Source: Streptomyces dengpaensis (GTDB lineage Bacteria; Actinomycetota; Actinomycetes; Streptomycetales; Streptomycetaceae). From it: 64,000 bases of DNA. Every line of letters starts with the position of its first letter. The first letter of the stretch is position 1. Shown here piece by piece: positions 1 through 64,000 of the stretch. The position numbers and the translations under genes were made by a program. The stretch is taken from the NCBI RefSeq assembly GCF_002946835.1, contig NZ_CP026652.1, positions 2,232,001 to 2,296,000 on the forward strand, in the 5' to 3' direction. A model generated the notes under the pieces. The model saw only the letters and a program-made list of their open reading frames with translations, was not told where the DNA came from and searched no databases.

Positions 1-257
1 AGCGCGGAATAGGTCTCTCCTTGGTGCGCCGGCTCGCCGAGCGGCAGGGTGGCAGCGCGGCGGTCGCCGAGGCGGAGGGCGGGGGCGCGGAGTTCACGGT
101 CGTACTGCCGGAGGCGCTGACGGACCCGGAAGCACTGACGGACCCGGAGGCACCGACGGATCCGGGGCTCGCGGCGGAGCCCTCCCCGAAGACCGCCGTC
201 ACCGCTGTCACGGAAGCCAAGGACGACGCCGAGGGCGCCAAGGAGGGGTCGCGATGA
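1..257 (+). CDS. Sensor histidine kinase, C-terminal end only
   Basis: The window opens inside this gene; the frame is open from base 3. The first visible residues, GIGLSLVRRLAERQGG, are the G2 box and following helix of the HATPase ATP-binding domain, and AEFTVVLP closes that domain. The rest is a non-conserved acidic, proline-rich tail. It begins with three copies of the six-residue unit EALTDP, encoded by an 18-base tandem repeat at 111-164. The stop overlaps the start of the response regulator by four bases (ATGA), so the two are translationally coupled partners. The regulator type suggests a CitA/DcuS-like kinase sensing a carboxylate, but the sensor part lies outside the window. Confidence 0.85.
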   Translation, partial: RGIGLSLVRRLAERQGGSAAVAEAEGGGAEFTVVLPEALTDPEALTDPEAPTDPGLAAEPSPKTAVTAVTEAKDDAEGAKEGSR

Positions 258-934
258 TCGAGGTCCTGGTCGTGGACGACGACACCCGCGTGGCGCGGGT
301 CAACGCCGCCTACGTGGAGAAGGTTCCGGGCTTCCATGTCGCGGGCCAGGCGCACAGCGCGGCCGAGGCGCTGCGCCGGATGGAGGCACTGCCCCGCCTG
401 GACCTGGTCCTCATGGACCACTATCTGCCGGACGAGACGGGCCTCGCGGTCGTCCAGGAGATGCGTCGGCGCGGCCACCAGACCGACGTGATCATGGTGA
501 CCGCGGCCCGTGACATCTCGACCGTCCAGGCGGCGATGCGGCAGGGCGCCCTCCAGTACCTGGTCAAGCCGTTCGCGTTCGCGGGCCTGCGCACCAAGCT
601 GGAGGCATACGCGGATCTGCGCCGCACCCTCGACGGCGGCGGCGAGGCCGAACAGTCCGAGGTGGACCGGATCTTCGGCGCCCTCTCGGCAAGCGCGGAG
701 CCGGATCTGCCGAAGGGCCACTCCCCCACGACCGCGGAGCTCGTACGCCGCGCCCTGGTGAGCGCCGAAGGCCCGCTGTCGGCCCAGGAGGTCGCGGAGG
801 AGACCGGACTGAGCCGGCAGACCGCCCAGCGCTATCTGAAGCTCCTGGAGCGCACGGGACGGGCCAGACTGACCCTCAAATACGGCGACGCGGGCCGCCC
901 GGAACATCGCTACGTCTGGGCGACCCGCGCCTGA
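254..934 (+). CDS. Response regulator of the CitB/DcuR family
   Basis: This 226-residue protein has an N-terminal receiver domain. The acidic pocket is D8-D10, the phospho-acceptor is D55 (LVLMDHYLPD), and the switch residues are T83 and K105 (KPF). A C-terminal helix-turn-helix near residues 165-200 (LSAQEVAEETGLSRQTAQRYL) resembles citrate/malate regulators such as CitB, DpiA and DcuR. It overlaps the kinase stop by four bases. A sodium:solute symporter operon lies immediately downstream on the opposite strand. In this family the regulator usually controls uptake of the sensed organic acid, so that symporter is the obvious candidate target. The target is inferred; the family is clear. Confidence 0.9.
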   Translation: MIEVLVVDDDTRVARVNAAYVEKVPGFHVAGQAHSAAEALRRMEALPRLDLVLMDHYLPDETGLAVVQEMRRRGHQTDVIMVTAARDISTVQAAMRQGALQYLVKPFAFAGLRTKLEAYADLRRTLDGGGEAEQSEVDRIFGALSASAEPDLPKGHSPTTAELVRRALVSAEGPLSAQEVAEETGLSRQTAQRYLKLLERTGRARLTLKYGDAGRPEHRYVWATRA

Positions 935-966
935 TCGCGCCTCGCACGGGGCGGCTCTGGGCGCTC

Positions 967-2559
967 TCAGACGGCCCCGGCTCCGGTGAGCGCGCGCACC
1001 TCGGTCTCGGCGTGCTTGGCCTCGTCCGGAGGCTCCGCCGAGGTGACCGTGCCGAGCCAGCCCGCGAGGAAGCCCAGGGGGATCGAGACGAGGCCCGGGT
1101 TCTCCAGCGGGAAGTACTGGAAGTCCACGCCCGGGAACAGCGATGCGGGGCTCCCCGACACCATCGGCGACAGCAGCACGAGCACCAGCGCCGGCACCAG
1201 GCCGCCGTAGACGGCCCACACCGCGCCGCGCGTCGTGAAGGACCGCCAGAACAGCGAATACAGCAGCACCGGCAGATTCGCGGACGCGGCGACCGCGAAG
1301 GCGAGGCCCACCAGGAAGGCCACGTTGAGATCGCGGGCGAGCAGCCCCAGGCCGATCGCGACGACGCCGATGCCGACGGCCGCCGCTCGCGCCACGGCCA
1401 CCTCGCTGCGCGGCTTCGCGTGCCGACGGCGCAACGACGCGTACAGGTCGTGGGCCACGGACGCCGAGGACGCGAGGGTGATTCCGGCGACGACCGCCAG
1501 GATCGTGGCGAAGGCAACGGCGGCGACGATCGCGAAAAGAACCGTTCCTCCCGTTGAATTCGTGCCACCGCCCAGATCGAGCGCCAGCAGCGGGACCGCC
1601 GTGTTCCCCGCCGCGTTCGACCCCCGCACCGTCTGCGGACCGACGATCGCGGCCGCGCCGAAGCCCAGGACGATCGTCATCAGGTAGAAGCCCCCGATGA
1701 GTCCGATCGACCAGACCACCGAGCGGCGCGCGGCCCGCGCCGTCGGCACGGTGTAGAAGCGGGACAGGATGTGCGGCAGCCCGGCCGTGCCGAGCACCAG
1801 CGCAAGGCCAAGGCTGATGAAGTCGAAGCGCGCCGTCCAGTCCCCGCCGTACTTCAGCCCGGGCGCCAGGAACGCGTCACCGTGCCCGCTGCGCGCCGCC
1901 GCCGCCCGCAGCAACTCGTTGAAGTCCCCGTGGAATCGCACCAGGACGAGCACGGTCAGTGCCATGGCCCCGCTCAGCAGCAGGACGGCCTTGACGATCT
2001 GAATCCACGTGGTGGCCCGCATCCCTCCCAGCGACACATAGATCACCATGAGCGCGCCGACGCCGATCACCGTCCAGTTCCGCGCGGCGTCGCTCGTGCC
2101 CCCCAGCAGGAGCGCGACCAGGCTGCCCGCTCCCACCATCTGCGCCACCAGATACAGAACGGACACGGTCACCGACGAAGTTCCCGCCGCGATCCGCACC
2201 GGCCGCTCGCTCATCCGCGCCGCGACCACGTCCGCGAGCGTGAACCGCCCGCAGTTGCGCACCAGTTCGGCCACCAGGAACAGCACCACGAGCCACGCCA
2301 CGAGAAACCCCACGACGTACAACAACCCGTCGTAGCCGTAGAGCGAGATGAGTCCCGTCACCCCGAGGAAGGAGGCCGCCGACATGTAGTCACCGGAGAT
2401 GGCAAAACCATTCTCCATCGGCGAGAACAGCCGCCCACCGGCATAGAACTCCTCCGCCGACCCATGCCGGTTGCGGCTCACCCACGTCGTGATCGCCAGC
2501 GTCACCGCCACAAACGCGCTGAACAGCAGCAACGCCAGCGTCTGATGGTTGCCGGTCAC
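967..2559 (-). CDS. Sodium:solute symporter, cation/acetate (ActP) type
   Basis: A 530-residue integral membrane protein with about 13 hydrophobic segments. The early motif YAGGRLFSPMENGFAISGDYMSAASFLG is typical of the acetate branch of the solute:sodium symporter family. It probably imports acetate or a related short carboxylate with sodium or protons. The GTG start overlaps the stop of the DUF485 gene by four bases, so the two form one transcriptional and translational unit. The convergent two-component system next door is a plausible regulator. The substrate is inferred from the family and from the DUF485 partner. Confidence 0.88.
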   Translation of the reverse strand: MTGNHQTLALLLFSAFVAVTLAITTWVSRNRHGSAEEFYAGGRLFSPMENGFAISGDYMSAASFLGVTGLISLYGYDGLLYVVGFLVAWLVVLFLVAELVRNCGRFTLADVVAARMSERPVRIAAGTSSVTVSVLYLVAQMVGAGSLVALLLGGTSDAARNWTVIGVGALMVIYVSLGGMRATTWIQIVKAVLLLSGAMALTVLVLVRFHGDFNELLRAAAARSGHGDAFLAPGLKYGGDWTARFDFISLGLALVLGTAGLPHILSRFYTVPTARAARRSVVWSIGLIGGFYLMTIVLGFGAAAIVGPQTVRGSNAAGNTAVPLLALDLGGGTNSTGGTVLFAIVAAVAFATILAVVAGITLASSASVAHDLYASLRRRHAKPRSEVAVARAAAVGIGVVAIGLGLLARDLNVAFLVGLAFAVAASANLPVLLYSLFWRSFTTRGAVWAVYGGLVPALVLVLLSPMVSGSPASLFPGVDFQYFPLENPGLVSIPLGFLAGWLGTVTSAEPPDEAKHAETEVRALTGAGAV

Positions 2560-3044
2560 CGCTCACCACCTCTGACGTTCCGCGTCAGCTCCTGGGTGTC
2601 CCAGCGCAGGTCGAGTGCGGCCCGGTCCCTCCGCAGCCGCGCATGGCGCGCGTACGCCCAGGTGAACAGGAACGTCGTGAGGAACTGCCCGAGCCCTGCG
2701 AGCAGCGCCACGTTCACGGCACCGGCGACCGGCCGGGCCATGAACTCGGGCGCCGTCGTCGCGGTCACCACATAGCCCACGTACCAGGTGAAGAACACCG
2801 CGACGCCCGGGACCACGAACCTCCGGTACCGGCTGCGCACTTCCTGGAAGGCCGCACTGCGCTGCACCTCCACATAGACACCGGCCGCCCCGCCCGCCCG
2901 TCCTTCGTGCTCCGGGCGGGCCGCCGGCACGGCGGGAGCGGGCGCACCCGTGCCGTCCAACTCACCCCAGCCGGAGGCGAGCGCGTCGTACCAGGGGTCG
3001 TCGAACCGGGCCTTCCCGGTGTCGACGCCGTCGTGCTTCTCCAC
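2556..3044 (-). CDS. DUF485 membrane protein, partner of the symporter
   Basis: A 162-residue protein. The C-terminal half carries a DUF485 domain with two hydrophobic segments (VPGVAVFFTWYVGYVV and VNVALLAGLGQFLTTFLFTW). The N-terminal part is hydrophilic, acidic and proline-rich, longer than in minimal YjcH-like members. The frame is open further upstream, but the GTG at 3044 is chosen because AAGGAG stands six bases before it at 3051-3056. DUF485 proteins are commonly encoded just upstream of ActP-type acetate symporters, as here. Their molecular role is unknown. Confidence 0.85.
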   Translation of the reverse strand: MEKHDGVDTGKARFDDPWYDALASGWGELDGTGAPAPAVPAARPEHEGRAGGAAGVYVEVQRSAAFQEVRSRYRRFVVPGVAVFFTWYVGYVVTATTAPEFMARPVAGAVNVALLAGLGQFLTTFLFTWAYARHARLRRDRAALDLRWDTQELTRNVRGGER

Positions 3045-3234
3045 CGAACTCTCCTTGTCCGCGGCCCATTTCGGCCGCGTGCCCAAGGATGGACAGATCG
3101 GGAAGATCCCGAACTCTTCTCTCCGCGCTCTTCACTCCATCAGGTGACTCAACCCACCGGTGGCAGTACGAGACCTTGCCCATAGGCGTAACGGACGCCC
3201 CCGCCTTGGCGAAGAGGTTATTGATGTAGCCCTA

Positions 3235-3290
3235 CGCACCCGCACCCGCACCCGCACCCGCACCCGCACCCGCACCCGCACCCGCACCCG
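3235..3290. repeat. Hexanucleotide tandem repeat, CGCACC x9
   Basis: Nine perfect head-to-tail copies of CGCACC (3235-3288) followed by a partial unit. The repeat lies in the 423-base non-coding stretch 3045-3467, downstream of parE and upstream of the DUF485 gene. On the minus strand it reads GGTGCG, so a parE read-through transcript would carry a G-rich run. Short-frame translation would give only Thr-Arg or Gly-Ala dipeptides. The rest of the stretch shows no gene. A promoter for the DUF485/symporter unit should lie between 3057 and 3230, but none is convincing by eye. Confidence 0.9.
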
Positions 3291-3467
3291 CCAACGGACG
3301 GAAGGGCCGTGCCGCTACATCACATGCCCGTCGCTTACGTTCGGATCTGGAGACGCTTCCCCACAAGCCAACGTCTGATCCAGCGGCGACGGGCGGATGT
3401 ACCGGCACGGCACGGCCCCGACCCACCCACCCGCGCACAGCGAACCGGCAAGCAACAGCGGCAGCGC

Positions 3468-5591
<2,124 letters not shown>

Positions 5592-6030
5592 GCGGTTCGC
5601 TCCTCGCTGAATTTCAGATGGGACCCTTTTGGGTAAGGGCCCGGCTTCGGTCGCCGCTCAGAGGGTACCGAGGCCTGGTAGAGCCGTTGTAACGCCACCC
5701 TCGCATGAACTTAGACTAGTTCAGAGTCGCATGGGTGTTCGATCCCTCGATGGAGTGAAGTACATATCACGTTCCCTTCCAGGCATGAACCATTTAGGCT
5801 CCGGGCACGTCCTCATGAACAACCGGCAACCCAGCCGGGAGGGCCGACCCTGACAGACCGCGCGAACCCGTAAGACACGAAGACACGTAATACGGCCCAT
5901 TCGCCGCCACCCGGCAGCAGACAGCCGCCCTGGAAGCAAATTTCCAGGAAAAGCCGCAAGCAGGAATGTTTACGGCCTGGTTGGATGTTGACCCTGGTAC
6001 GACTGCTCGTCGAGCTAGAGAAGAGGCGAC
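5592..6030. other. Divergent intergenic region, parE / small zinc protein
   Basis: 439 bases separate the divergent starts of parE and the small protein at 6031, so both promoters must lie here. No convincing gene is present. Visible structure is limited to an inverted repeat CTGGAA-N6-TTCCAG at 5930-5947, about 85 bases before the 6031 start, and the TAGTCT hexamer mentioned under parE. The region is somewhat less GC-rich than its neighbours. Confidence 0.5.
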
Positions 6031-6258
6031 GTGACTACTGTTCTGACCCCCGCGAGCCCGCTGACGGCCGCTGACCGCTGCGACCGTTGCGGCGCCCAGG
6101 CATATCTGCGCGTCGTCCTCCTGAGCGGCGGAGAACTGCTCTTTTGCGCCCACCACGGTCGCAAGTTCGAGCCGGAACTCAAGAAGATCGCCGCTGAGAT
6201 ACAGGACGAGACGGAGCGGCTGACGACCGTTCCGGCAAGCGCCGAAGAAGAGCGCTGA
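6031..6258 (+). CDS. Small conserved zinc-ribbon-like protein (DUF7455-like)
   Basis: A 75-residue acidic protein. C17-x2-C20 and C39-x2-H42 form a likely zinc site around a small beta fold (CDRCGAQAYLRVVLLSGGELLFCAHH), followed by a charged helix. The GTG start is preceded by AGAAGAGG. Proteins of this kind are widespread in actinobacteria, often encoded between a gyrB/parE gene and the principal sigma factor gene, as here. Function is unknown. The zinc site and conserved position suggest a nucleic-acid or RNA-polymerase-linked role, but nothing in the sequence proves that. Confidence 0.8.
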   Translation: MTTVLTPASPLTAADRCDRCGAQAYLRVVLLSGGELLFCAHHGRKFEPELKKIAAEIQDETERLTTVPASAEEER

Positions 6259-6305
6259 CACTTCGCATCAACGACGAGCGAGTGCCGGCTCCCAGGCCGG
6301 CGTAG

Positions 6306-6341
6306 GGGCGGCCACTCCGTGGACACAGGGAGTGACCGCCC
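6306..6341. terminator. Bidirectional hairpin between convergent genes
   Basis: GGGCGGCCACTCC (6306-6318) pairs with GGAGTGACCGCCC (6329-6341) with one mismatch and a 10-base loop. It lies between the 3' ends of the small zinc protein gene and the serine protease gene, so it can serve both. There is no long T-run, which is common for Streptomyces terminators. Confidence 0.65.
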
Positions 6342-6368
6342 ACACTCGTACCGCATCGCCTGTTGCGC

Positions 6369-7187
6369 TCAGCGTTTCGCAGCGAGCGTCCGGATCACGT
6401 CCGAGACCCGCGTATAGACCCCTGGGCTCCCAGCCCACCCGCAGCCGCTCCCCCATGACACCAGGCCGATGAGCCGCCCCTGGGCGACCAGCGGGCCCCC
6501 ACTGTCCCCCTGGCAGGAGTCCCGTCCGCCCTCGAGCTGTCCGGCACACAGCATGGACGCCGCCTCGTACGTGCCGTCCGCGCTGCCCGGATAGGCCTGC
6601 TCGCAATTGGCGTCGGGGAGCACCTTCACATCGGCGGCCCGAAGACTGCGGGCGTAGTCACCGGCGCCCGTCGTATCCCCCCAGCCGTAGACCACGGCGG
6701 CCGTACCCTGCCCGTACGCGGGGTCTCCGGAGGGCGCCATACGGATGACCGAGCTCTCGGGAAGCGGGGTGGCGAGCGTGAGCACGCCGAAGTCCCCGGC
6801 GTTCGTATGGCTGTCGTAATCCGGGTTGACCCAGGTGTCGCGCACCGCGATCTCCTTGCCGTCGTTCGACAGCAGGTCCCCGCGGCCCGCGATGACTCTC
6901 AGATCACGCACCTTTTGCGGTGGCGCCCCCAGGACATCCGCACTCAGGCAATGGGCCGCGGTCAGGACCGTGGACGGTCCGACCAGCACTCCTCCGCAGA
7001 ACTGTCCCACGCGCGTACCCCCGAACCGGTCACGGCTGGACAGCGCCACCGTCCACGGGCTCTGGGAAATCTCGACCGGATAGCCGCCGATGACGACGCC
7101 GTCGGCCGCCGCGGGGACGGGGGACGCCAGTGGTATCGCGGCCGCGGCGGCCGCGAGGGCCAGCACTGAGGCAAAGGGACGGCGCAT
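6369..7187 (-). CDS. Secreted trypsin-like serine protease (S1 family)
   Basis: A 272-residue preprotein. Residues 1-28 form a signal peptide (RR, a long alanine/leucine core, PAAA-D end), followed by VVIGGYPV, which resembles the mature trypsin N-terminus IVGG. The catalytic triad is H79 (TAAHC), D132 (NAGDFGVLTL) and S229 (QGDSGGP). Six cysteines are placed as in trypsins (C64/C80, C195/C214, C225/C249). D223 at the base of the S1 pocket (GRDSCQGDSGG) predicts cleavage after Arg or Lys. GAGGAG lies five bases before the ATG. It sits between parE and hrdB as an independent transcript, with the hrdB terminator upstream. Confidence 0.92.
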   Translation of the reverse strand: MRRPFASVLALAAAAAAIPLASPVPAAADGVVIGGYPVEISQSPWTVALSSRDRFGGTRVGQFCGGVLVGPSTVLTAAHCLSADVLGAPPQKVRDLRVIAGRGDLLSNDGKEIAVRDTWVNPDYDSHTNAGDFGVLTLATPLPESSVIRMAPSGDPAYGQGTAAVVYGWGDTTGAGDYARSLRAADVKVLPDANCEQAYPGSADGTYEAASMLCAGQLEGGRDSCQGDSGGPLVAQGRLIGLVSWGSGCGWAGSPGVYTRVSDVIRTLAAKR

Positions 7188-7266
7188 GCGTGCTCCTCAC
7201 TCCGGGATGGTCATGGAACACCCAGAGTGATCCAGTACGCGGAGGCGTGCACTCCGCGCACGCGCG

Positions 7267-7300
7267 GAGGGCCCGGCTCCCCTACGGGAGCCGGGCCCTC
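7267..7300 (-). terminator. hrdB transcription terminator
   Basis: A perfect 15-base-pair stem, GAGGGCCCGGCTCCC with GGGAGCCGGGCCCTC and a CTAC loop, starts 20 bases after the hrdB stop codon and before the protease start. It should insulate the protease gene from the strong sigma-factor transcript. Confidence 0.8.
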
Positions 7301-7319
7301 AGTGACGTACGGTCGAGGC

Positions 7320-8855
7320 CTAGTCGAGGTAGTCGCGCAGCACCTGGGAGCGCGACGGGTGACGCAGCTTCGACATCGTCTTGGACTCGATCTGACGGAT
7401 CCGCTCACGCGTGACGCCGTACACCTTGCCGATCTCGTCGAGGGTCTTCGGCTGACCGTCGGTGAGACCGAAGCGCATCGAGACAACGCCCGCCTCGCGC
7501 TCCGACAGGGTGTCGAGGACGGAGTGCAGCTGCTCCTGCAGGAGCGTGAAGCTGACCGCGTCGGCCGGAACCACGGCCTCGGAGTCCTCGATGAGGTCAC
7601 CGAACTCGCTGTCGCCGTCCTCGCCGAGCGGGGTGTGCAGCGAGATCGGCTCGCGGCCGTACTTCTGGACCTCGATGACCTTCTCCGGGGTCATGTCGAG
7701 CTCCTTGGCCAGCTCCTCCGGGGTGGGCTCGCGGCCCAGGTCCTGGAGCATCTGGCGCTGCACGCGCGCGAGCTTGTTGATGACCTCGACCATGTGCACG
7801 GGGATACGGATGGTGCGGGCCTGGTCGGCCATCGCGCGGGTGATCGCCTGACGGATCCACCAGGTGGCGTACGTGGAGAACTTGTAGCCCTTGGTGTAGT
7901 CGAACTTCTCGACCGCGCGGATCAGACCGAGGTTGCCCTCCTGGATGAGGTCCAGGAAGAGCATGCCGCGGCCGGTGTAGCGCTTGGCCAGGGAGACCAC
8001 CAGACGGAGGTTGGCCTCCAGGAGGTGGTTCTTGGCGCGGCGGCCGTCCTCGGCGATGATCTCCAGCTCGCGCTTGAGCTTGGGGGCGAGCTTGTCCGCG
8101 TTGGCCAGCTTGTCCTCGGCGAACAGACCGGCCTCGATGCGCTTGGCGAGCTCCACCTCCTGCTCGGCATTGAGCAGCGGGACCTTACCGATCTGCTTGA
8201 GGTAGTCCTTGACGGGGTCGGCGGTGGCACCGGCGGCGGCGACCTGCTGCGCGGGCGCGTCGTCCTCGTCCTCGTCGGACAGCACGAAACCCTGCGCACC
8301 GTCCTCGGTGGGCTCCTCGGTACCGGGCTTGCCCGGGGTCTCCTCGACCGCCTCGTCGTCGGTCAGCTCGACGTCGTCCTTCTTGGCGGTGGTCTTCTTG
8401 GCCGCCGTCTTCTTGGCAACGGTCTTCTTCGCGACGGCCTTCTTGGCGGTCGTCTTCTTGGCAGCGGCCTTCTTGGCGGACGCGTCCTCAGCCGGATCGT
8501 CAGCGGCGGGCACTGCCGGAGCGGCGGTGGCGGTGGCCTTCTTGGCGGTCACCGTCTTCGCCGCCACCGTCTTGGTGGCGGTGCGCTTGGCCGGACTCTT
8601 CGCTGCGACGCTCTTTCGGGTGCGCTTGGGTTCCGCGGCACTGACCATCAGCGTCACACCCTCTTCCTCGAGGATCTGGTTGAGGCTGCGCAGTACGTTC
8701 TTCCACTGAGTGGCCGGAATCTGGTCAGCTTCGAAGGCCCGACGCACGTCATCGCCGGCGATCTGCCCCTCAGCCTTTCCCCGCTCGATGAGCGCCATGA
8801 CAGAGACGGACTCGGCGATCTCCGGCGGGAGCGTACGGGATGTGCTGGCCGACAC
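7320..8855 (-). CDS. hrdB: Principal sigma factor HrdB
   Basis: A 511-residue sigma-70. Region 1.1-like N-terminus is followed by a long Lys/Ala-rich tract with repeated AKKT units, then an acidic stretch. Region 1.2 ([17 protein letters not shown]), regions 2.1-2.4 ([20 protein letters not shown]), region 3 ([12 protein letters not shown]) and region 4.2 ([20 protein letters not shown]) are intact. It directs RNA polymerase to housekeeping promoters. The frame is open to 8972. The GTG at 8855 is chosen because GAGAGG stands just upstream and the protein then begins [21 protein letters not shown], as recalled for S. coelicolor HrdB. An ECF-type promoter and a strong terminator bracket it. Confidence 0.97.
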
Positions 8856-9021
8856 GAACAACCTCTCGGAACGTTGGAAAACGGCTTCCGGCCCCGTCCA
8901 GTGCGGACAGGAGCCGACGACCGCCGACTTGGGGATGGGCCGACGGCGCGGGCGGGGGCCGGGAGGATGCACAGCGCCGTGAACGGCGTCTGTATTCCCT
9001 CCTCGACTGTCACCTCTTAGG

Positions 9022-9048
9022 TCATCGCGCTGCCCCGTGGAGCGTTAC
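9022..9048 (-). promoter_or_regulatory. Candidate ECF-sigma (ShbA-type) hrdB promoter
   Basis: On the minus strand GTAACG (9048-9043) and CGATGA (9027-9022) are separated by 15 bases, about 167 bases before the hrdB GTG. The AAC-containing -35 and CGA-containing -10 are typical of ECF sigma factors. They resemble the GTAACC/CGATGA hexamers that I recall for the ShbA-dependent hrdB promoter of S. griseus. The 456 bases 8856-9311 between hrdB and whiH hold no gene. Confidence 0.5.
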
Positions 9049-9104
9049 GCCCAATCTGCGTGGCCCGAGTCACACCCCGTAAGCACCCAAAAACGGTCAG
9101 AGAC

Positions 9105-9118
9105 GGCCATATATGGCC
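9105..9118. promoter_or_regulatory. 14-base perfect palindrome upstream of hrdB
   Basis: GGCCATATATGGCC is a perfect palindrome in the hrdB/whiH intergenic region, about 57 bases upstream of the candidate -35 element. GGTCAG copies stand on both sides at 9095-9100 and 9125-9130. It looks like a dimeric-regulator site; the regulator is not known. Confidence 0.4.
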
Positions 9119-9311
9119 AGATGAGGTCAGTCGAGGGACTCGTCGCCCCGAACCGGCGGCTCACCGCCCCCGCACCGATGGCTCACCACCCCCGCGCACC
9201 GCCGGACCCCGTCAGGTCCATGAAGGATCCGACAGGGTCCCGACGGGAGATGGTTCGCCGGCCAAGCGATGCCCTTACGGGGCACACACCCCCAGCGCGC
9301 CTGGTGCGCGG

Positions 9312-10199
9312 TCAGTGCTCCCGCGGGGCGGGCACCACGCGCTCCACCTCGGGGTGGACGGTGAGCAGTTGACGCATGGCCGCCTCGGCCGCCGCGCCAT
9401 CGACGGCGGCGACGGCGTCGACGATGCGGGCGTGGTGCCCCAGCGAGGTCTCGTTCGGCCGGTCGCAGCCGGTGGCGGGGCCGCCAGAGACCTGGAGCGC
9501 GGCCGACACGATCCCGGAGAGGTGCTCCAGCATCCGGTTGCCGGCGAGCTGAATGAGCAGCGAGTGGAACTCCGAGTCGGCCCGCGAGAAGGTGAGCGAG
9601 TCACTCTGCGCCATGGCATGGCCCATGATCTCGACCATGTCGGCGAGCCGCTGCTGGACCTCCTCGCCTCCATGCCCGGCCGCGAGACGTGCGGCGAGCG
9701 GCTCGATGGTCCAGCGCAGCTCGCTCAGCTCGCGCCGCTGGTCGTCGCGCTGCGGCCCGAAGGCGCGCCACTCGATGATGTCCGGGTCGAGGAGGTTCCA
9801 GTCGCTGACGGGGCGCACGCGCGTGCCGACGTTCGGCCGGGCACTGACCAGTCCCTTCGCCTCGAGGACGCGGAGCGACTCGCGGACGACGGTGCGGGAG
9901 ACCTCGAATCGCTGGCCGATCTCCTCGGGGACGAGCGGACGGTCCGCGCCGAGGTCGCCGGAAACAATCATCTGGCCCAGTTGCTGGACGAGTTGGCCGT
10001 GCAGCCCGCGTCCGCGGCTGCCCGCGGCGCGGCGGCCCACGCGGCCCAGCTCCGGGTCCGCGCTCTCCCACGCGGGGGCGCCCACGCGGTCGGCCCCCGA
10101 GGCCTCGGCATAGGGGTAGCGGTCGAGTTCGCCCGGGCCGGCCAGGCCGGAGTCTGCGGAGCGGGCGGCGGTCATCATGGTCTGTGCAAGGGTACTCAC
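9312..10199 (-). CDS. whiH: Sporulation regulator WhiH (GntR/FadR family)
   Basis: A 295-residue GntR-family regulator. After about 70 less conserved residues comes the winged helix (LHGQLVQQLGQMIVSGDL, EEIGQRFEVSRTVVRESLRVLEAKGLV, VGTRVRP). An all-helical FCD ligand-binding domain follows (LRWTIEPLAARLAA, DSEFHSLLIQLAGNRML, HHARIVDAVAA). In S. coelicolor whiH lies next to hrdB and is needed for sporulation septation in aerial hyphae; position and family agree. The frame is open to 10283. GTG at 10199 (protein starting STLAQTMMTAARSAD) is preferred, with AAAGGA just upstream and a SigWhiG-like promoter further up. Confidence 0.9.
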   Translation of the reverse strand: MSTLAQTMMTAARSADSGLAGPGELDRYPYAEASGADRVGAPAWESADPELGRVGRRAAGSRGRGLHGQLVQQLGQMIVSGDLGADRPLVPEEIGQRFEVSRTVVRESLRVLEAKGLVSARPNVGTRVRPVSDWNLLDPDIIEWRAFGPQRDDQRRELSELRWTIEPLAARLAAGHGGEEVQQRLADMVEIMGHAMAQSDSLTFSRADSEFHSLLIQLAGNRMLEHLSGIVSAALQVSGGPATGCDRPNETSLGHHARIVDAVAAVDGAAAEAAMRQLLTVHPEVERVVPAPREH

Positions 10200-10291
10200 G
10201 GATCCTTTGTCGGCGCTGTCTCCAACTCCCTTGAGGTCTTTGGTGAAAAGCACACGAAAGGGTGATCGCTCACCCCGTCGCAATTGACGCC

Positions 10292-10299
10292 TTATCGGA
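10292..10299 (-). promoter_or_regulatory. Candidate SigWhiG -10 element for whiH
   Basis: The minus strand reads TCCGATAA, one base from the WhiG/sigma-28 -10 consensus GCCGATAA, about 93 bases before the whiH start. The -35 is poor: GAAA occurs upstream, but closer than the usual TAAA spacing of 15. whiH is a known WhiG target in S. coelicolor, which supports the assignment. Confidence 0.5.
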
Positions 10300-10361
10300 A
10301 AGAAATGGGCTTTCTCCGGGAAGTTGCGCGCACGGCGGGAACGGAAGGACGCGGACGGTCG

Positions 10362-12122
10362 TCATCGGACCCTGCTCCGCATGGTCGTGAGCAGATATGC
10401 GCAGAGCAGGGCGGTGAGCGACAACATCAGTGCGCCGCCCACGGGTTGAGCGACCACGCGCACCACGGCCGCCAGAAAACGTTCGCCCCCGAACGGCCAC
10501 TGCATCAGCACCACCTCGCGCAGCCTCTCGGCAAACCCGACCGCGCTCCGTACAGATGGCCCTTCCAAGGCCTTTTGTACGAGCGGTACGACGACGGTCG
10601 GCACGGCGAGCACCGCGGCGAGCCCGGCGGTCGTGGACCGGAAGATCCCTGCGGCCAGCACCCCCGCCCAGGCGCAGCCCACCACGAGACCGATCCAACT
10701 CGCACTCAGAGAAAGCCAGTCCGCGGGAACTCCGGTGAGCTCCCGTCCGTAGACGACGTAGAGCACTTCGAGGTCGCATCCGACGGTGAGGAAGGCCAGC
10801 GTCAGCGCCGTGGCGGAGGCGACGAGGAGTTTGGCGGCGAGCAGTCCCAGACGGCGGGGGACGGTGCCGCGGTCCGCGGCCAGGGCGGGGTGGCGGAACT
10901 CCTCACCGAAGGCGATGGCGCCGAGCAGTCCGGCGCCGAGCGCGGCGGGCGGCAGGGGAAGCCCTTGCGGCCACGAGGCCAGAAGGCGCGGCTGGGGCGT
11001 GTGCCCGATTCTGGCGAGGAGTACGGACAGGAGGGCCGAGGTGACGAGAACGGCGGCCGCGGTGAGGTAGCCGGTGCCGACTCCGGTGGCACGCCGCAGT
11101 TCGTAGCGCAGGGGACGCAGCGGGCTCGGGGCTGGGCGTACGGCGATGGGCGGCGGGAGAGGAGGCGGGGAGTTCGCGGTCAGCGTCTCGGCCGGGCGCG
11201 GCTCGCCGGTCGCGTCTGCGTCCCCCTCGGCGGGCGGCGTTGCGACGGGCCCCATGTCGCCGATTTCGTCGGCGAGTTGGTGTACGAGGATGCCGTGCCG
11301 AAAGGCGGTCTCGCCGACGTCGGCGCAGGTGCTGCCGTACACCGAGAGCCTATTGCCCTCCTCGCGGACAATCTCGATGGAGCGCTGGGCGGTACGGGCC
11401 TCCTTGGTCAGCAGGGCGCCGAGCCGGGCGGCGTGCGGGCTGCGGACGGCGACCCGGGGGCGGAGCCGGGTACGGGCGAAGTCCGCGACCGGCTGGTCTG
11501 CTACGAGCCGGCCCTCCTCCAGCGTGACGACCTGGTCGGCACTGCGCGCGGCCTCCTTGGGGTCGTCCGTGGTGAACAGCACGGTGCCGCCCTGGGCCGC
11601 GTGCGCGCGCAGAATCCCGTGCAGCCAACGGCCTTCGCCGGCGGAGAGGCCGTCGGCCGGGTTGTCGAGGACGAGGGTGTGCGGGTCGGCCAGAAGCGCG
11701 CACGCCAGGCCCAGGCGGCGGTCCATGCCGCGCGAGAGCGTGCCCAGGCGTTCGTCGCGGAGGCCGGCGAGGCCGACCACTTCGAGCACTTCGTCCGCAC
11801 GTCGTACGGGCACACCTGCCGCGGCGCACAGCATGCGGAGCTGGCCGCGGACCGTCCGCGCCGGGTGGCCGGGCACCTCGCCCAGGAGTACGCCGACTTC
11901 ACGCGACGGATGGGCGATCCGATGCAGGGGGCGGCCTCTGAAGTAGGTGATTCCGCGACCCTGTTGGAGTTCGAGCATGAGCTTCAGCGCCGTCGTCTTG
12001 CCCGCGCCCGGGGCTCCGAGGAGCGCTGTGACGCGGCCGCCGCACGCCTCGAAGGACACGTCGTCGACGGCGGGCGGAAGCTCCTTACGAGGGTTGCTGG
12101 TCAGTCCGATGGCCTGGATCAC
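10362..12122 (-). CDS. ABC transporter, ATPase fused to permease, degenerate ATPase
   Basis: A 586-residue fusion. Residues about 1-210 are an ABC ATPase with intact Walker A (GAPGAGKTT, 36-44) and a diverged signature (LSRGMDRRL). Walker B ends D153-N154 (LVLDNPADGL), so the catalytic glutamate is Asn. The H-loop histidine appears as Asp (LFTTDD, about D186). A proline-rich linker near 285-325 leads to an ABC-2-like permease of about six membrane helices (330-586). ATP binding seems possible but hydrolysis may be impaired. GTG 12122 is preferred over an upstream TTG because TATCTT lies seven bases before it, as in a leaderless transcript. It is next to whiH; substrate unknown. Confidence 0.8.
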   Translation of the reverse strand: MIQAIGLTSNPRKELPPAVDDVSFEACGGRVTALLGAPGAGKTTALKLMLELQQGRGITYFRGRPLHRIAHPSREVGVLLGEVPGHPARTVRGQLRMLCAAAGVPVRRADEVLEVVGLAGLRDERLGTLSRGMDRRLGLACALLADPHTLVLDNPADGLSAGEGRWLHGILRAHAAQGGTVLFTTDDPKEAARSADQVVTLEEGRLVADQPVADFARTRLRPRVAVRSPHAARLGALLTKEARTAQRSIEIVREEGNRLSVYGSTCADVGETAFRHGILVHQLADEIGDMGPVATPPAEGDADATGEPRPAETLTANSPPPLPPPIAVRPAPSPLRPLRYELRRATGVGTGYLTAAAVLVTSALLSVLLARIGHTPQPRLLASWPQGLPLPPAALGAGLLGAIAFGEEFRHPALAADRGTVPRRLGLLAAKLLVASATALTLAFLTVGCDLEVLYVVYGRELTGVPADWLSLSASWIGLVVGCAWAGVLAAGIFRSTTAGLAAVLAVPTVVVPLVQKALEGPSVRSAVGFAERLREVVLMQWPFGGERFLAAVVRVVAQPVGGALMLSLTALLCAYLLTTMRSRVR

Positions 12123-12208
12123 TCGCAGCAAGATAGCGCGATATTTCCGGTTTTCCGGGCACCTCGAGGCCCGTCTCGTACAGGCCTCACCCCTCCTGCC
12201 AGCAGAAC

Positions 12209-12225
12209 CCGGCCACCACGGCCGG
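12209..12225 (-). terminator. Possible terminator after the NUDIX regulator gene
   Basis: CCGGCC-ACCAC-GGCCGG forms a six-base-pair stem 22 bases downstream of the NUDIX stop. It is short but lies between two co-directional genes where a terminator would be expected. Confidence 0.3.
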
Positions 12226-12246
12226 AACCTGTGTTCCCTAACCCGG

Positions 12247-13005
12247 TCAGACCTCGGGGCGCAGCATCGGCGGATTGAGGAGCGTGGCGCCGCCCGCGCG
12301 GAAGAGCTGGGCGGGGCGGCCGCCCTGGCGTGTGGTCGTGCCTCCGGTGGGCACCAGGAAGCCCGGAGTGCCCGTCACCTTGCGGTGGAAGTTGCGCGGG
12401 TCGAGGGCCACCCCCCATACCGCCTCGTACACGCGGCGCAGCTCACCGACGGTGAACTCGGTCGGGCAGAAGGCGGTGGCCAGCGACGAGTACTCGATCT
12501 TGGACCGGGCGCGCTCCACGCCGTCCGAGAGGATCTGCGCGTGGTCGAAGGCGAGCGGCGCCGCCTGCTCGCCTTCGCGGCCGTAACCCCCCTGCTGCAG
12601 CAACGCCTCGACCGGCGCCCAGCGCGCGCTCTTGGCGTCACCGCCCGCCCGGGGCGCCGGCAGATCGGGGGCCAGCGCGAGATGGGCGACGCTGACCACC
12701 CGCATCCGCGGGTCACGCTTGGGGTCGCCGTACGTCGCGAGCTGCTCCAGGTGGGCGCCGTTGTCCTGCGCCGGCGCTGACGGGTCGTGGGTGCACAGCC
12801 CCGTCTCCTCGACCAGCTCGCGCGCCGCGGCCTGAGCCAGATCCTCATCAGCCCGTACGAAGCCACCGGGGAGCGCCCACCGCCCCTGGAACGGCTGCTC
12901 GCCCCTGCGTACCGCCAGCGCGCACAGGGCATGGCGGCGCACGGTCAGCACGACCAGGTCCACGGTCACAGCGAAAGGCGGAAAGGCCGACGGGTCGTAG
13001 GGCAT
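12247..13005 (-). CDS. NUDIX domain regulator with NrtR-type winged helix
   Basis: A 252-residue protein. Residues 10-145 are a NUDIX hydrolase fold with an intact Nudix box: G-x5-E from GFVRADE, then REL-x-EE-x-GL in RELVEETGL. Residues about 160-252 match the NrtR DNA-binding winged helix (STLATAFCPTEFTVGELRRVYEAVWG, RNFHRKV). NrtR-type proteins sense nucleotide-derived ligands such as ADP-ribose through the NUDIX domain and repress transcription; here the box could still be catalytic. The frame runs upstream into the broken debranching gene. ATG 13005 is chosen because the conserved protein starts there and a -10 hexamer precedes it by six bases, suggesting a leaderless mRNA. Likely autoregulated. 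Confidence 0.85.
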   Translation of the reverse strand: MPYDPSAFPPFAVTVDLVVLTVRRHALCALAVRRGEQPFQGRWALPGGFVRADEDLAQAAARELVEETGLCTHDPSAPAQDNGAHLEQLATYGDPKRDPRMRVVSVAHLALAPDLPAPRAGGDAKSARWAPVEALLQQGGYGREGEQAAPLAFDHAQILSDGVERARSKIEYSSLATAFCPTEFTVGELRRVYEAVWGVALDPRNFHRKVTGTPGFLVPTGGTTTRQGGRPAQLFRAGGATLLNPPMLRPEV

Positions 13006-13011
13006 GCCGCG

Positions 13012-13033
13012 ATCATAGTCGTCTGCTTGACGA
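13012..13033 (-). promoter_or_regulatory. Leaderless promoter and operator of the NUDIX regulator
   Basis: On the minus strand TATGAT (13017-13012) lies six bases before the ATG, so transcription should start at the start codon. Directly upstream is a perfect inverted repeat TCGTC-N5-GACGA (13019-13033), occupying the -35 to -10 spacer. A repressor bound there would block polymerase, which fits autoregulation. Confidence 0.5.
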
Positions 13034-13099
13034 TAAACACTCCCTTCGTGAGCCGCATCCATGGTTGATCCACTTCCGTCGGGTACGGCGCCCACCAGC

Positions 13100-15262
13100 C
13101 GCCGTGGGTCGACGCCCGGGCGACGCGTCCCGCAAGGCCACACCCCCAACTGCAGTCCTTCGGCCGCCTCCTCGACCATGGCGAGGCCGAGTCTGCTGAC
13201 GCGTACGGAGAATGGGGCGCCCGAGATCCTCAGTCCCGTCAGCCCGATCTCGCCCAGCGGCGCACCGCTGACCGGGCGCAGGGTCACCGTCCCGGCCGGG
13301 GCATCGGGGCGGATTCCGGCCAGGGAGGTGAGCAGCTGGACCCCGGCGGCCGCGGCCGCGGCCGCCGGACGGGAGCCGGCGGGATGGGGCAACGGGGCGC
13401 TTCCCTCCGTACGCTTCTCCCCCGCGTACATTTCGGGCAGCCGGTGGCCGAAGGTCTCGGCCGCCGCCAGGACGCCCGCAACAGCGAACTCACCTCCTTC
13501 TCGTAGCCCGCGGCGGCCAGCCCCACGACGGCGGTCACCGTTTCCTGCACACGCACGGCACCGGCGCGATGACCGAACGGGTTGTACGCCGCCTCCTTCG
13601 CCCCCAGGCTGCGCAGCCCCCAGCCCGAGTCCATGGCCGGGCCGCCGAGCAGTCGCGCCAGCTGCTCGGTCTGCATCTTGTCGAGGAGGCCGGGAGCCAG
13701 TACTCCGGAGCCGAGCAGTCCGGTGTCGAGAAGGTGGCGGTGCCCGAACCCAGGTGGGGCGCGAGGCGGCCATCCGGAGTCCGGGCGGCGGCCGGTCTGC
13801 CTCCGCTCCGGTCTTCGACCCAGAAGTCGTCGCGGAACGCCGTCCGCAGCTCTTGGGCCCACTGCCGCAGCCCCGCACCACCCGGCCGCCCCCGCGCGTC
13901 GAGCAGATCGGAGCCGAGCAGTGCCGCCCGGTGGGCGTGCGCCTGTGTCTCGCGGCGGAATGGGCCACCGGGGTCCGGGTCCGGCAGATAGGTGCCGTCG
14001 CCGACGGTGGTCCGCGTGAGGCACCGCTCCGCCGTGGGCAGCAGCTCTTCGACCTCCTGCTCCGCCAGGCCCCAGCGCCAGGCCTCCGCGAGGAGCACCG
14101 GGAAGAGCAGGGTCGCCTCGGTCGCCGTGCAGCCCGGCGGCAGGTGCGGCCCCCGGTCCCGGCGCGGTCCGGGAATCAGGCCGGACCGTGGTCCCGGACC
14201 GGCGAGTTGAGTGCGGGCGAGCGTCCGCAGGGTGCCCGCGGCGAGACGGGTACCGCGACAGCGCCATCCGCGCCGCGGCAAGTGCCTCGGCCGGTGCCAG
14301 GCCGCACCGCCAGGGAGCCCCCGCCGCGAGGTACGTGTCGGACGGATACCGGGGGTCGCGCAGCAGCAGTGCGTGGAGATCCTCGACGCAGGTGTTCAGG
14401 AGCGGCCGGACCCTGGGGTCGTCGCCGGCTGCCCGGGCTGGGGCGAACGGGCTCGCCGCGCCGCGTCCCACCGCTCTGACGGGCCAGGCACCGACCGGCC
14501 GTACCCGCAACTCCACGCTCCGCGTACCACCCGGCGGCAGTTCGAACTCCCAGCGCAGCAGTCCCGCGAGGCCAGGGCGTCGTTGGGCGGCGGGTCTGCG
14601 GTGACCGCCGAGTGCCCCATGGCGCACGACCACCGCAGGCCGAAGTCGTGGACGCTGGCGGGCAGTTCGGGCCCCGCTCGGCCCGAGGCGACCGAGCCCA
14701 GTTCCGCGAGATCCGTGCCGAGGGCGACCTCGACGGGCAGCCGCAGGGTACGAAGGGCCGCGCTGTGCAAGGTGACCCGCCGCTCGGTGCCGTCCGCGTA
14801 CCGCGTCCGTTCGACGACCACGTCCGGATCCGGGCCGGCGTCGGAGGACGCGCGCAGCGTCCCCACGAAGCGGGCTCGGTCGGCCGCGACCATACGGGCC
14901 TGCACGGCGAGCGGTTCCCGGCCGGCGATCCGCACCTGGCAGCGGGAGAGCATGCGCCGCCCCGCTCGGTAGAACCCCTCCAGCCCGCGGCCGGTCAGCT
15001 GCCCCTGCTCCGAGGAGATCGCCAGGCCCGGCAGAGCCACACAGATCAGGGCCGTGTGGGCGGGCGGCAGGTCGGTGGTCCGGCGCGCCACGGGGAGCGG
15101 CGCCTGGGGAGCCGAGGGGCCGCCCGCTCCCCCGAAGGACGGCGAGGTGCCCCCTCCCGCGCGCGAGGCCGACGGGTCGCCCCGGCGTGTGACGGGCTCC
15201 GCGTTCTTGCGCAGGGAAGGACGGTCGTCGTCGGGGGCCGAGGACGGGTTGGGCAAGGACAT
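13100..15262 (-). pseudogene. Glycogen debranching-like enzyme, four frameshifts
   Basis: Conserved sequence runs through three minus-strand frames. It starts at ATG 15262 (GGAGGAAGC upstream) with a debranching-enzyme N-terminal domain (GQLTGRGLEGFYRAGRRM, ASVHDFGLRWS). At about 14565-14575 it shifts frame (LLRWEFELPPGG ... RPLLNTCVEDLHALLL). At about 14248-14250 it shifts again into helical-barrel sequence (RLAAGTLRTLARTQ). It shifts at about 13735 (HLLDTGLLGSGVLAPGLLDKMQ) and at about 13474-13478 (GVLAAAETFGHRLPEMYAG). The C-terminus fades near 13100 with no in-frame stop before the NUDIX gene. At least three breaks fall at GGG/CCC runs, so either true decay or sequencing indels is possible. 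Confidence 0.75.
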
Positions 15263-15724
15263 GGGACAGCTTCCTCCGCGCTCGATGCGGGGGGAGCGCG
15301 GTCGGCGCCGGGTGGGGGACTCCGTAGGGTCCGGGGCGTTGCGGCGGCGCGGCCCGGCCACGGGTACCGCCACTCAGGTGAACGGAGCGGCCCTGCCCGG
15401 GGTCATGCCCTCGGCCGGGGAAGCTGACCGAATGGGTGTGCTGCGGGGAGGCCACACGGTCACCCGGCGCACGGTGGGCGCGTGCGGATCGGGAGGAGTG
15501 CGTTTCGTCCGGGCGGTGGAGGCACTGTTCACGCTGTTCACGGTCCGGGCAGCGGGAACTGCTCCCGGACGCGGCCCCGCAGTGGCTGCCCTCCCCACCG
15601 AAACGGCGAAGGAACCGGCCCTCGTGCGTGCGGCAGAAGAGACGCCCGCGATCGGCCGGCCGCGGGCAGCCAAGGCACTGCCTGCCCGATCCCGATCCGC
15701 CTCCCCGCACGGCAGTTTCGACAC
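15263..15724 (-). other. Gap with a possible small zinc-finger ORF start
   Basis: 462 bases between DUF4192 and the broken debranching gene. The DUF4192 stop overlaps a GTG at 15728 by four bases (GTGA), with GGGGGAGG six bases upstream, exactly like a coupled downstream gene. The frame begins SVETAVRGGG and contains C-x2-C-x9-C-x2-H (CLGCPRPADRGRLFCRTH), then becomes non-descript. It has no stop and runs antiframe into the debranching gene. If real, its 3' end has been lost or frameshifted, as in the neighbouring pseudogene. No other feature is seen here. Confidence 0.35.
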
Positions 15725-17518
15725 TCACGTGTCCTCCCCCGCGCCGAGCCGACCGCCCTCACGGCGTACCCGAGGTCGCCCGCCCGTGCCCCAGGCCGCG
15801 CGCCCTGGTCCGTCCCCGGCGGGCGAGGCCTCGTCGATGGGTCGGCGTCGGCGGGTGCTCGCTGTCCCGGGGCTGCGTCGACTCGTTCGAGCCCCACCGT
15901 TCCCCGCCGGGCGTGTCCGGCGTCGGCGTCGCGTGGTGGCCCCGGCGCCCGGCAGACGGGCGCCCGGCATCGGATCGGCCAGCGTCGGCTCGGCCAGCGA
16001 GAGCGGCGCCGCGGGATCGGTGGGCTGTTGCTCCGCTTCCGCGCTGGGACGGCAAGTGGGCTGCTCCGCTTCCGCCGAGGCACGGCCGGAGGGCTGCTGC
16101 TCCGCTTCCGCCGTTGGACGGCCGGAGGGCTGCTCGACTTCCGCCGAGGGACGGCCCGTGCGCTCCGCGCGCAGGCAGCGGCGGATGGACTCGGGGGCCA
16201 GGCCCTCGTTGCACGCCTGATGCAGAAGGCGGGCGAAGAGGTAGTCGGGATCAGCACCGAGCGCCATGGCGAGGGCCTCGCGGGCCTCCAGCTCGTCGCC
16301 CGTGGACCAGGCGACCCATCCGGCGAGCGTGAGGGGTGCCGCCGCGTGCTCGCGGTAGGGACCTACGCAGCGGCGGGCCAGCGCTCGCCACAGACGCAGG
16401 GCCGGACCGGCCTCGTCGCCCTCCATCCACTCCGCGGCACGGTCGCGGGTCGTGCGGTCCTGGAGGCCGAGGATCAGGGTGGCGGCTTCCTCGTGTTCCA
16501 GGAGTCCGTCGTCGCGCAGGTCCGCCGGGCGTGTGCCGGACACAAGTGGAGCGCCGGCGAGGCGTCCCATGATCCGCCGGGCCAGTTCGAGGGTCTCCTC
16601 GGCCACAGCCGCACGGCTCTCACCGTCCAGGATCCTCGGGACGAGGGCCGTGTTCGCCGTGTCGAGCGCGACCTCTTGCTCCAGCGCGTCCGGCGTCTCC
16701 CAGGGAAGGAGCCTGGCCGTCAATTCTCGTAGCGATCCTCGCACTTGGAGGCCCGCGTACGTGGCGGCGGCAGCGAGGACGGACGTCCCCGGCAGCCCCA
16801 TCGCCTCGCCCTCCGGCGGACAGCACCCCTGGCCCGGGCAGGTGTACGACCAGAAGCGACCGCCGGAGACGCAGAGTGCCTCGACCACCGGGACGTCGAG
16901 GCGGCCGCACGCCGTACGCAGGAGCTGGGCGAGCGGGCGCAGACGCTCCATGACATCCCGTCCCGATTCGCCACTCCCTGGTTCCTGGCAGAGGTAGGCG
17001 ACCATGCTCTCGGGCCGGGCACCTCTGCGCTCGCTTCCCTTCACCAACCCTTGTGACAGTTGCTCGGCCGCGGACGGCCAGTCCTCGGCGTGGACGGGAA
17101 TCCCGAGCCGCGCACGGCCACCAAAACGTCCGCGCCGCTCCCGGTCGTGCAGGGCGACCAGCACGATGCTGTCCTCGGGGCGGTACCCGAGCAGGTAGGG
17201 CAGGGCGTCGGCCAGTTCGGACGGGGTGCGCAGGGTGACCTGAGGTTCGGTGCCGGGAACGTCCGGACCGCCGGAAATACCGTCGGCACAGGGAACACCG
17301 AGGAGGCCCTGCCCCGAGCGCGCCGCGTTCCCGCCGTCGCCGAACTGCCCGCCGAGCAGCTCCTGCCCCTCGCCCCCGGGCCGACCGCCCGGCCCTCGTT
17401 GCCCGTCGCGCTCACCGCCCCCGCCGTACCCCTCGTACCCGCCGCGTCCGTCCGGACCGCCGCGACCGCGGATGTCCTCGTTGCCGGTCCTGCCTGCCGC
17501 TTCGTCGTGATTCGTCAT
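15725..17518 (-). CDS. DUF4192 domain protein with Glu/Gln-rich repeat tail
   Basis: A 597-residue cytoplasmic protein of unknown function. A Gly/Asp/Arg-rich N-terminus (1-100) precedes a DUF4192 domain (about 110-450: LRTPSELADALPYLLGYRPEDSIVLVAL, DVMERLRPLAQLLRTACGR, LTLAGWVAWSTGDELEAREAL). The C-terminal 150 residues are low-complexity: four 11-13 residue repeats of the type GRPSAEAEQQPS, then an Arg/Pro-rich end. The frame is open to 17635. ATG 17518 is chosen for a GAGATGG site and the position of the domain. Two DnaA-box-like sites lie upstream. DUF4192 is common in actinobacteria without assigned role. Confidence 0.8.
   Translation of the reverse strand: MTNHDEAAGRTGNEDIRGRGGPDGRGGYEGYGGGGERDGQRGPGGRPGGEGQELLGGQFGDGGNAARSGQGLLGVPCADGISGGPDVPGTEPQVTLRTPSELADALPYLLGYRPEDSIVLVALHDRERRGRFGGRARLGIPVHAEDWPSAAEQLSQGLVKGSERRGARPESMVAYLCQEPGSGESGRDVMERLRPLAQLLRTACGRLDVPVVEALCVSGGRFWSYTCPGQGCCPPEGEAMGLPGTSVLAAAATYAGLQVRGSLRELTARLLPWETPDALEQEVALDTANTALVPRILDGESRAAVAEETLELARRIMGRLAGAPLVSGTRPADLRDDGLLEHEEAATLILGLQDRTTRDRAAEWMEGDEAGPALRLWRALARRCVGPYREHAAAPLTLAGWVAWSTGDELEAREALAMALGADPDYLFARLLHQACNEGLAPESIRRCLRAERTGRPSAEVEQPSGRPTAEAEQQPSGRASAEAEQPTCRPSAEAEQQPTDPAAPLSLAEPTLADPMPGARLPGAGATTRRRRRTRPAGNGGARTSRRSPGTASTRRRRPIDEASPAGDGPGRAAWGTGGRPRVRREGGRLGAGEDT
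16021..16160. repeat. Imperfect 33-39 base repeats in the DUF4192 gene
   Basis: Four degenerate units containing GGGCTG-CTCCGCTTCCGCC encode the Ser/Ala/Glu/Gln repeat near the C-terminus of the DUF4192 protein. Unit lengths differ by multiples of three, so the frame is kept. Confidence 0.7.
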
Positions 17519-17558
17519 GCCGTGACCATCTCGCGGATCATGGAATTCCGCTTTGGCC

Positions 17559-17600
17559 TGTGGATAACCCTGACCATGACCGCGACAAGAGTTGTCCACA
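17559..17600. promoter_or_regulatory. Two inverted DnaA boxes upstream of DUF4192
   Basis: TGTGGATAA (17559-17567, reverse of TTATCCACA) and TTGTCCACA (17592-17600) face each other with 24 bases between them. TTGTCCACA is the preferred Streptomyces DnaA box and TTATCCACA the classic one. They lie 41-82 bases upstream of the DUF4192 start, where DnaA binding could affect its promoter. Confidence 0.6.
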
Positions 17601-17957
17601 GCTCGGCGGGCGCGTTCGCGTGATGTCCGACCCATCGGATTTCATCGGGCCATGACCAACGAATACCCGCGGCCCACGGCCACCGAAGACCTGCGTACCG
17701 GCGTCAACGGAGACCTGCGTACCGCCCCTGCGTCTCCATGTCGTTCTGGAACCGCCCGCCGCTCGACCGGGCCGCGCCGGCCGGATACTCGTCTGGACGG
17801 CCGGATTCCGCCTTGTGCGGGAGGGCGTACACCTTGCGGCGCGCGCGACCGCGTACGGCCCCCGGACAAATTCCATGATCCTCCTGCGGAAGGCGGATCC
17901 TGCCGTCTAGGGTGCGGAGCGTTAGCGCTCGCTCACACGTTCGCAAAGGAATCGCCC
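17601..17957. other. Left edge of the biosynthetic island, promoter region
   Basis: 357 bases with no supported gene. AGACCTGCGTACCG occurs twice (17687-17700 and 17711-17724). TAGGGT near 17908-17913 could be a -10 element for the exporter gene. An inverted repeat GAGCG-TTAG-CGCTC (17917-17930) lies just after it and could be an operator. No integrase, tRNA or insertion sequence marks the boundary. Confidence 0.4.
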
Positions 17958-19241
17958 ATGAAGGAACGCCGGTACCGCACCCTGGTGACCGGTTATGCCA
18001 TCTCCTCCTATGGCACGTTCCTGAATCTGGTCGCGCTCAATCTGTACGTGTACGCGGTCACGGACCGGGCCCTGGCGGTCGGCGTGTTCATGGCCGTGCG
18101 GCTCGGCGCGGGGTTCCTGGCGGGGCTCGCCGCCGCACCGCTGCTGGCGCGGTGGACGGCCAAGCCCGTGATGTTCTGGTCCAACGTCGTGCAGGCGGCG
18201 GCGCTCGTGCTGCTGGTGTGCGCGCCGGACGGGCTGCGCACGGCCGCGCTCTTCGTCGTCTCGGCGACGGTCGGCGCCGCGGGCACCTTCTTCATGGTCG
18301 CCTTCCGCAGCTCGATCCCGGACATGGTGGACGAAGGCCGGCACACCTGGGCCAACTCCCTGATGGTGAGCGGCCGTTCGCTGGCCATGGTGGCCGGGTT
18401 CGCCTCGTCCGGCGTTGTCGTTTCGCTGCTCGGCTACACCGCCGCGTTCCTGATCGACATGACGACCTTCCTGGTGTGTGCCACCACGGTGGCGCTGCTG
18501 CCGCTGCCGGGGCGCCCGCCGAAGGCGCGCGAAGACGACGCGCGGGCGCAGCGGGGCAGGCGGCGCCTGCCGACCGCCCTCATCGCGCTCGGCGCGGCCC
18601 CGCTCATCGCGGTGATGGTGGCGCTGCGCGGGATCGACGCGCTCGGCTCGTCCTCGCACAACGCGGCTTTGCCGGTGTACTCCACGGAGCTGGACGCCGA
18701 CCGGCCCGCGGTGTTCGTGAGTGTCTTCTGGTGCGTGTGGGCGATGGGCAATGTGCTGGTGCAGCAGGTACTGCAGCGGTACGTGAAGCGGTCGGGGCGG
18801 ACGGTCGGGGCGCTCGGTTTCGGCCTCGGCACGATCGCGATGTCGGCGACGTTCATCCTGGCGTTCGCAGGGCTCCCCTGGGCCCTGACCATCCTGGTTG
18901 CGCTGCTCGCGGGCGCGGCCGACGGCATCACCGAGGTGTCGTACAGCTCGCATCTGCAGACCCTGCCGACGGAGCTGCGCACCCATGCCTTCGGGCTCTC
19001 GGCCACGGTGGAGAACCTCGGCTTCGGCGTCGGCATGATCGCGGTCGCGGCCGCGCTCGACGTCTTCTCGCCGCTGTCGGTGGTGGGGGTGGCGCACGGT
19101 GTGGCCATCGTGGTGGCGGTGGTCTTCGTGGCGCAGCTGCTGCGGCAGCAGGGAGTTCGGCCCACGAGCGGGGAGGGAGGGGTCGATGCGGGACCGGCGC
19201 ATGGCGGTCGTCGGGATGGCGCTGAGGTTTCCGGGGGCTGA
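17958..19241 (+). CDS. MFS exporter of the biosynthetic cluster
   Basis: A 427-residue major facilitator with about 12 membrane segments (ISSYGTFLNLVALNLYVYAV ... GVGMIAVAAALDVFSPL) and the cytoplasmic-loop motif of drug exporters (SYSSHLQTLPTELRTHAFGLSAT). ATG 17958 follows AAAGGA by seven bases, although the frame is open further upstream. Its last 56 bases overlap the start of the polyketide synthase gene, so it is the first gene of the biosynthetic operon and translationally coupled to it. It probably exports the cluster product and may contribute to self-resistance. Confidence 0.85.
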   Translation: MKERRYRTLVTGYAISSYGTFLNLVALNLYVYAVTDRALAVGVFMAVRLGAGFLAGLAAAPLLARWTAKPVMFWSNVVQAAALVLLVCAPDGLRTAALFVVSATVGAAGTFFMVAFRSSIPDMVDEGRHTWANSLMVSGRSLAMVAGFASSGVVVSLLGYTAAFLIDMTTFLVCATTVALLPLPGRPPKAREDDARAQRGRRRLPTALIALGAAPLIAVMVALRGIDALGSSSHNAALPVYSTELDADRPAVFVSVFWCVWAMGNVLVQQVLQRYVKRSGRTVGALGFGLGTIAMSATFILAFAGLPWALTILVALLAGAADGITEVSYSSHLQTLPTELRTHAFGLSATVENLGFGVGMIAVAAALDVFSPLSVVGVAHGVAIVVAVVFVAQLLRQQGVRPTSGEGGVDAGPAHGGRRDGAEVSGG

Positions 19242-22200
19242 CACTCCGGACGCGTACTGGCGCGACATCGTGGCGGGTGTGACCCACGTGCGCCGCTTCA
19301 CCGACGCCGAGTTCGCGGCGGCGGGCGTGCCCGAGGAGACCTACCGGGACCCGGAGTTCACCGGAGCGAGCGCGCTGCTGCCCGGGATCGACGGGTTCGA
19401 CGCGGCGTTCTTCGGGATGAGCGGGCGCGAGGCGACGGTGACGGATCCGCAGCAGCGGCTGTTCCTCGAGGTGTGCGAGCAGGCACTGGAGGACGGCGGC
19501 TACGCGGGCACGGACGCGCGTGTCGGCGTGTACGCGAGCGTCGGCTATCGCCTCTACTCCCTGCACAGCTATCTGGCGCACAACATCGGTGCGGCGGCGG
19601 GCGGCGACGACTGGACGGCCGTCAAGCAGATCCAGGTCGGCAACTACCCGGATTTCACGGCGAACCGGGCGGCGTTCCGGCTCGGTCTCGACGGCCCGGC
19701 GGTCAATGTCGCGACGGCCTGCTCCAGTGCGCTGGTCTCGGTGCATCTGGCCGGTCAGGCGCTGCTCGCGGGCGACGCGGACCTGATGGTGGTCGGTTCG
19801 GCGGCTCTGCATCTGCCGCAGATCACCGGGCACCGGCACGTGAAGGGGTCCACCATCTCGCCGACGGGCGCTGTCCGTGCCTTCGACGCGGCGGCCGACG
19901 GCACCGTCGGCGGGAACGGTGCGGCGGCCGTGCTCCTGAAGCCGCTGGAGCGGGCGCTCGCCGACGGCGACACCGTGCACGCGGTGATCCTCGGCTCGGC
20001 GGTCACCAACGACGGCGCGGACAAGGCGGGTTTCGCCGCGCCGGGCGTCGCGGGGCAGCGGGACGCAGTCCTTACCGCGCTGGAGTCGGCGGGGGTGCCG
20101 GCCGAGTCGATCGGGTACGTGGAGGCGCATGGCACCGGCACGTACAAGGGCGATCCGATCGAGTTCGCGGCGCTCACTGAGGCGTTCCGCCGGCACACCG
20201 ACCGCACCGGCTTCTGCGCGCTCGGCTCGACGAAGCCCGCGATCGGGCATCTGGACAGCGCGGCAGGCTTAGCCGGGCTGATCAAGGCGATCCTGGTGCT
20301 GCGGCACGGGACGCTCCCGCCGCTGGTGAACTTCACCCGCCCCAATCCCCGCCTGGGTGTGTCCGGCAGCCCGTTCGTCCTGCCGCGCCGGGCGGCACCC
20401 TGGCCCGCCGACCCGGCCGGGCCCCGCCGTGCGGGCGTGCACTCCATCGGCATGGGCGGCACGAACGCCCACGTCATCCTCGAGCAGGCGCCGCCCGCCC
20501 CGGCACGGAAGCCGTCGGCCTTACCGGCATCGAAACCGTCGGCCGCGCCCGCGCTGCTGCCGGTGTCGACCCGCTCCCCCGAAGCATCCGCCCTGCTGCC
20601 GGTGTCGACCCGCTCCCCCGAAGCATCCGCCCTGCTGCCGGTGTCGACCCGCTCCCCCGAAGCATCCGCCCTGCTGCCGGTGTCGACCCGCTCCCCCGAA
20701 GCATCCGCCCTGCTGCCGTTGTCGGCCCGCTCCCCCGAAGCGCTCGCGCAGTACGCGCGGTCGTTCCGCGACGCGCTCGACCGCGATCCGGGGCTTGCCC
20801 CGGCCGATCTCCTCACGACGACCGCGCTCGGCCGCCGCCACCTCGACCACCGGCTGGTGGTGACCGCGTCCGGGACGCGGGGCCTGGCAGCCGGGCTCGA
20901 CGCGTTCCTCGCGGGCAGGCCGGACCCGGCCGCGTACCGCACCGGTGTGGTGACGAGCACCGCGGCGCCGGTGTTCCTCTTCAGCGGGCAGGGCGGTACC
21001 GCGCCCGGCATAGCGGCCGCCCTGGCGAGACGTTTTCCACTCGTCGCCGAAACGCTGGACGCCTGTGCGCGGATCCACCGGCAGGAGACCGAGGAACGGG
21101 ATTTCACGGCCCGCCTGGTCGACGGGACGGGACCCGCGGTGTGGGACACAGCGTTCGCGCAGCCCGCCCTGTTCGCGCTGCAGGTGGCGCAGGCACGGTT
21201 GTGGCGGCGGTTCAGGGTGCGCCCCGTCGCGGTCGCCGGGCACAGCGTCGGCGAGTACGCGGCGCTGTGCGCGGCAGGTGCGCTGTCCCTGGAGGACGGG
21301 ATGCGGCTGCTGTGCCGCCGGGGCCGGCTGATGCGGGACACCGAGCCCGGCGCGATGCTCGCGGTGTTCGCCCCGTACGAGCGGGTGCGGGCGCTGCTCG
21401 ACGCGGTGGGTGCGGGGCTCGAACTCGCCGTGTCGAACGGGCCCGAGCACCATGTCGTCGCGGGTCGCCCCGGCGCGGTGGCCGCAGCGCGGAGCCACCT
21501 GGCCGACGTGCCCTGCGAGCCGCTCCCGGTCGACCGCGCCTTCCACACGGCGCTGCTCGACCCGATCCTCGACGAACTGCGGGCGGTGGCCGGAAAAACC
21601 GAACTGCGGCCCGTGGAGACGGAGTTCGTTTCCGGCCTGGACGGCACCGTACGACCGCCGGGGTGGCGGCCGGACGCCGACTATCTGGTGCGGCAGGCCC
21701 GGCAGACCGCCGACTTCCACGCCGTACTGCGCGCGCTCGCCAGCCGTGACGTGCTGGTGGAGCTGGGGCCCGGCGCGCCCTTCACCGGCATGGCCCGACG
21801 GGTGCTGCCGGATGTCCCGTGCCTGCCGACGCAGGGCCGGGCGCCCGGCGCCGACGGGCTGTGGTCGGCGGTGGCCGGGCTGCACTGCGCCGGGGTTCCC
21901 GTCGACTGGGCGGCGCTCCTCGACGGACAGGCGGGCCACCGGATCCCGCTGCCGACCTACCCCTTCCAGCACCGTTCCTACTGGACGGGCCCCGCGCCCG
22001 CACCCGACCCTTCCAAGGAGGACTCAGTGGCCGCAGTGACGGCGCAGGAACGGTCCGTGCTCGACCGGGTGCGCGAACTGACCGCCCGCCATCTGGGCTT
22101 CGCCCCGGACGAGGTGACACCGGCCCGCACCTATGTGGGGCTCGGCGCCGACTCACTTCAGCTCATCGGCATGCTCCGCCAGTTGGAGGCGGAGTTCGAC

Positions 22201-22482
22201 GTGCGGATCGCGATACGGGAGATCCTGGAGGAGGCGGGAACGCCCGAGTTGACGGCACGGCTGATCGAGGAGCGCCGCGCACACCCCGCACCGGCGCCCG
22301 AGGCGCAGGTGATCACGCCCACGAAACCCCCGGCGTCGCCCGCACCGGACGGGTATGCCACCCGCGCCGAGATCGCCGAACTCACCCGGCAGATCAACCT
22401 GCTGGCCGAGACCCAGTCGGCGATGCTGACCCAGCTCTCCGAGGCGGTGGCCCTCCTCGGCGCCGACCGCACCGCCCGATGA
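19186..22482 (+). CDS. Type I polyketide synthase, KS-AT-ACP
   Basis: A 1098-residue single module. The KS (about 5-430) has its triad C179 (VATACSSAL), H315 (EAHGTGT) and H355 (GHLDSAAG). A repeated linker covers 457-521. The AT (595-890) has S687 (GHSVGEYAALCAAG), and RAFH at 784-787 stands where HAFH marks malonyl specificity. The ACP Ser is S990 (GLGADSLQLIG). A C-terminal helical tail (1055-1098) looks like a docking region. No KR, DH or ER is present, so the beta-keto group stays for the next protein. There is no loading domain. Start ATG 19186 follows GGGAGGGAGG. TTA codons encode L362 and L446. The stop overlaps the next ATG by four bases. Confidence 0.92.
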   Translation: MRDRRMAVVGMALRFPGADTPDAYWRDIVAGVTHVRRFTDAEFAAAGVPEETYRDPEFTGASALLPGIDGFDAAFFGMSGREATVTDPQQRLFLEVCEQALEDGGYAGTDARVGVYASVGYRLYSLHSYLAHNIGAAAGGDDWTAVKQIQVGNYPDFTANRAAFRLGLDGPAVNVATACSSALVSVHLAGQALLAGDADLMVVGSAALHLPQITGHRHVKGSTISPTGAVRAFDAAADGTVGGNGAAAVLLKPLERALADGDTVHAVILGSAVTNDGADKAGFAAPGVAGQRDAVLTALESAGVPAESIGYVEAHGTGTYKGDPIEFAALTEAFRRHTDRTGFCALGSTKPAIGHLDSAAGLAGLIKAILVLRHGTLPPLVNFTRPNPRLGVSGSPFVLPRRAAPWPADPAGPRRAGVHSIGMGGTNAHVILEQAPPAPARKPSALPASKPSAAPALLPVSTRSPEASALLPVSTRSPEASALLPVSTRSPEASALLPVSTRSPEASALLPLSARSPEALAQYARSFRDALDRDPGLAPADLLTTTALGRRHLDHRLVVTASGTRGLAAGLDAFLAGRPDPAAYRTGVVTSTAAPVFLFSGQGGTAPGIAAALARRFPLVAETLDACARIHRQETEERDFTARLVDGTGPAVWDTAFAQPALFALQVAQARLWRRFRVRPVAVAGHSVGEYAALCAAGALSLEDGMRLLCRRGRLMRDTEPGAMLAVFAPYERVRALLDAVGAGLELAVSNGPEHHVVAGRPGAVAAARSHLADVPCEPLPVDRAFHTALLDPILDELRAVAGKTELRPVETEFVSGLDGTVRPPGWRPDADYLVRQARQTADFHAVLRALASRDVLVELGPGAPFTGMARRVLPDVPCLPTQGRAPGADGLWSAVAGLHCAGVPVDWAALLDGQAGHRIPLPTYPFQHRSYWTGPAPAPDPSKEDSVAAVTAQERSVLDRVRELTARHLGFAPDEVTPARTYVGLGADSLQLIGMLRQLEAEFDVRIAIREILEEAGTPELTARLIEERRAHPAPAPEAQVITPTKPPASPAPDGYATRAEIAELTRQINLLAETQSAMLTQLSEAVALLGADRTAR
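20554..20748 (+). repeat. 39-base tandem repeat in the KS-AT linker
   Basis: Four identical 39-base copies (20554, 20593, 20632, 20671) and a fifth diverged copy (20710-20748) encode LLPVSTRSPEASA x4 then LLPLSARSPEALA. The last copy matches the normal LLPLSARSPEAL start of KS-AT linkers, so one conserved motif has been multiplied in frame. Confidence 0.95.
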
Positions 22483-25400
22483 CGGCCACGGCGGCGGACC
22501 GCGCAGCGGAGCTCTCGCGCGCGCTGACGAAGCAACTGGCGGCAGCGCGCGCAAAGTTGAGTTCCCCGGCACCCGAGGCCCCCGCGGCACCCGAAATCCC
22601 CGCGGCGCCCGAGGCCCCCGTCGTGCACGGCCCGCGCGTCACCCTGCCCGAGGGCTCAGGGATGGCCGGGGACACGGCGGACGCCGGCCAGCGGGCCCAC
22701 GCGGACGACCTGGCCCGGCGGCTGGCCGAACGCACCCGCACGTCCAAGGAGACGGCGCAGCGGCAGCGGGCGGTGCTCGCGGACAGCCGGGCCGTCGTCG
22801 GGTTCCGGCGCGCCACCAAGGAGACGCTGTACCCGATCGCCGCCCGCTCGGCCCGCGGGGCGCACCTCACGGACGTCGACGGCAACGACTACACCGACAT
22901 CACGATGGGGTTCGGCGCCCTGCTGTTCGGGCACGAGCCGGAGTTCGTGACAGAGGCGGTGTGCGCGCACATGGCGGACGGGCTGCGGTTCGGGCCACGT
23001 CCCGTCGAGGCGGGTGAAGTCGCCCAGTTGCTGGCCGAGTTGACCGGGATGGAGCGGGTCGCGTTCGCGAACTCCGGTACCGAGGCCAACTCCGCCGCGA
23101 TCCGCCTCGCGCGCGCGGCGACGGGCCGCGACCGCGTGGTGATGTTCCGCGGCTCCTACCACGGCCACATCGACTCGGTGCTCGGCCGCCCCGGCCCGGA
23201 CGGCGGACGCGCCGTGCCGGTATCGCGTGGAATCCCGGACAGTGCCGTGGCGGACCTGCTCGTCCTGGAGTACGGCAGCGAGGACGCCCTCGACACCATC
23301 CACACGCTCGGCGACACGGTCGCGGCGGTGATCGTCGAACCGGTCCAGTGCCGCAACCCTTCCCTGCGTCCCGTCGAATTCCTCCAGCGATTACGGGAGT
23401 TGACACGGCGGCGCGGCATCGTGCTGCTCTTCGACGAGATGCTGACCGGTCTGCGCCCGCACCCACGCGGCGCACAGCACCACTTCGGCGTCGTCCCGGA
23501 CCTGGCGACGTACGGGAAGGCGCTGGGCAGCGGTTTCCCGATCGGCGCGATCGCGGGCCGCGCCGACATCCTCGACGGCGTCGACGGCGGATTCTGGCGC
23601 TACGGCGACGACAGCAGCCCGGAGGCGGAGACGACGTTCTTAGGCGGCACCTATATGCAGCACCCGCTGTCGATGGCGGCGGCCAAGGCCGTGCTCACGC
23701 ACCTCGCCGCCGAGGGCCCCGCCCTCCAGGAACGCCTCAACGCCTGCACTGACGCCCTCGCCACTCACGTGAACACGTTCTTCAGGGGCGAGGAATTCCC
23801 CCTGGAGCTCACCCACTTCGGCTCCATGTTCCGCTTCACGCACCGCGCTGACATGGATCTGCTGTACCAGCACCTGCTGCTGCGAGGGATCTATGTGTGG
23901 GAGTGGCGCAGTTTCTACCTGTCCACCGCCCACACGGACTCCGACGTCGAGCGGGTCGCGGACGCGGTGAAGGACTCGCTGCGGGAGCTGCGCGACGGCG
24001 GCTTCTTCCCGACGGCCAAGCCACGCATCGCGGCGGCCCCAAGCCCTCGACTCCGGCGCCCCGCCCCGGACTTCGGCGTCTACTTCTTCGGCGACTATCC
24101 CGATTCCGGTGACACCGACGAGGCGTACGACCGGATCGTGGAGACGGCCCGGTTCGCCGACGAGCGCGGCTTCAGTTCGCTGTGGATCCCCGAACGGCAT
24201 TTCCACTCCTTCGGCGGCCTGTTCCCCAACCCGGCCGTGCTGGCATCGGCGCTGGCCAGGGAGACGGAGCGGATCCGGCTCAACGCCGGTTCCGTGGTGC
24301 TGCCGCTGCACGACCCGGTGCGGGTGGCGGAGGAGTGGGCGGTCGTGGACCGGCTGTCCGGCGGCCGGGTCGGCCTGGGCTGCGCCACCGGGTGGCACGC
24401 GCAGGACTTCGCCCTGCACCCGGACCGTTTCGCCCGCCGCAAGGACATCGCCTTCGACCATCTCGACGCCGTACGGACCCTGTGGCGCGGCGGCACGCTG
24501 CGGCGCGAGTCCGGCGACGGCCGGGCCCTCGACGTACGGACGTATCCGCGGCCCGCGCAGGAAGCGCCGCCGATGTTCCTGGCGACGTCCGGGCGGCCGG
24601 AGTCGTACGAGGAGGCGGCGCGCCGCGATCTCGGCATCGTCACGAACCTGATGAACCAGACCGTGGCCGAACTCGCCGCGAACATCGCCCACTACCGGGC
24701 CACCCGCGCCAAGCACGGCCTCGACCCGGATGCCGGGCGCGTGACCGTGCTGCTGCACACCTACCTCGGCGGCGACCACGCCACGGCCCGCGCGCAGGCC
24801 CGCGAGCCGATGACCCGCTATCTGCGCTCGTCCCTGCAGATGCGCTCCGCCGCGGGCGCATCTGGCGCGGGGCCGCGGGACGTGGCGGAGGCGAGCGACG
24901 AGGACCTGGAGTATCTGTTCCTGCGGGCCTACGACCGGTACTGCGACGAGCGTGCGCTGATCGGCACCCCGGAGACCTGCGCCCCGGTGGTGGCGGCGCT
25001 GCGCGCGGCGGGCGTCGACGAGATCGCCGCGCTCGTCGACTTCGGGATGCCCGCCGAGCTGATGCGCTCCGGACTCGAGCACCTCGACGCGCTGCGCGCC
25101 GCGACCCGCGACACCGAGCTGACGGCACCCGCGACGGCCGCGCAGCGCAGGTTGTGGCTCGCCGCCCAGCTGATCGGGGACCCGGCCGCGTACAACGAGA
25201 TCCAGTCGGTCCGGCTGCGCGGCGCCCTCGACGTACCGGCGCTGTCCGAGGCGATCGACGGGCTGGTGGCGCGGCATGCGGGACTGCGCACGGTGTTCCG
25301 GGCGGGCGGCGAGGACGGCCTGCTCCAGCAGGTCGTACGCGCCGGGCTGCGGGTCCCGCTGGACGTGACGGACGCCCGTGGCCAGGATCCCGGCGCGGCC

Positions 25401-28073
25401 ATCGCGGCGGCCCTGCGCGAGGAGAGCGCCCGCGTCCACGACCTCGCCGAAGGACCGCTGGTCGCGCCGGGGCTGCTGACGCTCGCCGACGACGACCATG
25501 TGCTGCTCCTCGGGCTGCACCATCTCGTCACGGACGGCCACTCGGCGCGGCTGCTCGCGGACGACCTCCAGGAGCTCTATGCGGCTCGGGTCGAGGGCCG
25601 CGAGGCCCGGTTCGCGGCGTCCGCGGGCAGCACGCTCGGCGCTCCCGAACTCCCCGCGGACCCCGCCGACTTGGAGTGGTGGCTGAAGTATCTGGACCCG
25701 CTGCCGCCGGTGCTCGCGCCGCCCACCGACCGGCCGCGCGGACGCCGGGCGTCCGGCGGCGGCGCGGCGGCCGAGCTGCCGCTGGACGCCGGCCGGGCGG
25801 ACGCGCTGCAGGAGTGGAGCGGGCAGCGCGGCGTCACCCTGTTCGCGACGCTGCTCACCGCCTGGCAGCTGGTGCTGCGCGAGCGGTCGGGCCTGGACGA
25901 GTTCGTCATCGGCTCCACGTTCGGGCGGCGCGCGCCAGAGGCCGCGCACACCGTCGGCTTCCACGCGGCGGTGCTGCCGCTGCGCGCGGCGTTCACCGAC
26001 GGCACGCCGCTGACCGATGCCGTACGGGCCACGCGTGACGCGCTGTTCGAGGCCGCCCGGCACCAACACGTGGATCTGGACGAGCTGTTGACGCGGCTCC
26101 ACCCGGACCCCGGCAACCCGCGCCCGCTCGTGACCGTCTCCGCGGACCTCGACACGGCGCCGCTGAGCCGAGTCCGGCTGCCGGGCCTGCGCGCCGAGGA
26201 GGTCGCCGGTGGCTCCGCGTCGGCGCCGCTGGAGCTCGCCCTGATGGCGGTGCGCACGCCGTCAGGGCTGCGGCTGCGGATCCGGTACGACGCGGACCTC
26301 TTCGACGCCGGGACCGTACAGGGTTACCTGTCCGACCTGGACCGGGTGCTGCGCTCGCTGACGGAGGGCGGCGCGGAGCTGGTGCGGGACACCCGGCCGC
26401 GCGCGGCGACGGGCGCCGGATCGGCCGCGTCGGCCGGATCCGCCCCGCCCGCCGGATCGGTCGCGCCCGCCGAGGAGTTGCGCGCGGTGTGGCAGTCGGT
26501 GCTCGGTGTCGGCTCCGTGCCCGACGACGCCAACTTCTTCGACCTCGGCGGCAATTCGATCGCCGCGATCCGCCTCGTGAACCGGGTGCGCGACGAGCTG
26601 CACGCGGAGGTGGCGCTGGCGGACTTCTTCGCGGACGCGACGCTCACCGCGATGGCCGGGCAACTCGGGGCGGCCGTGGGCCGTGAACCCGTCGACGGGC
26701 CCGCCGACGAGGTGGCCGACCGCGCCCCGGTGAGCCCGCAGCAGGACCGCATGATCGCGGCCCACCACGCTTTCCCGCAGGCGCAGGTCTGGAACGTGCC
26801 GACCCGGATCCGCTTCACGGGCGCCCTGGACCCGGACGCGCTGCGCACGGCGCTCGGGCACCTGGTCGAACGGCACCACGCCCTGCGGACGCGCTTCGTG
26901 CGGGACGCCGACAAGGCGTGGTGGCAGGAGGTCGTCACCGCACCGGAGCCGCGGCTGCGCGTCGACGACCTCACGCGGCTGGCGCCCGAGCAGGCGGCGG
27001 CCCGCGCCGACGCCGTGTGCCGGCGGATGGCGGCGGCCCCGTTCGACCTCTCCGAGCCCACCCTGCCCAGGACGCGGCTGCTGCGGGTGACCGAGGACGA
27101 GTGGGTGCTGATGTTCGTGCTGCACCACATCAGCGCCGACGGCTGGTCCCACTCGGTGCTGATGTCGGAACTCGCGGCGCTCTGCACGGCCGCGGCGGCC
27201 GGACTCCCGTACCCGCTCGGCGCGCCCTCCGCGCAGCCCACGGACTACGCACGGGAACTGCTCGCGGCGCAGGACCCGCGCGAGGAGGCCCGGCGCGCCG
27301 CGTTCTGCGCCGACTACCTCGCCGGGGCACCGTGCCGACTGGACACGCCCACGGACCGGCCCCGGCCCGAGCGGCTGAGCGGCGACGGCGGCACCGTACG
27401 CGGCACCCTGTCCGCCGAACTCCGGGCGGACATGGAGAAGTTGGCGTCATCCGTGCATATGACGCCGTTCGCGGTCGCGGCGGCCGCGCTCGGGGTGCAC
27501 CTGGCACGGCTGTCCGGGGAGCGGGACGTCCTGCTGAGCGTGCCGTACGCGAACCGGGAGGGAACGGCCGCCGAATCGCTCGTGGCGATGGTGTCCACGG
27601 CCGTGATGGTGCGCGTCCGCGTCGACCCGGCCGAGACCTTCACCGACCTGGTGGCCCGCGTCGGCGCCGAGTCCCTGGCCGTCATGGCGCACGTCCTGCC
27701 GACGGCACGCATCATGCGGGCCATGCGCGAGGCCGGTGCCACCGAGGTGCCCGACCGGGTGCCGAACGTGCTGGCGTTCCAGAACTACACCGATACCGAC
27801 ATCGAGATCCCCGGACTCGGCGTCGAGGTCGAGGACCTGGCGCCGCCGGTCGCCCGCGCCGAGCTCTGCTTCGGCCTGTCGCCGCGCCGCGATCCGGCCC
27901 TCGGCCTGCGCACCTTCCTCGAGTACTCGGCGGACCTGTGGGACGAGGCCAGTGCCGAGGAACTCCTCTCGTCCTACGCGGCGCTGCTCGGGGAGCTGTG
28001 TGCGCACCCCGGGCGTCCCGTCGCGGCACTTCTCGACCCTCACCCCACGCCCGAGGAGGCGGACTCCGTATGA
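22479..28073 (+). CDS. Hybrid synthetase: aminotransferase-monooxygenase-C-PCP-C
   Basis: A 1864-residue protein. After a helical, Ala/Pro-rich N-terminus comes a class III PLP aminotransferase (about 75-515; GTEANSAAIRLARA, K347 in TYGKALGSGFPIG). Next is a luciferase-like FMN monooxygenase of the natural-product type (528-877; FGVYFFGDYP, WIPERHFHSFGG). Then follow condensation domain 1 (880-1300; HHLVTDG at 1014), a PCP (S1360 in GGNSIAAIRL) and condensation domain 2 (1416-1855; HHISADG at 1549). There is no adenylation or thioesterase domain. The order predicts beta-amination and alpha-hydroxylation of the polyketide intermediate, then peptide extension with trans-loaded amino acids. TTA codons encode L305 and L388. 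ATGA overlaps link it to both neighbours. Confidence 0.92.
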   Translation: MTATAADRAAELSRALTKQLAAARAKLSSPAPEAPAAPEIPAAPEAPVVHGPRVTLPEGSGMAGDTADAGQRAHADDLARRLAERTRTSKETAQRQRAVLADSRAVVGFRRATKETLYPIAARSARGAHLTDVDGNDYTDITMGFGALLFGHEPEFVTEAVCAHMADGLRFGPRPVEAGEVAQLLAELTGMERVAFANSGTEANSAAIRLARAATGRDRVVMFRGSYHGHIDSVLGRPGPDGGRAVPVSRGIPDSAVADLLVLEYGSEDALDTIHTLGDTVAAVIVEPVQCRNPSLRPVEFLQRLRELTRRRGIVLLFDEMLTGLRPHPRGAQHHFGVVPDLATYGKALGSGFPIGAIAGRADILDGVDGGFWRYGDDSSPEAETTFLGGTYMQHPLSMAAAKAVLTHLAAEGPALQERLNACTDALATHVNTFFRGEEFPLELTHFGSMFRFTHRADMDLLYQHLLLRGIYVWEWRSFYLSTAHTDSDVERVADAVKDSLRELRDGGFFPTAKPRIAAAPSPRLRRPAPDFGVYFFGDYPDSGDTDEAYDRIVETARFADERGFSSLWIPERHFHSFGGLFPNPAVLASALARETERIRLNAGSVVLPLHDPVRVAEEWAVVDRLSGGRVGLGCATGWHAQDFALHPDRFARRKDIAFDHLDAVRTLWRGGTLRRESGDGRALDVRTYPRPAQEAPPMFLATSGRPESYEEAARRDLGIVTNLMNQTVAELAANIAHYRATRAKHGLDPDAGRVTVLLHTYLGGDHATARAQAREPMTRYLRSSLQMRSAAGASGAGPRDVAEASDEDLEYLFLRAYDRYCDERALIGTPETCAPVVAALRAAGVDEIAALVDFGMPAELMRSGLEHLDALRAATRDTELTAPATAAQRRLWLAAQLIGDPAAYNEIQSVRLRGALDVPALSEAIDGLVARHAGLRTVFRAGGEDGLLQQVVRAGLRVPLDVTDARGQDPGAAIAAALREESARVHDLAEGPLVAPGLLTLADDDHVLLLGLHHLVTDGHSARLLADDLQELYAARVEGREARFAASAGSTLGAPELPADPADLEWWLKYLDPLPPVLAPPTDRPRGRRASGGGAAAELPLDAGRADALQEWSGQRGVTLFATLLTAWQLVLRERSGLDEFVIGSTFGRRAPEAAHTVGFHAAVLPLRAAFTDGTPLTDAVRATRDALFEAARHQHVDLDELLTRLHPDPGNPRPLVTVSADLDTAPLSRVRLPGLRAEEVAGGSASAPLELALMAVRTPSGLRLRIRYDADLFDAGTVQGYLSDLDRVLRSLTEGGAELVRDTRPRAATGAGSAASAGSAPPAGSVAPAEELRAVWQSVLGVGSVPDDANFFDLGGNSIAAIRLVNRVRDELHAEVALADFFADATLTAMAGQLGAAVGREPVDGPADEVADRAPVSPQQDRMIAAHHAFPQAQVWNVPTRIRFTGALDPDALRTALGHLVERHHALRTRFVRDADKAWWQEVVTAPEPRLRVDDLTRLAPEQAAARADAVCRRMAAAPFDLSEPTLPRTRLLRVTEDEWVLMFVLHHISADGWSHSVLMSELAALCTAAAAGLPYPLGAPSAQPTDYARELLAAQDPREEARRAAFCADYLAGAPCRLDTPTDRPRPERLSGDGGTVRGTLSAELRADMEKLASSVHMTPFAVAAAALGVHLARLSGERDVLLSVPYANREGTAAESLVAMVSTAVMVRVRVDPAETFTDLVARVGAESLAVMAHVLPTARIMRAMREAGATEVPDRVPNVLAFQNYTDTDIEIPGLGVEVEDLAPPVARAELCFGLSPRRDPALGLRTFLEYSADLWDEASAEELLSSYAALLGELCAHPGRPVAALLDPHPTPEEADSV

Positions 28074-29356
28074 CCCTCCCCACCGACCACGACCACGTGG
28101 AGGATCTGCTCGCCTTCCTCCGCGACAGCCCATCGCCGTACCACGCGGTGGCGCAGGCGGCGCGCCGTCTGGAGAAGGCCGGTTTCACCGAGCTGACCGG
28201 GACCGAGGAGTGGAAGGGCCACAGCGGCGGCCGCTTCCTGTGCAAGGGCGGCGCGCTGCTCGCCTGGTACGTCCCCGAGGGCGCGCCCGCACACGCGCCG
28301 TTCCGGATCGTCGGCGCACACACCGACTCGCCGAACCTGCGGGTCAAGCCGACCCCTGACACCGGCTCGGCCGGGTGGCGGCAGATCGCCGTGGAGGTCT
28401 ACGGAGGCGTGCCGCTCAACACGTGGCTCGACCGGGACCTGGGGATCTCGGGCCGGCTGACGCTGCGCGACGGCTCGAACGTGCTGGTGAAGGTCGACGA
28501 ACCGCTGCTGCGAGTACCGCAGTTGGCGATCCACCTCGACCGCTCCGTCAACGACGGACTGGCCCTCGACCGGCAGCGGCAGACCCAGCCGATCTGGTCG
28601 CTCGGCGCACCCGAGCGAGGCGCGCTGCTCGCCCGCGTCGCACGCGAGGCCGGACTCGACACGGCCGAACTGCTCGGCTGGGACCTGATGCTGCACGATG
28701 TACAGCCGCCCGGGCGGCTCGGCGCGCACCGCGAGTTCCTGGTGTCGTCGCGGCTCGACAATCTGCTGTCGGTGCACGCGGGCGTCACCGCGCTGACCGC
28801 CGCCGTCGGCACGGTGCCGCCCGACCGGGTGCCGGTGCTCGCCGCGTTCGACCACGAGGAGGTCGGCAGCGGCTCCGAGACCGGCGCCCAGGGGCCGCTG
28901 CTGGAACGGGTGCTGAGCCGTTCGGTGGCCGTACGCGGCGGCTCGGGCGAAGACTGGGCGCGGGCCCTCGCGGGCGCGCTGTGCGTCTCCGCCGACATGT
29001 CGCACGCCGTCCACCCCAACTACGCCGAGCGGCACGACCCGGACAACCGTCCGCTGCCCAACGGCGGACCGGTCATCAAGGTCAACGTCAACCAGCGCTA
29101 CGCCACCGAGGGCACCGGCTACGCCGCGTTCGTCGCGGCGTGCGAGCGGGCCGGGGTGCCGTGGCAGCGGTTCGTCTCGAACAACGCGATGCCGTGCGGC
29201 ACGTCGATCGGCCCGCTCACCGCCGCCCGTCTGGGGGTCACCACGGTCGACGTGGGCGTGCCCGGTCTGTCCATGCACTCCGCGCGCGAACTGGTCGGGG
29301 CCGAAGATCCGGTCCATCTGGCGCGTGCGCTCGCCGAGTTCGTGACGGCGGGCTGA
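28070..29356 (+). CDS. M18 family zinc aminopeptidase in the cluster
   Basis: A 428-residue protein of full family length. The expected co-catalytic metal and catalytic residues are present: H84 (GAHTDSPNLR), D230 (SRLDNLL), E263 and E264 (DHEEVGS), D309 (ADMSHAVHPN) and H403 (MHSARE). M18 enzymes are aspartyl aminopeptidases that release N-terminal acidic or neutral residues. The ATG overlaps the synthetase stop by four bases, with GAGGAGG upstream, so it is translated with the megasynthase. A hydrolase of intracellular peptides is unusual as a tailoring enzyme. If the product is an aminopeptidase inhibitor, this could be the resistant or sacrificial target copy. Trimming of a precursor peptide is the alternative. 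Confidence 0.92.
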   Translation: MTLPTDHDHVEDLLAFLRDSPSPYHAVAQAARRLEKAGFTELTGTEEWKGHSGGRFLCKGGALLAWYVPEGAPAHAPFRIVGAHTDSPNLRVKPTPDTGSAGWRQIAVEVYGGVPLNTWLDRDLGISGRLTLRDGSNVLVKVDEPLLRVPQLAIHLDRSVNDGLALDRQRQTQPIWSLGAPERGALLARVAREAGLDTAELLGWDLMLHDVQPPGRLGAHREFLVSSRLDNLLSVHAGVTALTAAVGTVPPDRVPVLAAFDHEEVGSGSETGAQGPLLERVLSRSVAVRGGSGEDWARALAGALCVSADMSHAVHPNYAERHDPDNRPLPNGGPVIKVNVNQRYATEGTGYAAFVAACERAGVPWQRFVSNNAMPCGTSIGPLTAARLGVTTVDVGVPGLSMHSARELVGAEDPVHLARALAEFVTAG

Positions 29357-29378
29357 GGACGACGGGGAGCGACGGGAC

Positions 29379-30143
29379 ATGCCCGTGAAGACGTTCACGC
29401 TCAAGGGTGCCGGTCCGGAGGACGCCGCGTGGCGGGTGCTGCTGGTGCCGCACGCGGGTGCGGGCGCGGCGAGCGGCGCCCCGTTCGCCGCGCACGCCCC
29501 GGCCGACTGGCAGGTGGCGACGACGCGGCTGCCCGGCCGTGAGTCGCGGGTCCGGGAGACCGCCCGCGACCTGTCGGAGCTGGTGGCCGATGTCGTGGCG
29601 ACGGTGCGGGCGCTGCCCGGTACGGCGCCGCTGCTCGTCGTCGGCGTGTGCTCGGGGGCGGTGATCGGCCTGGAGGCGGTCCGGGCGCTGCAGCGCGAGG
29701 GCGACGCGACGGTCGCCGGGTTCGTGGCCGTCTCTCAGTGGGCGGTCACCGAGAAGCCGGACCCGGAGCGGCCGCGGCTGCGCGACACCGACGACCCCGA
29801 CCAGGTTCTCGACATCCTGCGGAAGTTCGGCGGCGTGCCGGACTCGCTGGCGGCCGACCGGGAGATGCTGGCGCTCCTGCTCCCGTCGATCGTCGCGGAC
29901 ATGCGGGCCGTCGAGGACTACACGTCGCCGCCCGATCCGCCGCTGACCTGCCCGCTGCTCACGGTCTTCGGCGACGCGGACCCGCTGTGCTCCGAGGAGC
30001 GCACCGAGGACTGGGATCTGTTCACCGCGCACAGCCGGACGGTGTGGCTGCCCGGCGGCCATCTGCTGCTCACCGAGAGCCCGGCCCTGCTGGTGGACGC
30101 CATCGCGGGCAACCTCGACCACTTCCCCATCGAAACGGCCTAG
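29379..30143 (+). CDS. Type II thioesterase
   Basis: A 254-residue alpha/beta hydrolase of the GrsT-like type II thioesterase family. The nucleophile is S92 in GVCSGA. The acid is D199 or D201 in VFGDADPL, with H228 in PGGHLLL. The N-terminal LLVPHAGAGAASGAPF is the usual oxyanion region. These enzymes clear misacylated or stalled carrier proteins of PKS/NRPS lines. Since no integrated thioesterase is visible in the cluster, it might also take part in product release. It begins 22 bases after the aminopeptidase stop, with GGGGAG upstream, in the same operon. Confidence 0.92.
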   Translation: MPVKTFTLKGAGPEDAAWRVLLVPHAGAGAASGAPFAAHAPADWQVATTRLPGRESRVRETARDLSELVADVVATVRALPGTAPLLVVGVCSGAVIGLEAVRALQREGDATVAGFVAVSQWAVTEKPDPERPRLRDTDDPDQVLDILRKFGGVPDSLAADREMLALLLPSIVADMRAVEDYTSPPDPPLTCPLLTVFGDADPLCSEERTEDWDLFTAHSRTVWLPGGHLLLTESPALLVDAIAGNLDHFPIETA

Positions 30144-30161
30144 TTCGTGAGGTCTGCCGCC

Positions 30162-31970
30162 ATGACGACGACCGTCCCCGCCACCGACGTACGCCACCGC
30201 ATCGACGCCCTCCTCCTGGAGCGCTGGGACCGTGACCCCACGCTGCCCGCCCTGATCTGCGCCGACACCGTCGTCACCATGGGCGAGTTGAAGGAGCGGG
30301 TGCTGCGCACCGCCGCCGCGCTGCGCGCCCATGGGGTGCGGCCCGGGGACCGGGTGGTGGTGCACCACGAGCGGTCCGTGGAGTTCGTGGTGGCGATGCT
30401 CGGTGTCGCGTTCGCGGGCGCCGCGCACGCCGCGCTCGACGTGCGCGACCCGGAGCGCCGCGTCCGCGCCACGACGCGGGACTGCGCACCGCGTGCGGTG
30501 CTCACCGAACGCCGGTTCCGTGACCGCTTCGCGGACCTCGACGGCGTGCTCGTGCTGACCGGCGAGGAGTGCGCGGCATACGCGCCCGAACCCGCGCCCG
30601 CGACCGGCGGCTCGCCGGACGACCCGGTCGTGATCATCTATACGTCGGGGTCCACGGGCCGGCCCAAGGCCTCGCTGATCAGCCATCGCGCGCTCGTCTC
30701 GCGGCTGAACGCCCTGCAGTCCACGCATCGCATGGACGAGCACGACCGGATGATCCATCACACGGCGTGCAGCTTCGACATGTATCTGAGCGAGACGTAC
30801 TGGCCCCTGCTCGCGGGCGCCACGGTCGTCCTCGCGGAGCCGGGCCGGCAGCGCGACGCGGACCATCTCGCGGCCCTGATCCGGGACCACGCGATCACCA
30901 CCTTCTACTGCGTGGTGTCGCTGCTCGACCTGTTCCTGCTGGCCCGTGACCCGGCCGAGCGCTACGACGGCATCCGCCAGGTCCTCACCGGCGGCGAGCC
31001 GCTCAGCCCCGATCTGGTGGCGCGGTTCCACGCCCGTTCCACCGCGACGCTGACGAACATGTACGGGCCCAGCGAGTGCACGATCTACTGCACGGCCTGG
31101 GTCTGCCCGCGCGACCCCGACCCCGGCACGGTGCTGATCGGCGGGCCCGTACGGGACACGGAGCTGTGGATCCTCGACGCCTTTGGCGCCCCCGTGCCCG
31201 AGGGCGAGCCGGGCGAGCTGTACATCGGCGGCGCAGGTCTCGCGCTCGGCTATCTGCACCGCCCGGACCTCACGGCGGAACGCTTCGTCGTCACGCCGTA
31301 CGGGCGGCTGTACCGCTCCGGCGATCTGGTGCGGGTGGCCCGGCCGGACGGCTCCCTGGAGTTCCTGGGCCGCGCCGACCGGCAGGTGAAGATCCGTGGG
31401 ATCCGCATCGAGCTCGGCGAGATCGAGGCGACGGCCGTGCGGTGTCCGGGGGTCCGGCAGGCGGCGGTCGTCGCCCATGGCTCGGGCACGGACAAGGCGC
31501 TGGCCGCCTACGTGGTGCCCGGGGACGACGCGCCGCCCGCGCCCGCCCTGCGGACGTCCGTGCGCGAGCACCTGCGCGCCCGGCTGCCGCACTCCATGGT
31601 CCCGCGCACCATCGACGTGCTCGACGCGCTGCCGCTGACCGCCAACGGCAAGCTGGACCGGGCACTGCTGGAGGAGCGGGCGCGGCTGGAGCCCGCGCCT
31701 TCGCTGCCGGCGCCCGAGTGGCCCGCGGACCTCGAGGAACTCGTCGTCGCGGTGTGGCGGGACGTGCTGGAGGTGGACGCGATCGATCCGGACGACGACT
31801 TCTTCGACCTGGGCGGCGACTCCTTCCGGGTCGTCCGGGTCGTGGAAACGCTGCGCGAGCGCACCACGGTGGACATCCCGCTGGCGGCACTGCTGCGCGA
31901 ACCGACCCCGCAGGCGTTCACGGAAGAACTCCGCGGCCTCATGACCTCACGCCAGGAGCGGGCGAGTTGA
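30162..31970 (+). CDS. Stand-alone adenylation-PCP protein
   Basis: A 602-residue NRPS loading protein. Residues 1-510 are an amino-acid adenylation domain: A3 YTSGSTGRPKAS at 160, A5-like NMYGPSECT, A7-A8 YRSGDLVR and GRADRQVKIRGIRIELGEIE, and the A10 lysine in LPLTANGKLDRA. The pocket aspartate of A4 is present (D206 in SFDMYLSE), so an alpha-amino acid is expected; the residue is not identified. A PCP follows (S554 in LGGDSFRVV). No condensation domain is attached. It is the only A domain in the cluster, so it must charge its own PCP and probably the PCP of the synthetase in trans. ATG 30162 is preferred, with GTGAGG upstream. Confidence 0.9.
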   Translation: MTTTVPATDVRHRIDALLLERWDRDPTLPALICADTVVTMGELKERVLRTAAALRAHGVRPGDRVVVHHERSVEFVVAMLGVAFAGAAHAALDVRDPERRVRATTRDCAPRAVLTERRFRDRFADLDGVLVLTGEECAAYAPEPAPATGGSPDDPVVIIYTSGSTGRPKASLISHRALVSRLNALQSTHRMDEHDRMIHHTACSFDMYLSETYWPLLAGATVVLAEPGRQRDADHLAALIRDHAITTFYCVVSLLDLFLLARDPAERYDGIRQVLTGGEPLSPDLVARFHARSTATLTNMYGPSECTIYCTAWVCPRDPDPGTVLIGGPVRDTELWILDAFGAPVPEGEPGELYIGGAGLALGYLHRPDLTAERFVVTPYGRLYRSGDLVRVARPDGSLEFLGRADRQVKIRGIRIELGEIEATAVRCPGVRQAAVVAHGSGTDKALAAYVVPGDDAPPAPALRTSVREHLRARLPHSMVPRTIDVLDALPLTANGKLDRALLEERARLEPAPSLPAPEWPADLEELVVAVWRDVLEVDAIDPDDDFFDLGGDSFRVVRVVETLRERTTVDIPLAALLREPTPQAFTEELRGLMTSRQERAS

Positions 31971-32262
31971 CCCTCGACGACCGCCCCGGCCCATCCGCTC
32001 GTTCGCCGACCTGACGAACGGCGCGCTCGACCGGCACCGCCCCGTGGTCACCCTCTTCAGCGGCGGCCTGGACAGCACGTATCTGCTGCATCGCCTGACC
32101 CGGGCGGGGTTCACCGACGTGCACGCGCTCAGCGTCGACCTGGGCGCGGGCGAGGACGTCGACGCGCTGCGGCACACGGCCGACCACCTCGGCGTGCGGC
32201 TGCACCTCGTGGACTCCCGGCAGACCTTCGCCGACGCGTACGTGCGCCCGGCGATCGCCGCC
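31967..32262 (+). pseudogene. Truncated argininosuccinate-synthase-like gene
   Basis: A TTG at 31967, overlapping the A-PCP stop and preceded by CAGGAGCG, would begin TLDDRP. One base later in frame the sequence becomes convincing: PIRSFADLTNGALDRH, then the PP-loop ATPase motif LFSGGLDSTYLL and ADAYVRPAIAA. That is the N-terminal nucleotide-binding part of an argininosuccinate-synthase-like ligase. Homology stops abruptly at about 32262, after roughly 95 of the expected 400 residues. About 120 bases of non-coding sequence and the 3' end of recQ follow. The gene has therefore lost its frame near 31990 and most of its length. It was probably the next enzyme of the cluster. Confidence 0.75.
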
Positions 32263-32385
32263 AGGCCGGGGAGGCGGCACGGCTCACCAGGACCGGACGC
32301 GCCTGAACCCCAGCGCGCCGCGCGCCGTCGGGGCCGCCAGGCGCAGCCGGGCACCCGGGCCGACGCCGGAGCGCTCTGGAGAGGC

Positions 32386-34545
32386 TCAGCCTGCCGCGGC
32401 GAGGACCAGGGGAAGGACCTGTCCGCTGCCTGCCCGGCGGAGCAGGCGGGCAGCGACCGCGAGGGTCCAGCCGGAGTCCGTGCGGTCGTCCACGAGCAGG
32501 ACGGGCCCGGGAGAGCCGGCCAGGGCAGCCGCCAGGTCCTCGGAGACGGCGAAGGCGCCGGACAGCTCTCTGAGGCGTTGCGCGGAGTTGCTGCGGCGCG
32601 CCGCGTGCACGTCGCTCGATCCGGTGTACGTCAGCGTGCCCAGGAAGGGGAGGCGGCCGATGGCCGCGATTCCCTGGGCGAGGGAACCGACCAGTTGCGG
32701 GCGGGTCAGGGAGGGCACAGCGACGACTCCCACCGGCCGGGCAGAGGAGTCCGGGACATTCGGCGCCCAACCGCCCGGTGAGCGCGCCCAGTCGGCGAGG
32801 ACCGCCACCGCGGCCCGCAGGACATCGTCGGGGACCGGACCGTCGGGCGCGTTCTCGGCCAGCAGCGGGCGCAGCCGGTTGCCCCAGCCGATGTCCGAGA
32901 GCCGTCCCAGGGCGCGCCCGGTGGAGCACTGCTCCTTGGCCGGGATGCGCCCCTTGAGGTCGATGCCCAGTGCGGGCATCCCCGTCGGCCACATCCGGCG
33001 CGGCTCGACCTCCACCCCCGGGCGGTCCAGTTCCTTTGCCGCCGCCGTCAGCGTCTCCGCCGAGACGGAGGAGTCGGCCCAGGGACCCGCGCAGTTGTCG
33101 CAACGGCCGCACGGGGTCGCCCCCTCGTCGTCCAGCTGCCGGCGCAGGAACTCCATCCGGCACTGCGAGGTGCTCACGTAGTCGCGCATGGCCTGCTGCT
33201 CGGCCGCCCGCTGCCGAGCGACCCAGGCGTACCGCTCGGTGTCGTAGACCCACGGCTCGCCGGTGGAGATCCAGCCGCCCTTCACCCGCTTGACCGCCCC
33301 GTCCACGTCGAGCACCTTCAGCATGGTCTCCAGACGGGTGCGCCGGAGGTCGACCAGGGCCTCCAGAGCCGGCACGGACAGCGGCCGTCCGGCACTGCTG
33401 AGGGCCGAGAGGGTCTCGCGAACCTGCACTTCGGGCGGGAAGGCCGTATCGGCCAAGTAGCGCCAGATGGCCTCGTCCTCCTTGCCCGGCAGCAGCAGCA
33501 CATCGGCGTGAGCCACCCCGCGACCGGCGCGGCCGACCTGCTGGTAGTAGGCGATCGGCGAGGACGGCGAGCCGAGATGGACCACGAAGCCCAAGTCAGG
33601 CTTGTCGAAGCCCATCCCGAGCGCTGACGTCGCGACCAGCGCCTTGACCCGGTTCTCCAGCAGGTCGGCCTCGGCCTGCAGCCGGTCGGCGTTCTCCGTG
33701 CGTCCCGTGTACGAGGCCACCTGGAAGCCGCGCTGCCGAAGGTAGGCCGTGGCCTCCTCGGCCGCGGCCACCGTCAGCGTGTAGATGATCCCGGAGCCCG
33801 GCAGCTCGTCCAGGTGCTCGGCGAGCCACGCCAGGCGGTGCGCGGCGTCCGGCAGCTGGACCGCTCCCAGCCGCAGGCTCTCCCGCTCGAGCGGGCCCCT
33901 CAGCACCAGGGCCTCGCCGGCGCCGGTGCCCAGCTGTTCGGCCACATCCGCTGTGACCCGCGCGTTGGCCGTCGCCGTGGTGGCCAGCACCGGAACACCG
34001 GTCGGGAGGTCGCCGAGCATCGCCCTCAACCGGCGGTAGTCCGGCCGGAAGTCGTGACCCCAGTCGGAAATGCAGTGCGCCTCGTCGACCACCAGCAGAC
34101 CGGTCGTGGCCGCGAGCTTGGGCAGCGTCTGCTCACGAAAATCCACAGAGTTGAGGCGCTCCGGGCTGACGAGGAGAACGTCGGTCTCGCCGCGCTCGAC
34201 CTCCTCATGGATGGCCTCCCACTCCTCCGGATTGGCCGAGTTGATGGTGCGCGCCCGAATACCGGCACGCTCCGCCGCCTCGACCTGGTTGCGCATCAGC
34301 GCCAGCAGCGGCGAGACGATCACCGTCGGCCCGGAGCCGCGTCGGCGCAGCAGGGCGGTGGCGACGAAGTACACCGCAGACTTGCCCCAGCCGGTGCGCT
34401 GCACCACCAGGGCACGCCGGCGCTCCTCCACCAGAGCCGCCACCGCCTGCCACTGGTCCTCCCGCAGCCGCGCCGCACCCCCCGGGGCGCCGACGAGCTC
34501 GGCAAGGACGGCATCGGCTTCGGCGCGAAGCTCCAGGTTGTCCAT
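32386..34545 (-). CDS. RecQ-family helicase with C-terminal PRTase-like domain
   Basis: A 719-residue DNA helicase. Motif I is VQRTGWGKSAVYF, motif II is VVDEAHCISDWGHDFRPDY, motif III ATTATAN, and motifs IV-VI include ATSALGMGFDKPD and YYQQVGRAGRG. A zinc-binding RecQ-C region follows (CRMEFLRRQLDDEGATPCGRCDNC). The last 200 residues are not a standard HRDC domain. They end in VLLVDDRTDSGWTL, which resembles the PRPP loop of phosphoribosyltransferases. ATG 34545 is preferred over upstream in-frame codons because the conserved protein starts DNLELRAEADAVL. It unwinds DNA in recombination and repair. It is convergent with the island and marks its right flank. Confidence 0.85.
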   Translation of the reverse strand: MDNLELRAEADAVLAELVGAPGGAARLREDQWQAVAALVEERRRALVVQRTGWGKSAVYFVATALLRRRGSGPTVIVSPLLALMRNQVEAAERAGIRARTINSANPEEWEAIHEEVERGETDVLLVSPERLNSVDFREQTLPKLAATTGLLVVDEAHCISDWGHDFRPDYRRLRAMLGDLPTGVPVLATTATANARVTADVAEQLGTGAGEALVLRGPLERESLRLGAVQLPDAAHRLAWLAEHLDELPGSGIIYTLTVAAAEEATAYLRQRGFQVASYTGRTENADRLQAEADLLENRVKALVATSALGMGFDKPDLGFVVHLGSPSSPIAYYQQVGRAGRGVAHADVLLLPGKEDEAIWRYLADTAFPPEVQVRETLSALSSAGRPLSVPALEALVDLRRTRLETMLKVLDVDGAVKRVKGGWISTGEPWVYDTERYAWVARQRAAEQQAMRDYVSTSQCRMEFLRRQLDDEGATPCGRCDNCAGPWADSSVSAETLTAAAKELDRPGVEVEPRRMWPTGMPALGIDLKGRIPAKEQCSTGRALGRLSDIGWGNRLRPLLAENAPDGPVPDDVLRAAVAVLADWARSPGGWAPNVPDSSARPVGVVAVPSLTRPQLVGSLAQGIAAIGRLPFLGTLTYTGSSDVHAARRSNSAQRLRELSGAFAVSEDLAAALAGSPGPVLLVDDRTDSGWTLAVAARLLRRAGSGQVLPLVLAAAG

Positions 34546-34936
34546 GCCCCCCATGCAACCCCATGGCACTGACAATGAGCCACCTCACCCAGCGTGACAA
34601 GAATCTTGCGAACGGTCACCGATCGCGCACCGATCGAAGACGGCCAGGCCCAGGCGCTCAACCACGACCGCCCTCGATGGCGTTGCCGCCGGCCCTCGCC
34701 GTGCGGGCGTGACCCAGACGTCGCCGATGGAAACACCAGGCAAGGATGTAGGTCACATTTCGCCAGAAAACGGTCGATGGCTCCAATTGCTCGTTGCCGC
34801 AGCCCAGTTCGACAGGAAGAATTGAGGTCCGATCCCCGCACGCCTCGTCCGCAGTCCGGTAGGGCCCTGCGGCGGCGTGCGCCCCCTCCAAGTCCGACCC
34901 CGCCCGCAGAGTGGGCGCGTAGCCGAAGGGAGGACC
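34546..34936. other. Divergent intergenic region upstream of the recQ-like gene
   Basis: 391 bases between the divergent recQ-like gene and the hypothetical gene at 34937, so promoters for both are expected. The sequence is less GC-rich around 34740-34830. No SOS box of the GAAC-N4-GTTC type, no strong palindrome and no gene is seen. Confidence 0.4.
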
Positions 34937-35572
34937 GTGACCTTCGGATTCGCTCCGTCCTCGGCGGCATCCATGTCGACGTCTGCCGACCTGTCCGCCG
35001 CTTCCGCCAACCCACTGGCCCGGATACTCGAACCCGCCGAGTGGGCCTCCGCCGGGATTCCGCTGCTGCGCAATCCCCGAGAGGTCGTCAGCGGACTGCA
35101 CGCCCGGCATCTGCCGAGGCCCTCGACCGCGGTCGTGGCCGTCCTCGACATGGACGAGCGCCTGAGGGCGAGCGCCTCTTTCGTACGGCAGTCGGCTCCG
35201 GCCGACGGCTGGATGTTCCGCAACGCGCTGCTCGCGCAGCTGCGCCGGGTCATCCCGCACGACCTGCGGCGTCGCACTCCGGTCCGGACGGCGGTGCTGC
35301 TCTACTGCCGTGACGGCGACGCGCGCTGGACGGAGGAGGACGGGGCGTGGATGTGGGGGCTGCGGGACGCCTGCACGCTCCATGGGCTGCGCTGCGGGGC
35401 GTACATCACCCTGACGCGTGACGGCTGGCAGGTCCTCGGGGAGGGCCGCGGCGGACGCCGGCCCAACGCGGACTCGCCGCCGGAGTCCTTCGGCCCGTCC
35501 GAGGTTCCGCCGCCGCTGCCGCGCACCGGTGGCGCCGCGTCGGAGGTACTGCGCCGGGCGGCCGCCCGCTGA
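34937..35572 (+). CDS. Conserved actinobacterial protein of unknown function
   Basis: A 211-residue protein that I do not recognise beyond general conservation. The N-terminal 20 residues are Ser/Ala-rich. The middle (about 25-165) looks like a compact alpha/beta fold (RNPREVVSGLHARHL, TAVVAVLDMDERLRASASF, AVLLYCRDGDARWTEED, GLRCGAYITLTRDGWQVL). The C-terminus is Pro/Gly-rich and disordered. No signal peptide or membrane segment. The GTG at 34937 follows GAAGGGAGG and is preferred to an upstream in-frame ATG. Confidence 0.7.
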   Translation: MTFGFAPSSAASMSTSADLSAASANPLARILEPAEWASAGIPLLRNPREVVSGLHARHLPRPSTAVVAVLDMDERLRASASFVRQSAPADGWMFRNALLAQLRRVIPHDLRRRTPVRTAVLLYCRDGDARWTEEDGAWMWGLRDACTLHGLRCGAYITLTRDGWQVLGEGRGGRRPNADSPPESFGPSEVPPPLPRTGGAASEVLRRAAAR

Positions 35573-35750
35573 GACACCGGTCCCGAGGCCGGCCGATCGG
35601 TTCTACGGCGTACGACCGGGCAATCGGCTCACCCAGGGGGCGTACGGCAGACGTACGCCACAGCAGACGTACGACACACACGACTCGCCTACGACAAGGC
35701 CGCACCGTACGCCGCGGCCCACCGTGGGTACGCCGAAGTGACCGCTGTAC

Positions 35751-35772
35751 AGGTGCCGCCGCAGCGGCACCT
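35751..35772. terminator. Hairpin between convergent genes
   Basis: AGGTGCCGC-CGCA-GCGGCACCT is a perfect nine-base-pair stem between the convergent genes ending at 35572 and 35838. The 265-base gap also has an unusual density of CGTACG/GTAC words from 35606 to 35790. Confidence 0.6.
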
Positions 35773-35837
35773 CAGCGTCCCCCCGGACGTACACCGGACG
35801 AGCCCCGAACCAGTCCCGGACAGCGTCCGGAACCCGC

Positions 35838-36464
35838 TCAGACCCCCGCGCCCAGCACCGAGTTGATCTGCTGCGGGTCACCGCAGACGATCAGCAGGGC
35901 GCCGGCCCGGCCGAGGGCCAGGGGCAGGGCGGTGGCAGCGGCCGCGTCGGGGCCACCGTTGACGGCGACCACGACCACGGAACGGGACGAGGCCCGGCCC
36001 GCGACGGAGGCGTCGGCGTAGAAGACGTCGTCGCCCGCGTCGTGCTGGGCCCAGTACGCGGCCTCACCGAAGGTGAGCTCGTGCGCGGCCCACGGGTGCG
36101 GCTCGCCGGTGGTGATCACCAGCACCTCACCAGGGGCGCGGCCCGACTCCAGCAACAGGTCGACGGCTTCTTCGGCGGCGTCCAGCGCACCCTCGGCCGA
36201 GGCCGGGATCAGCTGGATCTGCGGGGTGGCGGCAGCGGATGCGGCCGCCGGGGCGGACGGCCCCGGCGTGGCCGCGGCCGGCTCACGCGGGGTGCGTTGG
36301 GCCGGCATCGGCCGGACAGGACCCGGACGGCCGGGACGCGGCGGAGCCACGGGACGGGGGCCGGGTACGGGACGGGGGGTCGGCGCGGTACGGCCACTGG
36401 CCGGAGTAGCGCGGGGACCCTGGGCACTCTCGTGAATCTGAGGCTCCTCGGGAATGAGAGGCAT
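35838..36464 (-). CDS. Hypothetical protein with Pro-rich N-terminus
   Basis: A 208-residue protein. Residues 1-90 are disordered and rich in Pro, Ala and Arg. Residues 90-208 form a likely alpha/beta domain (IQLIPASAEGALDAAEEAVDLLLESGRAPGEVLVITTG ... ALLIVCGDPQQINSVLGAG). The C-terminal domain vaguely recalls the end of a helicase or nucleotide-binding fold but lacks a Walker motif. No Shine-Dalgarno precedes the ATG at 36464, and an AT-rich run ends about seven bases before it, so the mRNA may be leaderless. It lies just downstream of rnhB on the same strand. Confidence 0.65.
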   Translation of the reverse strand: MPLIPEEPQIHESAQGPRATPASGRTAPTPRPVPGPRPVAPPRPGRPGPVRPMPAQRTPREPAAATPGPSAPAAASAAATPQIQLIPASAEGALDAAEEAVDLLLESGRAPGEVLVITTGEPHPWAAHELTFGEAAYWAQHDAGDDVFYADASVAGRASSRSVVVVAVNGGPDAAAATALPLALGRAGALLIVCGDPQQINSVLGAGV

Positions 36465-36532
36465 GAGCTGATTTTTATCAAACGCCGGTGCGCATCGCGT
36501 CGGCGGGTGGCACATGAGTGCGAGCGGAATCG

Positions 36533-37234
36533 TCAGAAGTCGAAGCCGAGCTGACCCTCGATCTCCGGAACGCTTCCGTCCGCCCAGCTGCGGACCTTCT
36601 TGAGATGCCGCCACTGGGGCAGCGCATCAAGATACGCCCACGACAACCGGTGGTACGGGGTGGGGCCCCGCTCCTCCAGCGCGGCCTTGTGGACCGGCGA
36701 CGGGTACCCGGCGTTGGCCGCAAAACCGAAGTCTGCATGGTCGATCCCCAGTTCGGCCATCATTTTGTCGCGCTGAACCTTGGCGATCACCGAAGCCGCC
36801 GCGACGGCGACGCACGACTGGTCGCCCTTGATCACGGTACGGACCCGCCAGGGCGCGCCGAGATAGTCGTGCTTCCCGTCGAGGATGACCGCGTCGGGCC
36901 GGACCGGCAGGGCTTCCAGGGCGCGTACGGCCGCCAGGCGGAGCGCGGCCGTCATCCCCAGGTCGTCGATCTCCTCCGGAGAGGCATGGCCCAGGGCGTA
37001 CGAGGTCACCCACTTCTCCAACTGGGCGGCGAGCGCGGTACGCCGCTTGACGGTCAGGAGCTTGGAGTCGGTGAGCCCTTCGGGCGGACGACGCAGTCCC
37101 GTGACGACGGCGCAGACGGTGACCGGGCCGGCCCACGCACCGCGGCCCACCTCGTCAACACCGGCAATGACCTTGGCTCCGGTCGTGGCGCGAAGGGAGC
37201 GCTCGACGGTGTGAGTGGGTGGTTCGTACGGCAT
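36533..37234 (-). CDS. rnhB: Ribonuclease HII
   Basis: A 233-residue enzyme that removes ribonucleotides from DNA and RNA from hybrids. The active-site motif [14 protein letters not shown] supplies D27 and E28, and D119 lies in [12 protein letters not shown]. The later conserved KVQRD and [17 protein letters not shown] segments are also present. Length is normal for the family. The neighbouring recQ-like, rnhB and lexA/dinG genes all concern genome maintenance, though they are separate transcripts. Confidence 0.95.
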
Positions 37235-37342
37235 GGCGCCCTCAGCCTACGCCGCCCGGAGACCCTCGCGACACCCCGGCTTCCCCGAGCAACCAGGGTG
37301 TCCACATTCGCCGGTGAACCAGGGTGTCCGCGCCGGAGTCGA

Positions 37343-38005
37343 TCAGGCGGCCCGCTGCCGCAGCAGCGGGACCATCAGCTGGTCGATCATCTCCTCCAGA
37401 TCCCGTTCGCCCCATTCGCTCGCGCACACCTTGGAGCGGTACATCAACATCGCCGGAATAGCGTCGAAGACATACGCGTTCGCGGCGTCGGGCCGCACTT
37501 CCCCCCGCTCAATGCCACGGCTGATGACCTCACGCAGCAGATGCAGGGTCGGCTCGACGACCCGGCCGAGGATCACCCGCTGAAAGCGTTCGGCCTGAGC
37601 GGCGTCGCATTCGTAAACCACGGAGCGCAGTGCGAGTCCGGGTTGCGAGAACATCGCCTCACGCACCCTCCGGCACAGCTCCAGCAGGTCCTCCCGGATG
37701 CTCCCGAGGTCGGGCGCCTCCGTCAGGCCCGGCAGTCCGGCCTGCAGCGCGTCCGCGACGAGGTCCTCCTTGGACGGCCAGCGGCGGTAGACCGCGGCCT
37801 TGCCGGTCTGGGCACGCGCGGCGACGCCCTCCATGGTGAGGCCGTTCCAGCCGACCGTGCCGAGTTGTTCCAGCGCGGCCTCCAGGATCGCGCGCTCGAG
37901 CACGGCACCGCGTCGGCGCGAGGAGGCCGTCTGAGCGGAGGCGGCGGCCGTCTGGGCGGAGGGGGCCGCCTGAGCGGGGGCGGCCGTCCAACGCGAAGTA
38001 ACCAT
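37343..38005 (-). CDS. TetR-family repressor of the adjacent exporter
   Basis: A 220-residue regulator. An Ala/Gln/Ser-rich N-terminus (about 1-30) precedes the TetR helix-turn-helix (ILEAALEQLGTVGWNGLTMEGVAARAQTGKAAVYRRWPSKEDLVADAL). A helical ligand-binding domain follows. ATG 38005 is chosen because GGAGAG lies seven bases upstream, although the frame is open to 38077. It is divergent from a DHA2-type exporter, and two near-identical 20-base palindromes lie between them. Repression of both genes, relieved by a toxic exporter substrate, is the likely circuit. Confidence 0.9.
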   Translation of the reverse strand: MVTSRWTAAPAQAAPSAQTAAASAQTASSRRRGAVLERAILEAALEQLGTVGWNGLTMEGVAARAQTGKAAVYRRWPSKEDLVADALQAGLPGLTEAPDLGSIREDLLELCRRVREAMFSQPGLALRSVVYECDAAQAERFQRVILGRVVEPTLHLLREVISRGIERGEVRPDAANAYVFDAIPAMLMYRSKVCASEWGERDLEEMIDQLMVPLLRQRAA

Positions 38006-38087
38006 CTGAGTCTCTCCGTTGTGCAAGGGGAGCGGGATTTTCGGGGAGGGGCGAGCGGTTGATGTGACGTCATCCATCGGCGACTTC

Positions 38088-38107
38088 AGTGAACGCTTGC
38101 GTTCACT
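38088..38107. promoter_or_regulatory. TetR operator 1
   Basis: AGTGAACGC-TT-GCGTTCACT is a perfect inverted repeat with nine-base arms, 83 bases before the TetR start. Same arms as operator 2. Confidence 0.85.
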
Positions 38108-38135
38108 GTCGGGGACTCTCTACCTTGGACGCGAC

Positions 38136-38155
38136 AGTGAACGCGAGCGTTCACT
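38136..38155. promoter_or_regulatory. TetR operator 2
   Basis: AGTGAACGC-GA-GCGTTCACT, identical to operator 1 except for the two central bases, centred 48 bases from it. It ends 23 bases before the exporter GTG, so a bound repressor would overlap the exporter transcription start region. Confidence 0.85.
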
Positions 38156-38178
38156 AACGCACTCGTGGGGGAACCATA

Positions 38179-39735
38179 GTGACAACCTCTCAGTTGATTC
38201 AGGACCCAAAGGGCCCCAAGCCGGGGGCGGCCCGCCGGGAGGGGCACCCCGGCATCGCGCTCGCCGTCATCGCGGCCTGCCAACTCATGGTGGTACTCGA
38301 CGCGACGATTGTGAACATCGCCCTTCCACACATTCAAGACGCGCTCAAGTTCAGTACAACCGACCTGACTTGGGTGGTCAGCGCGTACACCCTCACCTTC
38401 GGTGGCCTGCTGCTTCTCGGCGCCCGGGCCGGTGACATCCTCGGTCGGCGCCGGGTCTTCATGACCGGCATCCTGGTGTTCACCTTCGCCTCGCTGCTCG
38501 GCGGACTCGCCCAGGAGCCCTGGCAGTTGCTGGCCGCGCGTGCCCTGCAGGGTGTCGGTGGCGCGATCGCGTCGCCCACGTCGCTGGCACTCATCACCAC
38601 CACATTCCCCGAGGGCCCTGAGCGGAACCGGGCGTTCGCCGTTTTCGCCACGGTCTCGGCAGGCGGTGGCGCGATCGGTCTGCTCGCCGGCGGCATGCTC
38701 ACGGAGTGGCTCGACTGGCGGTGGGTCCTTTTCGTCAACGTGCCCATCGGTGTCCTGATAGCCGTGCTCACGCCGATGTACATCAACGAGTCCGAACGCC
38801 ATCCCGGGCGGTTCGACATAGCGGGTGCGCTCACTTCGACGGCCGGCATGGCGTCCCTGGTGTACGGCTTCATCCGCGCCTCGGAGGAGGGCTGGCGGGA
38901 CAGCCTCACGATCGGGTCGTTCGGTGCGGCCGTGGTGCTGCTGCTGGCCTTCGGAGTCGTGGAGACGCGGGCCAAGGAGCCCATCACCCCGCTGAGGATG
39001 TTCGCCGACCGCAATCGCTCGGGCACGTATCTGATCATGCTGAGCCTGGCCGCGGCGATGTTCGGCATGTTCTTCTACATCGTGCTCTTCGTGCAGAACG
39101 TGCTGGGGTACAGCCCGATTTCCGCCGGTCTGGCCTTCCTGCCGGTGACGGTCGCGATCGCGGTCGGCGCCGGTCTGTCGCAGCGGTTCCTGCCGGTGCT
39201 GGGCCCCAAGCCGTTCATGGTCGTCGGGTCGGTCCTTGTCGCGCTCGGGCTCGGCTGGCAGACGTTCATCAGCCCCGACAGCTCGTACGTCGGCGGCGTG
39301 CTCGGCCCGATGCTGCTGTTCGCCTTCGGCATGGGCCTGAACTTCGTGACACTGACGGTCACCGCGGTCTCAGGTGTCGCCCAGCACGAGGCGGGCGCGG
39401 CCTCGGGTCTGCTCAACGTCACGCAGCAGGTGGGCGGTTCGCTGGGTCTCTCCATCCTCACCACGGTCTTCGGCTCGGCCAGCCGTGACGAGGCGGAGAA
39501 GCAGATGCCGGGCTTCCTGACGGACGGCACGGCCGAGCAGAAGGCGGAGTTCGCCAAGACCCACCAGCTGCCAGCTCCTTGGGGCCATGAGGTACTCGCC
39601 CACGGCATCTCGGCCGCCTTCATACCAGCGGTCGCGATGGCCCTGCTGGCCCTGATCACGGCAGCGCTGGTGATCCGGGTCCGCAAGAGCGACATGGACG
39701 CCCTCTCCGGCACGGCAGGCCCTGCCGCAGGCTGA
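38179..39735 (+). CDS. DHA2-family MFS multidrug exporter
   Basis: A 518-residue membrane protein with 14 predicted helices, the size of the EmrB/QacA drug:proton antiporters. Typical motifs are LDATIVNIALPHIQ in helix 1, GARAGDILGRRRVF (motif A) and ARALQGVGGAIASPTSLALI (motif C region). The GTG start at 38179 has AGTGGGGGAACC-like purines upstream. Two palindromic operators shared with the divergent TetR gene lie immediately upstream, so expression is probably induced by a substrate of the pump. The substrate cannot be told from the sequence. Confidence 0.92.
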   Translation: MTTSQLIQDPKGPKPGAARREGHPGIALAVIAACQLMVVLDATIVNIALPHIQDALKFSTTDLTWVVSAYTLTFGGLLLLGARAGDILGRRRVFMTGILVFTFASLLGGLAQEPWQLLAARALQGVGGAIASPTSLALITTTFPEGPERNRAFAVFATVSAGGGAIGLLAGGMLTEWLDWRWVLFVNVPIGVLIAVLTPMYINESERHPGRFDIAGALTSTAGMASLVYGFIRASEEGWRDSLTIGSFGAAVVLLLAFGVVETRAKEPITPLRMFADRNRSGTYLIMLSLAAAMFGMFFYIVLFVQNVLGYSPISAGLAFLPVTVAIAVGAGLSQRFLPVLGPKPFMVVGSVLVALGLGWQTFISPDSSYVGGVLGPMLLFAFGMGLNFVTLTVTAVSGVAQHEAGAASGLLNVTQQVGGSLGLSILTTVFGSASRDEAEKQMPGFLTDGTAEQKAEFAKTHQLPAPWGHEVLAHGISAAFIPAVAMALLALITAALVIRVRKSDMDALSGTAGPAAG

Positions 39736-39924
39736 CGGGAGCGGTGCGGAGGCCGGACCGGTGTCCGGGGGACCCGACGGCAAGGACGCCGGGCCGGCCT
39801 TCCGCACTACGCCCGGGGAACGGCGGCTTGTCCCGGTGGGGGTGATACGTGAGCCGGCCTCGACGGCGCAAGGTTGCGGCCTCAGCGGTACGTGCTGCGG
39901 CCTCAGGAGCGCAAGATCGCGGCC

Positions 39925-41655
39925 TCAGCGGTACATGAGGTCGTCACTCACCCGGCTGCACACGCTCCAGTCCGCGTCCTTCGCCGGCGGCCGGTGGCGA
40001 AGGATGTCCCGCGCGTGTCCCTCTCCCCAACTGGTGGCGTACCAAGGTCCGTCGCTGTCGCCCAGGTCCTCCGCGATGGACTGCAGCACGCACGAACGCA
40101 ACGGCTCCGTCAGCTTGTCGAGGGCAGGTACGGCATCGGCGGACAGGCCGCGCGCGTAGTCGAGGTCGAAATTGCCCGTGTCCTCGTACCGCTGCACATT
40201 GCGCCCGGCGATCAGACCGTCGGGCGACATCAGTCCGAACGCGAGCACACCCGCGGCCGCGCTCGCCGCGACGGCACGCGGCAGCCAACGGGCGCCCCAT
40301 ACGCCTGCCGCCATGATGAGCACGATGACCAGGCCCAGCCAGAGCTCCACGGCCACCACCGAGACCCTCAGCCGCGTCAAGCCATAAGCTTCCACATACA
40401 TGTCCATACGTCGCACCGCCGATGCGACGACAACGAGCGCCAGCCCGCACAGAGTTCCCAGCACGCCCCGCACCAGCTTCCGGTCGCCCGCGTCGTCGCG
40501 CGGCGCCCAGCGCAGTGCGAAGACGATGACGAGCAGGGTCAGGAGCGTGACGAGGAGCAGTTGCCAGAAGCCCTGCCGCGCGTATTCGGCGTACGTCTGG
40601 CCGGTCTTCTCGAGTACGGCGTCGTATCCGCCGAAGAGAACGACGAGTTGGACGGCGTTGAAGGCCGCGAAGAGCACGGTGAGCACGATCAGCGGCAGTG
40701 CCCACTCGACACGGCCGCGGGGGCGGCCCGCGGGCACCTCGACCCGGTCCCACTGGACGGGAGCGGCGGCCGTGTGGGCCGCCGCGAGCGCTCCGACCAG
40801 GCCGAGCACAAGAAGCACGATGCGCCAGAACCCGCCGGAGGCGGAGGCATCCGGCACCAGATTCCCGAGGAGATCCGCGAAGGCGGCATCGGCCCCCGCG
40901 AACAGCGCCCCGAAGACCAGCAGCAGGGCCAGGGAGACGACGAGCGCGCGCAGCCCCGCGCCCACGCCGCGGCGGGCACCGCCGAACCGTTCGCGCAGCC
41001 CGGTCCAGCCCCAGGTGGGACCGATGACCAGGGCATTGAACAGGCCGATGGGACCGAGCAGTACGGCGGGCCAGGTCCGGCCGCCGTGCAGGGCGAGCGA
41101 GCCCAGCGCGACCGCGGAGACGACGGCGAGGAACGAGGGCCAGTCCGCGTCGCGCAGGGCGGGCACGGTCAGCAGACCGATACCGCCGATGCCCCAGACC
41201 AGCGTCCACGCGCGCGTGCGTCGTCCCGCCTCCTGGGCGGCGAAGTACGCGGCGAGCGTGGCCGGGATCGCCACCAGCAGGAGATTGACCGCCAGCCCGT
41301 CACCAAGGAGCAGCATGCTGGCCACCCCGGTAGCGAGCGCGGCCCACAGCGTGGCGGTACGCACCGGGGCAGGGTGCCTGACCTGAAGGCCGGCCAGCCA
41401 GGGGACGGGCGTGGGCGACGGATCGGCCCAGTCGGCGTCTTCGTCCGACTCGGTCGCGTCCCTCTGAGAACCGGGTCCGGAGGTCAGCCCACTCGTGGAA
41501 CCCGGTCCGGGGCTCTGCCCGCTCGATCCCGGTTCACTCGGCTGCATCGGAACCGTCGGCTCCTTCGCCCCCGGAACTGACTCCTTCGCCTCCGGAACCT
41601 GCTGCTTCGCCGTTCCCTGGTCTCTCGGTTCGGGCGTGGACGGCATGTCTGACAC
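39925..41655 (-). CDS. DUF4153/DUF4173-type polytopic membrane protein
   Basis: A 576-residue protein. A hydrophilic N-terminus of about 100 residues, rich in Pro, Ser, Gly and Glu, precedes roughly 13 membrane segments. The central motif NAVQLVVLFGGYDAVLEKTGQTYAEYARQGFWQLL is characteristic of DUF4153/DUF4173 proteins, and the C-terminal 100 residues are a soluble domain. Function is unknown. GTG 41655 is chosen because GGGAGGGGG stands four bases upstream. The direct repeat GCGGCCTCAGCGGTAC (39876 and 39919) overlaps its 3' end. Confidence 0.8.
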   Translation of the reverse strand: MSDMPSTPEPRDQGTAKQQVPEAKESVPGAKEPTVPMQPSEPGSSGQSPGPGSTSGLTSGPGSQRDATESDEDADWADPSPTPVPWLAGLQVRHPAPVRTATLWAALATGVASMLLLGDGLAVNLLLVAIPATLAAYFAAQEAGRRTRAWTLVWGIGGIGLLTVPALRDADWPSFLAVVSAVALGSLALHGGRTWPAVLLGPIGLFNALVIGPTWGWTGLRERFGGARRGVGAGLRALVVSLALLLVFGALFAGADAAFADLLGNLVPDASASGGFWRIVLLVLGLVGALAAAHTAAAPVQWDRVEVPAGRPRGRVEWALPLIVLTVLFAAFNAVQLVVLFGGYDAVLEKTGQTYAEYARQGFWQLLLVTLLTLLVIVFALRWAPRDDAGDRKLVRGVLGTLCGLALVVVASAVRRMDMYVEAYGLTRLRVSVVAVELWLGLVIVLIMAAGVWGARWLPRAVAASAAAGVLAFGLMSPDGLIAGRNVQRYEDTGNFDLDYARGLSADAVPALDKLTEPLRSCVLQSIAEDLGDSDGPWYATSWGEGHARDILRHRPPAKDADWSVCSRVSDDLMYR

Positions 41656-41904
41656 GGGACCCCCTCCCAGCCGGCCTCTGGGCAGCCCACAATGTGCCGC
41701 TGCGGCGGAAGGCTGCTGACCGGTGTCTCGTCGGCGCACGCCCGTCATGATCAACAGGCGGCGTGGCGGACAGAGTATCCACGGTCAAGGTGCCCCAGGG
41801 CGTGGCAGCCGGGCTGTAGCAAGCCTGTGACAGAGGCCGACGCCTCACGCTCGGTAGCCGGCTCCCTAGGGCGGCCCCGGCCCACTCGGGATGGCCGTAC
41901 GCCC

Positions 41905-42834
41905 CTAGGCTCCGCTCGCCGCCCGCCCGTACGCAGGCCCCGGCACCCAGTCCGGCAGCCCCTCCGTACGCTCCGCCCAGGCAGCCGGTGGCGCCCCCGC
42001 CGCCCCTGCGGCGATCACGCCGCCCACGATGGCGCAGGTCGTGTCCACATCGCCGCCGACCTGGGCGGTGACCCAGAAGGCCTCTTCGTAGTCACCCAGG
42101 GCCCGGGCCGCCGACCAGAGCGCGAACGGCACGGTGTCGTGCGCCGACGTGCGCCGGCCGCAGCCGAGCACGGCCGCCACGGTCGTGGCGTCCCCATAGT
42201 CGAGCATGTCCCGCGCGCGCCGCAGCCCCGCGCCGACGGCGCTGCGCGGCACGAGCGCGACGACGCCGTCGAGGAGCGCCGCGGCGCTCGGCGGGCCCGC
42301 CGGGTCGGCCGCGAGGGCGGCTGCCGCGGCGACGGCCATGGCGCCGCCCACGGCCTCACGGTGCTGGTGCGTGGGGTACGCGGAGATCTCCGCCTGGTGT
42401 GTGGCCTGCTCGGGGTCGTCCGCGTACCAGGCCCCCAAGGGGGCGATCCGCATCGCGGCACCGTTGCCCCACGAGCCCTGGCCCTTGAAGAGGGCGGATG
42501 CCAGCTCGCGCCAGTCGCCGCCTTCCCGGATCTGCCGCAGCAGCCGGTTGACCGCGGGCCCGTAGCCCCGGTCGAAGTCGTGGTGTTCGGCGAAGGAGCG
42601 GGCCAGACCGTCCTGGTCGATGCGGCGGTGCGCGGCCAGAATGGCCACTACGGAGGAGGCCATTTCGGTGTCGTCCGTCCACTGCCAGGGACCGGGCGGC
42701 AGCTCGCGGCGCTTGAGCAGCGGGTAATTCGCGGGCACGAAGAACTGCGAGCCCAGTGCGTCCCCCACCGCGAGTCCGCGCAGGCTGGCCAGGGCGCGGT
42801 CCAGGCGCCCGTCGAAAGAGGAGTCAGCGGTCAT
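41905..42834 (-). CDS. ADP-ribosylglycohydrolase family protein
   Basis: A 309-residue all-helical protein of the DraG/ARH family, which removes ADP-ribose from proteins or small molecules using two Mg ions. Metal-site motifs are WTDDTEM near residue 52 and GGDVDTTCAIVGG near 263. RGLAVGDALGSQFF marks the usual N-terminus. Substrate is not predictable. Its start lies 12 bases after the stop of the histidine phosphatase gene on the same strand, so the two are probably co-transcribed. Confidence 0.9.
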   Translation of the reverse strand: MTADSSFDGRLDRALASLRGLAVGDALGSQFFVPANYPLLKRRELPPGPWQWTDDTEMASSVVAILAAHRRIDQDGLARSFAEHHDFDRGYGPAVNRLLRQIREGGDWRELASALFKGQGSWGNGAAMRIAPLGAWYADDPEQATHQAEISAYPTHQHREAVGGAMAVAAAAALAADPAGPPSAAALLDGVVALVPRSAVGAGLRRARDMLDYGDATTVAAVLGCGRRTSAHDTVPFALWSAARALGDYEEAFWVTAQVGGDVDTTCAIVGGVIAAGAAGAPPAAWAERTEGLPDWVPGPAYGRAASGA

Positions 42835-42846
42835 CGCCCTGCCACT

Positions 42847-43506
42847 CTATCCGGTGACCCCGTACGATTCCGGCTCACACCATTGGTCAAAGGGCCGGTC
42901 GAGCGTGTACCTGCCGTCCTCCCCCAGAACGAGCATCCGCGTCTCCCCGTTCCCCGGGTTCGACAGCGATTCGAACTCGGCCACCGTCCAGTGGAACCAG
43001 CGCATACAGAACAGCCGCATGGCCAGGCCATGGGTCACCAGGAGCACGTTCGGCGGATGGTCGGGGGCCTCGAAGCTCCGGTACAGGCTCTCGAGGAAGC
43101 CGCCGACCCGGTCGTACACGTCGGCTCCCGACTCGCCCTGCGCGAAGCGGTAGAAGAAGTGCCCGTACGCGTCCCGGTACGCCTTCTGGAGGCGTACGTC
43201 GTCGCGGTCCTGCCAGTTCCCCCAGTCCTGCTCGCGCAGCCGGGGTTCTTCGCGCACCCGGACGAGCTCGGGGTTGAGCTGGAAGGCGCGGAACGTCTCG
43301 TGGGTGCGGCGGTACGGGGACACGTAAACGCTTATGCGCTCCCGTCCGAAGAGCTCCCGCAGCCGCTTGCCGGTCTCCTCCGCCTGCTGCCAGCCCTTCT
43401 CGGTGAGTGCGAGCGCGTGGTCGGGCTCGCGTTCGTAGACGGTGTCATCGGCATTGCCCGCTGACTCGCCGTGCCGGACAAGGACGATGCGCCGTGGTCG
43501 TGCCAT
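42847..43506 (-). CDS. Histidine phosphatase family protein
   Basis: A 219-residue phosphoglycerate-mutase-like phosphatase. The nucleophile histidine lies in VLVRHGESAGNAD. The second arginine (YVSPYRRTHET), the acid residue region (REQDWGNWQD) and the C-terminal histidine (LLVTHGLAMRLF) complete the active site. It could act on sugar phosphates, nucleotides or phosphoproteins; the sequence does not decide. It precedes and probably shares a transcript with the ADP-ribosylglycohydrolase gene. Confidence 0.9.
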   Translation of the reverse strand: MARPRRIVLVRHGESAGNADDTVYEREPDHALALTEKGWQQAEETGKRLRELFGRERISVYVSPYRRTHETFRAFQLNPELVRVREEPRLREQDWGNWQDRDDVRLQKAYRDAYGHFFYRFAQGESGADVYDRVGGFLESLYRSFEAPDHPPNVLLVTHGLAMRLFCMRWFHWTVAEFESLSNPGNGETRMLVLGEDGRYTLDRPFDQWCEPESYGVTG

Positions 43507-43651
43507 ACCAAAACCCTAGATCGTGTCACGGCCGATCGAGCACTCGTACGGGCTCGATACGGTGTAGGTCACACGCTCGGTACGGTGTGGGTCCACACGG
43601 CACCTCCACACAGGCACCGCCAAACGCCACAGAAACCACTGCGCGCGGCCC

Positions 43652-44257
43652 TCAGACCGTCCAGCCGGGTTCCAGCTCCACGATGTCGCCCGTGAGGGAC
43701 GCGACGTCGGCTTCCGTCTGGGCCCTCAGCGCGAGCCGCTCCACCCGCTCGGTGCGGTACTTGCCGTGCTCGGCCTCCGAATGCCACATCGACAGCACCA
43801 GGAACTCGTTTCCCGGAGCCTCGCCGAACAGCCCACGGATCATGCCGGGGGACCCCGCCATCGCGGGGTTCCAGACCTTCTCCTGCATCAGCATGAAGTG
43901 CTCTGCGCGCTCCTCATGGACGCGGCAGAGCGCCACCCGCACCAGATCGGCGTCCGTGAAGCGCGGCTCGAAGCCGGTCTTCACGTCGAAGCGGTAGTCG
44001 AACAGTTTGACCTGGATGTCCTTGAAAGTGCCCGCCTGGGCTGCCGCCAGCCGGTCGTGGGAGCGCGCCATGAAGGAGTCATAGAAGGCGCGGCTCTCCC
44101 AGAAGGCGAAGATATGTGCCACTCCGGGCCGCCCCCGGCTCCAGCCTCCGCCCTGTCCTCGAAAACCCGGCTCCCCCAGAAGCCCCGCCCACTTTCGCTG
44201 CCCCCGCTCGAAACCGCGGCGGTCCACCACGGTGCAGCGAATCCACTTGACCAGCAC
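43652..44257 (-). CDS. YdbC/DUF4937-type conserved protein
   Basis: A 201-residue cytoplasmic protein. Two related halves each look like an antibiotic-monooxygenase-type ferredoxin fold (LVKWIRCTVVDRRGFERGQ, GVAHIFAFWESRAFYDSFM; then LVRVALCRVHEERAEHFMLMQEKVW, EFLVLSMWHSEAEHGKY). Function is unknown. The frame is open upstream to 44503. GTG 44257 is preferred since homologues begin with this strand. TACGAT ends six bases before it and no Shine-Dalgarno is visible, as in a leaderless mRNA. It is divergent from the TerD-like gene. Confidence 0.7.
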   Translation of the reverse strand: MLVKWIRCTVVDRRGFERGQRKWAGLLGEPGFRGQGGGWSRGRPGVAHIFAFWESRAFYDSFMARSHDRLAAAQAGTFKDIQVKLFDYRFDVKTGFEPRFTDADLVRVALCRVHEERAEHFMLMQEKVWNPAMAGSPGMIRGLFGEAPGNEFLVLSMWHSEAEHGKYRTERVERLALRAQTEADVASLTGDIVELEPGWTV

Positions 44258-44408
44258 CGCGCCATCGTAAGGCCAGGGCGCGTGGCGCCGGTCACCCTCG
44301 GCGGAGTACATCCGCGCAAAGGCCCCGCACGCGTGGCACGATGGACAACCGGCCACGACCGCAGGGCAGTTGGGCCAGGAAGTACGAGGGAAGGGGAGGG
44401 GAGATCTG

Positions 44409-44942
44409 GTGAGCGGTCTCAACAAGGGCATCCGCAAGGTCGAGTTGGCGGTGAAGTGGGATCCGAGTCCCGCCGGTGAGCCCGCCACCGATCTCGACAT
44501 CATCGCGGCGACCTATCGCGCGGATGCCCCGCACGGAGAACCGGCCTATGTAGTGCACTTCGACAGCCGTTCGCCCGACGGCACCATCTATCTGAACCGG
44601 GACAGCAAGGACGGCAAGGGCTTCGGCTGGGACGAGGTGATGACGCTCGAGCTCAACCGGCTGAACGCCCGCTACGCGCGCGTGGTCGTCGGCGTCATCA
44701 TCCAGCAGCGCCCCGGTCACAAGACGTTCGTGAGTGTGGTCAACCCAGCCATGCGCATGCGTGAGGGCTACACCGTCCTCGCGGAGGATGATTTCGCCGA
44801 TGTCCTGGGGTCGACGGCGGCCACCGTCGGGGAGTTCCGGCGCGACGGCTCCGGAGAGTGGACCTTCCACCCGGGCATCCACGGCTACGACACGGATCCG
44901 GCGACCTTCGCCAGGATCATGGGCAGCCCTGAGGACGCCTGA
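44409..44942 (+). CDS. TerD-family protein
   Basis: A 177-residue single-domain TerD-family protein (LNKGIRKVELAVKWDPSP, YVVHFDSRSPDGTIYLNRD, ELNRLNARYARVVVGVIIQQ). The family binds calcium in many members and was named for tellurite resistance; Streptomyces carry many copies linked to stress and development. Here the gene stands alone. GTG 44409 is chosen because GGGGAGGGGAG precedes it. A hairpin at 44962-44990 ends the transcript. Confidence 0.88.
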   Translation: MSGLNKGIRKVELAVKWDPSPAGEPATDLDIIAATYRADAPHGEPAYVVHFDSRSPDGTIYLNRDSKDGKGFGWDEVMTLELNRLNARYARVVVGVIIQQRPGHKTFVSVVNPAMRMREGYTVLAEDDFADVLGSTAATVGEFRRDGSGEWTFHPGIHGYDTDPATFARIMGSPEDA

Positions 44943-44961
44943 ATCGCGAGCCTGCCGAATC

Positions 44962-44990
44962 GGGCGGCACGGCCGGTGGCCGTGCCGCCC
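44962..44990. terminator. Bidirectional terminator, TerD / membrane protein
   Basis: GGGCGGCACGGCC-GGT-GGCCGTGCCGCCC is a perfect 13-base-pair stem between two convergent genes. Confidence 0.75.
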
Positions 44991-45023
44991 TCCTGCTGAC
45001 AGTCGAAACCCGCGGATGACACG

Positions 45024-45713
45024 TCAGTCGCCCGTCCAGCCCGGGATCGTCGGCAGCACCTGCTCGGCGACGCGGAACAACGCCGCGTCATCAGGTGGCA
45101 CGGCGTCCTGGCGCCAGATGACGATCTCGAAGGAACCGCCCCCGTCCTTCGCGTCCCTGGCCACCAGCAGGCGGCGGGCGATGCCGCCGGGGCCGGTGTC
45201 GATCTTGCCGCCGTTGAAGGTGAGGGCAATGGTCCGGTCCGAGGAGAGGACCGCGGCGTGTCCCAGGACCGTTCTCGTCTGCGCGGTCTCGCCCAGGTAG
45301 TCGGCCTCCTGGGCGACCGGGAGCCGGCCGTAGGACGCCGAAAGCTTCACGGAGTAGGTCTTCAGCGCGACGTTCGCCTCGGGGGCGGCGATCTCGGTGC
45401 CGCCGGCAAGGGTGATCCAGCTGTCGCTGCCCCCGGCGGTCTCCGCGCGCTCCTCCGGCGTTCCGAGGAGCGTCGGCAGGTCCGGACGGTTCAGCGCCGT
45501 GCACAGCTGTGCTCCGGAGACGTACTTCGACGGCAGGGCGTCCTGCGTGCTCGAAATGGAGCAATCGGCCGGCTCACCGTCATCGGGCTTCCCCTGGAGA
45601 ACCTCGCCCAGTCCCCACATGCCACCCATGACGCCCGCGACCACCACCACCGCGGCGGCGGCCTGGGCCCCCGCGCTCATGCTCTTCTTGGATTCGGCGA
45701 AATCGTCGACCAT
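45024..45713 (-). CDS. DUF6215-like membrane-anchored protein
   Basis: A 229-residue protein. Residues about 15-38 form one membrane helix (AAAAVVVVAGVMGGMWGLG). The outside part has two cysteines (DCSISST, AQLCTALNRPDLPTLLG) and reads like an exported sensor- or lipoprotein-type domain. The pattern is common among Streptomyces proteins annotated DUF6215. ATG 45713 follows AGGTGGGGGAC; a GTG three codons upstream is the alternative. Function unknown. Confidence 0.7.
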   Translation of the reverse strand: MVDDFAESKKSMSAGAQAAAAVVVVAGVMGGMWGLGEVLQGKPDDGEPADCSISSTQDALPSKYVSGAQLCTALNRPDLPTLLGTPEERAETAGGSDSWITLAGGTEIAAPEANVALKTYSVKLSASYGRLPVAQEADYLGETAQTRTVLGHAAVLSSDRTIALTFNGGKIDTGPGGIARRLLVARDAKDGGGSFEIVIWRQDAVPPDDAALFRVAEQVLPTIPGWTGD

Positions 45714-45862
45714 GTCCCCCACCTGCCGTTCGCGCCCGATGCGCGCCGGGGGAGCCTAACCGGTGATCGTTTCGCCGGGAAACAGGAATTGTCCCGGGTT
45801 CCGGAAGTCGCGTGCTCTGCGGGTCCGGCCCGACAAGCGGTGTGCCCACGTCGCAAAACGCG

Positions 45863-45896
45863 GGGCGGTGGAGCCCAGATACCGGCTCCACCGCCC
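45863..45896 (-). terminator. Terminator of the nrdR-nrdJ transcript
   Basis: GGGCGGTGGAGCC (45863-45875) pairs perfectly with GGCTCCACCGCCC (45884-45896), 36 bases after the nrdJ stop. Confidence 0.75.
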
Positions 45897-45931
45897 TGAC
45901 CAGCTAGTTCATGACCAGCAGGCGTCTGCCA

Positions 45932-48841
45932 TCAGCTGCAGCCGCTGGTCGAGCCGCATCCCTCGCAGATGTAGCAGGAGCCGGCCCGCTGCATCTTCGT
46001 ACCGCAGGAGAAGCACAGGGGGGCGTCCGCCTGGATGCCCAGCTGCATCTCCACCAGCTCGGCGCTGGTGTGGGCCTGCTTCGGGGCGGGCTTGGCCGCC
46101 TCGACCTCGGCCTTCGGGCTGGCGACGGCCTTCAGTTCCTGCGCACGCGGCGCCGACTGGGCCAGGCCCTCCACGTCGACCTCGACATCGTCGACGGACT
46201 GCTCGTACGAACCGGTCTCCAGGTGACGCTGACGCTCCTCGGCGGAGTGGATGCCGAGCGCGGAGCGCGTCTCGAAGGGCAGGAAGTCCAGCGCCAGGCG
46301 GCGGAAGATGTAGTCGACGATCGACTGCGCCATCCGCACGTCCGGGTCGTCCGTCATGCCGGCCGGCTCGAAGCGCATGTTCGTGAACTTCGAGACGTAC
46401 GTCTCCAGGGGCACGCCGTACTGCAGACCAACCGAGACGGCGATCGAGAAGGCGTCCATCATGCCCGCGAGGGTGGAGCCCTGCTTCGACATCTTCAGGA
46501 AGACCTCGCCGAGACCGTCGTCCGGGTAGGAGTTGGCGGTCATGTAGCCCTCGGCGCCGCCCACCGTGAAGGAGGTGGTGATGCCGGGACGGCCCTTGGG
46601 GAGGCGCTTGCGGACCGGGCGGTACTCGACGACCTTCTCGACCGTCTCGCGGATGGTCGCCTCGGCCTTGGCGGTGACAGCGTCAGTCGCGGACTTCTCC
46701 TTCTCCTTGGTCTTGGCGGAGAGGGGCTGGCCGACCTTGCAGTTGTCGCGGTAGATCGCGAGCGCCTTGACACCCATCTTCCAGGCCTCGAAGTAGATCT
46801 CCTCGACCTCTTCGACGGTCGCCGACTCCGGCATGTTGACCGTCTTGGAGAGCGCGCCGGAGATCCACGGCTGGATCGCGGCCATCATGCGGACGTGGCC
46901 CATCGCGGAGATGGAGCGCTCGCCCATGGCGCAGTCGAAGACCTCGTAGTGCTCGTGCTTGAGGCCCGGGGCGTCGACGACATTGCCGTGCTCGGCGATG
47001 TGGGCGACGATCGCCTCGATCTGCTCCTCCTGGTAGCCCAGGCGGCGCAGGGCCTGCGGAACGGTGCCGTTGACGATCTGCATCGAACCGCCGCCGACCA
47101 GCTTCTTGAACTTGACCAGGGCGAGGTCGGGCTCGAGGCCGGTGGTGTCGCAGGACATCGCGAGACCGATGGTGCCGGTCGGGGCGATGACGGAGGCCTG
47201 CGAGTTACGGAAGCCGTTCTTCTCGCCGAGGTGGATCACGTCCTGCCAGGCCTCCGTGGCGGCGGCCCAGATCGGGGTGTCCAGGTCGTCCATGCGGACG
47301 GCCTTGGCGTTGGCGTCGGCGTGCTGCTTCATGACGCGCTGGTGCGGCTGCGCGTTGCGGGCGTAGCCGTCGTACGGGCCGACGACCGCGGAGAGCTCGG
47401 CGGAGCGCTTGTACGAGGTGCCGGTCATCAGCGAGGTGATGGCACCGGCGAGGGCACGGCCGCCGTCGGAGTCGTAGGCGTGGCCGGTCGCCATCAGGAG
47501 GGCGCCGAGGTTGGCGTAACCGATGCCCAGCTGACGGAAGGCGCGGGTGTTCTCACCGATCTTCTCGGTCGGGAAGTCCGCGAAGCAGATGGAGATGTCC
47601 ATCGCGGTGATGACCAGCTCGACGACCTTCGAGAAGCGCTCGACGTCGAAGGACTGGTGGCCCTTGCCGTCGTCCTTCAGGAACTTCATCAGGTTCAGCG
47701 AGGCGAGGTTGCAGGACGTGTTGTCCAGGTGCATGTACTCGCTGCACGGGTTCGAGCCGTTGATGCGGCCGGACTCCGGGCACGTGTGCCAGTGGTTGAT
47801 CGTGTCGTCGTACTGGATGCCCGGGTCCGCACAGGCCCAGGCGGCCTCGGCCATCTTGCGGAAGAGCGCCTTGGCGTCGACCTCCTCGATGACCTCGCCG
47901 GTCATGCGGGACGTCAGGCCGAACTTGCCGCCCGACTCGACGGCCTTCATGAACGTGTCGTTCACGCGGACCGAGTTGTTGGCGTTCTGGTACTGGACGG
48001 ACGTGATGTCGTCGCCGCCCAGGTCCATGTCGAAGCCCGCGTCACGGAGGGCGCGGATCTTCTCCTCCTCCTTGACCTTGGTCTCGATGAAGTCCTCGAT
48101 GTCGGGGTGGTCGACGTCGAGGATGACCATCTTGGCCGCGCGGCGCGTGGCGCCACCCGACTTGATCGTTCCTGCGGAGGCGTCGGCACCGCGCATGAAG
48201 GAGACGGGACCCGAGGCGTTGCCGCCGGAGGAGAGGAGCTCCTTGGAGGAGCGGATGCGGGAGAGGTTCAGGCCGGCGCCGGAGCCGCCCTTGAAGATCA
48301 TGCCCTCTTCCTTGTACCAGTCGAGGATCGACTCCATGGAGTCGTCGACGGACAGGATGAAGCAGGCGGAGACCTGCTGGGGCTGCGGCGTCCCGACGTT
48401 GAACCAGACAGGGCTGTTGAAGCTGAAGATCTGGTGCAGGAGGGCGTACGCCAGCTCGTGCTCGAAGATCTCGGCGTCGGCGGGCGAAGCGAAGTACTTG
48501 TAGTCCTCGCCGGCCTTCCGGTACGTCTTCACGATGCGGTCGATGAGCTGTTTGAGGCTCACTTCGCGCTGCGGGGTGCCGACGGCGCCGCGGAAGTACT
48601 TGCTGGTGACGATGTTGACCGCGTTCACCGACCAGAAGTCGGGGAACTCGACGCCACGCTGCTCGAAATTGACCGAGCCGTCGCGCCAGTTGGTCATGAC
48701 GACGTCACGGCGCTCCCACTCCACCTCGTCGTACGGGTGCACGCCGGGGGTGGTGTGGATGCGCTCGATACGCAGCCCCTTGCTGGCCTTGGTGCCCTTC
48801 GCGCGGGAACCTCGTGCCGGACCGCTCGCCGTCTCTGTCAT
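45932..48841 (-). CDS. nrdJ: Class II (adenosylcobalamin) ribonucleotide reductase
   Basis: A 969-residue enzyme that makes deoxyribonucleotides without oxygen dependence, using coenzyme B12. Conserved segments include NPCSEYMHLDNTSCNLASLN (active-site cysteine region), GIGYANLGALLMATG and SVIAPTGTIGLAMSCDT. The C-terminus ends in a zinc-ribbon-like CFSCGTKMQ ... CYICEGCGS, which carries the redox cysteines. ATG 48841 is chosen because GGAGGC precedes it. It lies 150 bases downstream of nrdR on the same strand and is probably the second gene of its operon. NrdR boxes upstream of nrdR would control both. No cobalamin riboswitch is evident before it. Confidence 0.95.
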   Translation of the reverse strand: MTETASGPARGSRAKGTKASKGLRIERIHTTPGVHPYDEVEWERRDVVMTNWRDGSVNFEQRGVEFPDFWSVNAVNIVTSKYFRGAVGTPQREVSLKQLIDRIVKTYRKAGEDYKYFASPADAEIFEHELAYALLHQIFSFNSPVWFNVGTPQPQQVSACFILSVDDSMESILDWYKEEGMIFKGGSGAGLNLSRIRSSKELLSSGGNASGPVSFMRGADASAGTIKSGGATRRAAKMVILDVDHPDIEDFIETKVKEEEKIRALRDAGFDMDLGGDDITSVQYQNANNSVRVNDTFMKAVESGGKFGLTSRMTGEVIEEVDAKALFRKMAEAAWACADPGIQYDDTINHWHTCPESGRINGSNPCSEYMHLDNTSCNLASLNLMKFLKDDGKGHQSFDVERFSKVVELVITAMDISICFADFPTEKIGENTRAFRQLGIGYANLGALLMATGHAYDSDGGRALAGAITSLMTGTSYKRSAELSAVVGPYDGYARNAQPHQRVMKQHADANAKAVRMDDLDTPIWAAATEAWQDVIHLGEKNGFRNSQASVIAPTGTIGLAMSCDTTGLEPDLALVKFKKLVGGGSMQIVNGTVPQALRRLGYQEEQIEAIVAHIAEHGNVVDAPGLKHEHYEVFDCAMGERSISAMGHVRMMAAIQPWISGALSKTVNMPESATVEEVEEIYFEAWKMGVKALAIYRDNCKVGQPLSAKTKEKEKSATDAVTAKAEATIRETVEKVVEYRPVRKRLPKGRPGITTSFTVGGAEGYMTANSYPDDGLGEVFLKMSKQGSTLAGMMDAFSIAVSVGLQYGVPLETYVSKFTNMRFEPAGMTDDPDVRMAQSIVDYIFRRLALDFLPFETRSALGIHSAEERQRHLETGSYEQSVDDVEVDVEGLAQSAPRAQELKAVASPKAEVEAAKPAPKQAHTSAELVEMQLGIQADAPLCFSCGTKMQRAGSCYICEGCGSTSGCS

Positions 48842-48991
48842 GCCGCCTCCCTGTATCGGGCTAAAACGCCCTGAAGTGCCTCGTTCTTCCCGTGGCACGG
48901 TGTGTGTCTGATGCTGCGCGCGCCGCCCATACGGCCCCCCGCAGCGGGTCTGTGGTCGCCGCCGACCGCCCGACCCGGGCCGGCCTCCTCG

Positions 48992-49546
48992 TCAGTCGGC
49001 GGCGCTGGCGGGCACGGGGACCTGGACAGCCCCTCCGGACCCGCGGTCGCTTTCCGGGCGCTCCGCTTCCGCGTCTTCCTTGTCCGCGGCGGGGTGCTGC
49101 CTCGTCTTTTCCCTGAGCTCCGCGATGGCGGCCTCGAAGTCCTCAAGCGAGTCGAACGCCCGGTAGACGGACGCGAACCGCAGATAGGCGACGAGGTCGA
49201 GTTCCTGCAACGGGCCGAGTATGGCCAGCCCCACGTCGTGGGTGGTCAGTTCGGCGCTTCCGGTGGCCCGCACCGCCTCCTCCACCCGCTGGCCGAGCTG
49301 GGCGAGTGCGTCCTCGGTGACTGGCCGCCCCTGGCATGCCTTGCGCACGCCGTTGATGACCTTGGTACGGCTGAAGGGCTCGGTCACGCCTGAGCGCTTG
49401 ACCACCATCAGCGAGCACGTCTCCACGGTCGTGAAACGACGGGAGCAGTCGGGGCACTGGCGGCGCCTGCGGATCGACGTGCCGTCATCGGTCGTACGAC
49501 TGTCGACGACGCGGCTGTCAGGGTGCCTGCAGAAGGGGCAGTGCAT
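48992..49546 (-). CDS. nrdR: Ribonucleotide reductase repressor NrdR
   Basis: A 184-residue repressor. The N-terminal zinc ribbon uses C3, C6, C31 and C34 ([24 protein letters not shown]), and an ATP-cone domain fills about 45-135 ([25 protein letters not shown]). The last 40 residues are an acidic Streptomyces-type tail. It binds ATP/dATP and represses ribonucleotide reductase operons through paired NrdR boxes. Such a pair is visible 140-185 bases upstream, implying autoregulation. AAGGAGGG precedes the ATG. The lexA gene is divergent. Confidence 0.95.
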
Positions 49547-49685
49547 GGCTCCAACCCTCCTTCACAGCACGACTCATAGACCTCGCGAGACCTCGTGGGC
49601 CCCTCGAAGCAGCCCCAAGCATAGGCGATGGCCGAGGGCCCGAAGACCGGGGGACCACAACTTCTGGGCTGCTACCGCAATCCAA

Positions 49686-49731
49686 CCACTAGATGTGGGG
49701 CCTGGCCGGTAAATTCACACACATCGCGCGT
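49686..49731. promoter_or_regulatory. Pair of NrdR boxes
   Basis: CCACTAGATGTGGGGC (49686-49701) matches all the most conserved positions (C4, A6, A8, T9, T11, G13, G15) of the consensus acaCwAtATaTwGwGt. A weaker copy lies at 49716-49731, 30 bases away on the same face of the helix. The pair stands 140-185 bases upstream of nrdR. The 516-base nrdR/lexA gap (49547-50062) otherwise holds only promoters and the SOS box. Confidence 0.6.
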
Positions 49732-49987
49732 GTCACACACGGATCGGCATGTGCCGCACGGGCATACCGGTCGCGGACACGCGAAGAAACCGTGGTCGCC
49801 GTGCGGATAGGGGGCCGGTACCCCATTGACGGGGCAGTGGATGGCAGACTGGGCCGCGGCACACATCTGCTGGCACGGTCACCGCCCGGCGGTGAAGAGT
49901 ACAGCAATGGGCCCTTTTGTCCGCCAGGTGCAGCGTTAGCCATACACCCAGACACTTGATCACGTCCGGCAATCCTCGTTTTTTCAC

Positions 49988-50003
49988 TCGAACGTGTGTT
50001 TGG
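49988..50003. promoter_or_regulatory. SOS box (LexA site) upstream of lexA
   Basis: TCGAACGTGTGTTTGG matches the actinobacterial/Gram-positive SOS box TCGAAC-N4-GTTCGA except near the right end. It lies 60 bases upstream of the lexA GTG, the normal position for LexA autorepression. Confidence 0.8.
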
Positions 50004-50062
50004 CGCAACCTTTCGAAAGCAACTACCGTTGTGCAGCAGGGAGACCATCGAGAGGGGCCGAC

Positions 50063-50839
50063 GTGACCACCACCGCAGACAGTGCCACCATCACTGCCCA
50101 GGACCGCTCCCAGGGCCGACTCGAGCCGGTGCATGCGATGAACGAAGCCGTGAACCATGAGGGACCCAAGCGCTCGCTGCCGGGCCGACCTCCAGGCATC
50201 CGGGCGGACAGCTCCGGACTCACGGACCGGCAGCGCCGGGTGATCGAGGTCATCAGGGACTCCGTGCAGCGACGCGGCTACCCGCCGTCGATGCGGGAGA
50301 TCGGACAGGCGGTCGGTCTCTCCAGCACCTCCTCGGTCGCGCATCAGCTGATGGCACTGGAGCGCAAGGGCTTCCTGCGCCGCGACCCGCACCGCCCGCG
50401 CGCATACGAGGTCCGGGGCTCCGACCAGTCCTCGGTGCAGCCCACCGACACCGCGGGCAAGCCTGCCGCGTCCTACGTCCCGCTGGTCGGCCGGATCGCC
50501 GCCGGTGGCCCGATCCTCGCCGAGGAGTCGGTCGAGGACGTCTTCCCACTCCCCCGCCAGCTGGTCGGCGACGGCGAGCTGTTCGTCCTGAAGGTCGTCG
50601 GCGACTCGATGATCGAGGCCGCCATCTGCGACGGGGACTGGGTGACCGTCCGCCGCCAGCCGGTCGCGGAGAACGGCGACATCGTGGCCGCGATGCTCGA
50701 CGGCGAAGCCACGGTGAAGCGCTTCAAGCGCGAAGACGGGCACGTGTGGCTGCTGCCGCACAACGCCGCGTACCAGCCGATCCCCGGCGACGAGGCGACC
50801 ATCCTCGGCAAGGTCGTGGCCGTGCTGCGACGGGTCTGA
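50063..50839 (+). CDS. lexA: SOS repressor LexA
   Basis: A 258-residue repressor. After a non-conserved N-terminus of about 50 residues comes the winged helix ([42 protein letters not shown]). Self-cleavage site A147-G148 ([10 protein letters not shown]), nucleophile S182 ([10 protein letters not shown]) and lysine K219 (ATVKRF) form the autoproteolytic C-domain. RecA filaments trigger cleavage after DNA damage. GTG 50063 is chosen because GAGAGGGG precedes it; an upstream in-frame GTG codon lacks a site. An SOS box lies in its promoter, and a strong terminator follows. Confidence 0.96.
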
Positions 50840-50879
50840 CAACCCGCGAAGGGCGGGACGCCCCGCCTCGCCCCTGACC

Positions 50880-50923
50880 GGGCCCCGGAACCAACTGCGC
50901 CGGTTCCGGGGCCCCGCGTTTTT
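50880..50923 (+). terminator. lexA intrinsic terminator
   Basis: GGGCCCCGGAACC (50880-50892) pairs perfectly with GGTTCCGGGGCCC (50902-50914), followed by CGCG and TTTTT at 50919-50923: a classical Rho-independent terminator, rare in Streptomyces for its T-run. Confidence 0.9.
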
Positions 50924-50934
50924 CTGGCCGGGGG

Positions 50935-51250
50935 GCCTTCGGGGGTGGCCGGGGGCTGGCTGGCCGCCGGGCCTGGCCAGCTGCCGTGGGACCTGGGCCG
51001 TGGGCGGCTTTGGCGGGGCCTGGAGCGTGGCTGGCCCTGGCGGGGCCTGGGCCGTGGGAGCTCTAGCGGGGCCTGGACCGTGGCAGGCCGCGGCACGCCT
51101 GGTCCGTTGCTGGGCCCGGCTGGGGCCTGGGCGCGGGGCTTCCCGGGCGGGGGTGGGCGTGCGGGCGCTCTCTGGCTAGGGCTTCGAGGTGTGGGGTGCT
51201 GCCCGGTGGGGCGGGGGCTGGGTCTGCGGTGAGCCGGCTGTGGGCGAGGG
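50935..51250. repeat. G-rich imperfect repeats between lexA and dinG
   Basis: The convergent lexA/dinG gap (50840-51386) contains over 300 bases strongly skewed to G on the plus strand. A 19-base unit of the form GGCGGGGCCTGG-NNC-GTGG recurs at 51012, 51039 and 51065, with further degenerate copies around. The open frame across it gives only Gly/Leu/Trp/Arg low-complexity sequence and has no ribosome binding site. It is not called as a gene. Confidence 0.65.
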
Positions 51251-51386
51251 CTTGGGTGCGCCGGGACTGGCCTCAGCGTCGGCCTGGGCCAGCCTCACCA
51301 AGGCCGGGCGGCCTGATAAGGCGAGCTTCGCCCCGTAAGGCCGCACAGGACATAACCGATCCCGTACCCAGCCCGCCGCCCAGGCG

Positions 51387-53366
51387 TTACGCGTCGCTCT
51401 CCGCCTTCCGTGCCACCTCGTCGATCGCGGCGAGTGATCTGCGGGCCTGGTTACGGTCCGTCGTGTACCAGAAGTCGGGCAGTGACGCCTTCAGGTAGCT
51501 GCCGTAGCGGGCCGTGGCCAGGCGCTGGTCCAGTACGGCGATGACGCCCCGATCCCCCGACGCTCGTACGAGTCGGCCGGCGCCCTGGGCCATCAGGAGC
51601 GCGGCGTGTGTGGCGGCGACCGCCATGAAGCCATTGCCGCCGTTGTCCTCGACCGCCTTCTGGCGGGCGCTCATCAGAGGGTCGTCTGGGCGCGGGAAGG
51701 GGATCTTGTCCATGACGACCAGCTGGCAGCTGGGGCCAGGGACGTCCACGCCCTGCCAGAGCGACAGCGTGCCGAAGAGGCAGGTCTTGGGGTCGGCCGC
51801 GAAGTTCTTGATCAGCTCGCCGAGCGTCTCCTCGCCCTGCAGCAGGATCGGGTACTCGGGGATACGCGTCCGCAGCTCCTCCGCCGCGAGCTGGGCGGCC
51901 CGCATCGAGGAGAACAGGCCGAGCGTGCGACCGCCGGCGGCCTGGATCAGCTCGGTGAGTTCGTCCAGCATGTCCACGCGGTCACCGTCCCGGGCCGGGC
52001 GTGACAGGTGCTTGGCGACATAGAGGATGCCCTGCTTGGGGTAGTCGAAGGGCGAGCCGACGTCGACACCCTTCCACTGCGGAAGGTCCTCGCCCTCCGT
52101 GCCCTCAGGGGCAAGCCCCAGCGACGCTCCCACGCCGTTGAAGTCACCGCCGAGCTTCAGCGTCGCGGAGGTCAGGACGACGGACCGGTCCGCGAAGAGC
52201 TTCTCTCTGAGGAGCCCGGACACATTCATAGGAGCCACGCGGAGCGACGCGCCGAAACGGTCATGGCGCTCGTACCAGACGACATCCCACTCGGAGCCCT
52301 GGGTGATGCGCTCCGCCACGTCGTGCACGGTCTCCACGGAGGCCAGAGCCTGCTTGCGCACCGCGTCCTCGTCCTGGACGGACTTGTCGCGTGTCGAGCC
52401 GATCGCCGAAATCACCGTACGCGCGGCGTCGCGCAACGCCATCAGTGCGTACCCGAGGTCCTCCGGGATCTCCTCCAGGCGTCCCGGCAGCGCCAGCTCC
52501 ATGAGCCGCTCGAAGCCCTCGGCAGCGGTCTGGAGCTGGTCGGCGGCCTTCTCGTTGACGAGTTTGGCGGCGCGCCGGACGGCGCGGTTGACCTGGCCGG
52601 GGGTGAGCTCGCCCGTCGCGACGCCGGTGACCCGGGAGACCAGCTCATGCGCCTCGTCGACGATCAGCACCTCGTGCTGCGGCAGGACGGGCGCGCCCTC
52701 GATGGCGTCGATCGCGAGCAGCGCGTGATTGGTGACGACGACGTCGGCGAGCTTGGCGCGCTCGCGGGCCATCTCGGCGAAGCACTCCGCTCCGTAGGCG
52801 CACTTGGTGGCGCCCAGGCACTCCCGGGACGACACGGACACCTGGGCCCAGGCGCGGTCGGAGACGCCGGGCGTGAGGTCGTCGCGGTCGCCCGTCTCGG
52901 TCTCGTCCGACCAGTCCCGCAGCCTCAGCAGGTCCTGGCCGAGCTTGCTGGTGGGCGCGGCCGCCTCGAACTGGTCGAAGAGGCCCTCCTCCTCGTCCTG
53001 CGGCATGCCCTCGTGCAGGCGGTGCAGGCACAGATAGTTCGACCGGCCCTTCAGCATCGCGAACTGGGGGCGGCGGCGCAGCAGCGGATGCAGCGCGTCG
53101 ACGGTGCGCGGCAGGTCGCGCTCCACGAGCTGCCGCTGCAGCGCCAGGGTGGCGGTGGCCACCACCACCCGCTCCCCGTGCGCGAGCGCGGGCACCAGGT
53201 AGCCGAGCGACTTTCCGGTGCCGGTGCCCGCCTGCACCAGAAGGTGGGAGCTGTCGTCGATGGCGTCCGCGACGGCTTCGGCCATGGTCACCTGGCCGGG
53301 GCGCTCCGTACCGCCGACGGCAGTGACGGCAGCATCCAGGAGTTCGGGGAGTGAGGGCTTCGTCAT
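51387..53366 (-). CDS. dinG: DinG-like ATP-dependent DNA helicase
   Basis: A 659-residue superfamily 2, XPD-like helicase. Motif I is QAGTGTGKSLGYLVP and motif II VDEAHELV. Motif III includes VVLTSATL, and motif VI QGAGRLVRASGDRG. Cysteines expected to hold an iron-sulfur cluster occur between motifs I and II (YLCLHRL, ECLGATKCAYGAEC). Related DinG enzymes unwind R-loops, D-loops and G-quadruplexes, and dinG is an SOS gene in E. coli. Here it is convergent with lexA, but no SOS box is seen in the 128 bases upstream. Confidence 0.92.
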   Translation of the reverse strand: MTKPSLPELLDAAVTAVGGTERPGQVTMAEAVADAIDDSSHLLVQAGTGTGKSLGYLVPALAHGERVVVATATLALQRQLVERDLPRTVDALHPLLRRRPQFAMLKGRSNYLCLHRLHEGMPQDEEEGLFDQFEAAAPTSKLGQDLLRLRDWSDETETGDRDDLTPGVSDRAWAQVSVSSRECLGATKCAYGAECFAEMARERAKLADVVVTNHALLAIDAIEGAPVLPQHEVLIVDEAHELVSRVTGVATGELTPGQVNRAVRRAAKLVNEKAADQLQTAAEGFERLMELALPGRLEEIPEDLGYALMALRDAARTVISAIGSTRDKSVQDEDAVRKQALASVETVHDVAERITQGSEWDVVWYERHDRFGASLRVAPMNVSGLLREKLFADRSVVLTSATLKLGGDFNGVGASLGLAPEGTEGEDLPQWKGVDVGSPFDYPKQGILYVAKHLSRPARDGDRVDMLDELTELIQAAGGRTLGLFSSMRAAQLAAEELRTRIPEYPILLQGEETLGELIKNFAADPKTCLFGTLSLWQGVDVPGPSCQLVVMDKIPFPRPDDPLMSARQKAVEDNGGNGFMAVAATHAALLMAQGAGRLVRASGDRGVIAVLDQRLATARYGSYLKASLPDFWYTTDRNQARRSLAAIDEVARKAESDA

Positions 53367-53494
53367 AGCGGTGCCAGCCTACGGGGCGCCACTGACAGTC
53401 GGATCACTCCGCAGGTGTCGCGCAAGGGTCTGGGCACGGGCGCTCCTCGGCAGGGAACCGGATCGGGGCGAGCGGTGTACTAAAAGTGATGGCG

Positions 53495-54415
53495 CTACAA
53501 CAGATCGCGCAGGGCCCGGTCTCGGACCATGAGGGCTGCCCGCTTGTCGGGCAGATCGACCTCGGCGGAGAGCCGGAAGCCGGCGCTCAGGAAAGCGGCG
53601 ACGGAGGGGGTGTTGCGAAGGTCGGGTTCGGCAACGACGCGCGTGCATGAACGACGCTTGTCCAGTACGTGGTCGGCGACAGCTCTGAGCAGGGTGGAGC
53701 CGATGCCGCGCCCACGGTTGGCGACGCCGCCGATGAGGAGGTGAATACCGGTGTCGTGCGGTCGGGCGGGGTAGTGGCGAGCCAGGAGATCGAGGTCCGC
53801 ACGGTAGATCTCCCAGTAGCTCATCGGGGTGCCGTCCAGCACCCCGAGGCAGGGGACACTGCGTCCGTCGCCGTCGAGTTGGACGCGCAGATGTTCCTCG
53901 GCCACGGACGCGGGTCCCGACAGCTCCCAGAAGGCCGCGACGGCAGGGTCGTTCATCCAGCGCGTGACGAGCGGGAGGTCGCGCTCGACACGCACCGGGA
54001 CAAGGTGGAAGACGCCCACGGGCGTGTCGGTCGGCCCCCAGTCGCCGACGCGGTCGAGCAGGTCGTCGTCGGCCGGGGCGGCGAAACGGGTCTCCGCCAT
54101 GCCTCGACGTCCGCCCTTGACCACTCCCGTGCTTCCGGCCATGCCGTCTCCTGCGGCGATGCCGGTTGCCTCTCCCGTGGCCCCGTCCGGTGCCCCGGCT
54201 TCCTGGGTGAAGAGCGCGATGAGCTCGTCGGGGAGCCGCAGGTCAAGGGTGTCCTCGGTGTCGGTGCTCGCGCCGGAGCCCGAACTGGGACCCGAGCCGG
54301 GACCCGAACAGGGCCCCGTGTCGGTGCCGAGTTCGGTGGTGGGGGCGGTACCGGCGTCGGTGCTCGCATCGGTGGGAGGCACGGCGACGCTCCTCTCAGG
54401 AGACGGGTGGGTCAT
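53495..54415 (-). CDS. GNAT acyltransferase of the siderophore operon
   Basis: A 306-residue protein. The N-terminal 100 residues are disordered and Gly/Ser/Asp-rich. Residues 125-306 form a GNAT domain of the siderophore N-acyltransferase type (FHLVPVRVERDLPLVTRWMNDPAVAAFW, YWEIYRADLDLLARHYPARPHDTGIHLLIG, GRGIGSTLLRAVADHVLDK). Such enzymes acylate N6-hydroxylysine or a related amine to build hydroxamate or capped polyamine ligands. It starts five bases after the IucA/IucC stop on the same strand and is the third gene of the operon. Confidence 0.88.
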   Translation of the reverse strand: MTHPSPERSVAVPPTDASTDAGTAPTTELGTDTGPCSGPGSGPSSGSGASTDTEDTLDLRLPDELIALFTQEAGAPDGATGEATGIAAGDGMAGSTGVVKGGRRGMAETRFAAPADDDLLDRVGDWGPTDTPVGVFHLVPVRVERDLPLVTRWMNDPAVAAFWELSGPASVAEEHLRVQLDGDGRSVPCLGVLDGTPMSYWEIYRADLDLLARHYPARPHDTGIHLLIGGVANRGRGIGSTLLRAVADHVLDKRRSCTRVVAEPDLRNTPSVAAFLSAGFRLSAEVDLPDKRAALMVRDRALRDLL

Positions 54416-54420
54416 GTTCC

Positions 54421-56466
54421 TCAGGAATGAAGGGGGTTGGCGATGGTGACGTAGACGGACTGCGTGTCGACGGGACCGACGAGTTCGTCGAGGCCGTGCA
54501 GCCGGGTCAGCAGGTTGGCCTTGCAGCGCAGGACCGGTGAGTCGAGCAGGTGGGCCGGCAGGGGCGTACGCAGCCGGGCCGGGCCGGTGGCCACGTCCGT
54601 GAGGAAGCGGCGGAAGGCGGCGAGCAACAGCTGTTCGTCGGCCAGGCGTTGGGAGCCGAACGCGCCGACGAGGCCGAGCACGTTGTTGATGGCGAGGTAG
54701 TAGGCGAAGCGTTCGTCGGTGACCTCGTCGGAAACGAACGTGTCGCTGTGCTCGCCGATGCCGGGCAGCCGAGCGTCGAGTTCGGCGCGCCGTGACTCGC
54801 GGAAGTAGTAGCCCTGGTTGTCGCGGTAGCGGCCGCCTTTGGGCCAGCCTTCGGGGTCCAGCAGGAGCAGGGTGTTCTGCTGGTGCGCTTCCAGGGCGAT
54901 TCCCGCCTCGCTGTCCAGCCAGAGCACGGGGCGTACGACCTGCTCCAGATAGCGCAGGAACCACTCGGTGGCGACGGCGCCGCGTGGGCGGCCGGTGCGT
55001 CCGGCGAGCCCGGTGACGATCTCGGTGAGCCGGGAGCGCATGAGGGGCAGGCCCTGTGCCGGGTTCTGTGCGCCGGGTTGGGCGTGGGGCCGGGGCGAGA
55101 CCAGTCCCGCCACGCACCCGGCGTCGTCCGTCGGGCTGAACGGGTTGTGGCGGATCATCACGTCGAGCCCGGGCAGGGGGCTGCCGTCGGGATTGTTGAC
55201 GGCGAGCCAGGCAGGGTCGCGCACGATGTCGAAGCCCGGGTGGACGGCCTGCCACTGCATGAACAGGCCACTGCGCAGCAGACGGTGGACCTCCACGCCA
55301 CGGTGGAGTTCCTTGCGGAGGTTCTCACGACGGGAGTTGGTGATACGCAGGCCCAGGCACAGCTTCAGCATCGCGGGCGCGCCGGAGCGGTAGACGGTGC
55401 GGACCGAGGAGGTGGGGTGCCACGGGACACCGTGCGGGCCGAGGTCCTGGAGCAGCCCGGCATCCAGCAGAGCTGCGGTCTCGGGACGGTGACGCGCCTC
55501 GCCCAGCTGCCAGGGGTGCAGCGGCAGGGCCGCGTACCCGTCGGGCAGCGGCAGCCCGGCACCGGCCAACCGCAGAGTGAGCTGCTCCGCGGAGACGCGG
55601 CGGCCGCGTTCCGTCCACGCCGAGTCGGCGGCCAGCACCGACGGGGCGACAGCCATCCAGTGCAGAGGGAAGGAGCCGCGCAACTCGGGTGAATACAGCC
55701 GGGCTTCGGCCTCGGAGAGTCCGTCGCGGCTCTTCGGCGTCGGGTGCAGCGGGTGGCCCAGCAAAAGGGCCTGTTCGGCGGCGAGAAAGAGGTCAGGTTC
55801 GTCGGCCGGGTGTTGCCTGCGGTCGCTGATGAACACGGCGGTGCGGCGTACGGAGTCGGCGACGCGGCCGACGAGGTCGGCGCCGTCACCAGCAGGGCTG
55901 TGCGCGGCAGCCTGAGGTTCGGGGTGAGCCGTGGCGGCTCCGAGGGGCGCTCCGCCGGGCTCTGGCGCGTGAGGTGCGGTGGGCGACGGGTCGACGGAGA
56001 CGCGAGCGGGGGTGGCGCTCGTGGCTGCCGACGCGGTCGCCGATTGCCGGGCGAGCAGTACCGCCACCGTGACCGCGTCGGCGGGTGGTACCTCGTCGGG
56101 GGCGTCGGCGAGGTACGGAAGGCCGAAGCGGTGCCAGCCGGTGGCGGACCAGTAGTGGACGGGGGCCACGAGGGTCGTGCCGCTGGTGGGGAGGGGGATG
56201 CGGAGGGTGCCGTCGTCGGGGGCCGGCAGGTTGTTCTCCCGTACCCAGCACCGCAGCAGGTTCTCCACGGCCGCCGCCTGGGCCGCGGTCTGCGCGTCAG
56301 GATGCTCCAGCAGGTCGGCGGTGGCGCCGCGCGGCCGCTCGGACTTCCGGGCCGCTTCCTTCTGCCGGGGGACCGATTCGGCCTCCGGCCTGAGGGGGGT
56401 CTGCGTGCCACAGGCCGCTCGCTCGTGGGTGTGGGGACGGCCGTCGGGTGCGGGGGTGGCGTTCAC
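54421..56466 (-). CDS. IucA/IucC-family siderophore synthetase (NIS)
   Basis: A 681-residue NRPS-independent siderophore synthetase. It joins a carboxylate such as citrate or succinate to an amine or hydroxylamine via an acyl adenylate. Family motifs: GHPLHPTPKSRDGLS (ATP loop), LPLHPWQ, STSSVRTV-like PTSSVRTVYR, KLCLGLRITNSRREN, EAHQQNTLLLL and FerA-like DNQGYYFRESR. The N-terminal 60 residues and the segment near 150-200 are Ala/Pro-rich insertions. The GTG start follows AAGGAAC. It lies between an aminotransferase and a GNAT enzyme, so the operon supplies and couples a diamine-derived unit. Confidence 0.92.
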   Translation of the reverse strand: MNATPAPDGRPHTHERAACGTQTPLRPEAESVPRQKEAARKSERPRGATADLLEHPDAQTAAQAAAVENLLRCWVRENNLPAPDDGTLRIPLPTSGTTLVAPVHYWSATGWHRFGLPYLADAPDEVPPADAVTVAVLLARQSATASAATSATPARVSVDPSPTAPHAPEPGGAPLGAATAHPEPQAAAHSPAGDGADLVGRVADSVRRTAVFISDRRQHPADEPDLFLAAEQALLLGHPLHPTPKSRDGLSEAEARLYSPELRGSFPLHWMAVAPSVLAADSAWTERGRRVSAEQLTLRLAGAGLPLPDGYAALPLHPWQLGEARHRPETAALLDAGLLQDLGPHGVPWHPTSSVRTVYRSGAPAMLKLCLGLRITNSRRENLRKELHRGVEVHRLLRSGLFMQWQAVHPGFDIVRDPAWLAVNNPDGSPLPGLDVMIRHNPFSPTDDAGCVAGLVSPRPHAQPGAQNPAQGLPLMRSRLTEIVTGLAGRTGRPRGAVATEWFLRYLEQVVRPVLWLDSEAGIALEAHQQNTLLLLDPEGWPKGGRYRDNQGYYFRESRRAELDARLPGIGEHSDTFVSDEVTDERFAYYLAINNVLGLVGAFGSQRLADEQLLLAAFRRFLTDVATGPARLRTPLPAHLLDSPVLRCKANLLTRLHGLDELVGPVDTQSVYVTIANPLHS

Positions 56467-56884
56467 GAGAGTTCCTTGTGGGTCGTTCGGGCTCGTGGGG
56501 CGACGAACCCGGGCGTAACTGGCGTGTGTTGGGTCTTGGGCGTTCCTGTTAATTCGGGTGGAGGTGGTGGGACGAGTCGATGTGGGGGTGGTCTGTGTGA
56601 CCGGGATGGGCTCCAGCGGTGGGGGCCCGCTGGGTCCGCGTGAGGCGGGCAGCGGCCTGAACGGGCAAACGCGGACCGGGCGAACCGGGCGCGGGAGGCG
56701 GCCCGGGCGGCCCGGGCGGGTCGGGCGGGTCGGGCGGGTCGGGCGCGTAGGGCAGGCCGGGGCGGTCGGCGTCGGCCCAGCGAGGGCAAGGATTCAAGGA
56801 TTCGCGGCAGCTCCAACGCCGTACGAGACGGCCGTCGCGCCAACTGACGCTTTGATCAAGCCCAATCCCCCCGGGGTCCCGTTC
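56467..56884. other. G-rich spacer upstream of the NIS synthetase gene
   Basis: 418 bases between the aminotransferase stop and the NIS synthetase start. At 56700-56750 the plus strand has GGGCGGGTC-type units in tandem within a longer G-run-rich tract. Open frames across it are Pro/Arg low-complexity and lack ribosome binding sites. No iron box of the TTAGGTTAGGCTAACC type is recognisable here or before the aminotransferase gene. Confidence 0.45.
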
Positions 56885-58324
56885 CTACGGCGTCCGCCCA
56901 CGCCCCAGGTCCCCCCGTGCCCCCGCCAACGCCCCCACCGCGTCCGCGAGTCGGTCGAGCACGGCGGTCGCCTGTTCGTCGCTGATGGTCAGCGGGGGCA
57001 GGAGGCGCACGACGCTGGAACGGCGGCCGCCGAGTTCCACGATCAAGCCACGGCGGAGGCACTCTCGCTGGACGGCGGCGGCGAGTTCGGGAGCGGCCGA
57101 TGGGGGGGCGCCGACGGCGGCGTGCGGGGTCGCTTCCGGGTCGACGAATTCGACGCCGATCATCAGTCCCCGACCCCGTACATCGCCGATGCAGGGGAAT
57201 TCGTCCGCGAGTTTGCGGAGTTGGGCCAGTATGTGGGTCCCCAGGGTGCCGGCGCGCTCGGCGAGACGGTTCTCGCGGACGTACGCGAGAGTCGCCGTGC
57301 CTGCGGCCATGGCGAGCTGGTTGCCGCGGAACGTGCCCGCGTGGGCGCCGGGTTGCCAGACGTCGAGGTCGTCGCGGTAGACGACGACGGCCAGCGGCAG
57401 GCTGCCGCCGATGGCCTTGGACAGGACCATCACGTCCGGTGTGATCCCGCTGTGTTCCACCGCCCAGAAGGCGCCGGTCCGGCCGACTCCGGTCTGGACC
57501 TCGTCCGCGATCAGGGGGATCGATCGTGCCGCGGTGATCTCGCGCATCCGGCGCATCCAGGCGTCGGGCGCGGGAATCACTCCGCCTTCGCCTTGGACGG
57601 GTTCGAGGATCATCCCGGCGGGGCGCGGTACGCCCGACTTGCTGTCGTCGAGCACGGACTCGGTCCAGCGCGCGGCGAGTTCGGCGCCGCGGTCGCCGCC
57701 GATCCCGAACGGGCAGCGGTAGTCCTGCGGATACGGCAGGCGCGCGACACGTACCTCGGTAGCGTCCCCGGATGCTTCGAGCGCCCCCGCGGTCATCCCG
57801 TGGTACGCGCCGGTGAACGCGAGCAGCCCCGTGCGCCCGGTCGCCGCGCGCACCAGCTTGAACGCGGCCTCGACGGCGTCCGTCCCGGCCGGTCCGCAGA
57901 ACCGGACCCGGGCACGGTCGGCGAACCGGGGTGGAAGCGTGCGGAACAGCTCCGTGGTGAAGGCGTCCTTCAGAGGCGTGGCGAGGTCGAGGACGTGCAG
58001 CGGCGCCCCCGAGTCGAGGACCCTTCTGATCGCCTCCAGGACCACCGGATGGTTGTGCCCGAGGGCCAGGGTCCCGGCACCCGAGAGGCAGTCGAGATAG
58101 CGGCGCCCGTCGGCGCCCTCGATCGTCAGCCCGCGCGCCCGCACGGGAACGATCGGAAGGGCGCGCGCATAGGTGCGCGCCGCCGACTCGCGCGCCGACT
58201 GGCGCCGCAGAATCCCCTCGTGCGCCGCGCGCGCCCCGTCGGGCGCTCCGGGACGAGTCTCCTGCGCCCCCTCAGACACTTCGGGCGCCCTCATCGGCAC
58301 CACCGCAGGCTCGGTCACGGCCAC
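56885..58324 (-). CDS. Diaminobutyrate-type class III aminotransferase
   Basis: A 479-residue PLP enzyme of the L-2,4-diaminobutyrate:2-oxoglutarate aminotransferase group, as found in rhizobactin/schizokinen-like and ectoine pathways. It has GPAGTDAVEAAFKLVRAATG, the AYHGMT loop, D274 (LIADEVQTGVGRTG) and the PLP lysine K303 (LSKAIGG). It would make diaminobutyrate (or diaminopropane precursor) for the siderophore. The GTG start has GAGGACC seven bases upstream. It is the first gene of the operon, although a 418-base gap precedes the synthetase. Confidence 0.88.
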   Translation of the reverse strand: MAVTEPAVVPMRAPEVSEGAQETRPGAPDGARAAHEGILRRQSARESAARTYARALPIVPVRARGLTIEGADGRRYLDCLSGAGTLALGHNHPVVLEAIRRVLDSGAPLHVLDLATPLKDAFTTELFRTLPPRFADRARVRFCGPAGTDAVEAAFKLVRAATGRTGLLAFTGAYHGMTAGALEASGDATEVRVARLPYPQDYRCPFGIGGDRGAELAARWTESVLDDSKSGVPRPAGMILEPVQGEGGVIPAPDAWMRRMREITAARSIPLIADEVQTGVGRTGAFWAVEHSGITPDVMVLSKAIGGSLPLAVVVYRDDLDVWQPGAHAGTFRGNQLAMAAGTATLAYVRENRLAERAGTLGTHILAQLRKLADEFPCIGDVRGRGLMIGVEFVDPEATPHAAVGAPPSAAPELAAAVQRECLRRGLIVELGGRRSSVVRLLPPLTISDEQATAVLDRLADAVGALAGARGDLGRGRTP

Positions 58325-58574
58325 GACTACAGGTCCTCCCGCTGTCCAGAGGCGACTTGGCAGGGGGCTCCGAACGCAGGCGGCAGGCCCCGCGTACGTA
58401 CCAACGACGCGACCCGCGCGGGGAAGCGGGTGAGCCGAAGATCCTTGCCGTCACGGAACCGTTGCCACTCCGGCCCGGCCTCACATCCCGCGGCGTCGCC
58501 TCGGCGATCCCGTCCGAGACCGCCCGGAGCCGCAGCGGAGACGGCGCTGCCGCGTGCCGGCCGGGCGGACGGTC

Positions 58575-59387
58575 TCAGCGGGCGGCATCCGGCCCTTCCG
58601 CGGTCGGGCTCCGTCCGTCCGGCCGGGCGATCGCGGTGGAGATCGCCTCCGCTGCCCGGGTCAGAGCCGCGACGATCCCCTGCACCCGGTCCGGCGAGTA
58701 CCGCACGCTCGGCATGGCCACCGACACGGCCGCGACCGTCTCGCCGTGGGCGTCGGTCACGCCCCGGCCGATGGCGACGACACCGCGCTCGGAGCGTTCC
58801 AGGTTCAGTGCCACGCCGCTGCGCCGGACCCCTCGCAGCTCGGTGCGCAGCTCAGCGAGGTCCGGGTGCTCCGCGGTGCCGTCGCCGGGAGTGGTGGCGT
58901 AGAGCGCGGTCAGCTCGTCGTCGGGGAGAGCCGCGAGCATGACCAGGCCGCCGGACACCTGGTGGGCGGGGAAGACCATGCCCTCCCGGTTGCCCACTCT
59001 GAGCGACTGCGCGCACTCGACGGAGGCGATGAACCGTACGGTCCGGCCGACGCGGATCGAGAGGCTCGCGGTCTCGTCGAGCGTGTCGACGAGGGCCCGC
59101 AGCGGGCCGAGGGCGGCGGATCGGATGGCGGCGACGTTCGACTGCGCCTTGGCGGCGATCTCCAGGACCGGGCCGACGCGGTAGCTGCGGTCCTCGTTCT
59201 GGACAGCGAAATCCCGGTACACCAGCGTGGACAGCAGCCGGTGGGCGCTGGAGCGGGCCACGCCGAGCCGCCGGGCCGCCTCCGAGACCGTGAGGGGCCC
59301 TTCGACCTGCAGGATCACGGCCAGCTGGAGGGCGTGGTCCACGCTGCTCACGCCGTACGCCGGCGGGTTCTTCATCGATTTCGCCAC
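58575..59387 (-). CDS. IclR-family regulator of gentisate catabolism
   Basis: A 270-residue regulator. The N-terminal winged helix (SSVDHALQLAVILQVEGPLTVSEAARRLGVARSSAHRLLSTL) is followed by the IclR effector domain (SLSIRVGRTVRFIASVECAQSLRV, VFPAHQVSGGLVMLAAL, GVVAIGRGVTDAHG). It is divergent from the gentisate dioxygenase gene, 78 bases apart, so it most likely controls that operon in response to 3-hydroxybenzoate or gentisate. GTG 59387 is preferred, with GGGA upstream; an ATG four codons later lacks a site. An inverted repeat lies between the two starts. Confidence 0.88.
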   Translation of the reverse strand: MAKSMKNPPAYGVSSVDHALQLAVILQVEGPLTVSEAARRLGVARSSAHRLLSTLVYRDFAVQNEDRSYRVGPVLEIAAKAQSNVAAIRSAALGPLRALVDTLDETASLSIRVGRTVRFIASVECAQSLRVGNREGMVFPAHQVSGGLVMLAALPDDELTALYATTPGDGTAEHPDLAELRTELRGVRRSGVALNLERSERGVVAIGRGVTDAHGETVAAVSVAMPSVRYSPDRVQGIVAALTRAAEAISTAIARPDGRSPTAEGPDAAR

Positions 59388-59409
59388 GGTCGTCCCGTCT
59401 CCGCGAGTG

Positions 59410-59424
59410 TTCTGCCAGACAGAA
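59410..59424. promoter_or_regulatory. Candidate IclR operator
   Basis: TTCTG-CCAGA-CAGAA is a perfect inverted repeat in the 78-base gap between the divergent IclR and gentisate dioxygenase genes. It is positioned to control both promoters. Confidence 0.6.
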
Positions 59425-59465
59425 TCTACTGTTCCAAATCGACCGGCGAAGCGCACGGTTTCCGC

Positions 59466-60620
59466 ATGACCGATAAAGACAGCGTCGTCTCCCCCGTCAG
59501 CCTCGTCGCCGAGGACGAGCCCGACCAGCCGCCGGTCACCCCCGAGCTGGAGGACCTGTACCGCAGCTTCGAGAAGGCCCTGCTGGTGCCGCTGTGGACG
59601 CGCATCGGCGACCTGATGCCCGCGCACCCCACGTCGAAAGCGCAGCCGCACCGCTGGGAGTGGGCCTCCCTGCTCGACCTGGCGCACCGGTCCGGCGACC
59701 TCGTGCCGGTCGGGCGCGGCGGCGAGCGACGCGCCATCGCGCTGGCCAACCCGAGCCTCGGGGGCAGGCCGTATGCCACCCCCACCCTGTGGGCCGCCAT
59801 CCAGTACCTGATGCCCGGCGAAGACGCCCCCGAGCACCGGCACACCCAGAACGCCTTCCGGTTCGTCGTGGAAGGCGACGGCGTGTGGACGGTCGTGGAG
59901 CGCGACCCGGTCCCCATGCGACGCGGTGACTTCCTGCCGCAGGCCGGCCTGAACTGGCACGCCCACCACAACTCCGCCGACACGCCCATGGCCTGGATCG
60001 ACGGCATCGACATCCCCTTCCAGTACGACATCGAGGCGCAGTTCTTCGACTTCGGCCGGGACGAGCTGTCCGAGGAGGAGCACGCGACGCCCGACCGCTC
60101 GCGCTCGGAGCGGCTGTGGGGCCACCCCGGGCTGGTGCCGGTGTCGCAGTTCCGGTCCCATGAGGGCACTCCGCTGCTGCGCTACCGCTGGCAGGACACC
60201 GACGCCGCGCTGACCGACCAGCTGGAACTGGAGCGCGCGGGTCATCCCGGCACCGTCGAGCCGGGACACGCGCTGGTGCGCTACGCGAACCCCACCACCG
60301 GCGGGGATGTCCTGCCGACCATCCGGACGCAGTTCCACCGCATCCGCAGCGGGGCACAGACGGCACCGCGCCGTGAGACCGGATCGTCGGTGTACCAGGT
60401 CTTCGACGGCTCGGGCCGCGTCACCGTCGGCGATCACTCCTGGTCCGTCCAGCGCGGCGACCTGTTCGTCGTCCCGTCCTGGATGCCGCTGACGGTCCGC
60501 TCGGAGGCGTCGGCGTCCGACTCCGACTCCGGTGCCCTCGATCTGTTCCAGTTCAGCGACGCTCCCCTGTTCAGCAAGCTCAACCTGTTCCGCGCCCACG
60601 TCGAGGAGAACCACGCGTGA
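59466..60620 (+). CDS. Gentisate 1,2-dioxygenase
   Basis: A 384-residue bicupin. The first cupin has the Fe-binding histidines H124 and H126 (PEHRHTQNAFRFVVEG) and H165 or H167 (LNWHAHHN). The second, C-terminal cupin (SSVYQVFDGSGRVTVGDHSW) lacks a metal set, as usual. It opens the gentisate ring to maleylpyruvate. Length is slightly above the typical 350. No clear Shine-Dalgarno precedes the ATG. Its stop overlaps the GTG of the hydrolase gene by four bases; all four pathway genes are coupled in this way. Confidence 0.93.
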   Translation: MTDKDSVVSPVSLVAEDEPDQPPVTPELEDLYRSFEKALLVPLWTRIGDLMPAHPTSKAQPHRWEWASLLDLAHRSGDLVPVGRGGERRAIALANPSLGGRPYATPTLWAAIQYLMPGEDAPEHRHTQNAFRFVVEGDGVWTVVERDPVPMRRGDFLPQAGLNWHAHHNSADTPMAWIDGIDIPFQYDIEAQFFDFGRDELSEEEHATPDRSRSERLWGHPGLVPVSQFRSHEGTPLLRYRWQDTDAALTDQLELERAGHPGTVEPGHALVRYANPTTGGDVLPTIRTQFHRIRSGAQTAPRRETGSSVYQVFDGSGRVTVGDHSWSVQRGDLFVVPSWMPLTVRSEASASDSDSGALDLFQFSDAPLFSKLNLFRAHVEENHA

Positions 60621-61453
60621 AGCTCGCCACCATCCGTCTCGAAGACCGCACTACGGCGGTTCGCGTCGAGGGAGACTCCCTCATCGACCTCGGCCTGCGC
60701 GACGTGGGCGCCGTGCTGGCAGCCCCGGGCGCTCTGGAGGCCGCGGCGACCGCCGACGGCCCGCGCCGCGACGCCGACGGCGCGCTGTTCGCATCGCTCG
60801 TCCCGCGCCCTGGCAAGGTGGTCTGCGTCGGCCTGAACTACCAGACGCACATCAAGGAGATGGGCCGCGACCTGCCCGAATTCCCCACCCTCTTCTCCAA
60901 GTTCGCCGACACGCTCATCGGTGCCCGGGACGAGATCCACCGCCCTGTCGAAACCGAGCAGTTCGACTGGGAGGCCGAACTGGCGGTCGTCGTCGGCCGT
61001 CAGGTACGGCGCGCCAACGAGGCGGCGGCCGAGCAGGCCATCGCGGGTTTCACGGTGCTCAACGACATCACGTGCCGCGACTGGCAGTTCCGTACCCGTG
61101 AGTGGCTGCAGGGCAAGAACTGGGACGCCACCACCCCGGTCGGCCCGTACCTCGTCACGCCGGACGAGGTGGGCGGCCTGCGCCCCGCCCTGGACATCCG
61201 GTGCGAGGTCAACGGCCAGGTGATGCAGCAGGACAACACGGGTGACCTGCTGTTCGGCCCGGTCGACCTGGTCCGCTACGTCTCCACGATGATCCGCCTC
61301 AACCCCGGCGACATCATCGCCACCGGCACCCCGGGCGGCGTCGGCCACGCCCGCACCCCGCAGGTCTTCCTCAACGAGGGCGACACCGTGGTCACCGAGA
61401 TCGAGGGGCTGGGCCGCCTGGAGAACCGCGTGGTCCTGAACGGTGCGCGATGA
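60617..61453 (+). CDS. Fumarylpyruvate hydrolase (FAH family)
   Basis: A 278-residue fumarylacetoacetase-family hydrolase. The metal ligands E119, E121 (FDWEAELAVVVG) and D150 (VLNDITCRDWQ) are present, with RPGKVVCVGLNYQTH at the domain start and ATGTPGGVGHAR near the end. In this operon the substrate should be fumarylpyruvate, cleaved to fumarate and pyruvate. It starts at a GTG overlapping the dioxygenase stop and ends overlapping the isomerase ATG. Confidence 0.92.
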   Translation: MKLATIRLEDRTTAVRVEGDSLIDLGLRDVGAVLAAPGALEAAATADGPRRDADGALFASLVPRPGKVVCVGLNYQTHIKEMGRDLPEFPTLFSKFADTLIGARDEIHRPVETEQFDWEAELAVVVGRQVRRANEAAAEQAIAGFTVLNDITCRDWQFRTREWLQGKNWDATTPVGPYLVTPDEVGGLRPALDIRCEVNGQVMQQDNTGDLLFGPVDLVRYVSTMIRLNPGDIIATGTPGGVGHARTPQVFLNEGDTVVTEIEGLGRLENRVVLNGAR

Positions 61454-62094
61454 GAACCCTGGAAACGACGCTGGGCTTCGCCTCCGAGGGCACGGCGCTG
61501 GTCCGCAAGGCGCTCGCCGTCCTCGACGAGGAGTCGTACGGCGCGCCCTCGCCGCTGCCCGGCTGGACCCGCAAGCACGTCGTCGCCCATCTCGCCGGCA
61601 ACGCCGAGGCGATCGGCAACCTCGTCCACTGGGCCCGCACCGGCGAGCCGACACCGATGTACAGCTCGCCGGAGCAGCGCACCGCCTCCATCGAGGCGGG
61701 AGCGCAGCTGCCCGGCAGCCGGCTCACCGCGTGGTTCGAGGAATCCGCGGAGAAGCTGTCCCACGCCATGGCCCAGCTGGCCGAGGAGCAGTGGAAGGCG
61801 GAGGTGGTGACCGCTCAGGGCCGGACGGTGCCCGTGAGCGAGACGCCGTGGATGCGCAGCCGGGAGGTCATGGTGCACGCCGTGGACCTCGGCACCGGAC
61901 TGCGGTTCGCGGATCTGCCCGAGGCGTTCCTCGCCGAGCTGCGCGAGGACATCCTGGCCAGACGCGGCCGCGACAGCGTCCCCGCGGTCCATGGCAGCCC
62001 GGCAGAGATCACCGCCTACCTCGCCGGCCGCCCGTACACGGGTGTGGCGACCGCTGACGGCGCTCCCGCCCAGCCCCTCACGCCCTGGCTGTGA
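61450..62094 (+). CDS. Mycothiol-dependent maleylpyruvate isomerase
   Basis: A 214-residue DinB-fold protein. H47 (HVVAHLAGNAE), E139 and H143 (SREVMVHAVDLGTG) match the zinc ligands of the Corynebacterium mycothiol-dependent maleylpyruvate isomerase. It converts maleylpyruvate to fumarylpyruvate with mycothiol, the actinobacterial thiol, in place of glutathione. Overlaps of four bases couple it to both neighbours. Confidence 0.92.
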   Translation: MRTLETTLGFASEGTALVRKALAVLDEESYGAPSPLPGWTRKHVVAHLAGNAEAIGNLVHWARTGEPTPMYSSPEQRTASIEAGAQLPGSRLTAWFEESAEKLSHAMAQLAEEQWKAEVVTAQGRTVPVSETPWMRSREVMVHAVDLGTGLRFADLPEAFLAELREDILARRGRDSVPAVHGSPAEITAYLAGRPYTGVATADGAPAQPLTPWL

Positions 62095-63410
62095 CCACAC
62101 GGGAGAAGAAGTTGACCACACTTGACACGGACCGCCCCGACGTGATCGTCATCGGCGGCGGCATAGGCGGCCTCTCGGCGGCGCTGGCCCTCACCCGCAA
62201 GGGACTGAAGGTGCGCCTGTATGAGCGTGCGTCGGAGTTCGGCGAAGTCGGCGCCGGCCTCCAGATCGCCCCCAACTGCACCCGGATCCTGAACGACTAC
62301 GGCCTGCTCGACGAGGCCACCACGCTCGGCGTCCTGCCCGAGCGCATGATCATGAAGGACGCCGTCGACGGCGGCGAGCTCACCCACCTCGACCTGAAGG
62401 ACCTGGAGCGCCGCTACGGCTTCCCGTACCTGGTGATCCACCGCAGCGACCTGCACGGCATCTTCCTCCGTGCCTGCGAGCGGGCGGGCGTCGAGCTGGT
62501 CACGGACGCGCACTGCGTGGCGTACGAGAACACCCCGGGCGGCGCGCGCGTCACCTTCGCCGACGGCCGCAGCGACCGGGCCGAGGTCGTCATCGCCGCC
62601 GACGGGCTCCACTCCGTCGCTCGCAGGCTGCTCGTGCACGACGAACCCGTCAGCTCCGCCTACGTCGCCTACCGCGGCGCGGTCCCGTTCGACCAGGTGC
62701 GCGCCAACGATGTCCACGAGAGCGCCGTCGTCGTCTACGTCGGGCCGCGCTGCCACTTCGTGCAGTACCCGCTGCGCGGCGGCCAGATGTTCAACCAGGT
62801 CGCCGTCTTCGAGTCGCCCAAGGCCCTGGCCGGCAAGGAGGACTGGGGCACACCGGACGAACTCGACCGGGCCTTCGACGGCATGTGCCCACAGATCAAG
62901 GCCGGCCTGCCGCTGATGTGGCGCGACCGCTGGTGGCGTATGTACGACCGCGAGCCCATCGCGAACTGGGTGACCGGCCGCATCGCCCTGCTCGGCGACG
63001 CCGCCCACCCTCCGCTGCAGTACATGGCCCAGGGCGCCGTCATGGCCATCGAGGACGGCTGGGTGCTCGCCGAACGCGTCGGCGCCCTGCGGACCGAGCG
63101 GTCGGAGGAAGGCTCCGGCGTCGACTGGGAGGCGGCACTCGCCGCGTACGAGGCCGTACGTCCCGAACACTGCCGCCGGGTGATGACCACCGCACGCTCC
63201 TGGGGCGCGCTGTGGCACCACGACGGCGTCAAGCGACTCCAGCGCAACGCGCTGCTGCGCGCCCGCGACCCCCACGACTATTCCTTCACCGACTGGGTCT
63301 ACGGCCCCACGGCGCTGACTCCCGAACAGGAGCCGGAGCTCTACCGAGCCATTCCCCTGGAATCGGCCGCAGTCGTCGCCGAACAGAATTCTCCCGGCGA
63401 TTTCCGATAA
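62091..63410 (+). CDS. 3-hydroxybenzoate 6-hydroxylase (FAD monooxygenase)
   Basis: A 439-residue flavoprotein hydroxylase. The FAD dinucleotide motif is VIVIGGGIGGLSAALAL (about 18-34), the DG motif VVIAADGLHSVAR, and the GD motif IALLGDAAHPPLQYMAQGAVMAIEDG. It is close to NADH-dependent 3-hydroxybenzoate 6-hydroxylases, which make gentisate. Salicylate hydroxylases share the fold, but the gentisate operon argues for 3-hydroxybenzoate. GTG 62091 overlaps the isomerase stop; a TTG at 62112, preceded by GGGAGAAGAAG, is an alternative start. Confidence 0.9.
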   Translation: MTTREKKLTTLDTDRPDVIVIGGGIGGLSAALALTRKGLKVRLYERASEFGEVGAGLQIAPNCTRILNDYGLLDEATTLGVLPERMIMKDAVDGGELTHLDLKDLERRYGFPYLVIHRSDLHGIFLRACERAGVELVTDAHCVAYENTPGGARVTFADGRSDRAEVVIAADGLHSVARRLLVHDEPVSSAYVAYRGAVPFDQVRANDVHESAVVVYVGPRCHFVQYPLRGGQMFNQVAVFESPKALAGKEDWGTPDELDRAFDGMCPQIKAGLPLMWRDRWWRMYDREPIANWVTGRIALLGDAAHPPLQYMAQGAVMAIEDGWVLAERVGALRTERSEEGSGVDWEAALAAYEAVRPEHCRRVMTTARSWGALWHHDGVKRLQRNALLRARDPHDYSFTDWVYGPTALTPEQEPELYRAIPLESAAVVAEQNSPGDFR

Positions 63411-63797
63411 CGCACATCCGGGCGTCACAAGAGTCCGCTGTGGCACCCCTCGGAGATGACTGTTTGCCGCCGCCCGGCCCAGGTCGCAGAATGGGAGAAC
63501 CTTGACAGACAAGAGGTTATCCGCAGGACGATTGGGCCTCGTTTCGCTGAAAGTGCCGCGGATGTCGTCATCGATGGCCGCGTCATCAATTGCTGCGTCG
63601 TCGCCGTTGCCGGCATCGAGAAGGTGAACATCTGGTCGTCGATGTCAGCGGAATTCCCTGATTCCAGACCCGATCGTCTCCTGGCACTCCCCCACGAACC
63701 CCGAGCGAGGAGCGCACCCACGACAACCGCCGTCCCCAACACCATCGAAGGCAAGGCCGTCTTCGTCAACGGCGGCTTCACCACGCGCTGACGCCCG
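63411..63797 (+). other. Possible gene remnant downstream of the gentisate operon
   Basis: No recognisable gene, but an open frame from 63456 ends at 63791, seven bases before a strong terminator, as a real gene would. Its first part looks non-coding. The last 23 codons (TTTAVPNTIEGKAVFVNGG...) follow CGAGGAGCG and would form a tiny ORF but for ACG in place of ATG at about 63721. CTTG-ACAGA-CAAG (63501-63513) resembles the IclR site and overlaps a TTGACA hexamer. This could be a decayed gene with a regulated promoter, or plain spacer. Confidence 0.35.
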
Positions 63798-63837
63798 CCG
63801 TTCCGGTCCGCACCTCATCGGGTGCGGACCGGAACGG
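63798..63837 (+). terminator. Strong hairpin terminator
   Basis: A perfect 17-base-pair stem, CCGTTCCGGTCCGCACC with its complement, around a TCATCG loop. It lies between the gentisate operon region and the aldehyde dehydrogenase gene. Confidence 0.85.
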
Positions 63838-63882
63838 GCCCACATCGGCCCCATCCTGCCCAGCCTCGCTTCTGGAGTACTT

Positions 63883-64000
63883 ATGACCACCTCACCCGCC
63901 CTGCACTGGATCGACGGAGAGTGGGTCGACTCCGGCACGTATCACGACAGCTTTGACCCCGCTACGGGCAAGGTCATCGGCCAGTACGCCGAGGGCAGCA
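63883..64000 (+). CDS. Aldehyde dehydrogenase, N-terminal fragment
   Basis: The window ends 39 codons into this gene. The visible sequence (ALHWIDGEWVDSG, SFDPATGKVIGQYAEGS) is the standard N-terminus of NAD(P)-dependent aldehyde dehydrogenases. TGGAG precedes the ATG. Next to a 3-hydroxybenzoate pathway, an aromatic aldehyde such as 3-hydroxybenzaldehyde is a plausible substrate, but the fragment cannot show it. Confidence 0.85.
   Translation, partial: MTTSPALHWIDGEWVDSGTYHDSFDPATGKVIGQYAEGS

Follow-up and report, generated by a model that had tools for sequence, protein, structure and literature searches.

A Streptomyces dengpaensis PKS-NRPS cluster for a predicted alpha-hydroxy-beta-amino peptide carries an M18 aminopeptidase paralogue that probably serves in self-protection

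Amastatin and bestatin are actinomycete aminopeptidase inhibitors made by Streptomyces, and both contain an alpha-hydroxy-beta-amino acid, a unit that can chelate the metals of metallo-aminopeptidases and that is also predicted for the product of the cluster described here. No cluster sequence for either compound was found in the open-licence literature. In the microginin (mic) pathway of cyanobacteria, as predicted for the present cluster, a KS-AT-ACP unit using malonyl is followed by an aminotransferase, giving a beta-amino-alpha-hydroxy acid, and two microginins are inhibitors of aminopeptidase M (available text of PMC12250027). However, the mic cluster prepares its starter with a fatty acid-AMP ligase and an acyl carrier (micA and micB), neither of which was seen in the Streptomyces cluster, and the available text of the same source names no peptidase resistance gene and does not contain the word “resistance” (PMC12250027). 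Cyanobacterial clusters of the floridanemamide/tychonamide type similarly have aminotransferase and monooxygenase domains tied to a 3-amino-2-hydroxy motif, but differ in their longer polyketide-derived residues and in their hosts (available text of the preprint PMC13252402). We found no description in the open-licence literature of such a PKS-NRPS cluster with an M18 aminopeptidase.

The window analyzed here is a stretch of 64,000 nt of the S. dengpaensis genome, for which a preliminary description had proposed that an exporter, two megasynthases, an M18 enzyme, a thioesterase, and an A-PCP protein are encoded on one strand. Pfam searches and ORF coordinates recovered every gene described, all on the plus strand (Table 1). 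The stop/start overlaps that it proposed were present at three junctions: the exporter and PKS genes overlap by 56 bases, and the PKS/NRPS and NRPS/M18 junctions are both ATGA overlaps. The thioesterase and A-PCP genes lie 22 and 18 bases, respectively, behind the preceding gene. The description of the ligase as truncated needs correction: the TTG lying over the A-PCP stop codon is in a different frame from the ArgG-like homology, so the gene is a frameshifted fragment and has not simply been shortened. The homology covers residues 11–99 of the 391 residues of the ArgG-like protein (tblastn), with a frameshift near the start and approximately three quarters missing, and the protein is intact in the loci of relatives. 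A search of the same genome for a further ArgG-like ligase found no close copy, the sole other match being 34% identical.

Table 1. Features of the PKS-NRPS cluster, in window coordinates
Feature	Position	Strand	Evidence
MFS exporter	17958..19241	+	MFS_1, 2.8e-25
PKS, KS-AT-ACP	19186..22482	+	Pfam; motifs in translation
39-base tandem repeat, 4.9 copies, in KS-AT linker of PKS gene	20549..20741	+	Repeat analysis; translation
NRPS-like protein, aminotransferase (class III)-luciferase-like monooxygenase-C-PCP-C	22479..28073	+	Pfam; motifs
M18 aminopeptidase, cluster-type paralogue	28070..29356	+	PF02127, 425 bits; cluster-type clade
Type II thioesterase	29379..30143	+	PF00975
Stand-alone A-PCP	30162..31970	+	Pfam
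ArgG-like PP-loop ligase fragment	31966..32265	+	tblastn; frame comparison

The translated PKS contains the KS motif ATACSS, an AT with GHSVG and RAFH, the latter of which we take to be malonyl-like, and the ACP serine in DSL. In the NRPS-like protein, the C domains (HHLVTDG and HHISADG), the PCP (GGNS), and the aminotransferase (GKALG) all have their motifs, and Pfam detected no A domain. The KS-AT-ACP unit is thus followed by an aminotransferase, a monooxygenase, and a C domain, the order that marks microginin-type pathways, and both the Pfam domains and the motifs support the domain logic that had been proposed for an alpha-hydroxy-beta-amino acid unit. None of the cluster genes encodes a start that activates a fatty acid by means of an AMP ligase and an acyl carrier; the lone AMP-binding domain is that of the A-PCP protein. 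Its specificity string, DMSYLGMIYK (motif alignment, final K assumed), corresponds to no A-domain specificity known to us. The strings of clade B A domains include DFWNVGMVHK, presumably specific for threonine. According to this domain order, the KS would elongate an acyl starter with malonyl, the aminotransferase would convert the beta-keto into a beta-amino group, and the monooxygenase would hydroxylate the alpha carbon. One or two further residues would then be added, and the predicted product is a short peptide led by the alpha-hydroxy-beta-amino acid.

The cluster M18 retains all 10 aligned catalytic and pocket residues. The H-D-E-D-H metal ligands and the catalytic Glu were invariant in two alignments (78/78 and 120/120 M18 sequences). 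Lys374, which marks M18 aspartyl aminopeptidases in the available text of PMC3472314, corresponds to Lys337 of the cluster M18 and was conserved in 49/49 cluster-type and 29/29 housekeeping sequences, where the cluster-type group includes loci L064 and L067 by their position in the tree. All metal ligands and the equivalents of Lys374, His349, and Tyr381 are shared with human DNPEP (chains 4dyo and 7u5h) and Pseudomonas ApeB-type M18 (3wt4 and 4njq), the DNPEP residues having been taken from the available text of PMC3472314 and placed manually on the alignment with 7u5h. With this Lys/His/Tyr set, the pocket of the cluster M18 looks aspartyl-type. Two plant M18 enzymes proved insensitive to bestatin (available text of PMC5638241), so a bestatin-like product is not expected to hit M18, and the hydrophobic first residue of bestatin- or amastatin-like compounds would not be the natural expectation here. 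An AlphaFold model of the M18, built with 22 close relatives as input, had a mean pLDDT of 43 and was set aside.

Cluster-type and housekeeping M18s differed at eight near-fixed columns among the 78 sequences, two of which (columns 115 and 212) failed in the sample of the 120 best database relatives. In that sample, position 379 (CGT[S]IGP) was Ser in 97/97 cluster-type sequences and Thr in 23/23 of the other group; 7u5h and the ApeB chains also have Thr here, in contrast to the cluster type. These data bear on the idea that the M18 confers resistance by degrading or sequestering the product instead of replacing an inhibited target. The wholly intact active site speaks for this idea, and the retention pattern described below is the same as that of any protection gene. 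However, an N-terminus with a beta-amino and an alpha-hydroxy group is, on chemical reasoning, not a normal aminopeptidase substrate, and the near-fixed differences are few. We therefore consider this alternative unlikely.

A second, housekeeping-type M18 that is 64% identical to the cluster M18 and lies outside the cluster-type clade is encoded elsewhere in the genome (C1:4229842–4231074), as had been predicted, and the cluster M18 is consequently not the sole housekeeping copy. Of 295 genomes of the genus, a set that takes in the S. dengpaensis genome and others holding the cluster, 292 encode a member of the M18 family. At least two M18 genes were present in 41 of the 295 (counted by hand), which rules out a second M18 as a common background; three of these 41 (G052, G071, and G244) appear to have split genes, judging by their weak best E-values, and were removed, with the S. 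dengpaensis genome, before the locus search, and the two-copy genome G168 was outside the locus survey. By comparison, all 19 other clade A/B genomes surveyed had at least two M18 genes (two each, three once); 18 of them have the M18 at the locus, and the remaining one (L009), whose contig ends short of the M18 position, has two M18 genes in its genome.

The M18 gene lies immediately 3' of the NRPS gene in all 18 fetched Streptomyces and Kitasatospora loci of clades A and B that extend beyond the 3' end of the NRPS gene; the contigs of L009, L016, and L018 stop before the M18 position and are outside this count. Many genomes share the order aminotransferase-monooxygenase-C with M18 behind it, which is therefore not due to chance, and exporter orthologues are found upstream of the PKS gene in related clusters. 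The clade C relatives keep the aminotransferase-monooxygenase unit in a C-A-PCP-C layout, with no M18 adjoining. In a tree drawn with a midpoint root, cluster-type and housekeeping M18s formed separate clades (support 100/100). Across 19 loci, NRPS distances correlated with cluster M18 distances at r 0.82 (0 of 2000 permutations as high) and with housekeeping M18 distances at r 0.26 (28 of 2000 as high).

A further 19 loci carry the M18 without the synthases, at two chromosomal sites that are also occupied by full clusters; all of these loci were located solely via genomes that have additional M18 copies, an ascertainment bias that applies to every count made from them. An exporter orthologue lies beside the M18 at eight of them. 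When the exporter of locus L102 was used as a query, no relative above 53% identity was found in 50 single-M18 genomes. Relics of the NRPS 3' end were searched for at the DNA level against 30 shuffled sets built from 2-base pieces. At site I, which is the fumarase site, 11 of the 14 loci exceeded all 30 sets, L110 and L112 barely, and L106, L107, and L111 gave no relic above the controls. There was no unambiguous relic at site II, where the ambiguous matches at L100, L113, and L122 directly adjoin the start of the M18 gene and L103 and L114 gave none above the controls; including these three ambiguous matches, 14 of the 19 loci exceeded the controls. At the protein level, five of the 19 loci outscored every one of 30 shuffled sets, with one weak match each in 19 reversed stretches and 30 stretches upstream of housekeeping M18s as the controls. 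Apart from one weak match, no PKS N-terminal relics were found upstream of the leftover M18s. These M18s are under purifying selection (dN/dS 0.08–0.29, 11 pairs).

The M18-only loci at two fixed sites, together with the lack of an unambiguous NRPS relic at site II and of any at three site I loci, would fit a paralogue that is an old, independent Streptomyces gene with a function of its own, next to which the cluster settled by chance. In contrast, the M18 accompanies full clusters at different chromosomal sites, its divergence follows that of the NRPS, NRPS relics adjoin it at most site I loci, and lone and paired copies are scattered among the full-cluster copies in the midpoint-rooted tree, which makes this explanation highly improbable. 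Alternatively, by analogy with blasticidin S, the M18 could act in maturation, removing an acidic residue from the N-terminus of a precursor. The intact active site, the place of the gene in the operon, and its inheritance along with the NRPS fit this role, and PepN matures leucylblasticidin S (available text of PMC4664946). However, assembly begins on the KS with no amino-acid module upstream, so no acidic N-terminal residue is evidently installed, and purifying selection acts on the M18 at loci with decayed synthases; maturation is thus an improbable role.

The presence of the M18 at loci without synthases, the relics, and the purifying selection favor self-protection over a biosynthetic role and back the proposal that it is a dedicated protection gene. 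A housekeeping second copy, co-inheritance with the synthases, and retention after synthase loss, all found here, are features expected of self-resistance by target duplication. We propose, with a probability of roughly 60%, that the cluster encodes an alpha-hydroxy-beta-amino peptide pathway with a co-transcribed M18 paralogue as a self-protection gene, most likely an insensitive or titrating target replacement, beside the exporter. The paralogue would be a dedicated counterpart of the housekeeping aspartyl-type aminopeptidase with its active site intact, most likely standing in for the target of the product, and the exporter would act alongside it in protection. Both the identity of this target and the insensitivity of the cluster M18 are what we infer from these patterns. 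Some points count against this proposal. M18 is not known to us to be essential, so a resistant copy would be less needed; the leftover M18s could have retained or acquired another function; and clade C relatives have no M18 beside their synthases.

This cluster family is tied to one candidate target, M18, that is nearly universal in the genus. A bolder reading, which we advance tentatively as somewhat less probable than not, is that the compound is a natural product that specifically inhibits M18 aspartyl aminopeptidases and whose first residue has a small or acidic side chain, and that a regulator-exporter-M18 cassette persists in many Streptomyces after the synthases are gone because these strains commonly live next to producers of the compound. 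A plant seed extract reportedly acts on a plasmodial aminopeptidase (available text of PMC3112518), so the inhibition of M18 by a natural compound may already have a precedent; judging from the open-licence literature, a microbial inhibitor dedicated to M18 and paired with its own protection gene would have none. If the reading is true, the cassette would be a genome-readable marker both of exposure to an undescribed compound family and of its target. The system would further offer a clear example of a protection gene that outlasts its cluster, in which evolution alone separates resistance from biosynthesis.

The island's six open genes lie on the + strand in the order MFS exporter, KS-AT-ACP, aminotransferase-monooxygenase-C-PCP-C, M18 aminopeptidase, thioesterase, and A-PCP, as the preliminary description had it, and active-site motifs were found by translation in the KS, AT, ACP, aminotransferase, both C domains, and PCP. 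The stop/start overlaps it reported were present at three junctions: the exporter and PKS genes share 56 bases, and the PKS/NRPS and NRPS/M18 junctions are ATGA overlaps. At the ligase, the TTG overlapping the A-PCP stop is out of frame with the ligase homology. The island ends at a RecQ-like helicase gene on the opposite strand. Many clusters and synthase-free cassettes have a LuxR-type regulator gene ahead of the exporter; none was found in the window.

Coordinates of features in the window and in related loci
Feature	Location	Description
Window in its own genome	G000:C1:2232001-2296000	genome of 8.71 Mb
Repeat in the KS-AT linker of the PKS	window, 20549-20741	39-base unit, 4.9 copies, 98% match; adds copies of ALLPVSTRSPEAS
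Ligase fragment after A-PCP	window, 31966-32265	covers residues 11-99 of an ArgG-like protein of 391 residues; frameshifted
LuxR-type regulator (example)	L102:5869-6729	upstream of exporter
LuxR-type regulator (example)	L008:4170-5039	upstream of exporter
Exporter aligning as two overlapping pieces	L119:6900-8200	M18 there stays open

Scanning genome contigs with the NRPS as the query gave 56 loci, which were assigned to clades by gene content. Clade A resembles the window; clade B has the M18 gene but not the ligase, and its thioesterase and A-PCP, where they exist, are distant. Clade C has no adjacent M18, and the one locus scanned (L020) encodes aminotransferase-monooxygenase-C-A-PCP-C. Clade D (L029-L056; Micromonospora, Kribbella, Amycolatopsis, and others) mostly consists of one giant gene, and in L045, the one locus scanned, KS-AT and a related monooxygenase occur together with two C domains and two AMP-binding domains, with no class III aminotransferase detected; the A-domain string begins DVQ or DIQ in 16 of its 28 loci, which we take to be proline-like. 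M18 directly followed the NRPS in the window and in all 18 clade A/B loci fetched past the NRPS end, a set excluding L009, L016, and L018, whose contigs end before the M18 position. In four loci (L010, L026, L125, and L128) both synthase genes, PKS and NRPS, are full and M18 is present, but A-PCP was not found in the available stretches, nor was a thioesterase in L026, possibly reflecting an early stage of cluster decay. The L005 ligase is complete, with both argininosuccinate synthase domains, and as a query against 15 related clade A loci it matched near full length in 10 (L005 included) and had no match in five. Given these absences and the fragment in the window, the ligase is either dispensable or determines the final product variant.

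The preliminary description regarded a second M18 gene elsewhere in the genome as support for self-resistance, and the host genome indeed has two. Among 25 genomes with related clusters, all 19 clade A/B genomes (the 18 loci and L009) had two M18 genes, one of them three. The four clade C genomes carried two copies in three cases and a single copy in the fourth, and of two clade D genomes, one had none and the other one. As background, M18 occurred in 292 of 295 genomes of the same genus, with more than one copy in 41 (counted by hand). The aminotransferase-monooxygenase gene was then sought in 37 of these 41, leaving out the host genome and three apparent split genes, and in 14 single-copy genomes. 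The full clade A/B-type gene was found in 19/37 and 0/14, respectively, counts that are not independent of the 56-locus scan because the genomes overlap. In 18 of the 19, M18 lay a few kilobases away on the same contig (in G148, on different contigs), and 3 of the 14 single-copy genomes had a clade C-like gene.

When 78 different M18 sequences were compared in a tree, a branch with 100/100 support separated 29 housekeeping from 49 cluster-type sequences, L064 and L067 among the latter. Across 19 loci (the 18 and the window), aminotransferase-monooxygenase distances correlated more strongly with those of cluster-type M18 (r = 0.82; 0/2000 permutations as high) than with those of housekeeping M18 (r = 0.26; 28/2000), and therefore, by sequence comparison, the cluster-type M18 moves with the cluster.

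The M18 enzyme had been described as intact, and its catalytic and metal-ligand residues are all present. Ten human DNPEP residues reported in PMC3472314 (metal ligands, catalytic Glu, swapped-loop His, His349, Lys374, and Tyr381) were located manually with the help of the 7u5h alignment and were invariant in both M18 kinds and in the best 120 of 7766 database relatives. By the Lys374 criterion of that source the enzyme would be aspartyl-type; the criterion needs care, because the source proposes an absence of Lys374 from the bacterial M18 structures in its comparison, whereas the ApeB chain has Lys at the aligned position. When the 120 were assigned by nearest group, Ser379 occurred in 97/97 cluster-type sequences and Thr in 23/23 others; Glu279 (97), Val225 (96), and Phe223 (96 of 97 cluster-type) also separated the kinds. 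Ser379 sits in a CGT[S/T]IGP stretch, probably part of the pocket loop.

Eighteen two-copy genomes lacked the full gene. M18 surroundings were taken from 17 (not G168), and the G223 copy proved housekeeping-type, which left 16. Adding L119 and L120, from two clade C genomes, and L122, an extra G286 copy, brought the total to 19 synthase-free loci, found through their M18, so that loci that lost M18 are uncounted. Eight have exporter and M18, and M18 was seen without the exporter in 11, including L106, where only 189 bases of contig precede M18, with the exporter position out of view. The two-piece alignment of the L119 exporter suggests a frameshift. Fourteen of the 19 are at site I, adjoining a fumC-type fumarase gene (another fumarase is also in view at 13), and five at site II, flanked by an acyl-CoA synthetase-like gene on one side and an IclR regulator on the other. 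In other genomes, full clusters are found at these two positions: site I in L010, L011, L024, L026, L116, L125, and L128 (both flanks visible in L010, L011, and L026), and site II in L019, L057, and L126 (the last judged by one flank). Upstream of M18, matches to the NRPS 3' end of full clusters exceeded all 30 shuffled sets in bits at 11 of the 14 site I loci, barely at L110 and L112, the best being 445 bases at 69% identity (L104); none was found above shuffled sets at L106, L107, and L111. At site II, three matches were ambiguous and two failed. Leftover M18 pairs gave dN/dS of 0.08-0.29 (11 pairs, some sharing members) and the L122-L064 pair 0.04, compared with 0.06-0.18 for full-cluster (n = 5) and 0.04-0.19 for housekeeping pairs (n = 6). 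Searching 50 single-M18 genomes with the L102 exporter gave relatives at E 1e-80 or better in 12, with identities no higher than 53%. Most simply, the synthases would have decayed in place on several occasions, and selection would have kept M18 and often the exporter too.

The beta-amino-alpha-hydroxy unit can chelate metal. The assembly order would yield such an acid with a free N-terminus, and microginins, which carry this unit, inhibit aminopeptidase M (PMC12250027). PMC3472314 notes that the small M18 pocket disfavours bulky hydrophobic residues. Two plant M18 enzymes were found to be insensitive to bestatin (PMC5638241), so a product that targets M18 should have a first residue unlike that of bestatin, with an acidic or small side chain predicted. 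The matches listed in the open-licence literature included no account of such a cluster with an M18 gene, nor any amastatin or bestatin cluster. M18 might instead act in biosynthesis; this is disfavoured because M18 occurs without the synthases, and nothing obvious would await trimming because there is no upstream amino-acid module. A protective role, whether by replacing an inhibited target as proposed earlier or by other means, is favoured by the synthase-free loci, and M18 is most likely the protection gene.
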